From the NCBI GenBank assembly GCA_018268455.1, contig JAFDWM010000290.1, positions 207,493 to 271,492 on the forward strand: 64,000 bases of DNA. Reading direction: 5' to 3'. Below the pieces are notes generated by a model that had not been told where the DNA came from, made no database searches, and saw only the letters and a program-made list of their open reading frames with translations. Position 1 is the first letter of the stretch; each line of letters begins with the position of its first letter. Of the stretch, positions 1 through 64,000 are shown one piece after another. The translations under genes were made by a program, and so were the position numbers. This stretch comes from Actinomycetota bacterium. Its GTDB lineage: Bacteria; Actinomycetota; Actinomycetes; Actinomycetales; Microbacteriaceae.

Positions 1-444
1 GGCCATCGCGCCGAATGCGCCGTGCGTGGACGTGTGCGAGTCGCCGCAGACCACGGTGATACCCGGCATGGTCAGGCCCAGCTGCGGGCCGACGACGTGC
101 ACGATGCCCTGCTCGGCGTCGCCCAGCGAGTGCAGGCGCACGCCGAACTCCTCGGCGTTGCGACGCAGCGTCTCGATCTGCGTGCGGCTGGTGAGATCGG
201 CGATCGGCTTGTCGATCGCCAGCGTCGGGGTGTTGTGATCCTCAGTGGCGATGGTCAGGTCGAGGCGGCGCAGCGGGCGCCCCTCTGCGCGCAGGCCGTC
301 GAACGCCTGCGGACTGGTGACCTCGTGTACCAGGTGCAGATCGATGTAGATGAGGTCCGGCTCGCCGTCAGCGCCCTTGACGACCAGATGGTCGTCCCAG
401 AGCTTCTCCGCCAGGGTGCGGGGCCGGGGGGATGCGTCGTTCAT
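1..444 (-). CDS. leuC: 3-isopropylmalate dehydratase large subunit, N-terminal part (cut by window edge)
   Basis: Large subunit of isopropylmalate isomerase, which turns 2-isopropylmalate into 3-isopropylmalate in leucine synthesis. The 148 visible residues show the family start ([12 protein letters not shown]), the [18 protein letters not shown] segment and [12 protein letters not shown] near the cut, all typical of the aconitase superfamily. The [4Fe-4S] cysteines would lie further on, outside the window. The ATG at 444 has a GGAGAAG ribosome site 7 bases upstream. The gene follows a leucine-rich leader peptide and a hairpin, so its expression probably responds to charged leucine tRNA. leuD presumably follows to the left. 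Confidence 0.95.
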
Positions 445-502
445 GCGTTGCTTCTCCTGGGTTGATGGTGCGGCCACATCCCGTGGAAGACAGGGTGAGA
501 CT

Positions 503-540
503 CCGCGGCGAGGAAGGCCTAGATCGAGGTCTCGCCGCGG
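503..540 (-). promoter_or_regulatory. leader hairpin of the leuC attenuator
   Basis: A perfect 10-bp stem pairs 531-540 with 503-512 (CCGCGGCGAG / CTCGCCGCGG in the transcript). The 5' arm lies inside the leader peptide gene, just after its leucine codons, so a ribosome stalled there would cover it. No U-run terminator follows, so control may act on translation or through a structure I cannot resolve. The leuA leader has the same layout. Confidence 0.7.
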
Positions 541-569
541 CTGCTAAGGAGAAGCTGCACCGCCTGCAT
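519..569 (-). CDS. leucine leader peptide upstream of leuC
   Basis: This 16-residue open frame reads [16 protein letters not shown]. Three consecutive leucine codons (CTT CTC CTT) sit directly before the 5' arm of the hairpin at 503-540, and the stop codon falls in the hairpin loop. A TAGACT -10 box 7 bases before the ATG suggests a leaderless transcript that begins with this peptide. The leader before leuA (6201-6254) has the same plan and similar sequence, which makes chance unlikely. It is probably a ribosome-stalling sensor of leucine supply for leuC(D). Confidence 0.75.
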
Positions 570-576
570 GCCGATG

Positions 577-582
577 AGTCTA
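577..582 (-). promoter_or_regulatory. -10 box of the leuC leader transcript
   Basis: TAGACT on the minus strand, followed by 7 bases and the ATG of the leader peptide (569). This fits a leaderless start. No clear -35 is visible. Confidence 0.6.
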
Positions 583-632
583 CCGGCGGCCAAGGTAGGA
601 GTATCCCACCCACCCTGGCTGCCGGACTCCCG

Positions 633-1634
633 TCACTCCGCGAGGGTGCGCTCCCGGCGCTTCTCCCGGCCGGATGCGATCAGGCTCGCCCCGGTGGCGC
701 CGAGCATCGCGACGACGATCACGGTCAGCGACAGCCAGATCGGCACATCCGGCGCCCACTCGATGGGCTGGCCGCCGTTGATGAACGGGACGCTGTTCTC
801 GTGCATCGCGTGCAACACGAGCTTCACGCCGATGAAGGCGAGGATGATGGCGATGCCGTAGTGCAGGTAGCGCAGGCGGTCGAGCAGGTCGCCGAGCAGG
901 AAGTAGAGCTGGCGCAGGCCCATCAGCGCGAAGATGTTCGCGGTGAACACCAGGAAGCTGTTCTGGGTGATGCTGAAGATCGCCGGGATGGAGTCGATCG
1001 CGAACATCAGATCCGTCACGCCGATCGTGACGAAGACGATGATCATCGGGGTCCACACGCGCTTGCCGTCGATGACCGTGCGCAGCTTCGGGCCGTCGAA
1101 CTCGTCGCTGACAGGGACGACGCGGCGCACGAGACGCACGGCGAAGCTCTCCTTGGCGGCGGTCTGGTCCTCCTGCTCCTTCTCCGGCATGGCCTGGCGG
1201 ATCGCGGTGTAGATGAGGAAGGCACCGAAGAGGTAGAACACCGGCGCGAAGTTCTCGATGATCGTGACGCCGAGCAGGATGAAGATGCCGCGCAGCACGA
1301 GGGCGATGATGATTCCCACCATCAACACCTCCTGCTGCAGCTTCCGCGGCACGGAGAACTGCGCCATGATCAGCACGAACACGAAGAGGTTGTCGATCGA
1401 GAGGCTGTACTCGAGCGCCCAGCCGGTGAGGAACTCTCCGGCGTGCTGTGCACCCGCGACGGCGAGCAGGAGTCCGGCGAAGCCGAGCGCGAGCGCGACG
1501 TAGAACACCACCCAGAGGGTGGACTCCTTGGTGGAGGGGATGTGCGGTCGCCAGCGCACGATGAGCAGGTCGCCGGCCAGGATCAGCAGCAGGACGGCGA
1601 GGGAGGCGATTTCGAACCAGACGGGAACGTCCAC
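633..1634 (-). CDS. TerC/Alx family integral membrane protein, probable metal exporter
   Basis: A 333-residue polytopic protein of the TerC family, with about seven to nine hydrophobic segments and the conserved SLSIDNLFVFVLIM and DLMFAIDSIPAIF motifs, whose acidic residues lie in membrane helices. Family members such as E. coli Alx take part in manganese export or resistance to metal and tellurite stress. The GTG start at 1634 puts the hydrophobic VPVWFEIASLAVLLL segment at the N terminus and has AAAGG upstream; an upstream ATG at 1697 would read through the riboswitch. The yybP-ykoY-type riboswitch in the leader supports a manganese role. Confidence 0.9.
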   Translation of the reverse strand: MDVPVWFEIASLAVLLLILAGDLLIVRWRPHIPSTKESTLWVVFYVALALGFAGLLLAVAGAQHAGEFLTGWALEYSLSIDNLFVFVLIMAQFSVPRKLQQEVLMVGIIIALVLRGIFILLGVTIIENFAPVFYLFGAFLIYTAIRQAMPEKEQEDQTAAKESFAVRLVRRVVPVSDEFDGPKLRTVIDGKRVWTPMIIVFVTIGVTDLMFAIDSIPAIFSITQNSFLVFTANIFALMGLRQLYFLLGDLLDRLRYLHYGIAIILAFIGVKLVLHAMHENSVPFINGGQPIEWAPDVPIWLSLTVIVVAMLGATGASLIASGREKRRERTLAE

Positions 1635-1662
1635 AAGGGCCTTTCGAGGGGGTCGGCAGGAA

Positions 1663-1763
1663 CCGAAAGTCTCTCCCCCGCCGGTCGGCGGCCACACGCC
1701 CGGAGGCCCGACGGCGGGCCTCGTGATGACGATCGTGTGAAAGCGGGATACTCCCCTTCGCGG
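1663..1763 (-). ncRNA. yybP-ykoY (manganese) riboswitch upstream of the TerC gene
   Basis: In the transcript, GGGGAGUA (1749-1756), GUCAUCACG (1722-1730) and GGGGGAGAGACUUUC (1665-1679) occur in the order and spacing of the yybP-ykoY class. The ends pair as a P1-like helix (CCG.GAAG at 1756-1763 with CUUUCGG at 1663-1669). GC-rich arms at about 1680-1720 can form the inner helix. This class binds Mn2+ and often precedes TerC/Alx or exporter genes, as here. The assignment rests on motif recognition, not a covariance search. Confidence 0.75.
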
Positions 1764-1768
1764 ATCTC

Positions 1769-1774
1769 AGTCTA
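1769..1774 (-). promoter_or_regulatory. -10 box of the riboswitch-TerC transcript
   Basis: TAGACT on the minus strand ends 5 bases before the first riboswitch helix, so the RNA would start almost exactly at P1. The rest of the gap up to uppS (1775-1959) shows no gene. Confidence 0.6.
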
Positions 1775-1959
1775 TCGGACCCACGGGGTGGGCTCGAGTC
1801 ACCCGGCTCCGGCCTGGCGATCGTCCTGCACAATCGGGTCCGAGATCGAGTCATCCACTTTCTGGGGAGGATCCGCCGACCTGGACTTCGAATGTCGGCT
1901 GCGACTGCCCCGTCTCGTCCTTCGAATCGCACCACATCGACGAACGGGACAGAGGCAGT

Positions 1960-2784
1960 TCAGGCCTCGTCGAGCTCATCGGGCGTGTCGACGGCGCCGC
2001 CGAACCGACGGTCCCGGTCGAGGTAGATCCCGATCGCACGCCACAGCTCCTCGCGCGAGAAGTCCGGCCACAGCGTGTCGAGGAACACCATCTCCGCGTA
2101 CGCCGACTGCCAGAGCAGGAAGTTCGAGGTGCGCTGCTCACCCGAGCTGCGCAGGAACAGGTCGACGTCCGGCATGTCCGGGATGTACAGGTGTCGGCGG
2201 ATCGTCTTCTCCGTGATCGCCCCGGGGCGCATCCGCCCGGCCTTCACGTCCTCGGCGATCGCGCGCATGGCGTCGACGAGCTCGACCCGGCCGCCGTAGT
2301 TGATGCACATCGTGAGCGTGAGCCCGTCGTTGCCGCGGGTCAGCTGCTCGGCGATCTGCAACTCCTTGATCACCGAGCCCCACAGCCGCGGCTTGCGCCC
2401 CGCCCACCGGATCCGCACGTTCCACTCGTTGAGCTGATCGCGACGACGGTGCAGCACATCCCTGTTGTAGCCCATGAGGAACCGCACCTCTTCGGGCGAG
2501 CGCGCCCAGTTCTCCGTCGAGAACGCGTACACGCTGAGGTGCTTGACGCCCGCCTGGATCGCTCCCGCGACGACGTCGAGCAGCACCTCCTCACCGGCCT
2601 TGTGTCCTTCGATGCGGTTGAGCCCCTGGCGGTTCGCCCAGCGGCCGTTGCCGTCCATCACGATCGCCACGTGCTCCGGCACCGCCGGAAAGGCCGGCGG
2701 CTGAACGCCGGTCCAGTCCAGCGGGCGGTACGGGACCGCGTCCTTGTGCGTGTACGGCTTGGGCGTGCGGGAGAGCGGACTCAC
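1960..2784 (-). CDS. uppS: isoprenyl (undecaprenyl) diphosphate synthase
   Basis: A cis-prenyltransferase that extends an allylic diphosphate with isopentenyl diphosphate to make the lipid carrier of cell-wall synthesis. It has the MDGNGRWA motif (catalytic Asp about residue 44), YAFSTENW, and the C-terminal [15 protein letters not shown] motif. The GTG start at 2784 overlaps the recO stop (GTGA) and has GGAAGGAA upstream, giving 274 residues, normal for the family. It is translationally coupled to recO. Confidence 0.95.
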
Positions 2785-3509
2785 CGGTTTCCTTCCACGA
2801 GCGAGAGTGAGCGGATCCCCCGCTCGAGATGCCACTGGGCGTAGGCGGCGATGACCCCGGATGCCGCGGCCGCATCCCGGTCGGGCGCCGCGTCGACGCG
2901 CTCCCAGTCGCCGGCCATGAGAGCGCGGAGCACCTCCAGCGCGGTCGCGGGGATCCGCGGGCTGCCGACCGGCGCGCAGTCGTCGCACACGATACCGCCC
3001 ATCTGCGCGACGAACACGGTGTGCGGGCCGGGCTTGGCGCAGCGGGCGCAGTCGTCGAACGAGGGCGCCCAGCCGCTCAGCGCCATCACCCGCAGCAGAT
3101 ACGAGTCGAGGATGCTGCGCGCCGCATGCTCACCGCGCGCGAGCGAGCGCAAACCCCCGACGAGGAGCAGGTACTGCTCCGGCGTCGCCTCGGCGTCGCC
3201 CAGCCGGTCGGCCGTCTCCACCATCGCGTTCGCGGCGGTGTACCGGTCGTAGTGCAGCGCGATGTCGGCGCCGTAGGATCCGAGCGACTCGGCCTGCTGC
3301 ACGATGTCGAGCGAGCGCCCCTGGTACAGCTGCACATCCGCCACCATGAAGGGCTCGAGGCGGGATCCGAACTTCGACGAGGTGCGGCGCACGCCCTTCG
3401 CCACAGCCCTGACCTTGCCGTGCGCGCGCGAGAGCATCGTCACGATCCGATCCGCCTCGCCGAGCTTGTGGGTGCGCAGGATCACCGCTTCGTCTCGGTA
3501 AGTGGGCAT
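2781..3509 (-). CDS. recO: DNA repair protein RecO
   Basis: RecO acts with RecF and RecR to load RecA on SSB-coated single-stranded DNA in gap repair. The 242 residues show the N-terminal OB-fold start ([20 protein letters not shown]) and a zinc site made of CARC near residue 150 and CDDC about 25 residues later. The ATG at 3509 is the first that gives the standard N terminus. Only 36 bases separate it from the divergent channel gene at 3546, so both promoters are compressed. The stop overlaps the uppS start. Confidence 0.95.
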
Positions 3510-3545
3510 TGAACGATCATCCCACTCGCCGAGGAGAATGGAGCG

Positions 3546-4232
3546 GTGACCGAACCGACCTTCACCATCCCGCTCTGGGCCGATCTGCTGGGCGTGGGCC
3601 TGGGCGGCGTGCAGGGCGCCATGTTCGCGAGCGGGTTCCGGGGCGAACGGCGACTTGATCTGCTGGGCGTCGCGATCATCGGCATCATGATCGGGATGGG
3701 CGGCGGCCTCATCCGCGACATCATGCTCGGTCAGCCTCCCGCGACGCTGCAGAGCAACTGGTACCTCATCACCGCCGCAGGCGCGGCGCTCGTCGGCATG
3801 CTGCTCGCCGGCGTGTTCCAGCGTCTGAACGCGGTGGTGGTCGGGCTCGACGCCGTCGTGATCGGCATGTTCGGCGCATTCGGCACCAGCAAGGCCGTCG
3901 CGTTCGGGGTGCCGGAGATCCCCGCCGTGTTCATCGGCGTGTGTGCGGCGGTGGGCGGCGGCGTGCTGCGGGACATCCTGATGGGGCTGCCCGTGTCGAT
4001 CATGCACGTCGGATCCCTCTACGCGGTCGCCGCCGGCGCCGGCTGCACGTTCATCGTCGTCGCGCACGAGCTCGGCATGCCGATCGTCCTGGCCGCGATC
4101 ATCGCGATCGTCGTGACCGCGGTGATCCGGGTGCTGGCGGTCGTGTTCGACCTGTCGCTGCCGGAGCAGCGCGCCCTGTACCGGCGCCGGGTCGCGGTCG
4201 AGACCGGGATGATCCCGATCATCAAGCCCTGA
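3546..4232 (+). CDS. TRIC (UPF0126) family cation channel
   Basis: A 228-residue protein with seven predicted membrane helices in two repeats, carrying the paired family motifs [13 protein letters not shown] (about residue 56) and [13 protein letters not shown] (about residue 140). Prokaryotic homologues are trimeric cation channels of the TRIC family. The GTG start at 3546 has GAGGAG upstream; an ATG at 3538 is followed at once by a stop. It is monocistronic, with a strong hairpin terminator downstream. Confidence 0.88.
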
Positions 4233-4278
4233 CGCCAGCGGGCACGCCCGCCCCGGTTAGCGACGGAAGACGACGTCG

Positions 4279-4320
4279 ACGAAGAAACGCGGCCCCCTGC
4301 GGGGAGCCGCGTTTCTTCGT
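4279..4320. terminator. bidirectional hairpin terminator
   Basis: A perfect 15-bp stem (4279-4293 with 4306-4320) with a 12-base loop lies between the convergent channel gene and leuA. The arm reads ACGAAGAAACGCGGC. The stem has A/T-rich outer ends, which suits termination in both directions. No long T-run follows. Confidence 0.8.
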
Positions 4321-4352
4321 GTGCGGCGCGCTCGATGACGAGCGCGCGGGCG

Positions 4353-6140
<1,788 letters not shown>

Positions 6141-6182
6141 TCAGAATGTTCGCTTCAGAAAGGGGGCGGGCCAACGCGAACA

Positions 6183-6222
6183 CCGCGACGAGTGGGGCCC
6201 TCAGAAACGGGACTCGTCGCGG
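6183..6222 (-). promoter_or_regulatory. leader hairpin of the leuA attenuator
   Basis: A perfect 11-bp stem pairs CCGCGACGAGT (6212-6222) with ACTCGTCGCGG (6183-6193) in the transcript. The 5' arm starts three bases after the last leucine codon of the leader peptide. An 8-base copy of the 5' arm, GCGACGAG, recurs at 6132-6139, just before the leuA start, and could pair with the same 3' arm. This gives two exclusive structures. Confidence 0.75.
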
Positions 6223-6254
6223 CAGCTAAGAAGGAGCAGACCGCCTGCGCGCAT
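6201..6254 (-). CDS. leucine leader peptide upstream of leuA
   Basis: The 17-residue frame reads MRAGGLLLLSCRDESRF, with four leucine codons in a row (CTG CTC CTT CTT) directly before the hairpin 5' arm and a TGA in the loop. The -10 box TAGCAT ends 6 bases before the ATG, so the mRNA probably starts at this codon. The match in plan and sequence to the leader at 519-569 supports a real leucine-sensing leader gene. Leucine attenuators of actinobacterial leuA are an established type. Confidence 0.8.
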   Translation of the reverse strand: MRAGGLLLLSCRDESRF

Positions 6255-6260
6255 GCGCCC

Positions 6261-6266
6261 ATGCTA
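6261..6266 (-). promoter_or_regulatory. -10 box of the leuA leader transcript
   Basis: TAGCAT on the minus strand, 6 bases before the leader peptide ATG at 6254; consistent with a leaderless transcript. Confidence 0.6.
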
Positions 6267-6347
6267 GCACGGCGTCATCCGGGCCTCAGCGCCGCGACGG
6301 ACCTGCGAGAATCGATGCACGCCGGCAGACGATCTGAGGAGTTTCGC

Positions 6348-7769
6348 GTGCAGTACATCTCGACCCGCGGTGGCGGAGAGCCGAAGACCTACAGCGAGGC
6401 ACTGCTGGAGGGTCTCGCCGTCGACGGCGGACTGCTCGTGCCCGAGCGCCTCCCCGAGGTCGACGCTGCGACGCTCGAGTCCTGGCGCGCGCTCGGCTAC
6501 GCGGAGCTCGCGACCGAGGTGCTCGGCCTGTTCGCCACCGACATCCCGCGCGCCGATCTGGCGGGCCTGTGCGCCGCCGCGTACTCCCCCGCGGTCTTCG
6601 CGGAGCCGGTGCCGCTGCGCCCGATCGGGGACGGGATCACTCTGGTCGGGCTCTCCGAGGGGCCGACGCTGGCGTTCAAGGACATGGCGATGCAGTTCCT
6701 CGGCCAGGCCCTCGAGTACGCGCTCGAGCGCACCGGCGGCGTGCTGAACATCGTCGGTGCGACCTCCGGCGACACCGGATCCGCCGCCGAGCACGCCCTG
6801 CGCGGCAAAGACCGCATCACCGTGTTCATGCTCTCGCCGCAGGGCCGGATGAGCGCGTTCCAGCGCGCGCAGATGTACTCGCTGCAGGACGCGAACGTGC
6901 ACAACATCGCGGTCGAGGGCGTGTTCGACGACTGCCAGAACCTCGTCAAGGCGCTCGCCGGCGATCTCGACTTCAAGCGGGCGCAGCACCTCGGCGCGGT
7001 CAACTCGATCAATCTCGCCCGCATCACCGCGCAGGTCGTCTACTACTTCTGGGCCTGGCTGCGCGCCACCGATGCCCTGCCCGAGACCGAGCGCGCGGGC
7101 TTCGAGGTCTCGTTCGCCGTGCCGTCCGGCAACTTCGGCAACATCCTGTCCGGCTTCTTCGCCCGGGGCATGGGCGTTCCGGTGCGCCGCCTCGTGCTCG
7201 CCGCCAACGAGAACAACGTGCTGGACGAGTTCTTCCGCACCGGTGTGTACCGCCCGCGCAGCGCCGAGCAGACGCTGGCGACCTCGAGCCCGTCGATGGA
7301 CATCTCCAAGGCCTCCAACCTCGAGCGCTTCATCTTCGACCTCGTCGGCCGGGATCCGCGTCGCGTCGTCGCCGCCTGGGACGACCTCGCCGCCACCGGC
7401 GCCTTCGACTTCACCGCCGACCTCGCCCGCTTCGCCGACGAGTTCGGCATCGTGAGCGGCACCAGCACGCATGCCGACCGCCTCGCCACGATCCGCTCGG
7501 TGCATGCGTCCAGCGGCACCATCATCGACCCGCACACAGCCGACGGCGTGCATGTGGCGGCGTCCTTCGTGGAGGACGGCGTGCCGATGCTCGTGCTGGA
7601 GACCGCCAAGCCGGAGAAGTTCGGCGAGACGATCACCGAGGCGCTCGGCATCGACCTTCCGCTGTCCGAGGAGCTGCAGGCGCTGCTCGCCGCCGAACAG
7701 CGCGTCGTGGAGATCGCGAACGACGAGGCCGTGCTGCGCGAAATCATCGAGACCTCCGCCCTGCACTGA
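6348..7769 (+). CDS. thrC: threonine synthase
   Basis: PLP enzyme that converts O-phosphohomoserine to threonine. At 473 residues it is the long ThrC type. It starts with YISTRGGGEPKTYSEALLEG and carries the PLP lysine in TLAFKDMAMQF (Lys111), the phosphate-binding GATSGDTGSAAEHAL and PSGNFGNILSGF. The GTG at 6348 is chosen because GAGGAG lies 6 bases upstream; the open frame extends further back only as antisense to leuA. It stands alone rather than with hom or thrB. Confidence 0.95.
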   Translation: MQYISTRGGGEPKTYSEALLEGLAVDGGLLVPERLPEVDAATLESWRALGYAELATEVLGLFATDIPRADLAGLCAAAYSPAVFAEPVPLRPIGDGITLVGLSEGPTLAFKDMAMQFLGQALEYALERTGGVLNIVGATSGDTGSAAEHALRGKDRITVFMLSPQGRMSAFQRAQMYSLQDANVHNIAVEGVFDDCQNLVKALAGDLDFKRAQHLGAVNSINLARITAQVVYYFWAWLRATDALPETERAGFEVSFAVPSGNFGNILSGFFARGMGVPVRRLVLAANENNVLDEFFRTGVYRPRSAEQTLATSSPSMDISKASNLERFIFDLVGRDPRRVVAAWDDLAATGAFDFTADLARFADEFGIVSGTSTHADRLATIRSVHASSGTIIDPHTADGVHVAASFVEDGVPMLVLETAKPEKFGETITEALGIDLPLSEELQALLAAEQRVVEIANDEAVLREIIETSALH

Positions 7770-7782
7770 GCGCGCTTCACCC

Positions 7783-7788
7783 TAGGCT
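7783..7788 (+). promoter_or_regulatory. -10 box for the DUF2207 gene
   Basis: TAGGCT, then 7 bases, then the ATG at 7796; no Shine-Dalgarno. A leaderless start is likely. Confidence 0.6.
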
Positions 7789-7795
7789 GGCTGGC

Positions 7796-9595
7796 ATGAC
7801 GGCTCGATTGCGCCCTCGACTGCTGGCGTTCCTCGGCGCCATCGCGCTGGTGCTCGTCCCGCTGCTCGCCGCGCCCGCGGCCTTCGCCGACGCCGACGAC
7901 TTCTCCTATGCGTCCTGGGACAGCGACTATCAGCTCAGCCGGGATGACCAGGGGCGGGCCGAACTGCGGGTCACCGAGACGCTGGTGGCCGATTTCCCCG
8001 ATTTCGATCAGAATCACGGCATCATCCGCGGACTGCCGACCTGGTACGAGGGCGCCCCGCTGCATCTGCGCATCGTGTCGATCACCGATGGCTCCGGCAA
8101 GAACCTGCCCTATGACGATGATGAGACGGAGAACGGCGAACGTCAGATCAGGATCGGCGATCCCGACACCTTCCAGCACGGGCTCACCACCTACCGGATC
8201 ACGTACACGATGCGCGATGTGGTGCATCGTCCGTCCGATCGTGCGATCGACGAGTGGTACTGGAACCTGCTGCCGCTGAACTCGTCGCAGCCGATCGCCA
8301 GGTTCTCCGCGATCCTGACGTTCGATCCCGCGATCAGCGCGGCGATGATCGGAGCACCGTCCTGCTATGACGGGGCCGCCGGCTCCACGCAGACGTGCAC
8401 GCTCGCACCCGACGCGTCGTCGAAGCAGAGCTTCACCGTGTCCAAGGACGACATCCCGGCCGGATCCGGCGTCACCGTCGCCTTCCCGATGACGCTCGGC
8501 ACCTTCGCCCAGGCGCCCGCGCGGATTCCGGATCCGGCCACCGACGTCGCACCGTACCCCTTCTCCGCGCTCGGCGCGCTGCTCGGGATCGGTGGCCCCG
8601 TGATCGGCATCGCCGTGCTGCGCCGGCAGGGGCGCCGCAGCGGTCGCGGCATCGTCGTGGCCCAGTACGACGTGCCCGCGAACCTGCCACCCGTCCTCGC
8701 CGCCGAGCTCGAGGGGCGGCGATCCGCCGCGACCTCCGCCGAGATCGTGCATCTCGCCGTGCACAAGGCGATCCGCATCTCCGATGGCGAGAGCAAGCCG
8801 GTGCTGGAGTTGCAGGATCCGTCCTTCGCGGCGGATCCGCTCGATGCGCAGGCGCTGACCGCTCTCTTCCCCGGCTCTCAGGCAGGCGCGACGCTGCATC
8901 TCGACCAGCCGAACGACGCGCTCGTCGCACGGTTGAAGGCGCTCGACGGATCCGCGGGCGTCGCCGCGCTGCAGCGCGGTCTGCGGGAGCGACGCCGCCC
9001 CGTCCTGGCCGTCGTGATGAGCGCCATCGGCGTCGCCACCGGGCTCGCCGCGGTCGCTCTCGCGGTGCCAGGCATGGCCGTCGGGCGTCCCGCGGCGATC
9101 GCGTCCTTCGTCGTCGCGATCGTGCTGACCGTAGTCGCGGTCGCGTGCCTGATCGTGGCGCTGCCGCGGCGTGCGGTGCTCACCCCGCAGGGTGCCGAGG
9201 CGCGCGAGTATCTGCTCGGCGTGCGCGAATACATCCGGCTCGCGGAGGCGGACCGGATCCGCATGCTGCAGTCGTATCGCGGCGCCGAGCGGCGCGCCGA
9301 CGGCAACGCGGATGTGGTGGTGCTGTACGAGCGGCTCCTCCCGTACGCGATGCTGTTCGGGATGGAGCGGGAGTGGGGCAAGGTGCTCGCCGTGCAGTAC
9401 GAACGCGACGACGTGGTGCCCGGCTGGTACGCCGGCTACACCGGCGCGAGCTTCGCCCATTCGCTCGACGGCATGAACAGCTCGCTCAGCCCCACGCCGA
9501 CGCCGAGCACGTCCTCGAGCTCGAGCTCGAGCGGCTCGTTCGGCGGCGGCTTCTCCGGCGGCGGCGGGGGCGGCGGGTCGTCCGGCGGCTGGTGA
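7796..9595 (+). CDS. DUF2207 domain membrane protein
   Basis: A 599-residue protein with a cleavable signal peptide (residues 1-31, cleavage after AFA), an extracellular DUF2207 domain to about residue 230, a membrane helix near 256-276, a cytoplasmic stretch, then a pair of helices near 400-455. The tail is low complexity: a Pro-Thr run, about ten serines, then a glycine-rich end. Glycine/serine tails of this kind are common in DUF2207 proteins. Function is unknown; a surface or envelope role is an inference. It is likely expressed from a leaderless promoter directly behind thrC. Confidence 0.85.
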   Translation: MTARLRPRLLAFLGAIALVLVPLLAAPAAFADADDFSYASWDSDYQLSRDDQGRAELRVTETLVADFPDFDQNHGIIRGLPTWYEGAPLHLRIVSITDGSGKNLPYDDDETENGERQIRIGDPDTFQHGLTTYRITYTMRDVVHRPSDRAIDEWYWNLLPLNSSQPIARFSAILTFDPAISAAMIGAPSCYDGAAGSTQTCTLAPDASSKQSFTVSKDDIPAGSGVTVAFPMTLGTFAQAPARIPDPATDVAPYPFSALGALLGIGGPVIGIAVLRRQGRRSGRGIVVAQYDVPANLPPVLAAELEGRRSAATSAEIVHLAVHKAIRISDGESKPVLELQDPSFAADPLDAQALTALFPGSQAGATLHLDQPNDALVARLKALDGSAGVAALQRGLRERRRPVLAVVMSAIGVATGLAAVALAVPGMAVGRPAAIASFVVAIVLTVVAVACLIVALPRRAVLTPQGAEAREYLLGVREYIRLAEADRIRMLQSYRGAERRADGNADVVVLYERLLPYAMLFGMEREWGKVLAVQYERDDVVPGWYAGYTGASFAHSLDGMNSSLSPTPTPSTSSSSSSSGSFGGGFSGGGGGGGSSGGW

Positions 9596-9611
9596 GTGCG
9601 CACCGACCGGA

Positions 9612-10553
9612 TCAGGGGATCAGCGCGAGCTTTCCGCCGGGGTGTCCTTCGGCAAGGAATCGCGTCGCCTCGACGGCATCCGCGAGCGGATAGGTGCGCG
9701 CGAGCGGCACCGTGAGCATCCCCTCGTCGGCGAGCCGCGTGAGCTCCCCGCGGATCCCGTCGCGGAAGGCGGCGCTGGCAGGCTGAGAGCCCGCGATACT
9801 GCGGAAGCCGTGCCGGGCGGCACGGGCCGGTGCCGCGATCGTGACGATCCGGGAGGTGTCAGCGACGACCGCCAGCGACACGTCAACGGCCTCGTCGGTG
9901 CCGACGGCATCGAGCGCGGCGTGCACGGGGAATCCGAGCGCGCGAACCCGGCCTTCGAGTCCGTCGCCGTAGGGGACGGGGATCCCGCCGAAGCGGCGCA
10001 CCCGTTCGGCGCCGGCTTCGCTCGTCGTGCCGATCACGCGCACTCCGCGCAGCGCCGCGAGCTGCAGCACCGTGACGCCGACGGCGCCGGATGCTCCGTG
10101 CAGCAGCACGGTCTCGCCCCGAGCGGCATGCACGCGCTCGAGCATCTCCGCGGCCGTGGTGCCGGCGAGCAGCAGGTTCGCCGCCTCGGCGTGCGACAGC
10201 GGCGAGGGCTTGCGGAACGCCTTGTCGGCGGGGATCGTGAGCGTGGTCGCGTACCCGCCCTGCACGCGGAACGCGATGACCTCGTCACCCACGCGCGCCT
10301 CACCGGATCCGATGCGGGTGTCCGGCCCGATCGCAACGATCTCCCCGGAGATCTCGTAGCCGATCGGCACGGGCAGGACGACACCGGTGCGCGAAGCCGC
10401 GACGTGCTTGCGATCGGCCGGGTTCATGCCCGCGGCGTGCACCCGGACCGTCACCTCGCCCTGCCGCGGATCCGGCGCCGTCGCGTCGACGAGACGCCAG
10501 TTCTCCGCCGGCCCCCACGTCGGGGCGATCCACTGCCGTGCCGCGAAGGGCAT
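9612..10553 (-). CDS. NAD(P)H-dependent zinc-less alcohol dehydrogenase / quinone oxidoreductase
   Basis: A 313-residue member of the medium-chain dehydrogenase/reductase superfamily: an N-terminal GroES-like domain (VHAAGMNPADRKH, GYEISGEIVAIG) and a Rossmann domain with LLHGASGAVGVTVLQLA. The structural zinc cysteines are absent, as in the quinone oxidoreductase branch. Substrate unknown. It starts one base after the era stop and may be the last gene of the hrcA-era cluster, though its job has no obvious link to it. Confidence 0.85.
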   Translation of the reverse strand: MPFAARQWIAPTWGPAENWRLVDATAPDPRQGEVTVRVHAAGMNPADRKHVAASRTGVVLPVPIGYEISGEIVAIGPDTRIGSGEARVGDEVIAFRVQGGYATTLTIPADKAFRKPSPLSHAEAANLLLAGTTAAEMLERVHAARGETVLLHGASGAVGVTVLQLAALRGVRVIGTTSEAGAERVRRFGGIPVPYGDGLEGRVRALGFPVHAALDAVGTDEAVDVSLAVVADTSRIVTIAAPARAARHGFRSIAGSQPASAAFRDGIRGELTRLADEGMLTVPLARTYPLADAVEATRFLAEGHPGGKLALIP

Positions 10554-10554
10554 C

Positions 10555-11493
10555 TCAGAACCCCAGCCGGCCCAGCTGCTTCGGGTCGCGCTGCCACTCC
10601 TTGGCGACCTTGACATGCAGCCCGAGGAACACCCGGGTGCCGAGGAGCTCCTCGATGCCGACGCGGGCGGTCGCTCCGACCTCGCGCAGCCGGGCCCCCT
10701 TGCGGCCGATGATGATCGCCTTCTGGCTGTCCCTCTCCACGACGATCGAGGCATGCACGTCGGTGAGGTCGGAGTCCTCACGCGCCGAGACGTCGTCCAC
10801 GACGACCGCGATCGAGTGCGGCAGCTCGTCGCGCACGCCCTCGAGTGCGGCCTCGCGGATCATCTCGGCGATGCGGTCGGACACGGACTCGTCGGTGACC
10901 ACATCATCGTCGTAGAGTGCGGGACCCACCGGCATGAGCGCGAGCACCTCGTCAGCGAGCACGTCCAGCTGCACCCGGGTGAGCGCGGACAGCGGGATGA
11001 CCGCGGCCCAGTCCTCACGGAGGGCGTCGACCTCCATCAGCCGCTCGGTGATCTCCTCGCGCTCCGCCACGTCGACCTTGGTCACGATCGCGATCTTCTT
11101 GGCCCGCGCGTACCCGTCCAGCGACGCCGCGATGCGACGGTCGCCCGGCCCGACCTTCTCGGTCGCCGGAACGCAGAAGCCGATCACGTCGACGTCACCG
11201 AGCACCTGCTCGACGAGGTCGTTCAGGCGCTCCCCGAGAAGGGTGCGCGGACGATGGATCCCGGGGGTGTCGACGATCACGAGCTGCCCGTCGGGGCGGT
11301 TCACGATCCCGCGGATCGCGCGGCGGGTCGTCTGCGGCTTCTCGCTGGTGATGGCGATCTTCTCCCCCACCAGCGCATTCGTGAGAGTGGATTTGCCCAC
11401 ATTCGGGCGGCCCACGAACGTGACGAACCCGCTGCGGTGCACGACCTCGTCGGTTTCAGCCTCGCCGGTTCCGGCCTCGCGCTCATCGGTCAT
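10555..11493 (-). CDS. era: GTPase Era
   Basis: Ribosome-assembly GTPase that binds the 3' end of 16S rRNA. The 312 residues show G1 GRPNVGKS (28-35), G3 DTPGIHRP, G4 (TKVD) and the C-terminal KH domain with IIIGRKGARLREVG. The ATG at 11493 overlaps the end of the CorC-like gene by 11 bases; an upstream extension would run deep into that gene. It ends one base before the oxidoreductase start. Co-localisation with ybeY and phoH is the usual actinobacterial arrangement. Confidence 0.96.
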   Translation of the reverse strand: MTDEREAGTGEAETDEVVHRSGFVTFVGRPNVGKSTLTNALVGEKIAITSEKPQTTRRAIRGIVNRPDGQLVIVDTPGIHRPRTLLGERLNDLVEQVLGDVDVIGFCVPATEKVGPGDRRIAASLDGYARAKKIAIVTKVDVAEREEITERLMEVDALREDWAAVIPLSALTRVQLDVLADEVLALMPVGPALYDDDVVTDESVSDRIAEMIREAALEGVRDELPHSIAVVVDDVSAREDSDLTDVHASIVVERDSQKAIIIGRKGARLREVGATARVGIEELLGTRVFLGLHVKVAKEWQRDPKQLGRLGF

Positions 11494-12799
11494 CGTGCTT
11501 CTCCTTGCCGGACCGCTCGGATCCATCCTGATCCTCCGCGAGCGGCTCCTCGGCCCGCTCCACGAAGACGTATTCGATGCCCCGGCCGCGCCCTCGCGAG
11601 ACGCCGCCGGTGAGGAGGAGCCCGCGCACGACAGCGGTCGCGCCGGGAGTGGGGATGCGGCCGAGCTCCTTGCCGAGCAGACCGCCGATCGAGTCGACGT
11701 CGTCGTCCTCGAGCTCGATGCCGAACAGCTCACCGACGTCCTCCGGGCTGAGCCGGCCGCTCACCCGATAGCGTCCCGGCCCCACCTCCACGACCTCCGC
11801 GCTGCGACGGTCGTACTCGTCGGAGATCTCGCCGACGAGCTCCTCGATGAGGTCCTCCATCGTCACGAGCCCCGCGATGCCGCCGTGCTCGTCGATGACG
11901 ATGCACACGTGCACGGCCTCGCGCTTCATCTGCTGCAGCAGCGTCTCCGCACGCATGGACTCGGGCACGAAGACGGCAGGGCGCGCGATCTGGCGCACGG
12001 ACTCCGCTCGCCAGCTGAGGTCGTCACGGTACGCGAACTGCACCAGATCCTTCAGATACAGCACCCCGACCACGTCGTCCGCATCGTCGTCGACGACGGG
12101 GATCCGCGAGATCCCCTGTCCGAGGAAGATGTCCATCGCCTCGGAGGTCGTGGCCGCATGATCGACGGTCACCATGTCGGTGCGCGGCACCATGATCGCG
12201 CGCACGTACTGGTCGGTGAAGTCGAACACCGAATGGATGAGCTCGCGGTCATCGGCCTCGATCAGGTCGTTCGACGCGGCCTCGTCGACCATGCTGAGCA
12301 GCTGCTCCTCGCTGGCGAACGTGCTGCGTCCGGTGCCCGGGGTGACGCGGCTGCCGAACACGGCCAGGGCCTGGGCCAGCGGACCGAGGATCATGCGCAC
12401 GCCCCGCACGGTCGGCGCGCAGGCGCGCAGCAGGGCGTCGGCGTGTGCACGGCCGAACGAGCGCGGGCTCGCCCCGACGAGCACGAACGTGGTGCCGGTC
12501 ATGAGCACCGCGGCGGCGAGCATCGCCCACCAGATCTGGTCGTCGAACAGCAGCACGAACGCGACCGTGACGAGCACCGCGGCGGTCGTCTCCGCGAGCA
12601 CGCGGATGAACGAGACCGCGTTCGCGTGCGTCTCGGGGTCGTCGGCGATGCGGGTCAGCGCGGCCGCATGGCGCCCGTCGGATCCGAGTTCTGCGATGTC
12701 GGCGCGCGAGGTCACCGACAGCGCCGCGTCGATCGCCGCCATGAGACCGCCGAAGGCGACCAGCAGCACCGCCCCGGCGAGCAGCAGGATTGCGGTCAT
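11483..12799 (-). CDS. CNNM/CorC-HlyC family protein with CBS pair
   Basis: A 438-residue membrane protein: an N-terminal CNNM (DUF21) domain with about four helices (residues 1-130), a CBS pair (about 190-330; IMVPRTDM, GISRIPVV, VCIVIDEHGGIAGLVTMEDL) and the C-terminal CorC_HlyC domain. Related proteins are magnesium or divalent-metal efflux components. The start overlaps the ybeY stop by 4 bases and the end overlaps era. Confidence 0.9.
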   Translation of the reverse strand: MTAILLLAGAVLLVAFGGLMAAIDAALSVTSRADIAELGSDGRHAAALTRIADDPETHANAVSFIRVLAETTAAVLVTVAFVLLFDDQIWWAMLAAAVLMTGTTFVLVGASPRSFGRAHADALLRACAPTVRGVRMILGPLAQALAVFGSRVTPGTGRSTFASEEQLLSMVDEAASNDLIEADDRELIHSVFDFTDQYVRAIMVPRTDMVTVDHAATTSEAMDIFLGQGISRIPVVDDDADDVVGVLYLKDLVQFAYRDDLSWRAESVRQIARPAVFVPESMRAETLLQQMKREAVHVCIVIDEHGGIAGLVTMEDLIEELVGEISDEYDRRSAEVVEVGPGRYRVSGRLSPEDVGELFGIELEDDDVDSIGGLLGKELGRIPTPGATAVVRGLLLTGGVSRGRGRGIEYVFVERAEEPLAEDQDGSERSGKEKHDDR

Positions 12800-13260
12800 C
12801 GCCCCTGGTGGCGTTCGTCGGCGCCGAAGCCGGCGATGAGCTCGCGCTGCAGGCCAAACATCTCCTTCTCGTCCTCGGGTTCGGCGTGGTCGAAGCCGAG
12901 CAGGTGCAGCAGTCCGTGCGTGGTGAGCAGGATCAGCTCATCCATCAGCGTGTGCTTGGCCGCGGCGGCCTGGGTCTCGGCGACCTGCGGGCACAGCACG
13001 ATATCGCCCAGCAGACCGGGGGGCGTGGGGCGGTCGACGGTGCCGGGACGCAGCTCGTCCATCGGGAAGCTCAGCACGTCGGTGGGCCCCGGCTCGTCCA
13101 TCCACTGCACGTGCAGCGCCTCCATGGCGCCCTCGTCGACGAGCACGATCGCGACGTCGGCGTCGGCGCTGACGTTGAGCTCGGCGAGATTGCGCTCGGT
13201 GAGGCGCAGCAGCACCGTCTCGTCGACGGCGATGGCCGACTCGTTGTTGATCTCGATCAC
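12796..13260 (-). CDS. ybeY: rRNA maturation endoribonuclease YbeY
   Basis: Zinc-dependent single-strand endoribonuclease for 16S rRNA 3' processing and ribosome quality control. The 154 residues carry the signature HGLLHLLGFDH, whose three histidines bind the metal, and the TDVLSFPMDE motif. Stop and start overlap its neighbours phoH and the CorC-like gene by 4 bases each, so the group is tightly coupled. Confidence 0.95.
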   Translation of the reverse strand: MIEINNESAIAVDETVLLRLTERNLAELNVSADADVAIVLVDEGAMEALHVQWMDEPGPTDVLSFPMDELRPGTVDRPTPPGLLGDIVLCPQVAETQAAAAKHTLMDELILLTTHGLLHLLGFDHAEPEDEKEMFGLQRELIAGFGADERHQGR

Positions 13261-14342
13261 TTCAGGCCTCGTTTCGGCATACGGTCTCGGGGGCCGGGAC
13301 GCTGCATCCCGGCGCGACGGTCGGCACGGTTCGCGAACTGCGCGGCCTCGTCGCGCTCGGCGCGCGCGGCCGTGCGCTGCTCGTCGTATTCCGTGTATGC
13401 GTCGACGATGCGTCCGACCAGCGAGTGCCGCACGACGTCGTCGCTCGTGAGCCGGGAGAAGTGGATGTCGTCGATCTCCTTGAGCACCCGGGTGACCAGG
13501 CGAAGGCCGCTCGCACCGGTCGGCAGATCCACCTGGGTGATGTCGCCCGTGACCACCATGCGCGTGCCGAAGCCGAGTCGGGTGAGGAACATCTTCATCT
13601 GCTCCGGCGTGGTGTTCTGCGCCTCATCGAGCACGACGAAGGAGTCATTGAGCGTACGACCACGCATATACGCCAGGGGCGCCACCTCGATCGTGCCCGT
13701 CGCCATGAGCTTCGGGACGATCTCCGGATCCATCATCTCGTTCAGGGCGTCGTAGAGCGGGCGCAGGTACGGGTCGATCTTGTCCGTCAAGGTGCCGGGG
13801 AGGAAACCGAGCCGCTCCCCCGCCTCGACCGCCGGGCGGGTGAGGATGATCCGTTCCACCTCCTTGCGCTGCAGCGCCTGCACGGCCTTCGCCATCGCGA
13901 GGTAGGTCTTGCCGGTGCCGGCCGGTCCGATGCCGAACACGATGGTGTTCTGCTCGATCGCGTCGACGTACTCCTTCTGGCCAAGCGTCTTGGGCCGGAT
14001 CACCCGGTTGCGCGTGGAGAGGATCGCCTCGCCGAGCACCTCACTGGGACGCACCCCCTCACGCTCGAGCATGCGCGCCGACTGCGCGACGTCGCTCGGT
14101 GCGAGCGCGTGCCCGGATCGGGTCAGCGCGATGAGCTCGTCGACGAGCTTCTGCGCCGCACCGACCGCTTCCGGCGCGCCGGTGAGCGTGAGTTCGTTGC
14201 CGCGAACGAGCACGTCGACCGCGGGATGCTCCTTCTCGAGCATGCGCAGCAGGCGATCCTGCGGGCCGAGCAGCTGCACCATCGCGATGCCGTCCACCTC
14301 GATCCGGGCCGTGGTGGATCCGGCCGTGTCGTCAGAAGCCAA
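13257..14342 (-). CDS. phoH: PhoH-like ATPase (PhoH/YbeZ type)
   Basis: P-loop ATPase of the PhoH family, commonly next to ybeY and linked to RNA processing. Walker A is GPAGTGKT (about 139-146), with ILTRPAVEAGE and the Walker B-like VVLDEAQN. I chose the TTG at 14342 because GAGGAG lies 10 bases upstream, giving 361 residues with a short N-terminal domain; the next in-frame ATG (14282) has no better site. It overlaps the HIT gene by 11 bases. Confidence 0.92.
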   Translation of the reverse strand: MASDDTAGSTTARIEVDGIAMVQLLGPQDRLLRMLEKEHPAVDVLVRGNELTLTGAPEAVGAAQKLVDELIALTRSGHALAPSDVAQSARMLEREGVRPSEVLGEAILSTRNRVIRPKTLGQKEYVDAIEQNTIVFGIGPAGTGKTYLAMAKAVQALQRKEVERIILTRPAVEAGERLGFLPGTLTDKIDPYLRPLYDALNEMMDPEIVPKLMATGTIEVAPLAYMRGRTLNDSFVVLDEAQNTTPEQMKMFLTRLGFGTRMVVTGDITQVDLPTGASGLRLVTRVLKEIDDIHFSRLTSDDVVRHSLVGRIVDAYTEYDEQRTAARAERDEAAQFANRADRRAGMQRPGPRDRMPKRGLK

Positions 14343-14679
14343 CGAGCTTGTTCTCCTCGAGATTGCCGAGCACATGGGCGTGCACGTGGAAGACGGACTG
14401 CGCGACGCTCGCGCCGTTGTTGAAGATGAGCCGGTATTCGCCGTTGGCGTGGTCGACGGCGATCTGCTTCGCCGCGGCGACGATCTTCGCCATTAGCCCC
14501 GGGTCGCCGGCGGCGAGCTCGGTGACGTCGCGGTACTGCGCGGACTTGGGGATGACCAGCACGTGCAGCGGCGCCTGTGGGTTGATGTCGCGGATCGCGA
14601 AGACGTCGTCGGTCTCCAGGAGGATCTCGCCGGGGATCTCCCCGTTCAGGATGCGCGTGAAGATCGAGGGTTCGCTCAT
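14332..14679 (-). CDS. HIT family nucleotide-binding protein (HinT-like)
   Basis: A 115-residue histidine-triad protein; it has SIFTRILNGEIPGEI at the N terminus and the triad-like HVHAHVLG near the C terminus. HinT-type proteins hydrolyse purine nucleoside phosphoramidates. It sits inside the hrcA-era cluster but also has its own likely leaderless promoter (-10 at 14686-14691). Confidence 0.92.
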   Translation of the reverse strand: MSEPSIFTRILNGEIPGEILLETDDVFAIRDINPQAPLHVLVIPKSAQYRDVTELAAGDPGLMAKIVAAAKQIAVDHANGEYRLIFNNGASVAQSVFHVHAHVLGNLEENKLVGF

Positions 14680-14685
14680 GCGATC

Positions 14686-14691
14686 AGTCTA
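14686..14691 (-). promoter_or_regulatory. -10 box for HIT-phoH-ybeY-corC-era
   Basis: TAGACT on the minus strand, 6 bases before the HIT ATG at 14679. It lies between rsmE and HIT, so the downstream group can probably be expressed independently of HrcA. Confidence 0.6.
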
Positions 14692-14717
14692 TCCGCGCGG
14701 TGCCGAGCGACGGCGGG

Positions 14718-15446
14718 CTACCAGCGGCCGCGCGCGACGTTGAGCACGGCGATCGCGGCGGGACCCGCGGTCGAGGTGCGCAGCACCGTGTCGCCGAGCA
14801 GCACCCGCTCGGCCCCCGCGGCGACGAGCCGCTCGATCTCCTCGGGCGAGATGCCGCCCTCGGGGCCGACGACGAGCACGATGTCGCGCTCATCCGGGAT
14901 CAGCGCGGACAGCGCCGCGGGCGCGGTCGGATCCAGGATCAGCACCCGCTGCGTCTCCGCACGGCGGGCGAGTTCGGCAGTGGATGCGACCGTCGCGACC
15001 TCGGGGATCCAGCTGCGATGCGCCTGCTTCGCGGCTTCGCGCACGATCGTCGCCCAGCGCTCACGGCCCTTCGCCGCCTTCACCCCGTCCCAGCGGGACA
15101 CGCTGCGTGCGGCCTGCCAGGGCACGATCTCGTCGACGCCGAGTTCGCAGGCAGCCTGCACGGCGAGCTCGTCGCGATCACCCTTCGCCAGCGCCTGCAC
15201 GAGCACGATGCGCGGATCAGGGCGCGGGTCCTCCCGGCGCGACAGGATCCGCACCTCGACGAGCGCCGGAGCGACCGAGGCGACCTCGCCGTGCAGCCAT
15301 ACGCCGGCGCCGTCACCGAGGGTGACCGGTTCGCCGACGCGCACGCGACGGACGACCGCGGCGTGCTTGGCCTCTGCGCCGGTCAGCGGCACCACGCCGC
15401 CCGGCTGCGCGGCGGACGCGGCCGCGGTGACGAAGTGCAGCGCCAT
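14718..15446 (-). CDS. rsmE: 16S rRNA m3U1498 methyltransferase
   Basis: SPOUT-class methyltransferase for U1498 of 16S rRNA. The 242 residues end with the knot motifs VLVVGPEGGISPEE and LLGDTVLRTSTAGPAAI, which bind S-adenosylmethionine; the N-terminal part is the PUA-like domain. It starts one base after the dnaJ stop, so the two are co-transcribed, the normal actinobacterial order. Confidence 0.94.
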   Translation of the reverse strand: MALHFVTAAASAAQPGGVVPLTGAEAKHAAVVRRVRVGEPVTLGDGAGVWLHGEVASVAPALVEVRILSRREDPRPDPRIVLVQALAKGDRDELAVQAACELGVDEIVPWQAARSVSRWDGVKAAKGRERWATIVREAAKQAHRSWIPEVATVASTAELARRAETQRVLILDPTAPAALSALIPDERDIVLVVGPEGGISPEEIERLVAAGAERVLLGDTVLRTSTAGPAAIAVLNVARGRW

Positions 15447-15447
15447 G

Positions 15448-16554
15448 TCAGGCCCGGAAGCGATCGCGCAGCTTGGAGAACAGGCCCTGGTGGAACTCTG
15501 CGAGCTTCGGTGCCGGTGCCTTGGTGCGCTTGGCGAAGTCCTCGATGATCTGGCGCTGCTTGTGATCGAGCTTGGTGGGGGTGAGCACCTGCACGCCGAC
15601 GCGGAGGTCGCCGCGCTGGGTGCCGCGCAGCGGGGTGATGCCGCGGCCCTTGATGGTGAGCACGTCGCCCGACTGCAGGCCCTGGCGGATCTCGAGGTCG
15701 ACCGGCCCGTCGAGGGACTCGATCGTCGTCGTCGCGCCGAGGATCGCGTCGCTCATCGCCACCTCGAGGGTCGCGAGCAGGTCATCCCCCTCGCGGCTGA
15801 AGCGCGCATGCGGCTGCACCGAGACCTCGATGTAGAGATCCCCGTTGGGCCCGCCGGCGCGGCCGACCTCGCCGGATCCGGGCAGCTGCAGACGCAGCCC
15901 GGTCTCGACACCCGCGGGGATGTCCAGGCCGACCGTGCGCCGCGAGCGCACCCGGCCCTGGCCGTTGCAGGTCTGGCAGGGGAACGGGATCGTGGTGCCG
16001 TAGCCCTCGCAGGATCCGCAGGGCGCGGTGGTGACGACGTTGCCCAGCAGGCTGCGCACCTGCTGCTGCACGTGACCGGATCCACCGCAGATGTCGCAGG
16101 TGACCGGCGACGTGCCCTCCTGGCAGCACGATCCCTGGCAGGTCTCGCAGAGCACCGCGGTGTCGACCTCGATGTCCCTGTGCACGCCGAAGACGACGTC
16201 TCCGAGTTCGAGCGTGACGCGCACGAGGGCATCCTGACCGCGTTCGCGGCGCGAGCGCGGCCGGGCGGCCCGGGCTCCCCCGCCGCCGAAGAAGGTCTCG
16301 AAGATGTCGCCGAACCCGCCGAACCCGCCGAATCCCGCGTTGCCGTTCTGGTCGCCGCCCATGTCGTAGCGGCGGCGCGAGTCGGCGTCGCTGAGCACGT
16401 CGTAGGCGTGCGTGACGAGCTTGAACCGCTCTGCCGCGTCCTCGCTCGGGTTGACGTCGGGGTGCAGCTGACGCGCGAGCCGCCGGTATGCCTTCTTGAT
16501 CTCGTCCTCGCTCGCATCGCGCGAGACGCCGAGGACCTCGTAGTGATCCGCCAC
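15448..16554 (-). CDS. dnaJ: chaperone protein DnaJ
   Basis: Hsp40 co-chaperone of DnaK. It has a J domain with HPD (about residue 32; [11 protein letters not shown]), a Gly/Phe-rich linker ([10 protein letters not shown]), four zinc-finger repeats ([32 protein letters not shown]) and the C-terminal substrate domains; 368 residues. The first repeat ends in Cys instead of Gly and is followed by another Cys. GTG start with GGAAAGG upstream. Downstream of hrcA, so under CIRCE control. Confidence 0.96.
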
Positions 16555-16604
16555 TGTCGCCTTTCCGGGCCGCCGTTCGGCGGCGCGTGTGTTCGTACGG
16601 CCGC

Positions 16605-17639
16605 TCAGCGGCCGTTCTCGTCCTCTTCGAGCAGCTTCGACAGGTAGCGGGCCACGGCCCGCGCCGCTGCGAGATTGCTCGGGTAGTCCATCCGGGTCGG
16701 TCCCATCACGCCCACGCGTGCGGTGCCACCGGGGGTCAGGTAGTCGCTGGCCACGATCGACGCCTCACCGAGGCCGAATGCCGCGTTCTCCGTGCCGATG
16801 CTCGCCGCGAGTCCGTGCTCGTCGACGCGCATCTCACTCATCAGCCGCAGCAGCGTGACCTGCTCTTCGATCGCCTCGAGGAGCGGGTGGATGCTTCCGC
16901 GGAAGTCGTGCTCGCGCCGGGCGAGTGTCGCCGCCCCCGCCATCACCAGGCGCTCCTGCCGGAACTCGGCGAGCTCCTCGGCGACCGCGCGCAGCACGGC
17001 GGCCCGCGCCGCGTCGATGCGCGGACCGTAGGAGGTGTCCGCCGCCGCCTCCACGCGCTCCGCCCCTCGGCGCACGGAGCGACCGGTGAGCAGCTCGGTG
17101 ATGACCGCACGCAGCAGCCCGAGCTCGGGTTCGTCCAGGTCGGCCGGCAACGGCACGATCCGCTGGGACACCCCGCCGGCATCCGTCACCAGCACGATCA
17201 GGAGGCGGTTCGCCGCGAGCGCGACGAGCTCGACGTGGGTGATGTGCGCCCGGGCGAATGACGGGTACTGCGCGAGCGCGACCTGTCCGGTGAGCCGGGT
17301 GAGCACCCGCACGGTGCGCACCATGAGGTCGTCGAGATCGGCGGGATCCGCGAGGAACGCCGTGATCGCGCTGCGCTGGGCCGCGGAGAGCGGACGCACC
17401 TGCGCGAGGTGGTCGACGAACACCCGATAGCCCTTGTCGGTCGGCACCCGACCCGACGAGGTGTGCGGGGCGGCGATGAGATCCTCGTCCTCGAGCTGCG
17501 CCATGTCGTTGCGGATCGTGGCGGCCGACACCCCGAAGGCGTGGCGTTCCACGATCGAGCGGCTGCCGACCGGCTCGTTCGTCTCGACGTAGTCCTCGAC
17601 GATGGCGCGGAGCACCTGGAGTCCTCGTTCAGAGACCAT
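16605..17639 (-). CDS. hrcA: heat-inducible transcription repressor HrcA
   Basis: Repressor that binds CIRCE operators and controls class I heat-shock genes. The 344 residues begin with [20 protein letters not shown] and the winged-helix DNA-binding part ([23 protein letters not shown]), followed by the GAF-like dimerisation domain. GAGGAGGAG lies just before the ATG. A CIRCE element 15 bases upstream implies autorepression of hrcA-dnaJ. Confidence 0.96.
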
Positions 17640-17654
17640 CGCTCCTCCTCACCG

Positions 17655-17681
17655 CTGGCACTCGTGCGTCCTGAGTGCCAA
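17655..17681 (-). promoter_or_regulatory. CIRCE operator of hrcA-dnaJ
   Basis: TTGGCACTC, 9 bases, GAGTGCCAG on the minus strand, an exact inverted repeat in its GGCACTC core and with the canonical 9-base spacer. It lies between the ATG and a possible -10 (TAGGAT, 17684-17689), where a bound repressor would block RNA polymerase. Confidence 0.9.
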
Positions 17682-17739
17682 TCCTATCGCGTCGTGCACG
17701 CGCCACGCTCAGCAACCCGGCCGGATCCGCACGCGCTTC

Positions 17740-17745
17740 TAAGAT
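17740..17745 (+). promoter_or_regulatory. -10 box for the carboxylesterase
   Basis: TAAGAT followed by 6 bases and the ATG at 17752; a leaderless start is likely. Confidence 0.6.
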
Positions 17746-17751
17746 GTGGCC

Positions 17752-19191
17752 ATGGATCACGACGTCGTGCGCACGAGGATCTCCTCCGGCGAGCTCCTGG
17801 GGCGCCGTGCGGACGGGATCGACCGCCATCTCGGCATCCCATACGCTGCACCGCCGTTCGGCCCGGGACGATTCCGGCCACCTCAGCCCGTGGCACCGTG
17901 GAGCGAGCCCCGCGACGCCGATGCCTTCGGACCGACGGCGCCGCAGCTGCCGTACGGTGCGGCGCTCGCGGAGATCCTCGGCACCGTCCGCATCGATGGG
18001 GACGACATCCTCACCGCGAACGTATGGAGCCCGGCCGGCGCCGACGCCGCACCCGTGGTCCTGTGGATCCACGGCGGCGCGCTCGAACGCGGCGCCGCCG
18101 CGCTGTCGATGTACGACGGCTCCGCCTTCGCGCGGGACGGCATCGTGTTCGTCAGCATCAACTACCGGCTGGGATCCGAGGGGTTCTCGGTGCTGGACGG
18201 CGCGCCCCGCAACCTGGGCATCCAGGACGCGGTGGCGGCACTGCACTGGGTGCGCGACGAGATCACGACCTTCGGCGGCGACCCCGACCGCATCACGCTC
18301 ATGGGCGAATCCGCGGGTGGCGCGATCGTCGCCGCGCTGCTCGCCCGCGAGGACACCCGCTCACTGGTGCGCGCCGGAATCATCCAGTCCGGCCCGTTGC
18401 ACGCGCAGCGCCCCGAACGGGCGGGGCGCGTCTCCCGGCAGCTGGCGAAGAGGCTCGGCGTGGCGCCGACGCGGGAGGCGTTCGCGGCCCTGGACCCCGA
18501 GGTGCTCCTGGAAGCACGCCGCGCCCAGGCCGCCGGGTCGTCGCCGATGGGCGGAGCGCCCGGCTTCCAGTTCGCGATCGATCCGGAGTCACTGCCGCAG
18601 TCACCGCACGAGGCGCTCGCCGACGCCGATGTCCCGCTGCTGATCGGCACGAACGCCGACGAATACCGGCTCTGGTTCCCGCCCGCCGCGCTCGCCGCGA
18701 TCCGGCCTCTGAAGCTGCTGCTCGCCCGGCTCGCGCTGCGGATCCCGGCCGCTGCGGCACGGTCCGTGCGAGCGGATCATCCCGGTGCGAGTACCGGAGA
18801 GGTGTTCGGGCAGCTCGCCACCGACCTGCTGCTGCGGGCACCGGCGACCCGGATCGCGCGCGCCCGCACGGCGCCGACCTACGTCTACGAGTTCGCCTGG
18901 CCGAGTCCGGTGCGCGATCTGGGGGCCGCGCATGCCCTGGAGCTGCCCTTCGTCTTCGACCGGCTCGGCGACCCGGAAAGCGCCCGGATCACGGGCGCCG
19001 GGGCGCCGCAGGCCCTGGCGTCCGCGATGCACGACGCGTGGGTGCGGTTCATCCGCGACGGCGACCCTGGCTGGCCTGCGTTCGCGCGGGAGCGCACCGC
19101 TGCGCTGTTCTCCGGCACCGGAGCGGATCCGACCATCGCAGCGCAGCGACGCGCGGCGACGCTCGAGCTGCTGCCCGATCTGAAGGTGTGA
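17752..19191 (+). CDS. type B carboxylesterase (alpha/beta hydrolase)
   Basis: A 479-residue cytoplasmic esterase of the carboxylesterase/lipase type B family. It has the YAAPPFGPGRFRPP start motif, the oxyanion-hole WIHGGALERG and the nucleophile elbow GESAGG. No signal peptide. Substrate unknown; homologues hydrolyse p-nitrobenzyl and other esters. The ATG at 17752 is preferred over a GTG at 17746 because of the -10 spacing. It lies divergent from hrcA and convergent with hemW. Confidence 0.88.
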   Translation: MDHDVVRTRISSGELLGRRADGIDRHLGIPYAAPPFGPGRFRPPQPVAPWSEPRDADAFGPTAPQLPYGAALAEILGTVRIDGDDILTANVWSPAGADAAPVVLWIHGGALERGAAALSMYDGSAFARDGIVFVSINYRLGSEGFSVLDGAPRNLGIQDAVAALHWVRDEITTFGGDPDRITLMGESAGGAIVAALLAREDTRSLVRAGIIQSGPLHAQRPERAGRVSRQLAKRLGVAPTREAFAALDPEVLLEARRAQAAGSSPMGGAPGFQFAIDPESLPQSPHEALADADVPLLIGTNADEYRLWFPPAALAAIRPLKLLLARLALRIPAAAARSVRADHPGASTGEVFGQLATDLLLRAPATRIARARTAPTYVYEFAWPSPVRDLGAAHALELPFVFDRLGDPESARITGAGAPQALASAMHDAWVRFIRDGDPGWPAFARERTAALFSGTGADPTIAAQRRAATLELLPDLKV

Positions 19192-19198
19192 GCCCCGG

Positions 19199-20425
19199 TC
19201 AGTCCGTGAGCGTACGCACCACCGCGTCGGCGAGCAGACGCCCGCGCAGCGTGAGCACCACAGTGCCGCGCAGCGCGGCGACGGGATCGACGAGCCCGTC
19301 GGCGATGAGCCCCGCCACCCGCGGACGCGCGTCGGGCTCGAGCCGGTCCACGGGAAGCCCCTCGGCCATCCGGGTGCGCAGCAGGATCCGCTCCAGGTTC
19401 GCGGCATCCGGATCCGGCCGCTCGGTGCCTGCCGCGGGCGACTCCCCGGCGGCCAGCCGCTGCGCATAGGCGGCGGGATGCTTCACGTTCCACCAGCGCA
19501 GTCCTGCGACGTGGCTGTGCGCGCCGGGCCCGAACCCCCACCAGTCGGTGCCGCGCCAGTACGCCATGTTGTGCCGGGAACGCTGATCGCGGTCCGTCCC
19601 GCGCCGCGCCCAGTTGCTGACCTCGTACCAGTCGAAGCCGTCGCCGGCGAGCAGCTCGTCCGCGAGCTCGTACATGTCGGCCTGCAGGTCGTCGTCCGGC
19701 GCGGGCACCTCACCGCGGCGGATCTGCCGGGCGAGCTTCGTACCGTCCTCGATGATCAGCGCGTACGCCGAGATGTGATCGGGTTCGAGCCGGATCGCGG
19801 TCTCCAGCGACGCACGCCAGTCGTCGAGCGACTCCCCCGGCGCCCCGTAGATGAGGTCGACACTGACCGCGAGACCGGCCTCCCTGGCCCAGCGCACCGC
19901 GGTGCGCACGTTCTCGGGACGGTGCGTGCGGTCCAGAGCCGCGAGCACGTGCGGAACCGATGACTGCATGCCGATCGACATGCGCGTCACGCCCGCGGCG
20001 GCGAGTTCGGCGACGACCTCCGGGGTGACGGTGTCGGGATTGGCCTCCACGGTGACCTCGGCATCGCCGGCGATGCCGAACGCGTCGACGGCGGCCCCGA
20101 GCATGCGGGCGAGGTCACCGGCGGGCAGCAGTGTCGGCGTGCCCCCGCCGAAGAACACGGTGTCCATCGGCCGCAGCGCGCCCGCCTCATCGAGCACCGC
20201 GCGGGCGAGGTCGATCTCGCGGATCAGCGTGTCGGCATAGGCATCCTGACGGGCTCCGCGCAGTTCCGAGGCGGTGTAGGTGTTGAAGTCGCAGTAGCCG
20301 CAGCGCACCCGGCAAAACGGCACGTGCAGGTATGCGGAGAACGCGGCGTGCGGATCGATCCGCAGATCGGCGGGCAGGCGCCCGTCCGGCGGCGCCGGGT
20401 CCCCCAGCGGCAGGGGTCCTGCCAT
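19199..20425 (-). CDS. hemW: radical SAM haem chaperone HemW
   Basis: Radical SAM protein of the HemN-like family; HemW binds haem and delivers it to respiratory proteins. The 408 residues contain CRVRCGYC (the CxxxCxxC cluster site), FFGGGTPTLL, and the HemN C-terminal domain. The HemW-type cluster motif (three cysteines, then Asp-Phe) rather than the CxxxCxxCxC of true HemN supports HemW. Its ATG overlaps the stop of the DUF1990 gene (TGATG). Confidence 0.93.
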   Translation of the reverse strand: MAGPLPLGDPAPPDGRLPADLRIDPHAAFSAYLHVPFCRVRCGYCDFNTYTASELRGARQDAYADTLIREIDLARAVLDEAGALRPMDTVFFGGGTPTLLPAGDLARMLGAAVDAFGIAGDAEVTVEANPDTVTPEVVAELAAAGVTRMSIGMQSSVPHVLAALDRTHRPENVRTAVRWAREAGLAVSVDLIYGAPGESLDDWRASLETAIRLEPDHISAYALIIEDGTKLARQIRRGEVPAPDDDLQADMYELADELLAGDGFDWYEVSNWARRGTDRDQRSRHNMAYWRGTDWWGFGPGAHSHVAGLRWWNVKHPAAYAQRLAAGESPAAGTERPDPDAANLERILLRTRMAEGLPVDRLEPDARPRVAGLIADGLVDPVAALRGTVVLTLRGRLLADAVVRTLTD

Positions 20426-21075
20426 CAGAGCGGCGTCGCGTACAGCGGCGAGATCGCGCGCAGGTAGCGGGCGAACAGCTCGCGCCGGCGACGCTTCACC
20501 AGGAACGGGAGGGTGCGATAGAGCACGCTGTTGGGACGGTCGAACGCGCGCACCGTGAACCACACCTCATCGGCGTCGTTCCATTCGATGTCGAACGACT
20601 CCTCGCCGCTCACGACGGATCCGTCGACCGTGCCCAGCACGAACCCGATCCGTCTGGTCTGCTCGGTGACGGAGATCACGCGCAACTCCGCGTCCGCGCG
20701 CATGCCGGCGACGCGGCCGTGCAGCTTCAGCGTCATGCCGGGGCCGGCCCACGGCGTGCCGTCCTCGTCGTAGCGCGGCTCGACCTGCGTCGAGCTCGGC
20801 GCGATCGGCGCACCCTCCGCGTCGAAGCTCACCCCCGCGTAGCCGGGGCTCGATGCCGGACGCACGTCGGTGAGCTGCAGGCCGGCTGCGCGCTGCGCGG
20901 TCCACGACAGCAGGGCGTCACCGGCGGTGCGGAACCGCTCTTCGCCGCTGCCGAGCCGCCAGGACTCCTGAGCCGGCACGCTGTGCTCCGGCGGGTACTG
21001 CATGAGGTCGGGCGCGTGAGTCGCACCCACGGCGGCATAGTCCACCGTGCCTTCTCGGAATGTGCCGCGACGCAT
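20425..21075 (-). CDS. DUF1990 family protein
   Basis: A 216-residue protein with the DUF1990 pattern: RRIGFVLGTVDG, GEESFDIEW, VWFTVRAFDRP and a basic C terminus. Function unknown. I start it at the ATG at 21075 because a TAGGCT box lies 7 bases upstream and the MRRGTF N terminus looks natural; a start at 21111 would include the promoter. It is coupled to hemW. Confidence 0.75.
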   Translation of the reverse strand: MRRGTFREGTVDYAAVGATHAPDLMQYPPEHSVPAQESWRLGSGEERFRTAGDALLSWTAQRAAGLQLTDVRPASSPGYAGVSFDAEGAPIAPSSTQVEPRYDEDGTPWAGPGMTLKLHGRVAGMRADAELRVISVTEQTRRIGFVLGTVDGSVVSGEESFDIEWNDADEVWFTVRAFDRPNSVLYRTLPFLVKRRRRELFARYLRAISPLYATPL

Positions 21076-21082
21076 GACCACC

Positions 21083-21088
21083 AGCCTA
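21083..21088 (-). promoter_or_regulatory. -10 box for DUF1990-hemW
   Basis: TAGGCT on the minus strand, 7 bases before the ATG at 21075; leaderless pattern. Confidence 0.6.
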
Positions 21089-21154
21089 CTTGCCAGTCGC
21101 CGCCGACTCACCCAGGTTCCGCTAAGGCGGAGATGCAGACCCCGGGACGCGCGA

Positions 21155-21832
21155 TCAGGAAGGCGGCTCTCCGGGCACGATGAGGCCGAGTTCGTAGGCG
21201 GCGATCACCGCCTGCACGCGATCGCGGAGGTCGAGCTTGGCGAGGATGCGGCTCACGTGCGTCTTCACCGTGCCCTCGGACACGTGCAGCCCCAGGCCGA
21301 TCTCGGCGTTGCTGCGCCCCTGCGCGAGCGCGGTCAGCACCTCGCGCTCGCGCACGGTGAGCGCAGCCAGCACGCCCGTATCCGCCGCGCCGTGCGGCGG
21401 ACGCGCCACGTAGACCTCGACCAGACGGCGGGTCACCGCAGGCGCGAGCAGCATGTCCCCGACCGCGACCTGGCGCACCGCCGCGAGGATCTGCTCCGGT
21501 CCGGCATCCTTCAGCAGGAAGGCGCTCGCGCCCGCCCGCAGAGCCGCATACACGTACTCGTCGAGGTCGAAGGTGGTCAGGATCAGGATCCGGGTGGCCG
21601 GGCTGGCGTCGAGGATCCTCGGCACCGCCTGGATCCCGTCCATGCCGGGCATCCGCACATCGAGGAGCATCACGTCGGGTCGATGCTCGCGTGCCACCGC
21701 GATCGCCTCCGCGCCGCTCTGGCCCTCTCCGACCAGCCGGAGGTCGGGCTGGGATTCGACCGCCATCCGCAGCGCCGCCCTGATGAGGGGCTGATCATCG
21801 ACGATCGCCACAGAACAGTCGCCCGAGCTCAC
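21155..21832 (-). CDS. orphan NarL/FixJ-type response regulator
   Basis: A 225-residue response regulator: receiver domain with acidic pair Asp12-Asp13, phospho-acceptor Asp58 (LLDVRMPG), the conserved LLKDA lysine, and a LuxR-type helix-turn-helix ([21 protein letters not shown]). The GTG start has CAGGAGGA upstream. No histidine kinase is adjacent; the 125 bases up to lepA hold no kinase remnant that I recognise. The closest kinase in the window is at 60823-62013, paired with its own regulator. Confidence 0.9.
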
Positions 21833-21957
21833 GGCGTCCTCCTGCCCATCGGCAGTCCGGCGCGGCCCCGCAGCACTGCATCCCGCATGCCACCACGGTA
21901 GCCCCATCAGGGTCGCGGCGACCGCCTGCCTCCGCGCGAGCAGCGGCCAGGAGCGAC

Positions 21958-23811
<1,854 letters not shown>

Positions 23812-23881
23812 GGGGTCCTGAACGATGCGGGTCCGGCGAGCGGATCGGGCGGTCCCCGAGCCTGATCTGGGGATCCGTTCG

Positions 23882-23887
23882 ATTCTA
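23882..23887 (-). promoter_or_regulatory. -10 box of lepA
   Basis: TAGAAT on the minus strand. A start about 7 bases on would leave a leader of some 64 bases before the lepA ATG. Confidence 0.5.
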
Positions 23888-23940
23888 CGGGAGCGGCACG
23901 GCGAGGTGCGGCGTCCCGGGATCCGCCCCGGGCCGAGCTC

Positions 23941-23946
23941 TAGACT
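23941..23946 (+). promoter_or_regulatory. -10 box for the alpha/beta hydrolase
   Basis: TAGACT, 7 bases, then the ATG at 23954; leaderless pattern. Confidence 0.6.
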
Positions 23947-23953
23947 GGCGCGC

Positions 23954-24679
23954 ATGCGCCGTCCGCCCGTCTCCGTGGTCTTCGTGCACGGGATCCGCAC
24001 CTCGGCGACCATGTGGCGCTCCCAGCAGGAGTATCTGACCGCGCGAGGGAATCCGTCTGTCGCCGTCGATCTGCCCGGCCACGGCACGCGCAGGGATGAG
24101 CCGTTCACCCTCGATGAGGCGATGCGCACGATCGATCACGCAGTGCGCGCGCCCGACGGACCCGTGCTGCTCGTCGGGCATTCGATGGGCGGGCTGCTGT
24201 GCACGGCCTACACGGGCGCGGATCCGGCTCCGCCGGTGGCCGCGTTCATCGGCGCCTCCTGCACGGCGCTGCCCCGCGGCGCGGGACTCGCCGCCTATCG
24301 CGTGCTCGCGGGAGCGCTGAATGCGATGCCCGACCATGGCCTGTGGCTGAGTCGCCAGGTGCTCGACGCGACGCTGCCCGAGGCCACTCGCGACGACTTC
24401 GGCGCCGGCGGATACGCGATGCAGGCGCAGGACGACGCCCTGCGGTCGCTGGCCGCGCTCGACCTCTTCTCGGCGGTGCCCAGGATCCATGTGCCGACGT
24501 GGTTCGTGAACGGGCAGTTCGACCAGCTCCGCACGCACGAGACGCTCTACCGCCGGCTCGCGCCCGATGCGGAGTTCATCATCGTGCCGCGCACCACGCA
24601 CCTGGTGACCGCGATGCGGCCCCGGGTGTTCAACGCGGTGCTGCAGCTGGCGCTGGCGACGCTGGAGACGACGCCCTGA
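23954..24679 (+). CDS. alpha/beta hydrolase
   Basis: A 241-residue single-domain hydrolase. It shows [14 protein letters not shown] (oxyanion region), DLPGHGTRR, the nucleophile elbow GHSMGG and a late histidine in [10 protein letters not shown], with an aspartate in NGQFDQLR as the likely acid. Substrate unknown. Its last 50 bases overlap the 3' end of the convergent MFS gene. Confidence 0.88.
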
Positions 24680-25922
24680 CCGCGTAGGTCATCGCCGCCC
24701 CCACGACCGAGAGCACGGCCGCGGCGCCGAACAGCAGCCAGAAGCCTCCGACGAGGGCGACGAGGCCCGCACCGAGCAGCGGGCCCAGCAGCTGGCCCAG
24801 CTGCGCGGAGACGTTCACGAGCCCGAGGTCGCGGGCGTGGTCGTCCGGATCCTTCAGCAGGTCGGTGGCGAACGCGAGGCTCACCGCCATGTAGGCGCCG
24901 TAACCCGCGCCCATGATCGCGGCGGCGACGGCGGTCATCGCGAACGTGGGGCTGAACAGGATCACCACGCCGGAGACCGCCTGCACGAGGGCGGAGACCG
25001 CGGTGATGGTGCGGCGGCGGCGCAGCGGGCCCGCCGACGGGCGATCGGAGAGGATGCCGGCGACGATGGAGGCGATGACGACGAAGACCGTGTAGATCAC
25101 GATCAGGATGAGCAGGTCGTCCTGGGCCGCAGCCGAGGGGACTCGCACGCCGTAGAGCAGGAAGAACAGCAGCAGCGAGGTGCCGAAGGCATTGCCGATG
25201 TTGACGGTGAAGCGGCTGATCAGCAGCCACAGGAAGTCGCGGTCACGCCATGACGCCGTGCGGGCGGTCGTGCGCGGAGCCGGAAGTGCGAGCTCGTGCG
25301 CGGGCGCGTCCGGCAGCAGCAGCGCCGTTCCGGTGCCGATCACGGCGATGATGGCCGCCAGCAGGAAGTAGGACTGCGCCACGTTCAGGCCGATCAGGAC
25401 GACGGCGCCCACGCCGACGACGATGCCGACGGCCTGGGCCGAGCTCGCGGCCGCCGACGCCGCACCCCGCTGGGTGGTGAGCTGGTCCGCGATCATCGCG
25501 GTGAGGGCGGCCGAGGCGACCGACACTCCGACCGAGACGACGATCCAGGCACCGCCGACCGCGACGGGACCCGTCACGATACCCGTCAGCACCAGCCCGA
25601 GCGCGGCGAGCAGGGATCCGCCGATCGCCCACGGCCGCCGGCGTCCCCATCGCGAGCGGGTGCGATCCGACCAGCGGCCCGAGACGGGCGCGGCGATGAT
25701 GCCGACGAGCCCGCCCACCGACAGCACGACGCCGGCCCAGACGACTCCGCCGATCCAGTTCTCGCCGGGGGCGCCGGTATCGAGCTGCAACGGCAGCAGG
25801 AGCTGGATGGGGGTGAGCTGCACCGTCCAGATCGCCAGCCACGCGAGCGTGAACAGGGTCATCCAGACCGGGCCGACCCGCCTTCCCGCGCGGGGGGCCG
25901 CGACGCCGGAGTGCTCGCTCAC
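24630..25922 (-). CDS. MFS transporter, likely sugar/glycoside importer
   Basis: A 430-residue 12-helix major facilitator. The loop 2-3 motif SDRTRSRWGRRRPWAIGG is typical of glycoside-pentoside-hexuronide or SLC45-like carriers. The GTG start overlaps the stop of the GH1 glycosidase gene by 4 bases (GTGA), so the two are coupled and the carrier probably brings in the glycoside that the enzyme cleaves. The C-terminal Ala/Pro tail overlaps the convergent hydrolase gene by 50 bases. Confidence 0.88.
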   Translation of the reverse strand: MSEHSGVAAPRAGRRVGPVWMTLFTLAWLAIWTVQLTPIQLLLPLQLDTGAPGENWIGGVVWAGVVLSVGGLVGIIAAPVSGRWSDRTRSRWGRRRPWAIGGSLLAALGLVLTGIVTGPVAVGGAWIVVSVGVSVASAALTAMIADQLTTQRGAASAAASSAQAVGIVVGVGAVVLIGLNVAQSYFLLAAIIAVIGTGTALLLPDAPAHELALPAPRTTARTASWRDRDFLWLLISRFTVNIGNAFGTSLLLFFLLYGVRVPSAAAQDDLLILIVIYTVFVVIASIVAGILSDRPSAGPLRRRRTITAVSALVQAVSGVVILFSPTFAMTAVAAAIMGAGYGAYMAVSLAFATDLLKDPDDHARDLGLVNVSAQLGQLLGPLLGAGLVALVGGFWLLFGAAAVLSVVGAAMTYAVRASSPASPAPAAAPR

Positions 25923-27289
25923 GAGCGTGCCTCCGCGATGAGCGCGCGGAACCAGGAGAACGAGGACTTCGGGGTGCGCGCGCCCGTCGCCATGTCGACG
26001 TGCACGAGCCCGAACCGCTGGGTGTAGCCGTCGGCCCATTCGAAGTTGTCCAGCAGCGACCACACGGTGTACGTGTCGACGTCCACGCCCGCGCGCATCG
26101 CCGCGAGCACGGCGGCGATGTGCCCGTGCAGATAGTCGATCCGCTCGGTGTCGTCGAGCGGCCCGTCGACGTGGTCCGGTTCGGGGAAGGACGCCCCGTT
26201 CTCGGCGATGGCGATCGGGGGCAGCGCGGCGCCGTAGCGCTCGTTCGCATCGATGAGGAACGCGGTCAGCGCCTCGGGGACGATCGGCCACAGCGGGCCG
26301 AACCCCGTCGTCGCCGCTCCGGGTGTGGGCACCACCTCGAACGGGACGTGCCCGCCGGCCGCAGCGACCGTGGTCGGGTTGTACCAGTTCAGCCCGTAGA
26401 CCTCGCAGGGCGTGCTGATGACGGCGAGATCGCCGTCCTGCACGGGCAGCGCCACGCCCAGCGCCTCGAGGTCGGGGTAGCGCCCGAGCAGCACGGGGTC
26501 GGCGTACATCCGGTTGTGGATGAGGTCGTACAGGTAGGCGGCCTGCAGGTCGGCTTCCGCCTCGGACGCCGGCACCACCTGGGTGTGGTTGTTGACGATG
26601 CCGACGCGCGTGGCGCCGTGCGCGTGCAGGATCCGCGCCGCGTATCCATGTGCGAGCAGCTGGTGGTGCACGGCCGGCAGCGCGTCGAACAGCAGCGTGC
26701 GCCCCGGCGCCAGCTCGCCGATCGCGTAGCCCTGCAGCGTCGTGGATACCGGCTCGTTGATCGTGTACCAGTGCTGCACCCGGTCACCGAGGGCGTCGGC
26801 GACGATCTCGGCGTACTGTGCGAAGCGCTCGGCCGTGTCGCGGTTCAGCCATCCGCCGTCCGCCTCCAGGCGGGACGGCAGATCCCAGTGGTAGAGCGTC
26901 GGCGTGGGCGTCACCCCGGCGTCGAGGAGTCTGTCGACCAGACGGTCGTAGTAGGCGAGCCCCGCCGGATTCGGCCGTCCGTCCGAGAGCACGCGCACCC
27001 AGGAGATCGAGAACCGGTACTCGTCCACGCCGAGGCGGGCGAGCAGCGCGACATCCTCGGCGCTGCGGTGATAGCTGTCCGGCCCCGGATCCGCGGTGCT
27101 CCCGTCGCGCACCCGGCCCGGGGTCTCGACGAAGTCATCCCAGATCGAGCGTTCTCGCCCGTCGGCCGCGCGCGCCCCTTCGATCTGGAATGCCGCGGTC
27201 GCGGCGGAGAACCGCAGTCGGCGCAGCTGCGCGCCGTCGAGTGGCGCGCTCTGCGAATGCGGGGTGGTGGATGCGGCGTGTTCGGGCAT
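25919..27289 (-). CDS. GH1 beta-glucosidase
   Basis: Family 1 retaining beta-glycosidase of 456 residues. The acid/base Glu179 is in TINEPV and the nucleophile Glu363 in IAENGA; RFSISWVR and WSLLDNFEWADGY are also family marks. No signal peptide, so it is cytoplasmic. The ATG at 27289 has GAAGGAG upstream. First gene of a two-gene unit with the MFS carrier. No regulator is adjacent. Confidence 0.94.
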   Translation of the reverse strand: MPEHAASTTPHSQSAPLDGAQLRRLRFSAATAAFQIEGARAADGRERSIWDDFVETPGRVRDGSTADPGPDSYHRSAEDVALLARLGVDEYRFSISWVRVLSDGRPNPAGLAYYDRLVDRLLDAGVTPTPTLYHWDLPSRLEADGGWLNRDTAERFAQYAEIVADALGDRVQHWYTINEPVSTTLQGYAIGELAPGRTLLFDALPAVHHQLLAHGYAARILHAHGATRVGIVNNHTQVVPASEAEADLQAAYLYDLIHNRMYADPVLLGRYPDLEALGVALPVQDGDLAVISTPCEVYGLNWYNPTTVAAAGGHVPFEVVPTPGAATTGFGPLWPIVPEALTAFLIDANERYGAALPPIAIAENGASFPEPDHVDGPLDDTERIDYLHGHIAAVLAAMRAGVDVDTYTVWSLLDNFEWADGYTQRFGLVHVDMATGARTPKSSFSWFRALIAEARS

Positions 27290-27378
27290 GGACGACTCCT
27301 TCGGGTCCTCGGCCAGCATGCACCATCGCGTGCGCGACGGAGCCGCGCGACGCGCCCGCCGTCGTGTCGCCCTGCGCG

Positions 27379-27408
27379 TTCGGCGATGGCCCGGATCCCT
27401 GATAAGAT
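27379..27408 (+). promoter_or_regulatory. promoter of rpsT
   Basis: -10 TAAGAT (27403-27408) with a weak -35 TTCGGC (27379-27384), spacer 18. A leader of about 100 bases would precede rpsT. The rest of 27290-27513 holds no other gene. Confidence 0.5.
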
Positions 27409-27513
27409 CGGTGATTGGCTTGCGTGTCAGGTCCCACCCCTGCACGCCGCCGGAGGCGCCCCTCTACCGCCAGGCCGGCATGACCATCCATCACTCGAAC
27501 GAAGGTTCCATCC

Positions 27514-27774
27514 GTGGCGAACATCAAGTCGCAGATCAAGCGCAACAAGACCAACGAGAAGGCGCGCGAGCGCAACAAGGCCGTCAAGAGCGAGCTGAAG
27601 ACCGCCGTCCGCAACACCCGCAAGGCGATCGCCGGTGGCGACAAGGCCGCTGCCGAGGCCGCGCTGAAGACCGCCTCGAAGAAGCTCGACAAGGCCGTCA
27701 GCAAGGGTGTCATCCACTCGAACCAGGCCGCGAACCGCAAGTCGTCGATCGCGAAGCAGGTCTCCGCTCTCTGA
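27514..27774 (+). CDS. rpsT: 30S ribosomal protein S20
   Basis: The 86-residue, lysine-rich S20 that binds the 5' and 3' minor domains of 16S rRNA. It starts [21 protein letters not shown] and is almost wholly helical, as the family is. The start codon is GTG at 27514. Followed by a strong terminator; divergent from the GH1 gene and convergent with holA. Confidence 0.98.
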
Positions 27775-27791
27775 GCTGGATCCGATTCTGC

Positions 27792-27822
27792 CGAAGGCCC
27801 GTCCCTCTGGGGCGGGCCTTCG
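27792..27822 (+). terminator. rpsT terminator
   Basis: A 10-bp perfect stem, CGAAGGCCCG / CGGGCCTTCG, with an 11-base loop, 17 bases after the rpsT stop. It may also serve the convergent holA end. Confidence 0.8.
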
Positions 27823-27901
27823 CCGTTCCCGGGCGCTTGTGCGAGGACCACGGCGGGGACGGCCGCCGGGCTCGGTGATCGCTTCGGGACGGTGTCGGCG
27901 C

Positions 27902-28951
27902 TCAGCGCGCCGCTTCGCCGTAGGGGGCGCGGGTGGCGATCACCGTGATCATGCGCTCGAGCGCGAACACGGGATCGCGGGAGGCGCCCTTGACGTCGGC
28001 GTCGGCGCGCGCGGTCGCCTGGATCGCGAGGCCCAGGGTGCGCTCGTTCCAGCCGGAGAGGTCACGGCGTGCGCGATCGACCTGCCAGTCCTTCATGCCC
28101 AGGCGTGCGGCCAGCGCCCCGTTGGATTCGCGGGATCCCGCGACCCGCGCCATGGACCGCAGCTTCATGGCGAACGCGGCCACCATCGGCACCGGATCCG
28201 CCCCGGAGGCGAGCGCGTGCCGCAGCGCCACGAGCGCCTCCCCCAGACGGCCGGCGATGGCGGTGTCGGCGACGACGAACGCGGAGACCTCGACGCGGCC
28301 GCCGTAGTAGCGCTCGACGACCTCGCTGGTCACGTCGCCCTGCACGTCGTTGATCAGCTGCTGGCACGCGGCCGCGAGCTCGGTGATGTCGTCGGAGAAC
28401 GCGGAGAGCAGCGCCCGCAGGGCCTGCGGCTGGATGCGTCGGCCCGCCGCGCGGAACTCCCCGGCGGCGAAATCGGCCTTCTCGTCGTCGCGCTTGATCG
28501 CGGGGCAGGCGATCTCGATGCCGCCGCCGGTGCCGGCGCGGATCGCGTCGAGCAGCTTCTTGCCACGCACGCTCGCGCCGGTGTGCCTCAGCACCACGGT
28601 CGCGCCGTCCTGCGGGTGCTCGAGGTACGAGACCGCCTCGGCCAGGAATGCATCGGTGCACCGCTCGACGCCGGAGACACGCAGCAGCCGCGGCTCCCCG
28701 AACAGCGATGGCGAGGCGAGTGCGAGCAGGCTCCCCGATTCGTAGTCGTCTGCGCGCAGGTCGCTCACCTCGAGGGCCGGATCCTCCGCGCGCAGATACG
28801 CGCGCACCCCGGCGATCGCGCGCTCGGCGCAGATCTCCTCGGGGCCGGACACCAGTACGACCGGCGCGGGGCGCGGATCCCGCCACGACACCTGCGGGAT
28901 GTTCGTCGCCTTGCCCCCGCGACGGGCGGAGGACGAACGCGGAGCAGGCAT
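27902..28951 (-). CDS. holA: DNA polymerase III subunit delta
   Basis: The delta subunit of the clamp loader, which opens the beta clamp. The 349 residues show the N-terminal fold (PAPVVLVSGPEEICAERAI), the SLFGEPRLLRV motif and the C-terminal domain with LINDVQGDVTSEVV. ATG at 28951 with a TACGCT box 6 bases upstream, so it may be leaderless and separate from comEC. The order comEA-comEC-holA-rpsT is standard for the phylum. Confidence 0.93.
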   Translation of the reverse strand: MPAPRSSSARRGGKATNIPQVSWRDPRPAPVVLVSGPEEICAERAIAGVRAYLRAEDPALEVSDLRADDYESGSLLALASPSLFGEPRLLRVSGVERCTDAFLAEAVSYLEHPQDGATVVLRHTGASVRGKKLLDAIRAGTGGGIEIACPAIKRDDEKADFAAGEFRAAGRRIQPQALRALLSAFSDDITELAAACQQLINDVQGDVTSEVVERYYGGRVEVSAFVVADTAIAGRLGEALVALRHALASGADPVPMVAAFAMKLRSMARVAGSRESNGALAARLGMKDWQVDRARRDLSGWNERTLGLAIQATARADADVKGASRDPVFALERMITVIATRAPYGEAAR

Positions 28952-28957
28952 GCCACC

Positions 28958-28963
28958 AGCGTA
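28958..28963 (-). promoter_or_regulatory. -10 box of holA
   Basis: TACGCT on the minus strand, 6 bases before the holA ATG; leaderless pattern. Confidence 0.5.
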
Positions 28964-29057
28964 CCGGCCGGTCCCGACACCGCGACGTCACGGCAGGAGG
29001 CGGCACCACGCCGCCCTGGCCGAACCCGTACGGCCGCGCCCCGGTGTCCGCGAATGT

Positions 29058-31496
29058 TCACGGTGCCCGTGCGGTCGGCGACGGTGCGCGTCCGCCAGGA
29101 CCTCTCGTCGCGGGCGGCGCCGGCGTGTCGGCGGGAACGGTGCGTTCCGCCCAGAGATGCAGGCCGTCATCCCTCTGCCAGACGAGGATCAGGCCGCGTT
29201 GATCTGTGCGTTCGACGGTGGTGCGCACGGCGCTCAGCATGTCGAGCGTCTTCTGCCGCGGATGGCCGTAGTCGTTGCCCTCGCCGACGGAGATCAGCGC
29301 CAGTGTGGGATTCAAGGCGGCGTAGAGCTGCGGATCCTGATCCGCGCTGCCGTGGTGCGCGACTTTCACGACGACGGCGCCATGCGGGTGCGCGATCCTG
29401 CGCAGCATCGCCTGCGACGCGGCGGAGAGGTCGGCGAGGAACACGGAGCGCGGAACCTCGCCGCCGTCGATCTGCAGCACGATCCCGACGTCGTTGCCGG
29501 GCGGGAAGACCTTCTCATCGCGCCGGGGCCACAGCACTCTCCACCCTGCGTCGCCGAGCCGTCCGGTCATCCCGGCAGCTGCGGCGACGACCGCTGCCCC
29601 GCCCCGCTGCAGGCGCTCGAGTCGCTGTTCGTGGGCGCGGGTGTCGACAGGACCGTGCAGCACGGTGTCGACCCGGCCCGCGAGCACGTCGCTGGCTCCT
29701 GCATGGTCCTTGTCGAAGTGCGTGAGCACGAGCAGGTCGAGCCGCGCGATGCCGAGGTCATCCAGACACCGGCGCAACGGCTCCGGATCCGGTCCGGTGT
29801 CGATGAGCATCGTGCGCCCGGCGCTGCGCACGAGCACGGCGTCACCCTGTCCGACGTCGCACATCGCGATCGCCCAGTCCGCAGGGCGCTGCAGGGTGGT
29901 GACGGGACCCACGAGCACCGCCCATCCCGCGACCGTGCCGATCGCGACGGCGAGGCCTCCTCCGACGAGGGGCCGCAGCAGCCCGGGAAGCGGGCGATGC
30001 GGCACGAGCACCCAGAACAGCCCCGCACTCAGCACCGCGACCCCGATCGCCGTCGGCAGCCCCGCGGGGACCTCGAGCGTGGCGAGCGGCAGTGCGGCGG
30101 TGACCAACGCGGTCTGCCCGATCCAGGCCGAGGGCAGCCATGCGGCCGCGGCGAGCAGATCGGCGAGCGGCGGCACCGGCATGGCGAGGCAGGCGAGCAG
30201 CCCCAGCACCGTCGCGATCGGCGATGCGGGCTCGGCGAGCATGTTCGCGAGAACCGAGACGATCGACTGCTGCTCGGCGAACAGCGCGATGATCGGCCCG
30301 CAGGCCAGCTGTGCCGACAGCGGCACGGCGATCGCGAGCGCGACGGGGCGCGGCAGCCAACGCCCGAGCCCGCGCGCGAGCGGCGGGGCGAGCAGGATGA
30401 GTCCCGCCGTCGCGCCGGCGGAGAGCGCGAAGCCCGGTGCCGCGGCGAGTCTCGGATCGGCGAGCAGCAGCACCGTCACGGCCAGCAGCAGCACGGACAG
30501 ACCGGCTCGAGGCCGCCCGAGCAGCAGCGCGAGCATCGCGGCCCCCGCCATCGCGGCGGCGCGGATCACGCTCGGCTGCGGCGTGACCAGCACCACGAAC
30601 CCGGCCAGCGCGAGCACCGCCGCGCCGATGCGCGATCGGCGACCGCCGCCGCACAGGGCGACCAGTCCGAACGCCCCGGCTGCGACGAGCGCGAGGTTGC
30701 TGCCGGACACCGCCGTCAGGTGCGAGAGCCCGCTCGCCTTCATCGCCGCATCGAGCTCGGCGCTGACGGCGCGCACATCCCCGACGGCGAGCCCGGGGAG
30801 CAGCTCGGATCCGGGGGGCGGGAAGCGCTGCGTGCGCTGGATGAACGCCGCCCGCACATCACCGGCCAGCGCCTCGATCGCGCTGCCGCGGGACACCCGT
30901 TCGGCGTCGCCCTGCGCGAACAGCACGAGTGCCGCCCGCTCACCGGGGTCGGCGGTCTTCGTCTGCGCGACCACCCGCAGCACGGTGCCGGGTCCGAGCG
31001 TCGCGGATCGCCGGTCCGGCGCGATGCCGATCCGCACGGGCACCGCCAGCGCCGCGGGGTGCGCACCCGCACCCAGACGGATCGTGTCGGCATCGGCCCA
31101 CAGTCGGCCGTCGGATCCGTTCGACGGCAGTGAGCGCAGCCGCACCTCCGCGGTCACGACGTGGCCCGCGAACTCGGCCGCGTCGGTCCGTGCCGGCGCA
31201 TCGAGCGCGGCGGAGCCCGCGATCGCGGCCGCCACGGCGAGGCAGACCAGGGAGAGCGGCGCCGCCCGCGATGCCGCGCACTGCCTCCGACGGGCGGGGT
31301 GCAGCCGCATCCCGAGCAGCACCACCGCGGCGAGTCCCGCCGCCGCGCCTGTCATCGCCGCGAGGCCGGGCAGGAAGGAGACGACCAGCGCGACCACCCA
31401 GGCGGTGACCGCGACCGGCACCATCCGCATGTCGAGGATCCTGAGCGGTGCCGCACTCCGGCTCGCACCGTCGGCAGCCGTCCGCGGGCCGCTCAT
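29058..31496 (-). CDS. comEC: ComEC/Rec2 DNA uptake channel
   Basis: An 812-residue membrane protein: N-terminal helices and the extracellular DUF4131 part, the central competence domain (LSHLTAVSGSNLALVA) with many helices, then a C-terminal metallo-beta-lactamase domain with DVGQGDA, HFDKDHAG and HHGSADQDPQ. It carries single-stranded DNA across the membrane in transformation. The ATG overlaps the comEA stop (ATGA). Pilus genes needed for uptake are not in this window. Confidence 0.93.
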   Translation of the reverse strand: MSGPRTAADGASRSAAPLRILDMRMVPVAVTAWVVALVVSFLPGLAAMTGAAAGLAAVVLLGMRLHPARRRQCAASRAAPLSLVCLAVAAAIAGSAALDAPARTDAAEFAGHVVTAEVRLRSLPSNGSDGRLWADADTIRLGAGAHPAALAVPVRIGIAPDRRSATLGPGTVLRVVAQTKTADPGERAALVLFAQGDAERVSRGSAIEALAGDVRAAFIQRTQRFPPPGSELLPGLAVGDVRAVSAELDAAMKASGLSHLTAVSGSNLALVAAGAFGLVALCGGGRRSRIGAAVLALAGFVVLVTPQPSVIRAAAMAGAAMLALLLGRPRAGLSVLLLAVTVLLLADPRLAAAPGFALSAGATAGLILLAPPLARGLGRWLPRPVALAIAVPLSAQLACGPIIALFAEQQSIVSVLANMLAEPASPIATVLGLLACLAMPVPPLADLLAAAAWLPSAWIGQTALVTAALPLATLEVPAGLPTAIGVAVLSAGLFWVLVPHRPLPGLLRPLVGGGLAVAIGTVAGWAVLVGPVTTLQRPADWAIAMCDVGQGDAVLVRSAGRTMLIDTGPDPEPLRRCLDDLGIARLDLLVLTHFDKDHAGASDVLAGRVDTVLHGPVDTRAHEQRLERLQRGGAAVVAAAAGMTGRLGDAGWRVLWPRRDEKVFPPGNDVGIVLQIDGGEVPRSVFLADLSAASQAMLRRIAHPHGAVVVKVAHHGSADQDPQLYAALNPTLALISVGEGNDYGHPRQKTLDMLSAVRTTVERTDQRGLILVWQRDDGLHLWAERTVPADTPAPPATRGPGGRAPSPTARAP

Positions 31497-32140
31497 ACCC
31501 GCACCAGATCCCGGATGCCGGCCAGCATCTTCTCGCCGATTCCCGGCACGCCGAGGAGATCGTCGACGCTCGTGAAACGGCCGTTGGCGGTACGCCAGTC
31601 GATGATGCGCTGTGCGAGCGCGGGCCCGATGCGCGGCAGCTGGTCGAGCGTCGCCAGGTCTGCGGAGTTCAGGTCGATCTGGCTCCCTGCACCGCCGCCG
31701 GCCGAACCAGCACCGGGGGCGCCCGATCCCGGCACCGGCGCGGCCCCGACGGCGGGCACGAGGATCTGCTCGCCGTCGACGAGCGGCCGCGCGAGGTTCA
31801 CCGCGGCGAGATCGGCCGTGGCCAGGGTGCCACCGGCCGAGGCCAGCGCCTCGGCGACGCGCGCGCCGTCGTCGAGCACGTACAGCCCGGGACGTGCGAC
31901 CTCGCCCAGCACATGCACGTACACGGCGCCCGCGGAGATGCCGGGTCCGCCGGGCGTGGGCGTCGGGGATGCCGTGATCGTCTCCGGTGCGGTCGATCGG
32001 CCGAGCAGGCCGATGCCGACCGTCGCCGACACGGCGACCAGCGCGACGACCACGGCCGCTCCGAGTCCCAGTCGGAACCGGCGCGGCGCACGCACGACCG
32101 CCGTCGGCGGCATCCCCTCCGGCTCTGCGGGTTCGCTCAC
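31493..32140 (-). CDS. comEA: ComEA family helix-hairpin-helix DNA-binding protein
   Basis: A 215-residue anchored DNA receptor. One membrane helix (about 22-47), a Pro/Thr linker, an SLBB domain (VYVHVLGEVARPGLYVL), a Gly/Ala linker, then the HhH domain IDLNSADLATLDQLPRIGPALAQRII with a second hairpin VPGIGEKM. The GTG start has a TAGCGT box 6 bases upstream. Coupled to comEC. Confidence 0.92.
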   Translation of the reverse strand: MSEPAEPEGMPPTAVVRAPRRFRLGLGAAVVVALVAVSATVGIGLLGRSTAPETITASPTPTPGGPGISAGAVYVHVLGEVARPGLYVLDDGARVAEALASAGGTLATADLAAVNLARPLVDGEQILVPAVGAAPVPGSGAPGAGSAGGGAGSQIDLNSADLATLDQLPRIGPALAQRIIDWRTANGRFTSVDDLLGVPGIGEKMLAGIRDLVRV

Positions 32141-32146
32141 GCCTCG

Positions 32147-32152
32147 ACGCTA
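32147..32152 (-). promoter_or_regulatory. -10 box of comEA-comEC
   Basis: TAGCGT on the minus strand, 6 bases before the comEA GTG; leaderless pattern. Confidence 0.55.
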
Positions 32153-32165
32153 CGAACGCGCCGCG

Positions 32166-32309
32166 ATGCGCGGGGCGGGCAGTACGCAACCCGTGCACAA
32201 CGCGCACCGCACGCCCGATGTGGAGGGCGATCGCGGCGTCCACGCCCGTCGACTCGTCGACGGCCGCCTGATCCGCCTGCTCGCGGAGAACTCGCTCGAG
32301 CTGCTGTAG
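32166..32309 (+). CDS. possible small protein, 47 residues
   Basis: An ATG-to-TAG frame between the divergent comEA and the convergent SGNH gene. About 41 of 47 third positions are G or C, the bias of real genes here, and the end (GRLIRLLAENSLELL) looks like an amphipathic helix. No recognised family. A TACGAA box 9 bases upstream is a weak promoter candidate. It could be a chance frame, since all frames are long at this GC content. Confidence 0.4.
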   Translation: MRGAGSTQPVHNAHRTPDVEGDRGVHARRLVDGRLIRLLAENSLELL

Positions 32310-32321
32310 CCGCTGCCGGTC

Positions 32322-34109
32322 TCAGCGCCCGAGCACGGCGCGCAGCGCGTCGGCGTAGTGCGGCGCGATGCTCGCATGGCCTGCCGGCGTGAGATGCACC
32401 GCGTCGGCCTGCTGCGCACCGTAGGTGCTCACCCACCCCGCCACGGAGATGGCGTGCACGCCGAGCTGCTCCGCCTGCTGGGTGACCACGGCATCCATCG
32501 CCCGGCGCGCGGCGTGCGCGGCGTCGCTGCGGCTCATCACCCCGGTCACGACGATGGGGGCGTTCGGATACACCGCGCGCAGGAGGTCCACCAGCTGCGC
32601 CTCGGCGGCCTGCACGTCGGCGGCACGCTTGCCCTGTGTCGCATCGTTGCCGCCCAGGGTGATGATCACGACGCCGGGATCCCCCTCCGGCAGCAGCACC
32701 AGGTCACGCGCGAAGCTCTCGGTGATTCCCGCCCTCGTCGGCGCCGCAGGAGCGAGATAGCCCGATCCCGGGTAACCGAACTTCACGATGTTCCCGAAAC
32801 CCGCGCCGCGGGCGCCCTGGTCGACCCAGGAGTCACCAGAGCACTGCGAATCGCAGATGAGCACGGCTGTTCCCCCGTCGACGGGGGTCTGCGGCACCGT
32901 CAGCAGGTGTCCCGCGCGCTGCACGGTCTGACCCTTGTCCCATGCCTGATGGATGCCGCGATCATCGGTCGTCGAGTCGGCCGTCGGCCAGCCGAAGCGC
33001 CCGGGATCGGCGAGCCACAGCGCGAGCATCGCCGGATCCAGCCGGAACACGGCGGCGCCCTCGTGCCACAGCAGCGCCCCGCCCGCGAAGCGCTGGTAGC
33101 GTCCGCCGGGCACGTCGGTCTTCTCTCCGGTCGGAAGCCCCAACTCACCCTGCGGGCCGCCGAGCTGCTCGTACCGCTGCTGGATGTCGCCGGCCGTGGT
33201 GGCGATGATCACGCTGCCCTCGTCGCCGTCCGTGCGATAGAGCACACCGCCCTGGAACGGCTGACTGGCTCCGCCGGTGAACGTCGTCGCCTCGGCGGTG
33301 GGCAGCCCGAGCGCACCGGAGGCCCCTCCACGCTCCTGGAACGCGCCGCGGAACGGCGCCTGCAGCGACACGGCGCCCGTGCCCGCCGACCACCACACCT
33401 CGCCGCCCTCGAATTCCTGCATGAGGCGGTCGCCGAACGCCTGCTGTCCGCTCTTCGGGTATCCGAGAGGCCCGGTCGTGCCGCCGGCCCTGCGGTGCGT
33501 GGCGGCGATGTCGGAGATCACCGGAATGGGAAGCCCGTCGCGCACGTAGATCGCGCCGTTGACGAAGTCCTGGGTGGGTGTGCCGTGGGGATCCCGCTGC
33601 TCCGCCCCGGTGGGCACGCCGAGCCCGCCGCGCACCCGCGCATTCTGCTGCCAGGTCTGCCACATCGTGCCGCGCACGAGCACAGAGGCCCCGGATCCGT
33701 CGATGAAGATGCCGGCGTGCTGGAACGCCTGCCACGGGCGGTCGGCGGATCCGCTCTCCTCGGCAGTCGGCACGCCGAACTCCTCGATCCCGCCCAGCTC
33801 ATCGAAGGCCTCGCCGATCGCGTTGCCGTACACGATGAAGGCGGGTCCGTGCGCGGCGGCGAAGATCCTGCCGCCGCGGAAGTCCTGCCGGCAGACGCCC
33901 TCGGTGCAGGCCTCGGTGTTCCAGGCGGCGCCCAGCCTGTCGCTGTGCTGATGCCACAGCACGCCGATCGCGCTCGTGTCGCTCACCGGGCGTGGCAGCT
34001 GCCATACGAGCAGCAGCCCCGCCCCGACGACGACGGCGACGCCGAGCAGTGCGCCCAGCAGGCGTCGCATGACGCGGATCCCGCGCGATCGGCTCCCCCC
34101 GGATCGCAC
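32322..34109 (-). CDS. membrane-anchored LGFP-repeat protein with SGNH/GDSL hydrolase domain
   Basis: A 595-residue protein with a basic N terminus and one membrane helix (about 15-37). Then about six LGFP-like repeats (EEFGVPTAE, GGLGVPTGA, GPLGYPKS, GALGLPTAE, GELGLPTGE, RFGWPT), which are linked to binding of the actinobacterial cell wall. The C-terminal part is an SGNH hydrolase: SGDSW as block I, ITLGGND as block III and DAVHLTPAGH with the catalytic Asp-His. It probably deacylates or de-esterifies a wall polymer. GTG at 34109 follows leuS by 6 bases; ATG at 34070 is an alternative start. Confidence 0.8.
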   Translation of the reverse strand: MRSGGSRSRGIRVMRRLLGALLGVAVVVGAGLLLVWQLPRPVSDTSAIGVLWHQHSDRLGAAWNTEACTEGVCRQDFRGGRIFAAAHGPAFIVYGNAIGEAFDELGGIEEFGVPTAEESGSADRPWQAFQHAGIFIDGSGASVLVRGTMWQTWQQNARVRGGLGVPTGAEQRDPHGTPTQDFVNGAIYVRDGLPIPVISDIAATHRRAGGTTGPLGYPKSGQQAFGDRLMQEFEGGEVWWSAGTGAVSLQAPFRGAFQERGGASGALGLPTAEATTFTGGASQPFQGGVLYRTDGDEGSVIIATTAGDIQQRYEQLGGPQGELGLPTGEKTDVPGGRYQRFAGGALLWHEGAAVFRLDPAMLALWLADPGRFGWPTADSTTDDRGIHQAWDKGQTVQRAGHLLTVPQTPVDGGTAVLICDSQCSGDSWVDQGARGAGFGNIVKFGYPGSGYLAPAAPTRAGITESFARDLVLLPEGDPGVVIITLGGNDATQGKRAADVQAAEAQLVDLLRAVYPNAPIVVTGVMSRSDAAHAARRAMDAVVTQQAEQLGVHAISVAGWVSTYGAQQADAVHLTPAGHASIAPHYADALRAVLGR

Positions 34110-34115
34110 GCGGGA

Positions 34116-36716
34116 TCAGCCCCTGATGGCGAAGTTGACGATCTTCGGTGCGCGCACGATGACGCGGACGATCTCCTTGCCCTCGAGCGCACGCTGCACC
34201 CGCTCATCGGCGCGGGCGAGCGCCTCGAGGTCGGCCTCGCCGATCTTGGCCGGGACCTCGAGCGTGGCGCGCACCTTGCCGTTGATCTGCACCGCGGTGG
34301 TCGCGGTGTCCTCGACCAGCAGCAGCGGATCCGCCGGCGCCCAGGTGACGAGGCCGACCGACGGCTCGTGCCCGAGGATCTCCCACATCTCCTCCGCCGT
34401 GTGCGGCGCGACGAGATCGAGCATCACGGCGACCGTCTCGGCGGCCTCGCGCACCGCGGGATCGGCGGCACCCGCGCCGGTGTCGATCGTCTTGCGGATC
34501 GCGTTGACCAGCTCCATCAGACGTGCGACGAGCACGTTGAACTTTGTCTGCTCCACGAGCGCGGGCGCCTCCGCCAGCAGATGGTGGGTCGCCCGGCGCA
34601 GTGCCGGATCCCCGCCATCGAAGATGGCATCAGCGGGGCTCGTGACGTCATGCGCGACGCGCAGCGCGCGGGCCAGGAACTTCTGCGCCCCGGTGGTCGA
34701 CACGTCCTTCCAGTCCTTGTCGTCCTCGACGGGGCCGGCGAACGCCAGCGCGACGCGCAGCGCGTCGGCGCCGTAGGCGTCGAGCTCCTCCTGGAACAGC
34801 ACCAGGTTGCCCTTGCTCTTGGACATCTTCGCGCCGTCCAGGATCACCATGCCCTGGTTGATCAGGCTGGAGAACGGCTCGGTGAAGTCGATCAGCCCCA
34901 TGTCGAACAGCACCTTGGTGATGAACCGGGCGTAGAGCAGGTGCAGGATGGCGTGCTCGACGCCACCGATGTACGAGTCGATCGGCGCCCAGCGGCGTGC
35001 CTCGTCGGTGTCGAAGGCCACCGTGTCACTGTTCGGAGACAGGAAGCGCAGGAAGTACCAGGAGCTGTCCACGAACGTGTCCATGGTGTCGGGGTCGCGC
35101 AGCGCCGGCTCGCCCGTACCGGGCACGGACGTCTGCACCCACGTGGTCGCGGCGCCCAGCGGCGACGAGCCCTTCGGAGACAGATCCAGACCCTCGATGC
35201 TGGGCAGGCGCACGGGCAGCTGCTCCTCGGGCACCGGCACGATCTCGCCGTCCTGCGTGTGCAGCATCGGGATCGGCGTGCCCCAGAACCGCTGGCGCGA
35301 GATCAGCCAATCACGGAGGCGATAGTTCTTGGCGGCTCGACCGGTGCCGGCGGCCTCCAGCTGCTCGATCGCGCGGGCGATCGCGTTGCGCTTGGACAGG
35401 CCGTTCAGCTCGCCGGAGTTGATCATCCGTCCGTCGCCGGTCAGCGCGATCCCGGTCTTCGCCGGATTCTGGTCGTCGAGCGACTCCAGCGGCTCGATCG
35501 GCACGCCGTCCTCATCGACCTCGATCACGGGCATCGCCCCGGTGATCGGCGCTGTCGTGTCGACGACGACGCGGATCGGCAGGTCGAAGGCGCGCGCGAA
35601 GTCGAGGTCGCGCTGGTCGTGCGCGGGCACGGCCATGACCGCGCCGTGTCCGTAGTCGGCCAGCACGTAGTCCGCGGCCCAGATGGGCAGGCGCTCACCG
35701 TTGACAGGGTTGATCGCGAACCGGTCCAGGAACACGCCGGTCTTCGGCCGGTCGGTCGCCTGCCGGTCGATCTCGCTCGTCTTCTGCACCTGCGCGAGGT
35801 ACTCGGAGAAGCGCATCCGCACCTCCGCCGACGACCCGGCGGCCAGTTCGGCGGCCAGATCGGAATCGGGGGCGACGACCATGAAGGTGGCCCCGTGCAG
35901 GGTGTCAGGGCGCGTGGAGAACACCGTGACGACGCCCTCGCGACCCTCGATCGCGAAGTCGACGTCGGCGCCGATCGAGCGGCCGATCCAGTTGCGCTGC
36001 ATCTGCAGCACCTTGTGCGGCCAGAAGCCCTCCAGCTGGTTCAGGTCGTCCAGCAGCCGGTCGGCGTAGTCGGTGATCTTGAAGTACCACTGGGTGAGGT
36101 TCTTCTTCACGACCTCGGCGCCGCAGCGCTCACAGCGCCCGTCGACGACCTGCTCGTTCGCGAGCACGGTCTGGTCGTTCGGGCACCAGTTCACCGGGCT
36201 CTTCCTGCGGTACGCCAGGCCGCGCTCGTACAGCTTCAGGAACAGCCACTGGTTCCAGCGGTAGTACTCCTCGTCGGAGGTGTGCAGCTCGCGGCTCCAG
36301 TCGAAGGAGACGCCGTAGGTCTGGAAGCTCGCCTTCTGCTGGTCGATGTTCTGATACGTCCACTCACGCGGATCCGCTCCGCGCCGGATCGCGGCGTTCT
36401 CGGCCGGCAGGCCGAACGAGTCCCAGCCGATCGGGTTGAGCACGTTGTGCCCGCGGTGACGCCAGAACCGCGCCACGATGTCGGAGTAGAGGTAGTTCTC
36501 GGCGTGCCCCATGTGCAGGTCACCCGACGGGTACGGGAACATCGCCAGGACGTACTTGCGGGGCCGCACGTCGTCGGATCCACCGGCCTGGAACGTCTTG
36601 TGCTCGGCCCAGTAGGTCTGCCACTTCGTCTGGAGCGCGTGCACCGACAGCGGCTCGTCTGCGCTCGACGCAGGGGAAGCAGTGGGTGACGGGTTCTCAG
36701 ACAACGCGACGACCAT
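34116..36716 (-). CDS. leuS: leucyl-tRNA synthetase
   Basis: Class I synthetase of 866 residues. HIGH motif appears as [18 protein letters not shown] as [10 protein letters not shown], with the CP1 editing domain between and the anticodon-binding domain at the C terminus. The start is ATG at 36716 in a weak site; a TTG six codons on is possible. A 28-bp perfect palindrome stands 15 bases before the start. The GDSL gene follows closely and may be co-transcribed. Confidence 0.97.
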
Positions 36717-36731
36717 TCTCTGTGCAGCGGG

Positions 36732-36759
36732 TGGAGAGGCCCTGATCAGGGCCTCTCCA
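36732..36759. repeat. 28-bp perfect palindrome in the leuS promoter region
   Basis: Both halves read TGGAGAGGCCCTGA on opposite strands with no spacer. A GATAAT/TAATCT -10-like box abuts its upstream side for leuS, so it would lie at the very 5' end of the leuS mRNA. It could be an operator or a 5' hairpin that affects stability. Confidence 0.7.
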
Positions 36760-36843
36760 GATTATCCCAGGCCGGGTGGCACCCGCCCGCCGGCACCTCA
36801 GGGGGCCTTCGCGCGCAGCCGGGCATGGGAGACTGGTACCGCT

Positions 36844-37887
36844 ATGTCCTCCCCCTCCCCCCGGCCGGAGCGGATCCACTGGTTCGCCCGCCTCGAACAC
36901 CGCTTCCACGCGTGGCGCGAACGGCGCGCACGCCGACGCGGCCGCACCGCCACCATCGTGCCGTTCCCCGGCTACGGCGGACCCGGCTGGGTGCGCGTGG
37001 TGGGCCGGGTGCTGATCCTGCCGAAGAGCCGCACCGACGCGAAGGCCGGCAAGGACGCCAGCGTGCGCGGCTGGCGCAGCTTCGTGGGCATCCCGGTGAG
37101 CTTCGCGACGGTCACGATCACGATCGCCGGGGTCACGCACGAGGTCACCGCCGACCGCGGCGGTGTCGTCGACTGCCGCATCCCGGCCGATCTCGCCGCG
37201 GGCTGGCAGGAGATGACGATGGCGGTGGAGGCGCAGGATCCGATCCCGGCGCGCGTGTTCGTCGTCGCCGAGGACGTGCGCTTCGGCGTGGTCTCCGACG
37301 TGGACGACACGGTCATGGTCACGGCTCTGCCCCGTCCGCTGATCGCCGCGTGGAACTCGTTCGTCGTCGACGAGCACGCTCGCACCCCGGTGCCGGGCAT
37401 GGCGGTGCTGCTCGAGCGGCTGATGCGGGACAACCCCGGCTCGCCCATGATCTACCTCTCCACCGGGGCGTGGAACATCGCACCCACCCTCAACCGATTC
37501 CTGTCCCGCCACCTCTTCCCCGCCGGGGCGATGCTGCTGACCGACTGGGGCCCCACGCACGACCGCTGGTTCCGCAGCGGCCGCGACCACAAGCTCGGCA
37601 ACCTCGCCCGCCTCGCCGAGGAGTTCCCGCACGTGCGCTGGCTGCTGATCGGCGACGACGGACAGCACGACGAGGCGATCTACGGGCAGTTCCTCGTGGA
37701 GCACCCCGACAACGTCGCCGCCGTCGCGATCCGTCGGCTGCTGCCCGCCGAAGCCGTGCTCGCGGGCGGACGCACGGGAGGCCGCGACGAGGAGATCGCC
37801 GACGGCGGCGACCCCGTGCCGTGGGTGAGCGCGGAGGACGGCGCCGGCATCCTCGACACGCTGATCACCGCCGGCGTCGTGCGCTGA
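36844..37887 (+). CDS. App1-family phosphatidate phosphatase (DUF2183)
   Basis: A 347-residue protein. The C-terminal half carries the HAD-like VSDVDDTVM motif (DxDxT, about residue 155) and STGAWN, the marks of the DUF2183/App1 catalytic domain; yeast App1 is a phosphatidate phosphatase. The N-terminal part is basic (RERRARRRGR) and may meet membrane lipid. The ATG at 36844 gives a natural N terminus. Next gene starts 2 bases after the stop. Confidence 0.85.
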   Translation: MSSPSPRPERIHWFARLEHRFHAWRERRARRRGRTATIVPFPGYGGPGWVRVVGRVLILPKSRTDAKAGKDASVRGWRSFVGIPVSFATVTITIAGVTHEVTADRGGVVDCRIPADLAAGWQEMTMAVEAQDPIPARVFVVAEDVRFGVVSDVDDTVMVTALPRPLIAAWNSFVVDEHARTPVPGMAVLLERLMRDNPGSPMIYLSTGAWNIAPTLNRFLSRHLFPAGAMLLTDWGPTHDRWFRSGRDHKLGNLARLAEEFPHVRWLLIGDDGQHDEAIYGQFLVEHPDNVAAVAIRRLLPAEAVLAGGRTGGRDEEIADGGDPVPWVSAEDGAGILDTLITAGVVR

Positions 37888-37889
37888 AC

Positions 37890-38822
37890 ATGCTCTCCGC
37901 CCCCGAGACGGCCGCCCTTCCCGTCCGGCCCGCGCCGCGGAGCCGGCTGGACCGGGGCGACTGGACGGCTCGCGCCGCAGCGCATGCCGAGCGGGCCGAC
38001 GCACTGACGGCGGAGCACCGGGCGCGGCAGGCGCGCGGCGAGAAGCACCCCGTGCGCGACTTCCTGTTCACCTACTACGGGTACAAGCCGGGCCTGCTCC
38101 GGCGCTGGCATCCCGGCGCCGGGGTCGCTCTGGAGGACGCTGCGGAGCGGGCCGGCTGGCGGTGGTACTCCCCCGTCGCCGCGGCTCCCGGATCCGGCGA
38201 TGCCGGGAGCTCGCGATCGCGCGGTCCGGCCCTCGCACCCGACGCTGCAGTCTTCGCCGCGGACAAACCGGAGCTCGCGGCGCTCGTGCAGACGATGCTC
38301 GTCCGCACCGCTGCCCGCCCCGGCCAGTTCGGATGCTTCGGCCTGCACGAGTGGGCGATGGTCTACCGCGCTCCCGAGCACCGCCACCCTGTACCGCTGC
38401 GACTCGGTCAGGCCGGCACCGATGCCGTGGTCGAGGCCGGCGATCTGCGCTGCACGCACATCGACGCGTTCCGGTTCTTCACCCCGGAGGCCGTGCCGCG
38501 CAACAGGTTGGCGCCGACCCGCGACACCCAGCCGCAGCTCGAGCAGCCGGGCTGCCTGCACGCCGGCATGGATGTGTACAAGTGGGCGATGAAGCTCGGC
38601 CCGCTCGTACCGGGCGAGCTGCTGCTGGACGCCTTCGAGCTCGCGCGCGACATCCGGGTCCTCGATATGGAGGCAGCTCCCTACGACCTGTCGGACTGGG
38701 GCGTGGTGCCGGTGCGCATCGAGACGGCCGAGGGCAAGGCCGAGTACGTGCGCCGCCAGCGCGGCTTCGCCGAGCGCGGCAACGCGCTGCGGCAGCGGAT
38801 CCTCGACGCCTGGCTCGGCTGA
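37890..38822 (+). CDS. conserved protein of the type annotated as 3-methyladenine DNA glycosylase
   Basis: A 310-residue soluble protein with conserved RDFLFTYYGYKPGLLRRWHPG, FGCFGLHEWAMVYR and PGCLHAGMDVYKWAMKLGPLVP. This family is often labelled 3-methyladenine DNA glycosylase in actinobacteria, but I see no helix-hairpin-helix GPD or AAG motif, so the label is doubtful. It starts 2 bases after the App1 stop, so the two are likely one operon. Confidence 0.7.
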   Translation: MLSAPETAALPVRPAPRSRLDRGDWTARAAAHAERADALTAEHRARQARGEKHPVRDFLFTYYGYKPGLLRRWHPGAGVALEDAAERAGWRWYSPVAAAPGSGDAGSSRSRGPALAPDAAVFAADKPELAALVQTMLVRTAARPGQFGCFGLHEWAMVYRAPEHRHPVPLRLGQAGTDAVVEAGDLRCTHIDAFRFFTPEAVPRNRLAPTRDTQPQLEQPGCLHAGMDVYKWAMKLGPLVPGELLLDAFELARDIRVLDMEAAPYDLSDWGVVPVRIETAEGKAEYVRRQRGFAERGNALRQRILDAWLG

Positions 38823-38936
38823 CGGCCTCACGCGACCCGCACCGCCGGTGCCCCCGGTCCGCGGCGACGGGCTGCCGCCGGGCGCGGACCGGCCGAACCG
38901 GGCGAAACCGGAGTGCCGCGATGTCGCGGGAATCGA

Positions 38937-38987
38937 TTGCGCAACCACTTGGTCAAGTGCTACCGTCATCTTTAGCGACCAACTGGT
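38937..38987 (+). promoter_or_regulatory. promoter with two ACCAnnTGGT operators, MFS-FAD dehydrogenase operon
   Basis: -35 TTGCGC (38937-38942), 18-base spacer, -10 TACCGT (38961-38966). Operator 1 ACCACTTGGT (38944-38953) lies between the boxes and operator 2 ACCAACTGGT (38978-38987) just after the start point. Centres are 34 bp apart. The pair recurs before the sulfatase at 43260 with the same spacing. Confidence 0.75.
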
Positions 38988-39014
38988 CAAGACCACTCGA
39001 ATGATTGGACGACG

Positions 39015-40271
39015 ATGACGTCGGGATCCATCCCTCTGACGGACGCGCCGGCGGTGCCGCGCGTCTCACGCAAGCTGGTCGCCTCGCTCGGCCTCGGCAA
39101 CATCGGCACCTTCATGACCTGGGGCGCCGTGCCCAGCGTGCTCCTCGCTCTGCAGATGAACGACCTCGACGCCGGCAGCAAGGAGGCCAATCTCGCCCTC
39201 GCGTCGGTGCTGGGCGCGATCATCTCCACCGCGTCGCAGCCGGTCTGGGGCCTGCTCTCCGACCGTGCCCGCACCCGCTGGGGACGCCGTGCGCCGTTCA
39301 TCCTGACCCTGGCCATCGGCGGCGCGATCTCGATGTTCGCGATCTCGCAGGCCAGCACGCTGTGGATGATCGTCGCGGGCTGGTGCCTCATCCACGTGCT
39401 CGTCACCGGCATGCAGGGCGCACTCGAGGCCGTGCTCCCGGACCGCGTGCCGGAGGCGCTGCGCGGCATCGGCGCCGCGGCCCTCGGGCTCGGCGCCATG
39501 TTCGGCGTGCTCATCGGCCAGCTCACCGCGGCGATGCTGGTCAAGAAGGGCTACCTGATCGCCTACGGCTTCGTGGCGCTGGTGCTGGTGCTGGTCGCCG
39601 TGCTGTTCGTCGTGCTGAACCCGGATGTCGACAACCGCGATCGGCCGCGCGAGAAGCTCGACTGGCGCAGCCTGCCCGCCAAGCTCTGGGTCAACCCGCG
39701 CAAGCACCCGGACTTCGCGTGGACCTTCTGGGGGCGCCTGCTCATGCTGCTCGGCTTCAACATGGTGCAGAACTTCCAGCTCTACATCGTGATGGACTAC
39801 ATCGGTGTCGGCAAGGACGCCGCCCTCGGCCTCACCCCTGTGCTCGCCGTGTGCAGCCTCGGCGCATCGCTCATCTCCATCCCGCTGTCGGGATGGCTCT
39901 CCGACCGCACCGGCCGTCGCAAGCCCTGGGTGATCGCGTCGGCGCTGCTCATCGGCGTAGCGCTGCTGCTGCCGTTCTTCTCCGCCACCGTCCCGACGAT
40001 GATCGCCACGGCGAGCATCGGCGGGTTCGGATTCGGGATGTACCGCGCGGTCGACCTGTCGCTGATCTCGCTCGTGCTGCCGAACGCCGACGACAACGGC
40101 AAGGACCTCGGCATCGCCGGCATCGCGTCCAACATCGGCGACATCGTCGCCCCGGCGGCATCCGGCTTCGTCATCCTCACCCTGGGCGGGTACCGACCGC
40201 TGTTCCTCGTCGCCTTCGCCCTGTGCGTCATCGGTGCGGTCTGCGTGATGTTCGTGCGTTCGGTCCGCTGA
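39015..40271 (+). CDS. MFS transporter of the sulfatase/glycosidase regulon
   Basis: A 418-residue 12-helix carrier. LLSDRARTRWGRRAPFIL (loop 2-3) and LSGWLSDRTGRRKPW (loop 8-9) are MFS signatures resembling glycoside/SLC45-type carriers. It is the first gene after the paired-operator promoter and precedes the FAD dehydrogenase by 11 bases. By context it imports the substrate of the sulfatases and GH3 enzyme. Confidence 0.88.
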   Translation: MTSGSIPLTDAPAVPRVSRKLVASLGLGNIGTFMTWGAVPSVLLALQMNDLDAGSKEANLALASVLGAIISTASQPVWGLLSDRARTRWGRRAPFILTLAIGGAISMFAISQASTLWMIVAGWCLIHVLVTGMQGALEAVLPDRVPEALRGIGAAALGLGAMFGVLIGQLTAAMLVKKGYLIAYGFVALVLVLVAVLFVVLNPDVDNRDRPREKLDWRSLPAKLWVNPRKHPDFAWTFWGRLLMLLGFNMVQNFQLYIVMDYIGVGKDAALGLTPVLAVCSLGASLISIPLSGWLSDRTGRRKPWVIASALLIGVALLLPFFSATVPTMIATASIGGFGFGMYRAVDLSLISLVLPNADDNGKDLGIAGIASNIGDIVAPAASGFVILTLGGYRPLFLVAFALCVIGAVCVMFVRSVR

Positions 40272-40282
40272 CGGGGGATCCG

Positions 40283-41953
40283 ATGGATGCTGATGTGATC
40301 GTCGTCGGAGCAGGCCTGTCCGGCATGGTGGCGGCCCTCGAGGCGCACCGCCGGGGCAAGCGCGTGATCATCGTCGACCAGGAGGGCGAGCAGAACCTCG
40401 GCGGGCAGGCGTTCTGGTCGTTCGGCGGCCTGTTCCTCGTGAACAGCCCGGAGCAGCGCCGGCTCGGGATCAGGGACAGCGCAGAACTCGCCTGGTCGGA
40501 CTGGCAGGGCACGGCGGGCTGGGATCGGCTGGACGGCGAGCGCCCGCAGGACGAGTGGGCGCAGCAGTGGGGGCGCGCCTTCGTGGAGTTCGCCGCCGGC
40601 GACCTGCGCGGCTGGCTGCGCCGCCATCGCGTCTCGCTCACGCCGGTGGTCGGCTGGGCCGAGCGCGGGGGCAGCACCGCCCATGGCCACGGCAACTCCG
40701 TGCCGCGCTTCCACGTCCCGTGGGGCACCGGCACCGGCGTCGCACTGCCGATCGTCCGGCTGGTGCGCGATGCCGTCGCCACCGGGCGCGTGCGGCTGGC
40801 GTTCCGTCACCGCGTCGACGGCCTGATCACCGAGGGCGGGGTCGTGACCGGCATCACGGGCACCGTGCTCGAGGACGACCCCGGGCCCCGCGGTGCGGCC
40901 AGCAGCAGGACGCCCGTGCGCGACTTCACCCTGCGCGCACCGGCGGTGATCGTCTGCTCCGGCGGCATCGGCGGCGCTCACGACCTCGTACGCGCGCACT
41001 GGCCCGAGCGCCTGGGATCCGCACCGAGGAGCATGATCACCGGCGTGCCTGCCTACGTCGACGGCCGGATGCTCTCCATCGCCGCGACCGCGGGCGCACG
41101 ACTGGTCAATGAGGACCGGATGTGGCATTACACCGAGGGGATCCGCAACTGGGATCCGATCTGGCCGACGCACGGCATCCGCATCCTCCCCGGCCCCTCG
41201 CCGATCTGGCTCGACGCGCTCGGGCGACGCCTGCCCGCCCCGGCGCTGCCGGGTTTCGACACGCTGGAGACCCTGCGGCGCCTGCGCACGACCCCGGATC
41301 TCGCCGCACACGACCATTCCTGGTTCATCATGACGAAGCGGATGCTCGCGAAGGAGGTCGCACTGTCGGGCTCGGAGCAGAACCCCGACATCACCAACCG
41401 CGACTACCGGCTGATGGCCCGCACACGCCTCGGCGGTCTCGTCCCCGGCCCCGTCGCCGACTTCGTGCGCCACGGCGCCGACTTCGTGACCGCCGATTCG
41501 GCCGATTCCCTGGTGCGGCGGATGAACGCGATCACGGGTGACGACCTGCTCGACGTCGCCACCGTGCAGCGCCAACTGCAGGCGCGCGATCTTCAGCTGC
41601 GCAACGACTTCACGAAGGACGCGCAGATCATGGCCGTGCGCAATGCGCGCGCCTCGCGCGCGGACCGCATGACCCGGGTGACGCCGCTGCACCGGATGCT
41701 GGATCCGAAGGAGGGTCCGCTGGTCGGCATCCGCCTGCACACTCTCACCCGCAAGAGTCTGGGCGGACTGCAGACCGACCTGTCGGGCCGTGTGCGCGCT
41801 CAGAACGGCGAGGTCGTCGCCGGGCTCTATGCAGCCGGCGAAGCGGCCGGATTCGGCGGCGGCGGCGTGCACGGCTACCGCGCCCTGGAGGGCACGTTCC
41901 TGGGCGGTTGCATCTTCAGCGGGATGCGCGCGGGACAGGGCGCGGCCGCCTGA
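40283..41953 (+). CDS. FAD-binding dehydrogenase (fumarate reductase/KstD-like flavoprotein)
   Basis: A 556-residue flavoprotein. The N terminus is a Rossmann fold, DVIVVGAGLSGMVAALEA, with VDQEGEQNLGGQAFWSFGGLF; the C terminus has GLYAAGEAAGFGGGGVHGYRALEGTFLGGCI, the flavin-closing segment of the fumarate reductase/3-ketosteroid dehydrogenase superfamily. It resembles the actinobacterial FAD-binding dehydrogenases of unknown substrate. In operon with the MFS carrier. Its role may be oxidation of the released aglycone or sugar; that is inference. Confidence 0.85.
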   Translation: MDADVIVVGAGLSGMVAALEAHRRGKRVIIVDQEGEQNLGGQAFWSFGGLFLVNSPEQRRLGIRDSAELAWSDWQGTAGWDRLDGERPQDEWAQQWGRAFVEFAAGDLRGWLRRHRVSLTPVVGWAERGGSTAHGHGNSVPRFHVPWGTGTGVALPIVRLVRDAVATGRVRLAFRHRVDGLITEGGVVTGITGTVLEDDPGPRGAASSRTPVRDFTLRAPAVIVCSGGIGGAHDLVRAHWPERLGSAPRSMITGVPAYVDGRMLSIAATAGARLVNEDRMWHYTEGIRNWDPIWPTHGIRILPGPSPIWLDALGRRLPAPALPGFDTLETLRRLRTTPDLAAHDHSWFIMTKRMLAKEVALSGSEQNPDITNRDYRLMARTRLGGLVPGPVADFVRHGADFVTADSADSLVRRMNAITGDDLLDVATVQRQLQARDLQLRNDFTKDAQIMAVRNARASRADRMTRVTPLHRMLDPKEGPLVGIRLHTLTRKSLGGLQTDLSGRVRAQNGEVVAGLYAAGEAAGFGGGGVHGYRALEGTFLGGCIFSGMRAGQGAAA

Positions 41954-41972
41954 CGCGGCGATGCGAGCCGGG

Positions 41973-43127
41973 TCAGAGGATCCGCTCGAACTCCGCCGAC
42001 ATCACGGCGGGGACGTCGATCGCGGGCGCGAAGTTGCGGTGGATCTGCAGACCGTCCCAGCACGCGACGACCCAGGCCGCGATGATGTGATGCGGGGCCG
42101 AGGACCGCAGGCAGTGCTCCTCGACGATGTGCACGTGCGCCGCCTCGAATCGTGCCAGCACGCGCTCGTACCGGGTGCGGAAGAACTCGTGCGCGGGATG
42201 CGACGGGCTGCTGGCCTCGCACAGCAGCGACGAGTAGACGCGCACGATGTCGGTGCGCGACTCGTTGGCGACGATGCGCGACCACAGCTGCGCGAGCGTG
42301 TCGGGACCGGTGCCGGCGAGCGCGGCGACGTCGGAGGCGCCGCTCTGATTCGACAGGACGCCGTCCAGCAGCTCCTCCTTGCTGCCGAAGTGGTACAGGA
42401 TCGTGCCGTGCGCGATGCCGAGCCTGGTGGCGATCGAGCGGATGCTGGCAGCGCGGTACCCCTCCTCGGCGAAGGCGGCCGCCGCGGCCGCGAGGATCTG
42501 GTCCCGGGACGTCTCGCCGTGCGGTGACTGTTCCGGGGTTGCGGAGGGAGCCTCGTCCAGCAGGTGCCGGATCATCAGCGCGGATGCGGCGGACGCGGGC
42601 GTCACGGCGAGCATCTGCTGCATGATCGCCACCGGATCGATGCTCTCGCCCAGGAACCGGGCCAGGATCTCGAGGCCGTCCCAGACGGCACTCAGCAGCG
42701 CACCCTGACCGGGCACCCGCTGCTCGATCCAGGCGGTGCGCGCGCCGATCTCCTCGGCGAGCGTGTCGTGAGCGGGGTGGTCGGCACTGGACGCCTCGCC
42801 GAGCAGCGAGAAGTACAGCCCCATCCGGTGCGGGTTCTCGCGGCGCTCGCGCATGGCCTGGATGATCTGGTCGGATGCCGATCCGGCGTGTTCCGGAAGC
42901 GGAGCCGCAGGTGAGCCCTCCAGCACCGCCTGGAGCAGCTGCGACTTGGAGGCGAAGTGGCGCAGCACGCCGGAGTGCGACATGCCGATGGAGGCGGAGA
43001 ACTCACGCAGGGAGGTGCCCGCGTAGCCGTTGGAGCGGAAGTAGCTGTCGGCCGCCTCCACGATCGACCTGCGCCGACGGATGCCGCGCAGCGCCCGGCC
43101 GTCCACTGCTTCCACGCCCACCTCCAT
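41973..43127 (-). CDS. double TetR transcriptional regulator (two TetR units in one chain)
   Basis: A 384-residue protein in which two whole TetR-like units follow each other. Unit 1: helix-turn-helix at about 22-65 (TSLREFSASIGMSHSGVLRHF) and a ligand domain to about 195. Unit 2: helix-turn-helix at about 207-256 (ASIRSIATRLGIAHGTILYHF) and a second ligand domain. The ligand domains share SLLGEASSADHPAH and SLLCEASSPSHPAH, so the gene arose by tandem duplication. The usual TetR protein is about 190-220 residues. It lies divergent from sulfatase 1 and is the best candidate for binding the ACCAnnTGGT operators. ATG 43127 follows a TAGGAT box. Confidence 0.85.
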   Translation of the reverse strand: MEVGVEAVDGRALRGIRRRRSIVEAADSYFRSNGYAGTSLREFSASIGMSHSGVLRHFASKSQLLQAVLEGSPAAPLPEHAGSASDQIIQAMRERRENPHRMGLYFSLLGEASSADHPAHDTLAEEIGARTAWIEQRVPGQGALLSAVWDGLEILARFLGESIDPVAIMQQMLAVTPASAASALMIRHLLDEAPSATPEQSPHGETSRDQILAAAAAAFAEEGYRAASIRSIATRLGIAHGTILYHFGSKEELLDGVLSNQSGASDVAALAGTGPDTLAQLWSRIVANESRTDIVRVYSSLLCEASSPSHPAHEFFRTRYERVLARFEAAHVHIVEEHCLRSSAPHHIIAAWVVACWDGLQIHRNFAPAIDVPAVMSAEFERIL

Positions 43128-43135
43128 GTCGATCG

Positions 43136-43141
43136 ATCCTA
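43136..43141 (-). promoter_or_regulatory. -10 box of the double TetR gene
   Basis: TAGGAT on the minus strand, 8 bases before the ATG at 43127; leaderless pattern. It is 55 bases from the nearest operator. Confidence 0.55.
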
Positions 43142-43188
43142 TCCGGATCGCGGGCGCGAACCCGCCGGAAACCAGGCGTTTCCCTATA

Positions 43189-43239
43189 TTCCGCAACCAC
43201 TTGGTGAAGTGCTATCGTAAACTTGAGCGACCATGTGGT
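43189..43239 (+). promoter_or_regulatory. promoter with two ACCAnnTGGT operators, sulfatase 1
   Basis: -35 TTCCGC (43189-43194), 18-base spacer, -10 TATCGT (43213-43218). Operators ACCACTTGGT (43196-43205) and ACCATGTGGT (43230-43239), centres 34 bp apart. Layout and much of the sequence match the promoter at 38937. Confidence 0.78.
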
Positions 43240-43259
43240 CAAGACATCGAAGGCGGCTC

Positions 43260-44879
43260 ATGACGAACATCCTGTGGATCACGACCCACGACATCAGCCC
43301 GCACATCGGCGCGTATCGGGACTCCTATCCCGGTGCGGATGCCGTGCGCACCCCGCACCTCGACCAGCTCGCTGCCGAGGGCATCCGCTTCGATCAGGCC
43401 TTCGCGGCCGCCCCCGTGTGCTCGCCGTCGCGATCCGCGATCATGACCGGCCGCTACCCGATCTCGATCGGCACGATGCACCATCGCACCAGGGCCGTCG
43501 TCCCGCCGGAGGTGCAGCTGCTCCCCCAGCTGTTCCGCGAGGCCGGCTACTACACGACCAACAACGTCTTCACCGACTTCCAGGTGAACGTCCCGGCCCC
43601 GGTCTACGACGAGTGCAGCCCGACCGCGCACTGGCGCAACCGCCCCACCCGCGAGACGCCGTTCTTCGCGGCCTTCCACGGCATGACCACGCACGAGTCG
43701 AAGCTGTACCTGAGCGAGGCGGAGCACCTCGAGGCGACCCCCGACGTCACGCACCGGCATGACCCGGAGGACATCGAGGTGCCGCCCTACCATCCCGACA
43801 CGATCGAGTTCCGCACCGCCTGGGCGCGGTACTTCGATCTGATCGAGCAGATGGACCACGAGGTGGGCGTGCTGCTGCAGCAGCTCGAGGACGACGGCCT
43901 GGCCGAGGACACCATCGTGGTGTTCTGGAGCGATCATGGGCTGGGCATGCCCCGCGGCAAGCGCTGGCTGAACGACTCCGGCCTGCGCGAGCCCCTGATC
44001 GTGCGCTGGCCTGGCCGGATCGCTCCCGGATCGGTGAACGACGACGTGGTGCAGCTGCTCGATCTGGCGCCGACGATGCTCGTCGCCTGCGGACTCACGG
44101 TGCCGGCCAGCATGGACGGAGAGCCGCTCTTCGACGTGGAGGGCGCCGCCACCGACCGCGCCTCGCGCTACGCCTACGGATCCCGCGATCGCATGGACGA
44201 GCAGGACGACACCAGCCGCACCGTGCGCGACGCCCGTTTCCGCTACATCCGCCACCTGCACCCCGATCGCTCGGGAATGCAGCACTGCGAATACCCCGAC
44301 CGGCTCAGCACCTGGCGCTCAGTGCGCGATCTCGCCTTCGCCGAGGCCGACCAGGTCGCGAAGGGCGACGTGCGGGATCGGCTGACGGATGCACAGCGGA
44401 TGCTGGTGCAGGTCCCCCGCCCGGTCGAGGAGCTGTACGACCTGCGGGCCGACCCGCACGAGCTCGTGAACCTGGCGTCCGATGCCGCACATGCGGCCGA
44501 GACGGCACGCCTCAGCACGGCTCTCGACACCTGGATGACGGCATGCGGCGACCTCGGTCAGCGGCCGGAGTCGGAGCTCATCGCGCAGTGGCGCCCGGAG
44601 GGCGCGATGCAGACCGCCGACACCCCGCGCGCATGGATCGCGGACGGGCGACTGCACGTGGAGTGCGCGACCGACGGCGCCGTGCTTGGGTGGACGGCCA
44701 CGCCGCCCGAGGCTGCGCGGCCACGGCATCCGCTGCAGGAGAAGATGGGCATCGACGACGACGGCCGCGGATGGCGCCTGTGGACGGCACCCGCGGAGGT
44801 GCCGTCCGGACGCCTGTGGGTGGGCGCCTGGCGCCTGGGCTACCGGCCGAGCGCGGAAGCCGTCGTCGAGGTGGCCTGA
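43260..44879 (+). CDS. type I sulfatase (arylsulfatase family), number 1
   Basis: A 539-residue alkaline-phosphatase-superfamily sulfatase. CSPSR (Cys54) is the site that is oxidised to formylglycine; TGRYP follows, and FWSDHGLG (224-228) gives metal ligands. No signal peptide, so it is cytoplasmic and acts after import. The C-terminal 100 residues form an extra beta-rich part. Start ATG has GAAGGC upstream. The last 40 bases overlap the convergent GH3 gene. No formylglycine-generating enzyme is encoded in the window. Confidence 0.93.
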   Translation: MTNILWITTHDISPHIGAYRDSYPGADAVRTPHLDQLAAEGIRFDQAFAAAPVCSPSRSAIMTGRYPISIGTMHHRTRAVVPPEVQLLPQLFREAGYYTTNNVFTDFQVNVPAPVYDECSPTAHWRNRPTRETPFFAAFHGMTTHESKLYLSEAEHLEATPDVTHRHDPEDIEVPPYHPDTIEFRTAWARYFDLIEQMDHEVGVLLQQLEDDGLAEDTIVVFWSDHGLGMPRGKRWLNDSGLREPLIVRWPGRIAPGSVNDDVVQLLDLAPTMLVACGLTVPASMDGEPLFDVEGAATDRASRYAYGSRDRMDEQDDTSRTVRDARFRYIRHLHPDRSGMQHCEYPDRLSTWRSVRDLAFAEADQVAKGDVRDRLTDAQRMLVQVPRPVEELYDLRADPHELVNLASDAAHAAETARLSTALDTWMTACGDLGQRPESELIAQWRPEGAMQTADTPRAWIADGRLHVECATDGAVLGWTATPPEAARPRHPLQEKMGIDDDGRGWRLWTAPAEVPSGRLWVGAWRLGYRPSAEAVVEVA

Positions 44880-47176
44880 GCCGCGGCGAGCACCGCCGCG
44901 GCGATGCCGCGCACCCGCTCGATGCTCACCAGGTCGGGCCGCAGCTGGGTGATCTGCGCCAGCCGCAGATCGGCGAACATGGCCCATCCCGGTGACTCCG
45001 GTGCGGGCACGGCTCCGCCGGCCGCCTGCGCCAGCTGCCCGATGACCTCGCGCATCCGCGGGCCGGTGCGCTCGTCGACCAGCCAGTCCCCGATCGTCGA
45101 ATCGATCGTGGGCAGCGGATCCACCGCATCCGCGCGCACCGACACGACGGACTTCAGGCGCAGGTCGCGGCTGGATGCCCCGACCTCGACCCCGCATTCC
45201 CCCGACCGCACCTGCCAGGCGTGCGCCGACACGCTCCAGCTCGCCAGCTCATCGCGCGGGATCCGAACGGTCACGCGCCGCGACTCCCCGGCCTCGAGCC
45301 GTACCGAGACGAAGCCCTTCAGCTCCCGTACCGGCTGCTGCCCGGGGCCCGGAAGGGCGAGGTACACCTGCGCCACCTCCCGACCGCCGACAGCACCGGT
45401 GTTGCGGAGTGTGAACGACACCGTGATGCCGTCCTCGTCGACGGCCGCGTCGAGATCCGCGTACGCGAAGGTCGTGTACGACAGGCCGTGCCCGAACGGG
45501 AAGGCGACGGGAAGCCGCCGGGCGTCGTACCAGCGATATCCCACGAAGACGCCCTCGCCGTACACCACCTCATCGGCCCCGCCGCCGAAGCTCCCGAACG
45601 CGGGGGTGTCCTCGAGACGCAGCGGCACCGTCTCGGCCAGCCTGCCCGACGGGTTCACCGTGCCGACGAGCGCGTCGGCGATCGCGGCGCCACCGGCCTG
45701 CCCGAGCAGAGTCGCGTCCAGGAGCGCCGGGATCCGCTCGGCCCAGGATCCGATCCGCACGACGCCGCCGTGCGAGAGCACGACGACGATGCGGTCGTTC
45801 GCCGCCTGCACCGCCTGCAGAAGTGCGAGCTGGTCGGCGGGAAGCTCGATGTCGGCGCGGTCGTAGCCCTCGGACTCGGCCTGAGCCGGCAGGCCCAGGA
45901 ACAGCACGACCACATCGGCTGACGCGGCCGCAGCCACCGCGTCTGCCCGCAGCTGCGCCTGCCCGCTCTCGTCGGCGGTCGTCGCGGCGTCGACGGCGTA
46001 GCGGCCGCGCACCTCCGCCAGCGGGTAGCCGGGCGCGAAGGCCATTGCATCGCCGAGGTGCCCCCGGAGCGCGTCCAGCGGGATGTCCACGCGCGTCGGG
46101 ACCACCCGGGAGCTGCCCGAGCCCTGGTACCGGGGCGTGCGCGCCAGCTCGCCGATGACGGCGATGCGCTGTCCGGGTATGAGCGGCAGCAGCGGCGCAT
46201 CGCCATGGGCGTCGTTGCGCAGCAGCACGATAGCCTGCTCGGCGACCTCGCGGGCAAGGGCGTGTGCCGCGTCGACATCGACCGGGACGGCCCGATCCGT
46301 GCGCCCGGCCCGCCGGGCCAGACGTGCAATGCGGGCCGCAGCCCGCCGCACCACGGCCTCCTCGAGCGATCCGTCTCGGACGGCCTCGAGAACCGCATCC
46401 GTGTGGTGCGGCGCCGGCGGCATCTCCAGGTCGAGACCCGCGGCGAGCGCACGCGGCCGGTCGACGACCGCACCCCAGTCGGAGATCACGGCGCCGTCGA
46501 AGCCCCATTCCTCGCGGAGGATGCGGGTGAGCAGCTCTCGGCTCTGCGAGGCCCATTCGCCGTTCACCCGGTTGTAGGAGCACATCACGGTCCAGGGCCG
46601 GGATCGGCGCACGACCTTCTCGAACGCGCGCAGGTAGATCTCGCGCAGCGTGCGCTCGTCGACCCGGGCATCCATCGTCATCCGCCTGGTCTCCTGGCTG
46701 TTGACCGCGAAGTGCTTCAGCGACGCCCCGACACCGGCGGACTGCAGACCCTGCACCCATCCGGCCCCGAGTTCGCCGGTGAGGAACGGATCCTCGGAGA
46801 AGTACTCGAAGTTCCGCCCGCCCTGTGGCGCGCGCTTGATGTTGATGCCGGGTCCGAGCACGACTCCGATGCCGTGCTGCACGGCCTCTGCGGCGAGCGC
46901 GGTGCCTACGCGTGCCGCCAGCTCCGGGTTCCAGGTGCATCCGAGCGCGACCGCGGGCGGAAAGCAGGTCGCCGGCACGCTGTCGTGCAGACCGAGGTGA
47001 TCGGCCTCATCGTCCTGCGGCTGGAAGCGGATGCCGTGCGGCCCGTCGGACATCACCAGGGCGGGGATGCCGGCCTCGGGGATCGCCGCGGTGCGCCACC
47101 AGGACGCTCCTGCGGTGAGCGTGGCGGCCCGCTCGAGGGACAGGTCCTCCGGATCGCGGGTGCTGTCGGGGCTCAC
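44840..47176 (-). CDS. GH3 beta-glycosidase
   Basis: Family 3 retaining beta-glycosidase of 778 residues: TIM-barrel domain with KHFAVNSQE (154-162) and the nucleophile Asp233 in ISDWGAV, an alpha/beta sandwich domain, then a fibronectin III-like end (YTTFAYADL, VAQVYLALPGPGQQP). No signal peptide. The GTG start overlaps the stop of sulfatase 2 (GTGA), so the two are coupled. It probably cleaves a beta-linked sugar that the sulfatases expose. Confidence 0.93.
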   Translation of the reverse strand: MSPDSTRDPEDLSLERAATLTAGASWWRTAAIPEAGIPALVMSDGPHGIRFQPQDDEADHLGLHDSVPATCFPPAVALGCTWNPELAARVGTALAAEAVQHGIGVVLGPGINIKRAPQGGRNFEYFSEDPFLTGELGAGWVQGLQSAGVGASLKHFAVNSQETRRMTMDARVDERTLREIYLRAFEKVVRRSRPWTVMCSYNRVNGEWASQSRELLTRILREEWGFDGAVISDWGAVVDRPRALAAGLDLEMPPAPHHTDAVLEAVRDGSLEEAVVRRAAARIARLARRAGRTDRAVPVDVDAAHALAREVAEQAIVLLRNDAHGDAPLLPLIPGQRIAVIGELARTPRYQGSGSSRVVPTRVDIPLDALRGHLGDAMAFAPGYPLAEVRGRYAVDAATTADESGQAQLRADAVAAAASADVVVLFLGLPAQAESEGYDRADIELPADQLALLQAVQAANDRIVVVLSHGGVVRIGSWAERIPALLDATLLGQAGGAAIADALVGTVNPSGRLAETVPLRLEDTPAFGSFGGGADEVVYGEGVFVGYRWYDARRLPVAFPFGHGLSYTTFAYADLDAAVDEDGITVSFTLRNTGAVGGREVAQVYLALPGPGQQPVRELKGFVSVRLEAGESRRVTVRIPRDELASWSVSAHAWQVRSGECGVEVGASSRDLRLKSVVSVRADAVDPLPTIDSTIGDWLVDERTGPRMREVIGQLAQAAGGAVPAPESPGWAMFADLRLAQITQLRPDLVSIERVRGIAAAVLAAAQATSTTASALGR

Positions 47177-48990
47177 GGTGTCTCCTTGTGCTCTGCCAGC
47201 TCTGCGGCGACGGCGATCAGCTTCGCCGGGGGGATCATCGCGGCGGCCGCCGCGTCGTACAGCGTGGTGCCCGCGGCGAAGGCGAGCACCTCGGTGTCGG
47301 CCAGCATTGGGAGGTGCTTGTGCACGATGGTGCGGGTGATGGGATCGTTCAGCAGCGACCGGATCACCGCGTGCACGCCGTGCCCGTCGTCGGGGAAGCG
47401 GTCACGCGGCGGCAGCGGCGCGGCGGCCGCCGTGGCGCGGGCGCGCTGCGCGGCGACCAGCAGGTGCTCGGAGGTCGGCTCCGTCTCGGCCGGGATCCCG
47501 AGCCGCTCGAACTGGCTGGCGGGTGCGTCCGCCTCGTGCAGCAGCCGGGCGAGCAGCCGCAGCATCCGCAGCTCGAGCTCGTCGTCCTGCAGCGGATCCT
47601 CCTGGTGCGGATCCGCCTGCAGGTCGAACAGCAGGGTGCCGAAGCGGTACGGGTTGAACATCGTGCGACCCGCGGTGCGCAGCGGACGGATGCCCTTCGT
47701 GAACGCGAAGGGCTCCGCCAGGGTGGCGTCACGCAGCTCCGACGGCGCGAACCTGGCGCGCATGTGCGTGGGCATGAGGGTGTACTCCTCCAGCGGCGCG
47801 TTGGCCGGTGTCGCGCAGGCGCGCATGTACACGTAGCGCCCGTCTGTGACGTTCACATGTCCGCCGTGCACGCCGAACAGCACACCCGTGCGCGTCTGCT
47901 CCGGCCCGGGTGCTGCCTCATCGGGCAGGGCCTGATCGGAGACCGCCACGGCATCCGCCGGACCCGACGGAAGCGGACTGCCCTGCATGTCGGCGGGGAT
48001 CTGCACGCCGAAGTGCGCGAGCATCGTGGGCGCGATGTCGATCGTCTGCACGAGGTAGTCATTGCGCGCGCCGGCCGCACCGGTGGCCGGATCCCACAGG
48101 AAGGCGGGAAGGTGCACGAGCTCGTCGAACCAGGGCTGCACGGTCTTCGCCCACCAGCCGTGCTCGCCGAGCAGGAACCCGTGATCGGTGTTGACCAGCA
48201 GCAGGGTGTCCTTCCAGAGGTCGTGCTCGTCCATGGCGTCGAGCACCCGGCCAAGGGAGCGGTCGCACATCGAGACCAGGGCCTTGTACTCGTAGCGGGC
48301 GTGCTCGACCTGGGAGGCGGGCTCGGTCACGCGCTGGTACGGGGGCCAGTCGAACTCGGGGCCGTCGTAGGAGTGCGGATACAGGGCCCGGTACTCGTCG
48401 TAGGTGAAGAAGGGCTCGTGCGGATCGAAGCACTCGATCTGCAGGAACCAGTCGTCGGCGGCCGCGTTGGTCGCGATGAATTCCAGCCCCGCGTCGAAGG
48501 TCCTGGTCTGCGGATGGTCGGCCTGACGCTGCAGGTAGCCGCGGTTGATGGCGTCCTGCCGGTGCACCGCGCCGCGGAACGAGGCCTGCGGGATGTCCGG
48601 CGTGTCGACTCTGCCCTTCCAGGGGTCGCCGTCCTGCCCGCGGAACGCCTCCCAGGTGGAGTACCGCGAGTGATAGGTCGCGCCGCCGTCCTCCCAGTAG
48701 TGGAAGTGATCGCTGGCGAGATGGGTGTGGATGCCGGCGTTCTTCAGCAGCTCCGGCATCGAGTCGTCCCAGGGCTCGAGCGGCCCCCAGGAGCGGTGCA
48801 GGAAGTTGTGGCGTCCGGTGTGCAGCTCCCGCCGGGCCGGCATGCACGGCAGGGATCCGGCGTAGAAGCGGTCGTAGACGACGGTGCGCTCCGCCAGGCG
48901 CTGGAAGTTCGGCGCCACGATCTCGTCGGAGCCGTAGGGCGGCAGCATATGCCGATTGAGACTGTCGAACATCACCATGATGGCGCGCAT
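47173..48990 (-). CDS. type I sulfatase, number 2
   Basis: A 605-residue sulfatase. CMPAR (Cys49) is the formylglycine site, followed by HTGR; metal ligands include Asp9 region (MFDSLNRHMLPPYG) and NTDHGF (267-271). It differs clearly from sulfatase 1 (extra C-terminal domain, different N terminus), so the two likely act on different sulfate positions. GGAGG lies 7 bases before the ATG. Controlled by an operator-bearing promoter and coupled to GH3. Confidence 0.93.
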   Translation of the reverse strand: MRAIMVMFDSLNRHMLPPYGSDEIVAPNFQRLAERTVVYDRFYAGSLPCMPARRELHTGRHNFLHRSWGPLEPWDDSMPELLKNAGIHTHLASDHFHYWEDGGATYHSRYSTWEAFRGQDGDPWKGRVDTPDIPQASFRGAVHRQDAINRGYLQRQADHPQTRTFDAGLEFIATNAAADDWFLQIECFDPHEPFFTYDEYRALYPHSYDGPEFDWPPYQRVTEPASQVEHARYEYKALVSMCDRSLGRVLDAMDEHDLWKDTLLLVNTDHGFLLGEHGWWAKTVQPWFDELVHLPAFLWDPATGAAGARNDYLVQTIDIAPTMLAHFGVQIPADMQGSPLPSGPADAVAVSDQALPDEAAPGPEQTRTGVLFGVHGGHVNVTDGRYVYMRACATPANAPLEEYTLMPTHMRARFAPSELRDATLAEPFAFTKGIRPLRTAGRTMFNPYRFGTLLFDLQADPHQEDPLQDDELELRMLRLLARLLHEADAPASQFERLGIPAETEPTSEHLLVAAQRARATAAAAPLPPRDRFPDDGHGVHAVIRSLLNDPITRTIVHKHLPMLADTEVLAFAAGTTLYDAAAAAMIPPAKLIAVAAELAEHKETP

Positions 48991-49011
48991 GGGCGACCTC
49001 CTACTTGAGCA

Positions 49012-49052
49012 ACCAGTTGGTCAAGCTTAAAGTAGCGCGACCGATTGGTCAA
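49012..49052 (-). promoter_or_regulatory. promoter with two operators, sulfatase 2-GH3 operon
   Basis: On the minus strand: -35 TTGACC (49047-49052), 17-base spacer, -10 TAAGCT (49024-49029). Operators ACCGATTGGT (49040-49049, one mismatch) over the -35 and ACCAGTTGGT (49012-49021) at the start point, centres 28 bp apart. Confidence 0.75.
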
Positions 49053-49132
49053 TCGGCGAGCATCCGGTCACTCGCGCCCCGGGGCGAGGAAGACATGCGC
49101 GCGGCGGGCTGTGCAGGCGCGGTCGCGCGCTC

Positions 49133-49138
49133 TACGAT
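49133..49138 (+). promoter_or_regulatory. -10 box of the ThrE-like gene
   Basis: TACGAT, 8 bases, then the ATG at 49147; leaderless pattern. Confidence 0.55.
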
Positions 49139-49146
49139 CTCCACTG

Positions 49147-50436
49147 ATGAGCCCGTACGATCCCGCCGCCCCCGATGTCGCCCTCGGGGATCTCGGCGCG
49201 CTGCTGCTGGACGGCGGCGTGCCCGTCACCGATGTGCGCCGCACGCTGGAGCGGGCGCGTGACGCCACCGCACCCGGCACAGACCTGTCGTTCGCCGTGC
49301 TGCCCGAGCACGTGTTCGTGAGCCGTCCCGGCGTGCCCGGCGCCACCACCATCGCCAGCGGCGGCACCACCGAGCTCACCTTCCGGCAGACGGCGCACGC
49401 CTCACTCCTGGCACGTCGGCTGGAGACCGGCCGGATCGCTCTCGATCAGGTACCCGCGCACATCGCGCGCATCCGCGCGCTCCACCGCCGCGCACCGGCG
49501 CTGCAGACGGCCCTGGGAGGCGCGCTGCTCGCCTCGGGCCTCGCCGTCCTGTTCCGCTGCCCGTGGTGGGCGATCGCGCTCGCGCTCGCCGTCGGCGCGC
49601 TGGTCGCCGGCATCGTGCTGGCCACCGAGCGGATCCGCGCCGCGGCGGCCATCGTGCCGTTCGTGGCCGCACTCATCTCGACCCTCATCGTGGGTCTGTT
49701 CGCCAACGCGATGGATCTCGGCGCGGTGCCGCTGTTCGCGGTCTGTGCGCCCGTCGCGCTGCTGGTGCCCGGCGCGCTGATCACCAACGCGCTGCTCGAG
49801 CTCACCGCCGCCGACATCGTCACCGGCGCGTCTCGCCTCGTCTACGGCCTTGTCATGCTCATCTTCATGGCAGCCGGCATCTACACCGGTGCACTCGCGA
49901 CCGGGCTGCGCGTGGATCCGCACTCCGTGGCACTCGTCGGCGAGACGTCGCTCGTGACCGGACACCTCGGCTGGGAGGGCGTGCCCCCTCTCAGTCTCAG
50001 CTGGATCGGCGTGGTGATGCTCGCGATCGGCATCGGGCTGAGCTTCGGATCCGGCTTCCGCCTCACGGTCCTCACGGTCCTCGTGATGAGCTGCACCTAC
50101 GCCGCGCTGATGCTGCTGAACCCCTACGTCGGCAGCACGCTCGCGACCGGCATCGCCGCGGGACTGCTGTTCCTCGCGGCCCGCGTACTGGAGCGCATGA
50201 CCATCGCGGTGCCCGCAACGGTGTCGTTCCAGCCGGCCTTCCTGCTGCTCGTGCCCGGCACGGTCGGCCTGGTTGCGCTCACGTCCTTCGACGCCGACGC
50301 GCTGACCACGGCGCCGATGGTGTTCATCAGCCTGTGCATCGGCGTGAAGGTCGGCGCACTACTCGCCGATGCGCTGCGCATCACCCGTCGGATGACGGCG
50401 CCCGCGACGACCCGATCCATCCTCATCATCCGCTGA
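49147..50436 (+). CDS. ThrE/Vex family threonine-serine exporter
   Basis: A 429-residue protein with a soluble N-terminal part (about 1-115: ALLLDGGVPVTDVRRTLERA, SGGTTELTFRQTAHASL) and then ten membrane helices, matching the fused DUF1212 and DUF3815 domains of C. glutamicum ThrE. It would export threonine or serine. It lies next to, but not under, the sulfatase promoter. Confidence 0.87.
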   Translation: MSPYDPAAPDVALGDLGALLLDGGVPVTDVRRTLERARDATAPGTDLSFAVLPEHVFVSRPGVPGATTIASGGTTELTFRQTAHASLLARRLETGRIALDQVPAHIARIRALHRRAPALQTALGGALLASGLAVLFRCPWWAIALALAVGALVAGIVLATERIRAAAAIVPFVAALISTLIVGLFANAMDLGAVPLFAVCAPVALLVPGALITNALLELTAADIVTGASRLVYGLVMLIFMAAGIYTGALATGLRVDPHSVALVGETSLVTGHLGWEGVPPLSLSWIGVVMLAIGIGLSFGSGFRLTVLTVLVMSCTYAALMLLNPYVGSTLATGIAAGLLFLAARVLERMTIAVPATVSFQPAFLLLVPGTVGLVALTSFDADALTTAPMVFISLCIGVKVGALLADALRITRRMTAPATTRSILIIR

Positions 50437-50451
50437 CGAGAGCACCCGGCC

Positions 50452-51525
50452 TCAGCGGATCGCGGCCCCCGAACGGTCGTGCGCGGCCAGCCGGCGCTGC
50501 ACACCGGCCGCGGCCGTGCGCCCCGCTCGATTGGCGCCGATCGTGCTCGCCGAGGGGCCGTAGCCGACCAGCTGGATCCGCGGATCCTTCACGGCGGTGG
50601 TGCCGCGGCCTCCGCGGTCGAGCTGGATCCCGCCGAGGTCGCTGCGCAGGTGCAGCGGCGCGAGATGCCCGATCGCGGGCCGGAACCCCGTGGCCCACAG
50701 GATCGCGTCCACACGTTCGAACGAGCCGTCCGCCCAGCGCACGCCGTCGGGCTCGATCCGCTGGAACATCGGCAGCCGGCGGTCGTAGACGCCGAGTCGC
50801 GCCGCCGCCTGCTCCTGCGGCCGCAGCATCAGGCCGGTGACGCTGACCACGCTCTGCGGCGCGAGCCCCCGTGCGACGCGCTGCTCGACGAGCGCCACGG
50901 CGGCCGCGCCCGCCTCCGGAGTGAAGTCGTCGGTGCGCCAGACCGGCGGGCGACGGGTGGCCCACAGCACGTCCGTGATCGGCGCGAGCGCACCGAGGAA
51001 CTGCACCGCCGAGGCCCCTCCTCCGACCACGAGCACGCGCATGCCACGGAAGTGCTCCGGCCCCGGATAGTCGACGGTGTGGAGCTGCTCCCCGAGGAAG
51101 GTCTCCATGCCCGGGTAGTGCGGCAGGAACGGCTGCGTCCAGGTGCCTGTGGCGTTGACGAGGGTGCGCGAGTACCAGGTGCGCTCCCCCGCGTGCACCG
51201 CGAGGATGCCGTCTTCATCGGTCACCCGCCGCACGTGCACGGGTCGGATCACCGGCAGATCATGCGCACGCTCGTATGCGGCGAAGTACGAGGGCACGGC
51301 GTGGTTGGCGCGCTCCGTGGTGCGCGGCGGCGGCACCGACCCGGGCAGCTCCGCCACGCCGTGCACGTCCTGCATCGTGAGCGCGTCCCAGCGGTGCTGC
51401 CACGCGCCTCCCGGCGCGTCGTCGGCGTCGAGCGTGACGTGCGGCACTCCGAGCCGGCGCAGATGGTACGAACTCGACAGTCCTGCCTGCCCTGCGCCGA
51501 TGACGATGCTGTCGAGGATCTCCAC
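50452..51525 (-). CDS. flavin-dependent NAD(P)-binding oxidoreductase
   Basis: A 357-residue flavoprotein with two Rossmann motifs, VIGAGQAGLSSSYHL (FAD) and VLVVGGGASAVQFL (NAD(P)), and the ATGFRP segment (LWATGFRPAIGHL), as in Baeyer-Villiger/flavin monooxygenase and YpdA-like proteins. Substrate unknown. Start set at GTG 51525 because it gives a natural N terminus, but no clear ribosome site is visible. It occupies the place after jetC where jetD is normally found. Confidence 0.82.
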   Translation of the reverse strand: MEILDSIVIGAGQAGLSSSYHLRRLGVPHVTLDADDAPGGAWQHRWDALTMQDVHGVAELPGSVPPPRTTERANHAVPSYFAAYERAHDLPVIRPVHVRRVTDEDGILAVHAGERTWYSRTLVNATGTWTQPFLPHYPGMETFLGEQLHTVDYPGPEHFRGMRVLVVGGGASAVQFLGALAPITDVLWATRRPPVWRTDDFTPEAGAAAVALVEQRVARGLAPQSVVSVTGLMLRPQEQAAARLGVYDRRLPMFQRIEPDGVRWADGSFERVDAILWATGFRPAIGHLAPLHLRSDLGGIQLDRGGRGTTAVKDPRIQLVGYGPSASTIGANRAGRTAAAGVQRRLAAHDRSGAAIR

Positions 51526-51601
51526 GGCGGATGCAACGCCGCCGAGGCCGCCGCTGTTCCCCGATGCGGCGTGCAGAGGCTCCGATCCGCACGCGACCGG
51601 C

Positions 51602-54600
51602 TCAGCGCGACTCGGGCATCGCGACCTTGAGCTTGGCCCAGGACCTGCCCCGGGTGTCCTTGAGGATGTCGTACTCGACGTCGACATGCGGTTCGATCGC
51701 GCTGTACTTGTCGTTCGGCGCGCCGATCACCAGCTGGAATCCGAGACCCCGCCACGCGCCGATCGCGCGCTTGGTGAAGTGCGCATCCGCCTTGATGAGG
51801 GCCTCGTCCATGAACACCGGGGCGTAGCGCGGACGCTCCGCACCCGCGTCACCGAGCTGGTAGCGCAGGGCCGCGCCGACGATGAAGGCGATGAGCTCCT
51901 GCGACTCTCCGCCGGACTTCTCACCGATGTGGTCGTACAGCGCGACATGCTGCTTCGTGTCGGCGGTGACCCGCTCCGCGCTCACCCGCACGTGGGTGCG
52001 CACATCGATGAGGTCGGCGAAGTCCGGCGCAGAGCGGCGCAGGTGCCCGATGAGACGCGACATGCGGCGGTAGGCGTGCTCGCGCTCCTGATCGGTCGAC
52101 GCCGCCTCGATCAGCCCGCGCACTTCGCGCAGGTCGCGGCGGAAGCGCTTGCGCGCCTCGGACTGGCTCTCCCTGGTCGTGATCTGCAGGCGATGCGCGT
52201 CATCGTAGAACGGCAGGTCCTGCATGATGCGGTTGATCGGCTCGATGCGCTCGCGGATCTCCCGCAGCGCCCGGCCGAGCATCGAGTCGAGATTGGTGAG
52301 GTCGTTGCCGGAGAGGTGCAGGAGGCTGTCCCGCCACTCGCTCTCCAGCTGGTGCAGCCCGCTCGTCTCGAGCGCGACCAGGATGCTCTCGAAGTCGTCG
52401 ACGTAGAGATCCGGATCCGCGAGCAGGTTCGGATTCTCCCAGCGCTCCAGGAATCCGCTCATCAGCCGGCGCAGGTTCTCGCGCTGCTCGTGGTGCGCGT
52501 CGCGCGCGGCGGCGCGGTCCTCGGTGAGCCGCTGCCCCGCCGTCTGCAGGGCGCCGTCGAAGCGTTCGAGCAGCACCGACGGCGCGGCCTTGGCCGACGC
52601 GGGCGTCGCGAAGCGGGCATCGAGGTATTCGCCGTGTGCGGCGTGCACGACGCGATCGGATCCGTCCGCGGCGTCGATGAGCGCCTGTCCCGCGTCGACA
52701 TCGTCGGTGATCTCGCCCCAGCGCTGCTCGATCTGCCGGCGCTCCGCGTCCGCGGCGCCGATCTCCTCCCGCAGCCGTGCGGCGATGCGCTTGGCCTTGT
52801 CGATCTGCGTTCCGATCCCGGAGATGTCCGGATTCTTCTCGGCGACCTCGGCGGCGACACCCTGCCAGCGCTCCTGCTCTGCGAGGAGCCCCTCGACGTC
52901 GATCTGCTCCCAGATCACGTCGACGATCCGGCCGAAGGCCGCGCGCTCCGCGTCGAAGCGGTCCAGAGCCGTCTCGGCGGCCGACGCCTCCTGCTCCGCC
53001 TGCGCGAGCCTGGGACGCAGCTCGTCGACCGCGGCCTCGAGATCACGCAGCCGGGTGCGGTTCGAGAAGCCGAGCACGTTGGTGCGGCCCTGCCCGCCAT
53101 GCGCGCCCTGATCGCCGCGGGACATCTGTCCCGTGATCGTGAGCGCCTGATCCTCGCCGGCGAGCGCTGCCGCGCTGTTCACGCAGGCGAACCCGAACCG
53201 CTCGGTGAGGCGCACCTGCAGCCAGCCCGTGAACGGGGTGTCGGCGTAGTCGAGCCGGCCGGGAAGCCGGTTCTCGGCTCCCCCGCCGCTGGCGCGGAGT
53301 CCCGTGTGCACGCCCTGATAGGTGAGACGGCGCGGCGTGCGCACACTGTCGATGGCGGCGCGGAAACGATCGAGATCGGCGACGTCGAGGAGCACGGTGG
53401 TGGCGAACCCGCCGAGCGCGAGGTTGAACGCCTCCCGCCACGGCTCGTATTCGGTGCGCACCTCGATGAGCTCGCCGACGAAGGGCAGCTGGTGCGGTTC
53501 AAGCCCCGCCGCCTCGGCGAGCAGAGCCCGTGAGCGGTACAGGTCGGCGGGGATGTTTCCGGTGAACGCCGACGCCTCGGCGTGTGCCCGCTCCCGCTGG
53601 CTCAATTCGGTGAGGAGGGCGTCGCGACGCCGGCGTGCGTCGGCCCAGGCATCGCGGGCACGGTTCTTCGCGTCGGCGTCGGCGAGTACCGCGCGACCCC
53701 GGCTCACCAGTCGGTCGAACGAGGCGCGGCCGGCCGCATCGGCGTCGAGGATCCGGAGGTCTTCCGCGAGCCGCTCGCGCTGCGCCCTGGCGTCCTCCAG
53801 GCGTCGCTCGACGCCGCGCAGTTCCCGCTGCGCGGTCTCGAGCCGGTCGCCGCCGCGCTCGCGCAGCAGATCACGCAGGCCCTCGTGCTCGATCTCGGCT
53901 GCCTCCGCCCGCACCCGCTTCTCGCGCACGAGTGCGTCCAGCGCGCGCTTGCGGTCGCGCAGCTCATCCTCGACGTCACGGAGCAGGTCCATCCGTCGTC
54001 CGGCGCGCCAGAGGGACGCGACCGAGGACGGATCCTCGAACACCCCGACCGCGTCGATGAGAGTCATCCGTTCGGCCGCCGCGTCGATGCGGCCGCGCAG
54101 GTCGCGGATCGGCTCGAGCGCCGCGACCTGCTGGCGCGCGACGAGCATGCGCTGCTTGGTGCTCTCCAGCTCGTCGAAGTGCACGACCACCGCGTCCGCG
54201 GTGCGCATGGTCTCCGGCTCCTCGAGCACGAGCCGCTTGTACAGGTCGTCGACGGTGGTGATCTGCTGGCCCGCCTGGATCCTCGCCAGCAGGCTCATCG
54301 CATTCGCCCCGGATCCGGCGGCCCCGATGCCCAGCACGGAGTGCAGGCGGGCGGAGAACTCCCGGTCCGTTCCCACGGGCTCGAGGCCGACGGCGCGGAC
54401 CGAGGCATCGGTGAGGCGCTGAGCCGCGGCCTGCTCGAGCAGCGCCAGGTCGAATGCGGCGTTCGCGGTGGCGCGCACGCGCACGGTGTCCTCGAGCACG
54501 CGCGCACCGGCCGGGATGTACCAGGCGCGCACCGCGGTGAAACGCGATCCGTCGTGGTCGAGCCATGTCATCGAGATCGCGGTCCAGGTGTCCTCGCCGT

Positions 54601-54958
54601 CGCCGCGGAGCACCTGCACCTTTGTGCCCTCCTCGGTGCGCGTCTCGTCGAGCTTGCCGCGCCCGTAGGAGAGCACGTTGCGTTGCTCGTCACCGCGCGG
54701 GCGACCGGTGACGCCGCCGTTCGAGGCGCCGTTGAACGGCGTCGTGTGCGGCATCATGAGCGCGATGTAAGCGTCCATGAGCGTCGACTTCCCAGACCCG
54801 GATCCGCCGCACAGCAGCGTCGCCGCTGGCGAGAACCGCACCCGGTGCGGGCCGCCGTCGTAGCCGCCCCAGTTCACGAGCTGCAGATCCTCGGCGACCC
54901 ACTGCTGACCGCGGGAGGCTTCCGGGATGAGCCCGAAGAGCGTGTCGATCATCGTCAT
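51602..54958 (-). CDS. jetC: JetC, SMC-like ATPase (Wadjet/Mks condensin type)
   Basis: A 1118-residue SMC-family ATPase. Walker [10 protein letters not shown] (51-59), long coiled-coil arms (about 290-480 and 680-960) with a hinge-like middle part, signature SGGESQE (from 1015) and Walker B VFMDEA (1049-1053), all intact. This is the DNA-loop-extruding motor of JetABC(D)/MksBEF(G) systems that recognise circular plasmids. The ATG overlaps the jetB stop by 4 bases. The next gene is not jetD. Confidence 0.9.
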
Positions 54959-55668
54959 GACAGGGCGTCCTCCAGAGCGTCCTCGGAGGCCGCATCGGGC
55001 GCGGTCGCCGCGGCGCCGGCAGCCCGCTCGGCCGCGGTCTCTCGCAGCCAGTCGCGCAGTTCGGTGAGCTTCTCCGCGCTCAGCACCACCTCCACGAGCG
55101 GGCCGATCCGATACCGGCCGGTCGTCTCCTCGCTGATGATGCCGTCGTTCGCGAGCTTGCGCAGCGCGTCGCGCACCGCCTTCTGCCGCCGTGAGATGTC
55201 GCCATCCGCCTCGGTGAAATAGCTCAGTACGGTGGCTTCGACGTCTTCGACGTCGATCCGCGGCGCCGCCTCGCCGGCGACGCTCTCGCGCTCGTAGACG
55301 GTGCGCAGATGCACCAGCACCAGGGTCTCGGAGCGCGTGTACGGCGTGTCGCGCAGCAGGATCGGGATGTCGAGCTCTTCCACGCGTATCTGCTGCTTGT
55401 AGGCGAGACCGTGCCCGTGGTCGACGACGAGGCGGATGTACAGGTCGTTGAGCCGCGACTCGATCACGGTCTGGTTGTCCAGGAGCGTGCGCCATTCCGT
55501 GCGGTTGCGCTCGGCGAGCAGGAAGCGGCGGTGCAGGATCAGGGCGAGCGTGCGCCGCACCTCCGGGTCGAGCACCCCGCGGTCGCCGGGGAACAGTTCG
55601 GGGAGGTCGTCCTCCATCGCGACGGGCTCAATGAATCCCGTGGCGTCGATGACATCCGGCGTGGTCAT
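54955..55668 (-). CDS. jetB: JetB, DUF4194 subunit
   Basis: A 237-residue winged-helix KITE-like subunit (MksE equivalent), with [24 protein letters not shown] and the DUF4194 core. It bridges the kleisin JetA and the SMC-like JetC. Overlaps jetA and jetC by 4 bases each (ATGA), so the three are made in fixed ratio. Confidence 0.87.
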
Positions 55669-57128
55669 GCCTGCTCCTTCCTGGCGTGTGCGGTCACCGC
55701 TCCGAACGCGAACCGTCGCGCCGTCCCGTCCGGCCGGCGGGCTTCCACGATCGACACCCCGTCCGCGTCGGTGAGGCCGTTGCGGTGCGCGATCTCGAGC
55801 AGACCAAGGAGGTCGACCGGCCGACGGGTGCCGTCGGCGGCGCCTTCGAAGGCCTCACCCAGATCGAACGTGTCGCCGAGACCGGCGACGTACGCCTCGA
55901 GCTCGGCATAGTGCGGCCCGCCCCACGCGCGCGTGTCGGCGTCGACGAACTCGACGTCGCGGCCCTGCGTGGTCAGCGCCGCCGGAGCGGCGGGCGGGCG
56001 GATGTCCCCCAGCGACTGGCGCAGGTGGCCGATGCTCGCGACCGGCAGCCGGCGCAGCGGATCCACCGGCGTCTCCGGTGTGCGGGTCTGGGTCCACGCC
56101 TGCATCCCGGCGATGACGTCGCGCAGGAGCTCATCGACCTGCCGATCGCGTGCCGGATCGTGCGTGCGCACCTGTGCGGCGATGACGTGCGAGGCGCGCC
56201 GCTGCGCGGTGAGCACCTCCTGCACGCCGAGCTCCATGCGGCGCCCGATCATGTCCAGCTCGGCGCGCTGCGTGTCGTCCAGCAGCCGTGCGAAGGGTCG
56301 CGACAGCAGCTCGTGCAGCTGTTCGGCGAACGCATCGATGCGCTCCGGATCCCCGATGAGACGGAGGGCGCCGGCGAAGGCCTGGCCCTCGCGCGTGGAC
56401 TGCATGACCTGCTGGCCACGCACCAGGTACTCCCGGAGCACCTCACCGGTGGGGCGTTCGTCACGGCGCAGGTCGCGGATCACGTCACGCTGCATGGCCT
56501 TGATCGACTCCGCCACCCGGGTGAAATCGGCGGGCAGGCTGCGTGAGAGGTGCAGCACGTTCTCCGCCTCCTCGAGCAGCTCGTCGTCGGGCATCGGATC
56601 CGCCGACCCTGACTCGAGCTCTGCGATGCGGGCGTCGAGAGCCGCCCGCTCGGCACGCAGGCGGGCGAGTCTTCGCGCAGGATCCGCATCCGAATCCTCG
56701 GCGAGACGCTCGACGGCGTCGAGCAGCGTGCGCACCCGCGAGTGCGAGACGCGGGAACCGCCGCCGGTGAGGTCGGCGATCTCCAGCGCCCGCACGGCAT
56801 GCGCGGTCAGCCGGTACACCTCGGTGTCGCCGTCGATCTGCTGTCCGAGCCAGCCGACCTTCACCCAGTAGCGGCACACCTCGCGGCCGCTGGTCGCGGG
56901 CAGCCGACGATCGTCCTCCTCGTCGCCGGCCGCGCGCAGCCGCCCGAGCATCGCGCCGACCTCGACGTGCGCACCCGCGACCGTGACCGCGGGCCGGTCG
57001 GCGGAGAACATCACGCTCAGCGCGGCGACCACGAAGGGCGCATATCTGCCGTGCAGCAGGTCGAGCGTGGGCGTCTTGAATGCGGCGAGCGCGCGCAGGT
57101 AGGCACCCTCTGCTCTGCTCCCGGTCAC
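55665..57128 (-). CDS. jetA: JetA, DUF3375 kleisin-like subunit
   Basis: A 487-residue DUF3375 protein (MksF equivalent), the kleisin that closes the SMC ring. It begins with [26 protein letters not shown] and is helical with a coiled-coil stretch near 150-175. GTG start with GAGAGG upstream. First gene of the operon; a -10 TAGACT at 57192-57197 leaves a leader of about 55 bases. Confidence 0.87.
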
Positions 57129-57191
57129 GCTGCGCCTCTCGTCTCCCGCTCTGGAACGAGAGTCCCCTGACGCCGTTCTCCCAGATCGACC

Positions 57192-57197
57192 AGTCTA
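57192..57197 (-). promoter_or_regulatory. -10 box of the jetABC operon
   Basis: TAGACT on the minus strand, 63 bases before the jetA GTG. No clear -35. Confidence 0.5.
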
Positions 57198-57226
57198 CGG
57201 GGCGGTGCCGTCGGCACCGGGTCGCG

Positions 57227-57598
57227 TCAGTCGGAGCGGGATCCGTTGAGCAGATCCCGCAGCACGGTCGCCTCACTGATGTCGGCGCGCTTCGACGCCG
57301 TGAGCAACGTCACGGTTGCGTCCTTGGCGAGGTCCCGGAGTGTCTCGAACGCGTCCGCGGCCGGCGGCGCGGTGAGTTCCGCCGCGTAGCGTTCGGCGAA
57401 CTCGGCGAACTTCTCCGGGTCGTGTCGGTACCATTCACGCAGCTCGGTGGAGGGTGCCACCTCTTTCAGCCATTCGAAGAGGGCGGCACGCTCCTTGCTG
57501 ACTCCTCGGGGCCAGAGGCGGTCCACGAGCACGCGCTTGCCGTCCGTGCTCTCCGGCTCGTCGTAGATTCGACGCACGCGCACCTGGTGTGTGGCCAT
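57227..57598 (-). CDS. DUF488 family protein
   Basis: A 123-residue protein with the DUF488 core: VRVRRIYDEPESTDGKRVLV, DRLWPRGVSKERA, EWYRHDP, LLTASKRADISEA. Family function is not established. AAGGGGGG precedes the ATG. Stands alone between the jet operon and the broken response regulator. Confidence 0.88.
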   Translation of the reverse strand: MATHQVRVRRIYDEPESTDGKRVLVDRLWPRGVSKERAALFEWLKEVAPSTELREWYRHDPEKFAEFAERYAAELTAPPAADAFETLRDLAKDATVTLLTASKRADISEATVLRDLLNGSRSD

Positions 57599-57694
57599 GG
57601 TGCACCCCCCTTCGTTGGACGACAGCGGCCTTCACGGCCCGAGGACTGCCGCATCAGTTCCACCCTATGACGCCGAGGTCGCAGGGAAGCGGAC

Positions 57695-58232
57695 TCACGC
57701 ACCCCCGTGCGAATCGGGGCGGTCCGCGCGCCCGGGCTGGACGAAGCCGCTCTCGTAGCAGCGCACGATCACCTGAACGCGGTCCCGCACCCCGAGTTTC
57801 TGCAGGACCGCCGTGACGTGGGCTTTGACAGTGGTCTCGGAAATATACATACGGGCTGCGATCTCCGCATTCGACAATCCCTCCGCGATATAGCGGGCGG
57901 TGTCGAGTTCTCGTTCAGACAGCGCGGCGAAATCGGCGGGGAGCACCTGGCCGGGAGGCAGCCGCCTGGTGAAGTCGGCGAGTAGCCGTCGCGTGATCAC
58001 CGGGTCGAGGATCGCTTCGCCGGCGGCGACAGTCCGCACCGCTTCCGCCAACTGGCCGGGGCTCACGGTCTTGAGCAGGAAACCGCTCGCGCCGGCGCGC
58101 ACGGCGTCGTAGACATGGCTGTCACCGTCGAATGTGGTGAGCATCAGCACCCGACTGCGGATCGCGGTGTCGGCCAGCAGATTGCGGGTGGCCGCGATGC
58201 CGTCGACAACGGGCATCTGGACGTGGGCACCG
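57695..58232 (-). pseudogene. response regulator that has lost its 5' third
   Basis: The frame from 58216 gives 173 residues that match a NarL/FixJ regulator from MPVVDGIAATR to a complete LuxR helix-turn-helix (LSERELDTARYIAEGLSNAEI). The first 50 or so residues of the receiver, including the acidic pair, are missing, and the phospho-acceptor position reads AHVQMP instead of the usual MDVQMP, so the aspartate is lost too. The break lies near 58217-58232. No kinase gene is next to it. It might still make a constitutive DNA-binding protein, but a decayed gene is more likely. Confidence 0.75.
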
Positions 58233-58244
58233 GCCGTGCACTCG

Positions 58245-58250
58245 TAGCGT
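58245..58250 (+). promoter_or_regulatory. -10 box for the 14-codon leader frame and membrane protein
   Basis: TAGCGT, 7 bases, then the ATG at 58258. It would produce a leaderless transcript. Confidence 0.5.
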
Positions 58251-58257
58251 CGGGATC

Positions 58258-58302
58258 ATGGCGGGCAACGAGGCCGCCCTGACGCCGAGGAGCGGGAAAT
58301 GA
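58258..58302 (+). CDS. 14-residue upstream open frame
   Basis: MAGNEAALTPRSGK, whose TGA overlaps the ATG of the next gene (ATGA at 58299-58302). Placed exactly at a likely transcript 5' end, it may couple translation into the membrane protein. The downstream gene also has its own GAGGAG site, so the frame may be incidental. Confidence 0.4.
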   Translation: MAGNEAALTPRSGK

Positions 58303-58790
58303 CAACCGAATCAGAAAGCCAGAGCCGAACGCAGCGTCCCGACGGCGAGACATCGTCGGGGTGGTTCCCCGCGACCGGGCGGACGCCCTTCTGGGCTGTC
58401 ATCGGCGTCGTGCTGTCCGCTGCCTTCAGTGCACTGAGCATCTTCTGGGACATCACCGGCAATGACCCCGAACCCGAGGCGCAGCCTCTCGGTCAGTTCC
58501 TGGTCGTGGTTGCGGTCATCGTCGTGACGACCGTTGTGCTGTACTTCTTCGTGGTGCGGAATGCCGGTCGCGGTCATTCCGGGCGGCGCAGCCTGATCCT
58601 CGGCATTCTCGCAGCGGCAAGCGTGATCTTGTTCTGGCTCGGCATACCGGTGGTCTTCGCCTCGGCCGCTGCTGCCACGGCGTTCATCGAGCGGGACCGG
58701 CGCGGCCGATTCGGCGGCATGGCGACGGCAGGACTCGCCCTGGCGATCATCAGCACGCTGGCGACGGCTGCGCTGGCAATCGCCGGCTGA
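58299..58790 (+). CDS. small multi-pass membrane protein
   Basis: A 163-residue protein with a hydrophilic N terminus (about 28 residues) and four hydrophobic segments (about 32-50, 66-87, 98-125, 142-162), in the style of DUF4190-like proteins. GAGGAGCGGGAA precedes the ATG. No recognised function; not obviously linked to the flanking genes. Confidence 0.75.
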   Translation: MTTESESQSRTQRPDGETSSGWFPATGRTPFWAVIGVVLSAAFSALSIFWDITGNDPEPEAQPLGQFLVVVAVIVVTTVVLYFFVVRNAGRGHSGRRSLILGILAAASVILFWLGIPVVFASAAAATAFIERDRRGRFGGMATAGLALAIISTLATAALAIAG

Positions 58791-58900
58791 CGGGTCACGA
58801 GGCGGTCGCCAATGCCGCTGAATCGTGGGGTGCCTTGTCGTGGTGACATCAGGGCGCGAGAATGAGACCACTGGACTCACCGGTGGTTGTGAGGTCGCTC

Positions 58901-60082
58901 ATGCGGGTCTTGATCGTCGGGGCGGGGATCGCCGGCCCCACACTCACTTACTGGTTGCAGAGGTTCGGGCACGAGGCCACGATCGTGGAGCATGCCCCGC
59001 AATTGCGCGCGGGCGGCTACGTCGTGGACTTCTGGGGCGCGGGCTACGACGTCGCGGAGCGGATGGGGATCCTGCCGAGGCTGCAGGACGAGGGCTACCA
59101 CGTCCGGGAAGCCCGCGAGGTCTCCCGCAGCGGCCGGCGCATCACCCATTTCGACCCGCAGCGCGTCGTCGGCCTCAGCGGAGGACGGTACATCACCATC
59201 GGGCGCTCGGACCTTGCCCGGGCGATCTATGACGCAGCCGATGGAACCGTGGAGACGGTCTTCGGCGACACCGTGACCGCACTGCACGATGACGGCGGCC
59301 GGGTGCAGGTGGAGTTCGAGCACGGCACGCCACGGGAGTTCGACCTCGTCGTCGGCGCGGACGGGCTGCATTCGCGCGTGCGAAGGCTGGTGTTCGGACC
59401 CGAGGCCGAGTTCGAGCGCGATCTCGGCATCACGGTCGCCGCCTTCGATGTGGCGCAATACCGCCCGCGCGATGACCTGGTCGCAGTGATGCACACCGAG
59501 GTGGGGCATCAGGTGCTGCGTCTCGCCCTGCATGACGACGCGACGATGTTCTGCATCATGTTCCGCCATGACGGTCAGCTGCCGCAGGACGACCCGGCCG
59601 CGCAGCAGGACCTGCTGCGGCGGAGCCTGGCCGGGGTCGGATGGGAGGTCCCTGCGATCCTGGAGCAGCTGCCGCAGGCCCGCACGTTCTACATGGATCG
59701 GGCGAGCCAGATCCTGATGCCCTCGTGGTCACGCGGCCGCGTCGGGCTGATCGGCGACGCCGCCGCAGCACCTTCGCTGCTGGCCGGACAAGGATCCGCG
59801 CTGGCGATGATCGAGGCGTATGTCCTCGCCCACGAGCTGCACGAGGCACACGGCGACCACCGGACGGCGTTCTCGGCGTATCAGCAGCGACTGGCTGCTC
59901 CCGTGCGAGGAAAACAGGACGCGGCGATCGGCATGGGCGCTGCCTTCGCCCCGCGCAACCGCATGCAGCTGCTGCTGCGCGACGCGGTGTTCGGTCTCAT
60001 GACCGTCCCGCCCATCGCGAAGATCGCGATCGGGCGCAGCCTGGTGGACCCCATCCACCTGCCGCCCGTCCCGGTCAGCTGA
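58901..60082 (+). CDS. FAD-dependent monooxygenase (PHBH fold)
   Basis: A 393-residue aromatic-hydroxylase-type flavoprotein: LIVGAGIAGPTLTYWL (FAD), VVGADGLHSRVRRL (DG motif) and GLIGDAAAAPSLLAGQG (GD motif). The GD motif has AAAAP where many members have AAHxxxP. Related to TetX and to monooxygenases that act on polyketides or antibiotics; the substrate is unknown. ATG 58901 with GAGG upstream is preferred to ATG 58862. No partner genes. Confidence 0.87.
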   Translation: MRVLIVGAGIAGPTLTYWLQRFGHEATIVEHAPQLRAGGYVVDFWGAGYDVAERMGILPRLQDEGYHVREAREVSRSGRRITHFDPQRVVGLSGGRYITIGRSDLARAIYDAADGTVETVFGDTVTALHDDGGRVQVEFEHGTPREFDLVVGADGLHSRVRRLVFGPEAEFERDLGITVAAFDVAQYRPRDDLVAVMHTEVGHQVLRLALHDDATMFCIMFRHDGQLPQDDPAAQQDLLRRSLAGVGWEVPAILEQLPQARTFYMDRASQILMPSWSRGRVGLIGDAAAAPSLLAGQGSALAMIEAYVLAHELHEAHGDHRTAFSAYQQRLAAPVRGKQDAAIGMGAAFAPRNRMQLLLRDAVFGLMTVPPIAKIAIGRSLVDPIHLPPVPVS

Positions 60083-60175
60083 CGCCCAGGGTCCGCGGCC
60101 GTCCAGCCACCGCACGCACCATCATCGACGCCCTTCGGCGCGCCGTCCCCTCGTGCGGACAGTCCTTCGGAGACA

Positions 60176-60826
60176 TCACCCGGAATGGCCAGGTCGGACC
60201 AGTCCTGTCTCGTAGGCGAGTGCCACGGCCTGCGCGCGGTCGCGCAGCCCGAGCTTGGTGAGGATCCGGGTGACGTGCGTCTTCACGGTCGCTTCGGAGA
60301 GGAAGAGCCGGTCGGCCAGCTGCTTGTTGCTCAGGCCGTGACCCACCAACCCGAGCACCTCGCGCTCGCGCGTCGTCAGGGGCCGCAGCGCCTCGGCGGC
60401 TTCCGATGAGGGGCGGGTGATGAACTCCTCCAGCAATCGGCGGGTGATCGCCGGAGCGAGGAGCGCATCGCCCCGTGCGGCGGCACGCACGGCACCGATC
60501 AACGACTCCGGCGGCGCATCCTTGAGCAGGAATCCGGCCGCGCCTGCCCTGATGGCGGCGTACACATACTCGTCGAGGTCGAACGTCGTGAGCATGATGA
60601 TGGCGCTGCGCCGGTCGGCCAGACGTCGCGTGGCTTCGATGCCGTCGAGTCCAGGCATGCGCACGTCCATCAGCACGACGTCCGGATCGGCGGCCACCGT
60701 GACCTGGACCGCCTCCTCGCCGCTGCCGGCCTCCCCGACGACACGCAGGTCGTCCTGCGTGGTGAGGATGGCGATCAGTCCGGCCCGCACGAGGCCCTGA
60801 TCGTCGGCAACCACGACCGTGATCAT
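60176..60826 (-). CDS. NarL/FixJ-type response regulator, partner of the adjacent kinase
   Basis: A 216-residue regulator: Asp8-Asp9, phospho-acceptor Asp54 (LMDVRMPG), LLKDA lysine, and a LuxR helix-turn-helix (LTTREREVLGLVGHGLSNKQL). Its ATG overlaps the kinase stop (ATGA), so they are a co-translated pair. Targets unknown; the divergent membrane protein at 62197 is a candidate by position. Confidence 0.94.
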   Translation of the reverse strand: MITVVVADDQGLVRAGLIAILTTQDDLRVVGEAGSGEEAVQVTVAADPDVVLMDVRMPGLDGIEATRRLADRRSAIIMLTTFDLDEYVYAAIRAGAAGFLLKDAPPESLIGAVRAAARGDALLAPAITRRLLEEFITRPSSEAAEALRPLTTREREVLGLVGHGLSNKQLADRLFLSEATVKTHVTRILTKLGLRDRAQAVALAYETGLVRPGHSG

Positions 60827-62013
60827 CGGGCCTGCCCCTCTTCGCGGTCGGATTCCAGTGGCAGCACGGCCCGCACGACGAAGCCGCCGTCAGGTAGCCG
60901 GCCGGCGTCCAGGGTCCCCGCGAACATCGACACCCGCTCGCGCATCCCAGTCAGCCCGTGACCGCCGGCGGGCAGCGGGGTTCTCCGACCGGGCGCATTG
61001 CGCACTTCCACGGTCAGCGCCGAGTCCTCGATGGCCATCGCGACGGTCGCCCGGACCGGACCGGCGTGCCTGAGCACGTTGGTCAGAGACTCCTGCACGA
61101 CGCGATAGGCCGTCAGTTGGATGCTGGCCGGGATCTCCTGGGACACATCGTTCGACACGTCGACGGACAGACCTGCCTTCTGCATCTCGGCGACCAGCCC
61201 TGGCACCGCGGCCAGGTCCGGCAAGGGGGCCAAGGGTGCCGCCACGCCGTGCTGGTCGGTCTCACGCAGCACCCCGAGGGTGCGGCGCAGCTCCGTCAGG
61301 GCGCGCCGGCCGGTGTCCTCCGCGGCGCGGAGCTGCTCGGGAACCGGCACTCCCGAGCTCTCCAGCCGCATCCGTGCGGCCCCTGCCTGCAACGTCAGCA
61401 GACTCACCGAGTGAGACACGACGTCGTGCATCTCGGCGGCGATGCGTCGACGCTCGGCGGCGACGGCCGCGTCCTCCCGCTCGGCCGCGCCGGCCGACAA
61501 CTCGGCCAGCGCGGCGGCGAGGCTGGCACTCTGCACGCTGATGCGGCGTATCAGGCGGCCCAGTACGGACGAGGCCCCGAACAGCGCCAGCGGGAAGGCG
61601 ATCTCGTTGACGGAACGGATCTCGGGCACACGAATCGCGAATGTCATCATGCTCGCCGTGCACACCAGCCACGACCAGCGCCCCCACCATCCCGGAACCA
61701 CGCGGGCCACCGTGTAGTTGACCAGCATCAGCGGCAGGAAGTCGCCCCAGAACAGCACGGTGTGCCCGACGACGAGGTTGGGCAGGACCATCCACGCGCA
61801 CATCAAGCCCAATGTCAGTCGCGGCCAGGTCGATCGGAACGCGAGCAACGCGGTGAACAGGAACTGCAGGACGATATTGAGCGTCAACGGCCCGAGCGGA
61901 TACCCGTCATCGGTCTTCACCTGGAGTTCCACCTGGGCCAGCACGGTGAAGAGCAGCGCGACCGCGCAGTCGAGGACAACGGGTGGGATCCGCTGCCACA
62001 GCCGACTGATCAT
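60823..62013 (-). CDS. sensor histidine kinase, HisKA_3 type
   Basis: A 396-residue kinase. Five or so membrane helices (about 10-150) with no large extracellular part, the phospho-accepting His196 in AAEMHDVVSHSVSLL, and a HATPase domain with GGHGLTGMRERV. This DesK/NarX-like type often senses membrane or envelope state. TACACT box 6 bases before the ATG at 62013. Confidence 0.93.
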   Translation of the reverse strand: MISRLWQRIPPVVLDCAVALLFTVLAQVELQVKTDDGYPLGPLTLNIVLQFLFTALLAFRSTWPRLTLGLMCAWMVLPNLVVGHTVLFWGDFLPLMLVNYTVARVVPGWWGRWSWLVCTASMMTFAIRVPEIRSVNEIAFPLALFGASSVLGRLIRRISVQSASLAAALAELSAGAAEREDAAVAAERRRIAAEMHDVVSHSVSLLTLQAGAARMRLESSGVPVPEQLRAAEDTGRRALTELRRTLGVLRETDQHGVAAPLAPLPDLAAVPGLVAEMQKAGLSVDVSNDVSQEIPASIQLTAYRVVQESLTNVLRHAGPVRATVAMAIEDSALTVEVRNAPGRRTPLPAGGHGLTGMRERVSMFAGTLDAGRLPDGGFVVRAVLPLESDREEGQAR

Positions 62014-62019
62014 CGGGTC

Positions 62020-62025
62020 AGTGTA
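62020..62025 (-). promoter_or_regulatory. -10 box of the two-component operon
   Basis: TACACT on the minus strand, 6 bases before the kinase ATG; leaderless pattern. Confidence 0.5.
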
Positions 62026-62196
62026 GAACTGCGGCGTCGCGCACGAGTCCGTTCCACGAGGTACAGCGATACCTCCCCAGATGTACGCCGACAGCGACAG
62101 GATCAGCCGGAGATGACCGAGATCGCCTCGACCGGCGGACGCGCGCGTTCGGGGGCGCGTTTCAGACTGTCCGGATCCCGATCCGAAGGAGATCCC

Positions 62197-62940
62197 ATGG
62201 CCATCGACGAGACGACCGAATCGACCGTCACCCACAGGCTTGTCGGCAACCGGCTCATGCTGACCGGCGCCCTGCTCTATCTGACCGAGTTCGCGGGGAT
62301 CGCGCTGTCGCAGGCGCAGCACCTGCCCGAGCAGCCCGCGGTCGACGGGCTCACACTCATGAGGGACTACGCCGGCCACGCCGACGGGCTCGGGTTCGTG
62401 ATGGGATGGTTCGGAATCGTGCTTCTGGGCAGAGTGCTCGTCCTCGTGGCACTGCGTGTCGCACTGGCCAGATCCGGCTATCGTTCGGCGTGGATGGACC
62501 TTGCGGTGGTCGCGATGGCGGTCGGCGTGACGCTGGAGATGGCGAGTGCGGCGCTGGCGACTGCTGCCGGGCAGCTCGCCGATGCCGGTCAGAACAGCGC
62601 AGCAGTCGCCATCGATCGCGGCGCTGCGTACCTCGCCGACGCGATCTACGCCCCGGCCGGATTGGCGGTCATCCTTGCGTCCTGCTGCATGTACGCGTCG
62701 CGGCTGTTCCCGCGAGTCCTCGCCATCCTCGGCATGCTGGGCGGGGCCGCCACCCTGGCGGCCGGCCTGTTGTCCGGCCCATCCTTCTTCGACGTCCAAG
62801 ACGCACTGTCGATGCCGGTCTTCGTGGTGTGGGCATGGATGCTGTGGGCAGGCGTACTGATGTGGCTGCGCACCCCGAAGCACTCCCATCGGCTAGCCCG
62901 CAGCGAGGCGCCGAACCACCCAGCTACCGAGGGGCTGTAG
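62197..62940 (+). CDS. multi-pass membrane protein of unknown function
   Basis: A 247-residue protein with about six hydrophobic helices and short loops (ALLYLTEFAGIAL, GFVMGWFGIVLLGRVLVLVAL, and others), reminiscent of DUF4386-like proteins. GAAGGAG precedes the ATG. It is divergent from the kinase operon with 183 bases between, so it may be the operon's target. Confidence 0.75.
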   Translation: MAIDETTESTVTHRLVGNRLMLTGALLYLTEFAGIALSQAQHLPEQPAVDGLTLMRDYAGHADGLGFVMGWFGIVLLGRVLVLVALRVALARSGYRSAWMDLAVVAMAVGVTLEMASAALATAAGQLADAGQNSAAVAIDRGAAYLADAIYAPAGLAVILASCCMYASRLFPRVLAILGMLGGAATLAAGLLSGPSFFDVQDALSMPVFVVWAWMLWAGVLMWLRTPKHSHRLARSEAPNHPATEGL

Positions 62941-63252
62941 CGATCGGCTCGCTGACGGCGCTGCGGCGGCAGATGCTGACGAACGGCTCGATCTTCTGGT
63001 GTGAGGGTCTGGTCACGCCAGCCGAGTAACATGCGGCTGCGGCTGAGGCCGGCGACGCTCCGCAAGACCAGCTGAGGCCTGCTGAATCTCGCGGCCACGG
63101 ACTGCGGGAGGAACGTGATCGCCCTGCCCAACTCGATATGCGCCGAGTAGATACGCTGCGCCTGACCAAGCACCGCAGGCCTGCATGATCAGGCGGGAAC
63201 GCCGCGTTTCGCGCACGATCTCGACGGTTCTCTCCCTACGACCTGTCGAGTT
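62941..63252. other. 312 bases without a recognisable gene
   Basis: I found no frame with the codon bias of this genome and no RNA or repeat. Frames on the minus strand (to about 63173) have no family resemblance. It may hold eroded coding sequence next to the mobile-looking right end. Confidence 0.5.
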
Positions 63253-63522
63253 CTACCGGCTCCGGCGGGCGATGATCAGTCGGTGCCTGAGCCGGTGCAG
63301 CTGTGGCAACGCCGCGTAGATGACAATCGGCACCGCGACTGTGACGAGCACGAGCGTTCGCACGATCATCGGCAACGGCATGAGCAGGTCTCCGAGCACG
63401 AGGTTGAGGATGGTGAGGGTGGGAAACACGGCGATCCAGATCATGAGAGCGAGCTGATGCTTGCTGGGCGGTTGGACGGCGTGTGCTGAGTTGGATGTGC
63501 TCGATGTGGGACGTGCGGACAC
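63253..63522 (-). CDS. small membrane protein, 89 residues
   Basis: Two hydrophobic helices (IWIAVFPTLTILNLVLG and TLVLVTVAVPIVIYAALPQL) after a Ser/Thr-rich N terminus, ending in a basic tail. The pattern is known from actinobacterial proteins of unknown function and from the C-terminal part of some monooxygenase-domain proteins. GTG 63522 is chosen because AAGGAG lies 7 bases upstream; a start at 63579 would overlap the preceding gene. Confidence 0.7.
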   Translation of the reverse strand: MSARPTSSTSNSAHAVQPPSKHQLALMIWIAVFPTLTILNLVLGDLLMPLPMIVRTLVLVTVAVPIVIYAALPQLHRLRHRLIIARRSR

Positions 63523-63563
63523 GTGAGTTCTCCTTGTGGGTGGTGGGATTTGGATCTGTGGAA

Positions 63564-64000
63564 TCAGTCGTCGCGCCAATGGTCGAGGGCGGCATGGGTG
63601 TCTTCGGTGACGAGGTCGGCGTTGATGGCGATCGCGGTGGCCGACCCCTGTCCCGCGGCCGTGATCACCTGTGCTCTCGGGTCGGATGCGTTGCCCGCGA
63701 CGTAAACACCGGGAACGGTGGTCGCGCCCACGGGATCATGGATCGTCCAGCCGTGTTCGTCGTGCTCGCATCCGATGCTGCGAAGGAGGGCGTCGTTGGG
63801 AGCGAACGTGGGTCGGACGAAGAGTGCCGACCGGGGGACGACTTGTCCGTCTTCGAGTTCGACACCGCGCAGGGCATCTGACTCAATGCTCACCCGCCGG
63901 ACGGGCCGTGACTCGATGCGAATGTCAAGCCCCGGGTTTGTTAGAGGCTGATTTTGTCCCGTTCGCTGATTGCTAGGGGCTTGGGGTGTGTGGCGTGGTA
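63564..64000 (-). CDS. thioredoxin-reductase-like NAD(P)/FAD oxidoreductase, C-terminal part
   Basis: The readable part matches the C terminus of this family: VVPRSALFVRPTF, then TTVPGVYVAGNASDPRAQVITAAGQGSATAIAINADLV, the flavin-closing segment. The frame stays open to the window edge, but residues coded before about 63945 (NQPLTNP and upstream) no longer look like the family. The gene is therefore either cut by the edge or already interrupted near 63940. It probably forms a unit with the small membrane protein. Confidence 0.75.
   Translation of the reverse strand, partial: PRHTPQAPSNQRTGQNQPLTNPGLDIRIESRPVRRVSIESDALRGVELEDGQVVPRSALFVRPTFAPNDALLRSIGCEHDEHGWTIHDPVGATTVPGVYVAGNASDPRAQVITAAGQGSATAIAINADLVTEDTHAALDHWRDD
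63940..64000. other. possible junction with a mobile element
   Basis: From about 63940 the composition becomes richer in T (TTTGTTAGAGGCTGATTTTG) and the protein match of the oxidoreductase ends. This is how an insertion-sequence end inside a gene would look, but no inverted repeat or transposase can be seen within the window. Confidence 0.3.

Follow-up and report, generated by a model that had tools for sequence, protein, structure and literature searches.

Type I Wadjet systems (JetABCD, also described as MksBEFG and EptABCD) combine the kleisin JetA, the KITE protein JetB and the SMC ATPase JetC with JetD, a TOPRIM nuclease recognised by the domains PF11795 and PF09983. In the actinobacterium Corynebacterium glutamicum, a relative of the same general design (MksBEFG) includes the nuclease MksG, and the system acts on plasmids, according to the published portions available to us (PMC10123090, PMC7083940). 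Pseudomonas aeruginosa, as described in the available part of another report (PMC7485682), carries MksBEF, which consists of kleisin, KITE and SMC proteins, has no nuclease and occurs together with an ordinary SMC. JetABC without jetD is already known in gammaproteobacteria: in Stenotrophomonas maltophilia a conserved jetABC set forms a single conserved island beside recBCD, which its authors call probably inactive (PMC11680222, consulted as an excerpt). A review describes both where Wadjet came from and how it relates to the other SMC complexes as unresolved, and its authors are tempted to speculate that MksBEF and MukBEF derive from Wadjet (PMC10586767). No report of recurrent jetD loss in Actinomycetota was found in the literature.

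The locus considered here lies in a 64,000-nucleotide stretch of Microbacteriaceae DNA, called the window below. Its features are as follows:

55665..57128, minus strand: jetA, kleisin (DUF3375), 487 aa, GTG start; PADLOC JetA1 675 bits, PF11855 357.5 bits (cut-off 28.6)
54955..55668, minus strand: jetB, KITE/MukE-like (DUF4194), 237 aa; PADLOC JetB1 353 bits, PF13835 123.5 bits (cut-off 32.7)
55570..55635, minus strand: conserved N-terminal segment of JetB, 22 aa
51602..54958, minus strand: jetC, SMC ATPase, 1,118 aa from MTMIDTLFG; PADLOC JetC1 1,633 bits
54785..54808, minus strand: JetC Walker A, GGSGSGKS
51896..51919, minus strand: JetC ABC signature, KSGGESQE
51791..51814, minus strand: JetC Walker B, FMDEALIK
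51526..51601, minus strand: 76 bases where jetD starts in jetD-bearing relatives; no jetD here
50452..51525, minus strand: ArsO-like flavoprotein, a neighbour outside the system; ArsO 297 bits, under the cut-off of 425

The window jetABC are intact type I Wadjet genes. The preliminary description had proposed intact genes with overlaps of 4 bases at both junctions and complete Walker A, signature and Walker B motifs in JetC, and on all of these points coordinates, open frames, motifs and the PADLOC and Pfam matches agree; the Pfam domains of JetC are a P-loop and an SbcC/RAD50-like Walker B. The order jetA-jetB-jetC is also that of Wadjet type I. Compared with P. aeruginosa MksBEF, the window encodes the same three kinds of protein without a nuclease and its genome has an ordinary SMC (TIGR02168, 825 bits, cut-off 567), but its proteins match the Wadjet type I models, and JetB scores 21.6 bits with the MksE model PF21980, under the cut-off of 27, which places it outside the Mks family by sequence.

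What separates the locus from Wadjet type I, and from C. glutamicum MksBEFG, is the nuclease. As the preliminary description had noted, 76 bases separate jetC from the flavoprotein gene on the same strand, if the latter starts at the GTG at 51525; no jetD start follows the jetC stop, and no JetD profile match occurs in the 20 kb around the jetC end. The suggestion that jetD is encoded elsewhere was rejected for the known JetD domains, with zero matches to PF09983 and PF11795 across the window genome (3.60 Mb, 310 contigs, 99.97% complete). An assembly deletion at 51526-51601 is unlikely, because the contig is at least 271 kb long and the six other tree rows of the window's closest clade likewise have no jetD. 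The host is a soil bacterium.

A survey of jetABC loci in relatives, recommended by the preliminary description, showed that the absence of jetD is no local accident of the window genome. Among the 178 actinobacterial loci placed in a tree, jetD is missing in 139 and present in 39, figures that give no prevalence, the set being weighted towards the window's subfamily. The loci came from 121 neighbourhoods chosen by JetC score, which cover nearly every locus of the window's subfamily but just a portion of the places with lower scores, most of which carry jetD, and from 80 further named loci, the best 80 of 335. Three of the former (L042, L092 and L100) and 20 of the latter (duplicate genomes or cut-off contigs) were left out of the tree; L240, with a broken jetD, was scored as lacking the gene, and L183 entered by jetC alone, its contig ending before jetA and jetB. 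A JetC of the window's subfamily scoring above 1,500 bits occurs in 53 of 149 Microbacterium genomes, and jetD adjoins it in one of these 53. In genus g51 jetC was found in all seven genomes, in common flanks, and jetD in none of them; shared chromosomal places also hold jetABC in g64 and g18. The largest clades without intact jetD comprise 17, 15, 14, 11 and 10 rows. When 80 genomes were searched with profile A1, long JetD matches were confined to G101, G042 (at two places), G026 and G064, and C-terminal JetD fragments were obtained in G276 and G102. In all, 74 of the 80, the window genome included, gave a match, but nearly all of these were short, over the first 50-107 model positions; the short matches are artefacts of the out-of-frame jetC 3' end in the profile rows and not evidence on the window genome.

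Where both proteins are present, JetD identity tracks JetC identity (r 0.967, n=39; 0 of 2,000 permutations as high). Because the two identities run parallel, jetD appears to be ancestral and to have been lost repeatedly, a history suggested by sequence comparison. If jetD was never regained, the tree requires 36 losses, a figure that stands for the uncollapsed tree because collapsing weak branches changed nothing, and branches with local support of at least 95% force a minimum of 19 gains or losses together; on an earlier, 120-row tree the number of changes required was 8. Remnants of jetD adjoin intact jetABC in three loci (L240, L291 and L283; matches to the downstream frames of L240, L270 and L286 were disregarded in this comparison), and the L100 locus is decaying, both its jetC and its jetD being incomplete. 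Of the possibilities first listed for the window, loss of jetD is thus the one that the identity correlation and the remnants bear out. The closest pair differing in jetD (L072 and L099) has the jetABC module in common but not the flanks. A comparison of jetABC with the SMC region in 11 genome pairs, by identities from best single alignments of unequal length, gave no clear signal of horizontal transfer: jetABC was 0-5 points more similar in eight pairs, slightly less similar in one, and 7-8 points more similar in two (G101/G068 and G111/G129). Plasmid and phage records yielded distant matches only (2 of 72,556 at E 1e-50 and 1 of 50,697 at E 1e-10, respectively).

Purifying selection acts on jetABC at the jetD-less loci. 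Counted by alignment column, the Walker A K/S, signature S/G and Walker B D/E residues are unchanged in 139/139 loci without jetD and in 39/39 with it, and split frames occur in three of the 139. In 22 chosen pairs with both members lacking jetD, dN/dS was 0.021-0.265 for JetA, 0.012-0.156 for JetB and 0.026-0.245 for JetC, compared with 0.043-0.209 for the ordinary SMC in nine genome pairs. The core of the JetB N-terminal segment, [F or W]xGDxGxL, is found in 131 of the 139 loci without jetD and in 34 of the 39 with it. Repeated loss of jetD, combined with strong selection to retain the motor, makes it probable that JetABC has a job of its own. In its many separate jetD-less clades, and in the selection measured on them, the actinobacterial set differs from the single island of S. 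maltophilia.

By analogy with MksBEF, the JetD-less JetABC is best read as a nuclease-free loop-extruding motor serving as a second condensin beside the ordinary SMC, a reading whose chances we would put at about even. The core of a type I Wadjet would have lost its nuclease gene and the motor would have stayed, acting alone: with the JetA kleisin and the JetB KITE holding them, JetC ATPases would load on DNA and extrude loops, and extrusion would end without any cutting, the presumed substrate being the chromosome. Support comes from genus g51, with jetD-less jetABC in 7/7 genomes and shared flanks, and from the ordinary SMC, which is present in the window genome and in all 15 of the other genomes probed with the window SMC protein, as it is beside MksBEF in the available account of P. 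aeruginosa (PMC7485682). Other observations fit less well. The accessory distribution in Microbacterium is unlike that of a housekeeping condensin, L072 and L099 share the jetABC module only, and C. glutamicum MksBEFG, which has its nuclease, was found to act on non-chromosomal DNA only, as stated in the part of that study consulted (PMC7083940). In addition, an IFDR motif of JetB is reported as the JetD dock (PMC10586767, in the portion available); should the retained N-terminal pattern be such a dock, its persistence without jetD would be unexplained.

More generally, we consider it slightly better than an even bet that an SMC complex of plasmid defence has dropped its nuclease again and again across Actinomycetota (up to 36 times on the present tree), each time leaving a selected, nuclease-free motor that either converged on the role of a second chromosome condensin or keeps foreign circular DNA in check without cutting. 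If true, these loci would form a natural replicate series of transitions from defence to housekeeping, or from cutting to silencing, in SMC complexes. The proposed step, in which JetD is lost and JetABC kept, appears many times over in this set, where close relatives that carry jetD and intermediates that have half lost it allow comparison; the transition can therefore be tested by pairing related soil bacteria. For annotation, a rule demanding all four genes would be expected to miss most loci of the window's subfamily, and a rule based on jetABC only to label jetD-less loci as active defence.

On the second part of that alternative, the motor would remain a defence against plasmids or other circular DNA, which it would extrude, compact or silence without cutting, or pass to a general host nuclease in trans, and jetD would have been dropped because of its cost. 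This is a serious though rather unlikely explanation. It would suit both the patchy occurrence in 53/149 Microbacterium genomes and the retained JetB pattern, and Smc5/6 is described in the consulted part of the review as silencing circular extrachromosomal DNA (PMC10586767). The same source states that the block of plasmid transformation in Bacillus subtilis requires all four Jet proteins, and loci that occupy the same chromosomal position in different genomes, as in g51, g64 and g18, look less like defence genes. Neither was a conserved replacement gene found beside jetABC: the most widespread neighbour family occurs in 7 of the 36 jetD-less clades, and also in two jetD-bearing loci.

That JetABC is a disarmed, non-functional Wadjet remnant heading for loss is improbable. 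The broken jetD genes beside intact jetABC, the decaying L100 and the verdict of probable inactivity on the S. maltophilia island (PMC11680222, as excerpted) would fit such a course, but the unbroken catalytic residues, the rarity of split frames, dN/dS values within the range of SMC and the large clades without intact jetD do not, and selection as measured in the deep clades already counts against this reading. There is likewise little likelihood that an unrecognised, non-JetD effector encoded elsewhere completes the complex. In its favour, the N-terminal segment of JetB is conserved and has no ligand known from genomes without jetD, but no shared candidate was found in the roughly 5 kb flanking jetABC on each side; the genome-wide effector searches covered the known JetD profiles.

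Finally, the proposal that the flavoprotein serves as a novel subunit or effector, favoured by its same-strand position 76 bases from jetC and by a match that begins 61 bases after jetC in L237, was rejected as extremely improbable, since the gene lies near jetC in only 8 of the 201 loci with flanks examined (seven genomes, L236 and L088 being one), resembles ArsO-type monooxygenases and varies in distance up to 3.6 kb (L262). In all eight loci JetC shares 81% identity or more with that of the window, and L084, of the same clade, has no flavoprotein within 6 kb. In L087, jetC and the flavoprotein are separated by two genes which, from our reading of the sequence, we take to be an AraC-type regulator and a sigma-factor-like gene. 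In the window itself, the flavoprotein frame is open upstream of the GTG at 51525, as far as an ATG at 51687.

The system examined here, a type I Wadjet motor encoded without the TOPRIM nuclease gene jetD, consists of three genes of the window.

55665-57128, minus strand: jetA; PADLOC JetA1, type I Wadjet (675 bits); Pfam DUF3375
54955-55668, minus strand: jetB; PADLOC JetB1, type I Wadjet (353 bits); Pfam DUF4194
51602-54958, minus strand: jetC; PADLOC JetC1 (1,633 bits); Pfam P-loop and SbcC-type Walker B domains

The preliminary description of the genes as intact was borne out: jetA and jetB, like jetB and jetC, overlap by 4 bases, the ATPase motifs are complete, and the 76 bases reported beyond the jetC stop do lead to an ArsO-like flavoprotein gene. 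Searches with JetD_C (PF09983) and DUF3322 (PF11795), both positive for the Corynebacterium glutamicum control, gave no match in the genome carrying the window, and a full-length ordinary SMC is encoded on the same contig. The flavoprotein gene near jetC is restricted to close relatives of the window, where the match starts 61 bases to 3.6 kb past the jetC stop; in one locus (L087:10710-13240) a putative AraC-type regulator and a sigma-factor-like gene, both named by eye and missing from the window, lie in between. The surroundings are not taken for a defence island, since Pfam annotation of further window frames showed core and metabolic genes (leucyl-tRNA synthetase, ComEC-type, DNA polymerase III delta, LepA, glycosidases, sulfatases) without any additional defence gene, PADLOC having covered five proteins. 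The window also carries a short LuxR-type response regulator frame (57695-58216) matching only profile positions 52-111 of the receiver domain, and a histidine kinase with a regulator matching the full receiver (60176-62889).

Examination of 149 Microbacterium genomes, including that of the window, revealed JetC matches in 70 and JetD_C in 19. In 53 genomes JetC scores 1,529 bits or more and belongs to the window's subfamily; jetD was found directly behind this jetC in one (G101), and two (G044, G104) have less than 1 kb of contig past jetC. Genome G042 carries jetD and a frame-split jetC of this subfamily. Family-wide, JetC matches, part of them weak, occur in 82 of 299 genomes, and JetD_C was found anywhere in the genome in 30 of 64 chosen carriers, once as a fragment. 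Among 121 neighbourhoods read (the window, L041-L100 and L161-L220), 23 have jetD and 98 lack it, which is not a prevalence because the set is nearly complete for the window's subfamily and partial for lower-scoring, mostly jetD-bearing loci. In the jetD-bearing loci inspected the start of jetD coincides with the jetC stop, and in the remaining loci inspected no jetD-like start was seen there, L100 with its partial jetD being the one exception. That locus (genome G052) has jetC and jetD in parts only, with a second set of JetC fragments and a JetD_C fragment elsewhere in the genome. The best 80 of 335 relatives, which were named, span Microbacterium, Leucobacter, Gulosibacter, Corynebacterium, Nocardioides, Cellulomonas, Actinotalea, Actinomadura, Nocardia, Actinoplanes and others; jetD, scored at the locus itself and not genome-wide, was flagged at 18 of them, including L240, where it is broken, and L310, which is the same record as G042.

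In a FastTree phylogeny of JetA, JetB and JetC joined end to end (178 rows, of which 139 lack jetD and 39 have it), the distribution of jetD requires 20 gains or losses, and branches with local support of 95% or more force 19 of these. Disallowing regain gives 36 losses. The exact counts are soft, given the FastTree method and the joining of long branches in parts of the tree. JetD identity correlates with JetC identity (r 0.967, n=39, partly carried by deep branches; none of 2,000 permutations as high), which agrees better with joint descent and repeated jetD loss than with repeated acquisition from outside. In Microbacterium helvum (L240:8857-9800), a broken jetD beside intact jetABC keeps the first 246 residues, lacks about 247-326 and continues in another frame (numbering of the JetD of L074, a jetD-bearing relative), a snapshot of the loss. 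In L291 and L283, jetD is reduced to a start of about 25-60 residues and jetA, jetB and jetC are each single-frame; together with L240, these loci are intermediates.

No locus, whether among the 139 without jetD or the 39 with it, departs from the catalytic residues (lysine and serine in Walker A, serine and glycine in the signature, aspartate and glutamate in Walker B); split frames occur in 3 loci of each group. For 22 chosen pairs both lacking jetD, dN/dS was 0.021-0.265 (JetA), 0.012-0.156 (JetB) and 0.026-0.245 (JetC); two jetD-bearing pairs gave 0.128, 0.180 and 0.168-0.226, respectively. Ordinary SMC in nine genome pairs ranged over 0.043-0.209, and the jetD-less motor is therefore about as constrained as the housekeeping SMC. 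The divergence of some pairs could partly predate jetD loss, least likely so in the large clades without intact jetD (17, 15, 14, 11 and 10 rows).

All seven genomes examined of genus g51 carry jetC; JetD_C was found nowhere in five of them, nor within 16 kb in the other two. Both flanks are common to the partners in the compared pairs of genera g51, g64 and g18 and in L055/L059, a pair from Microbacterium; for the g36 pair, similarity well beyond jetABC is confined to the downstream side. The locus is accessory across Microbacterium, and some sister loci have nothing but the module in common. Thus loci L072 and L099 share 93.4% identity in jetABC and 93.7% in SMC regions, with different flanks; one of these close relatives has jetD and a frame-split jetC, the other no jetD.

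JetD-less JetABC is known in Pseudomonas aeruginosa, as MksBEF, and is described in Stenotrophomonas maltophilia as conserved and probably inactive (PMC11680222). Wadjet is reported from 42% of actinobacterial genomes (PMC10482375), a survey in whose accessible text we found no mention of JetD-less loci. Nor did searches of an open library, outside which most subscription papers fall, turn up an account of jetD being lost repeatedly in Actinomycetota or of selective constraint on the motor left behind. For Wadjet, published work portrays JetABC as a plasmid-extruding motor and JetD as being activated once extrusion is complete (PMC12647877, PMC10586767); without JetD, extrusion could persist and the cut could not. 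Because extrusion can outlast JetD and MksBEF of P. aeruginosa is reported to have a chromosome role alongside SMC (PMC7485682), a second condensin is the most likely role of jetD-less JetABC, one to which we give about an even chance. The main rival, a motor acting on foreign circular DNA without cutting it, appears rather unlikely, and neither role sits well with a retained feature of JetB. The feature is an N-terminal [F or W]xGDxGxL pattern, carried by JetB at 131 of the 139 loci that lack jetD and at 34 of the 39 that have it. The exceptions are a g36/g56 clade, L295 and five jetD-bearing loci, among them L183, where jetB is lost to the contig end. A review describes contact between JetD and an IFDR motif in the N-terminal part of JetB (PMC10586767); if the two segments correspond, jetD-less complexes would retain the dock, perhaps for another protein. 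The g36/g56 clade (L201 and L203-L208) is divergent and comprises seven loci, none with jetD. With GPTGRGKS as its Walker A and KSGGEGQE as its signature, it may have gone furthest towards becoming a separate condensin.
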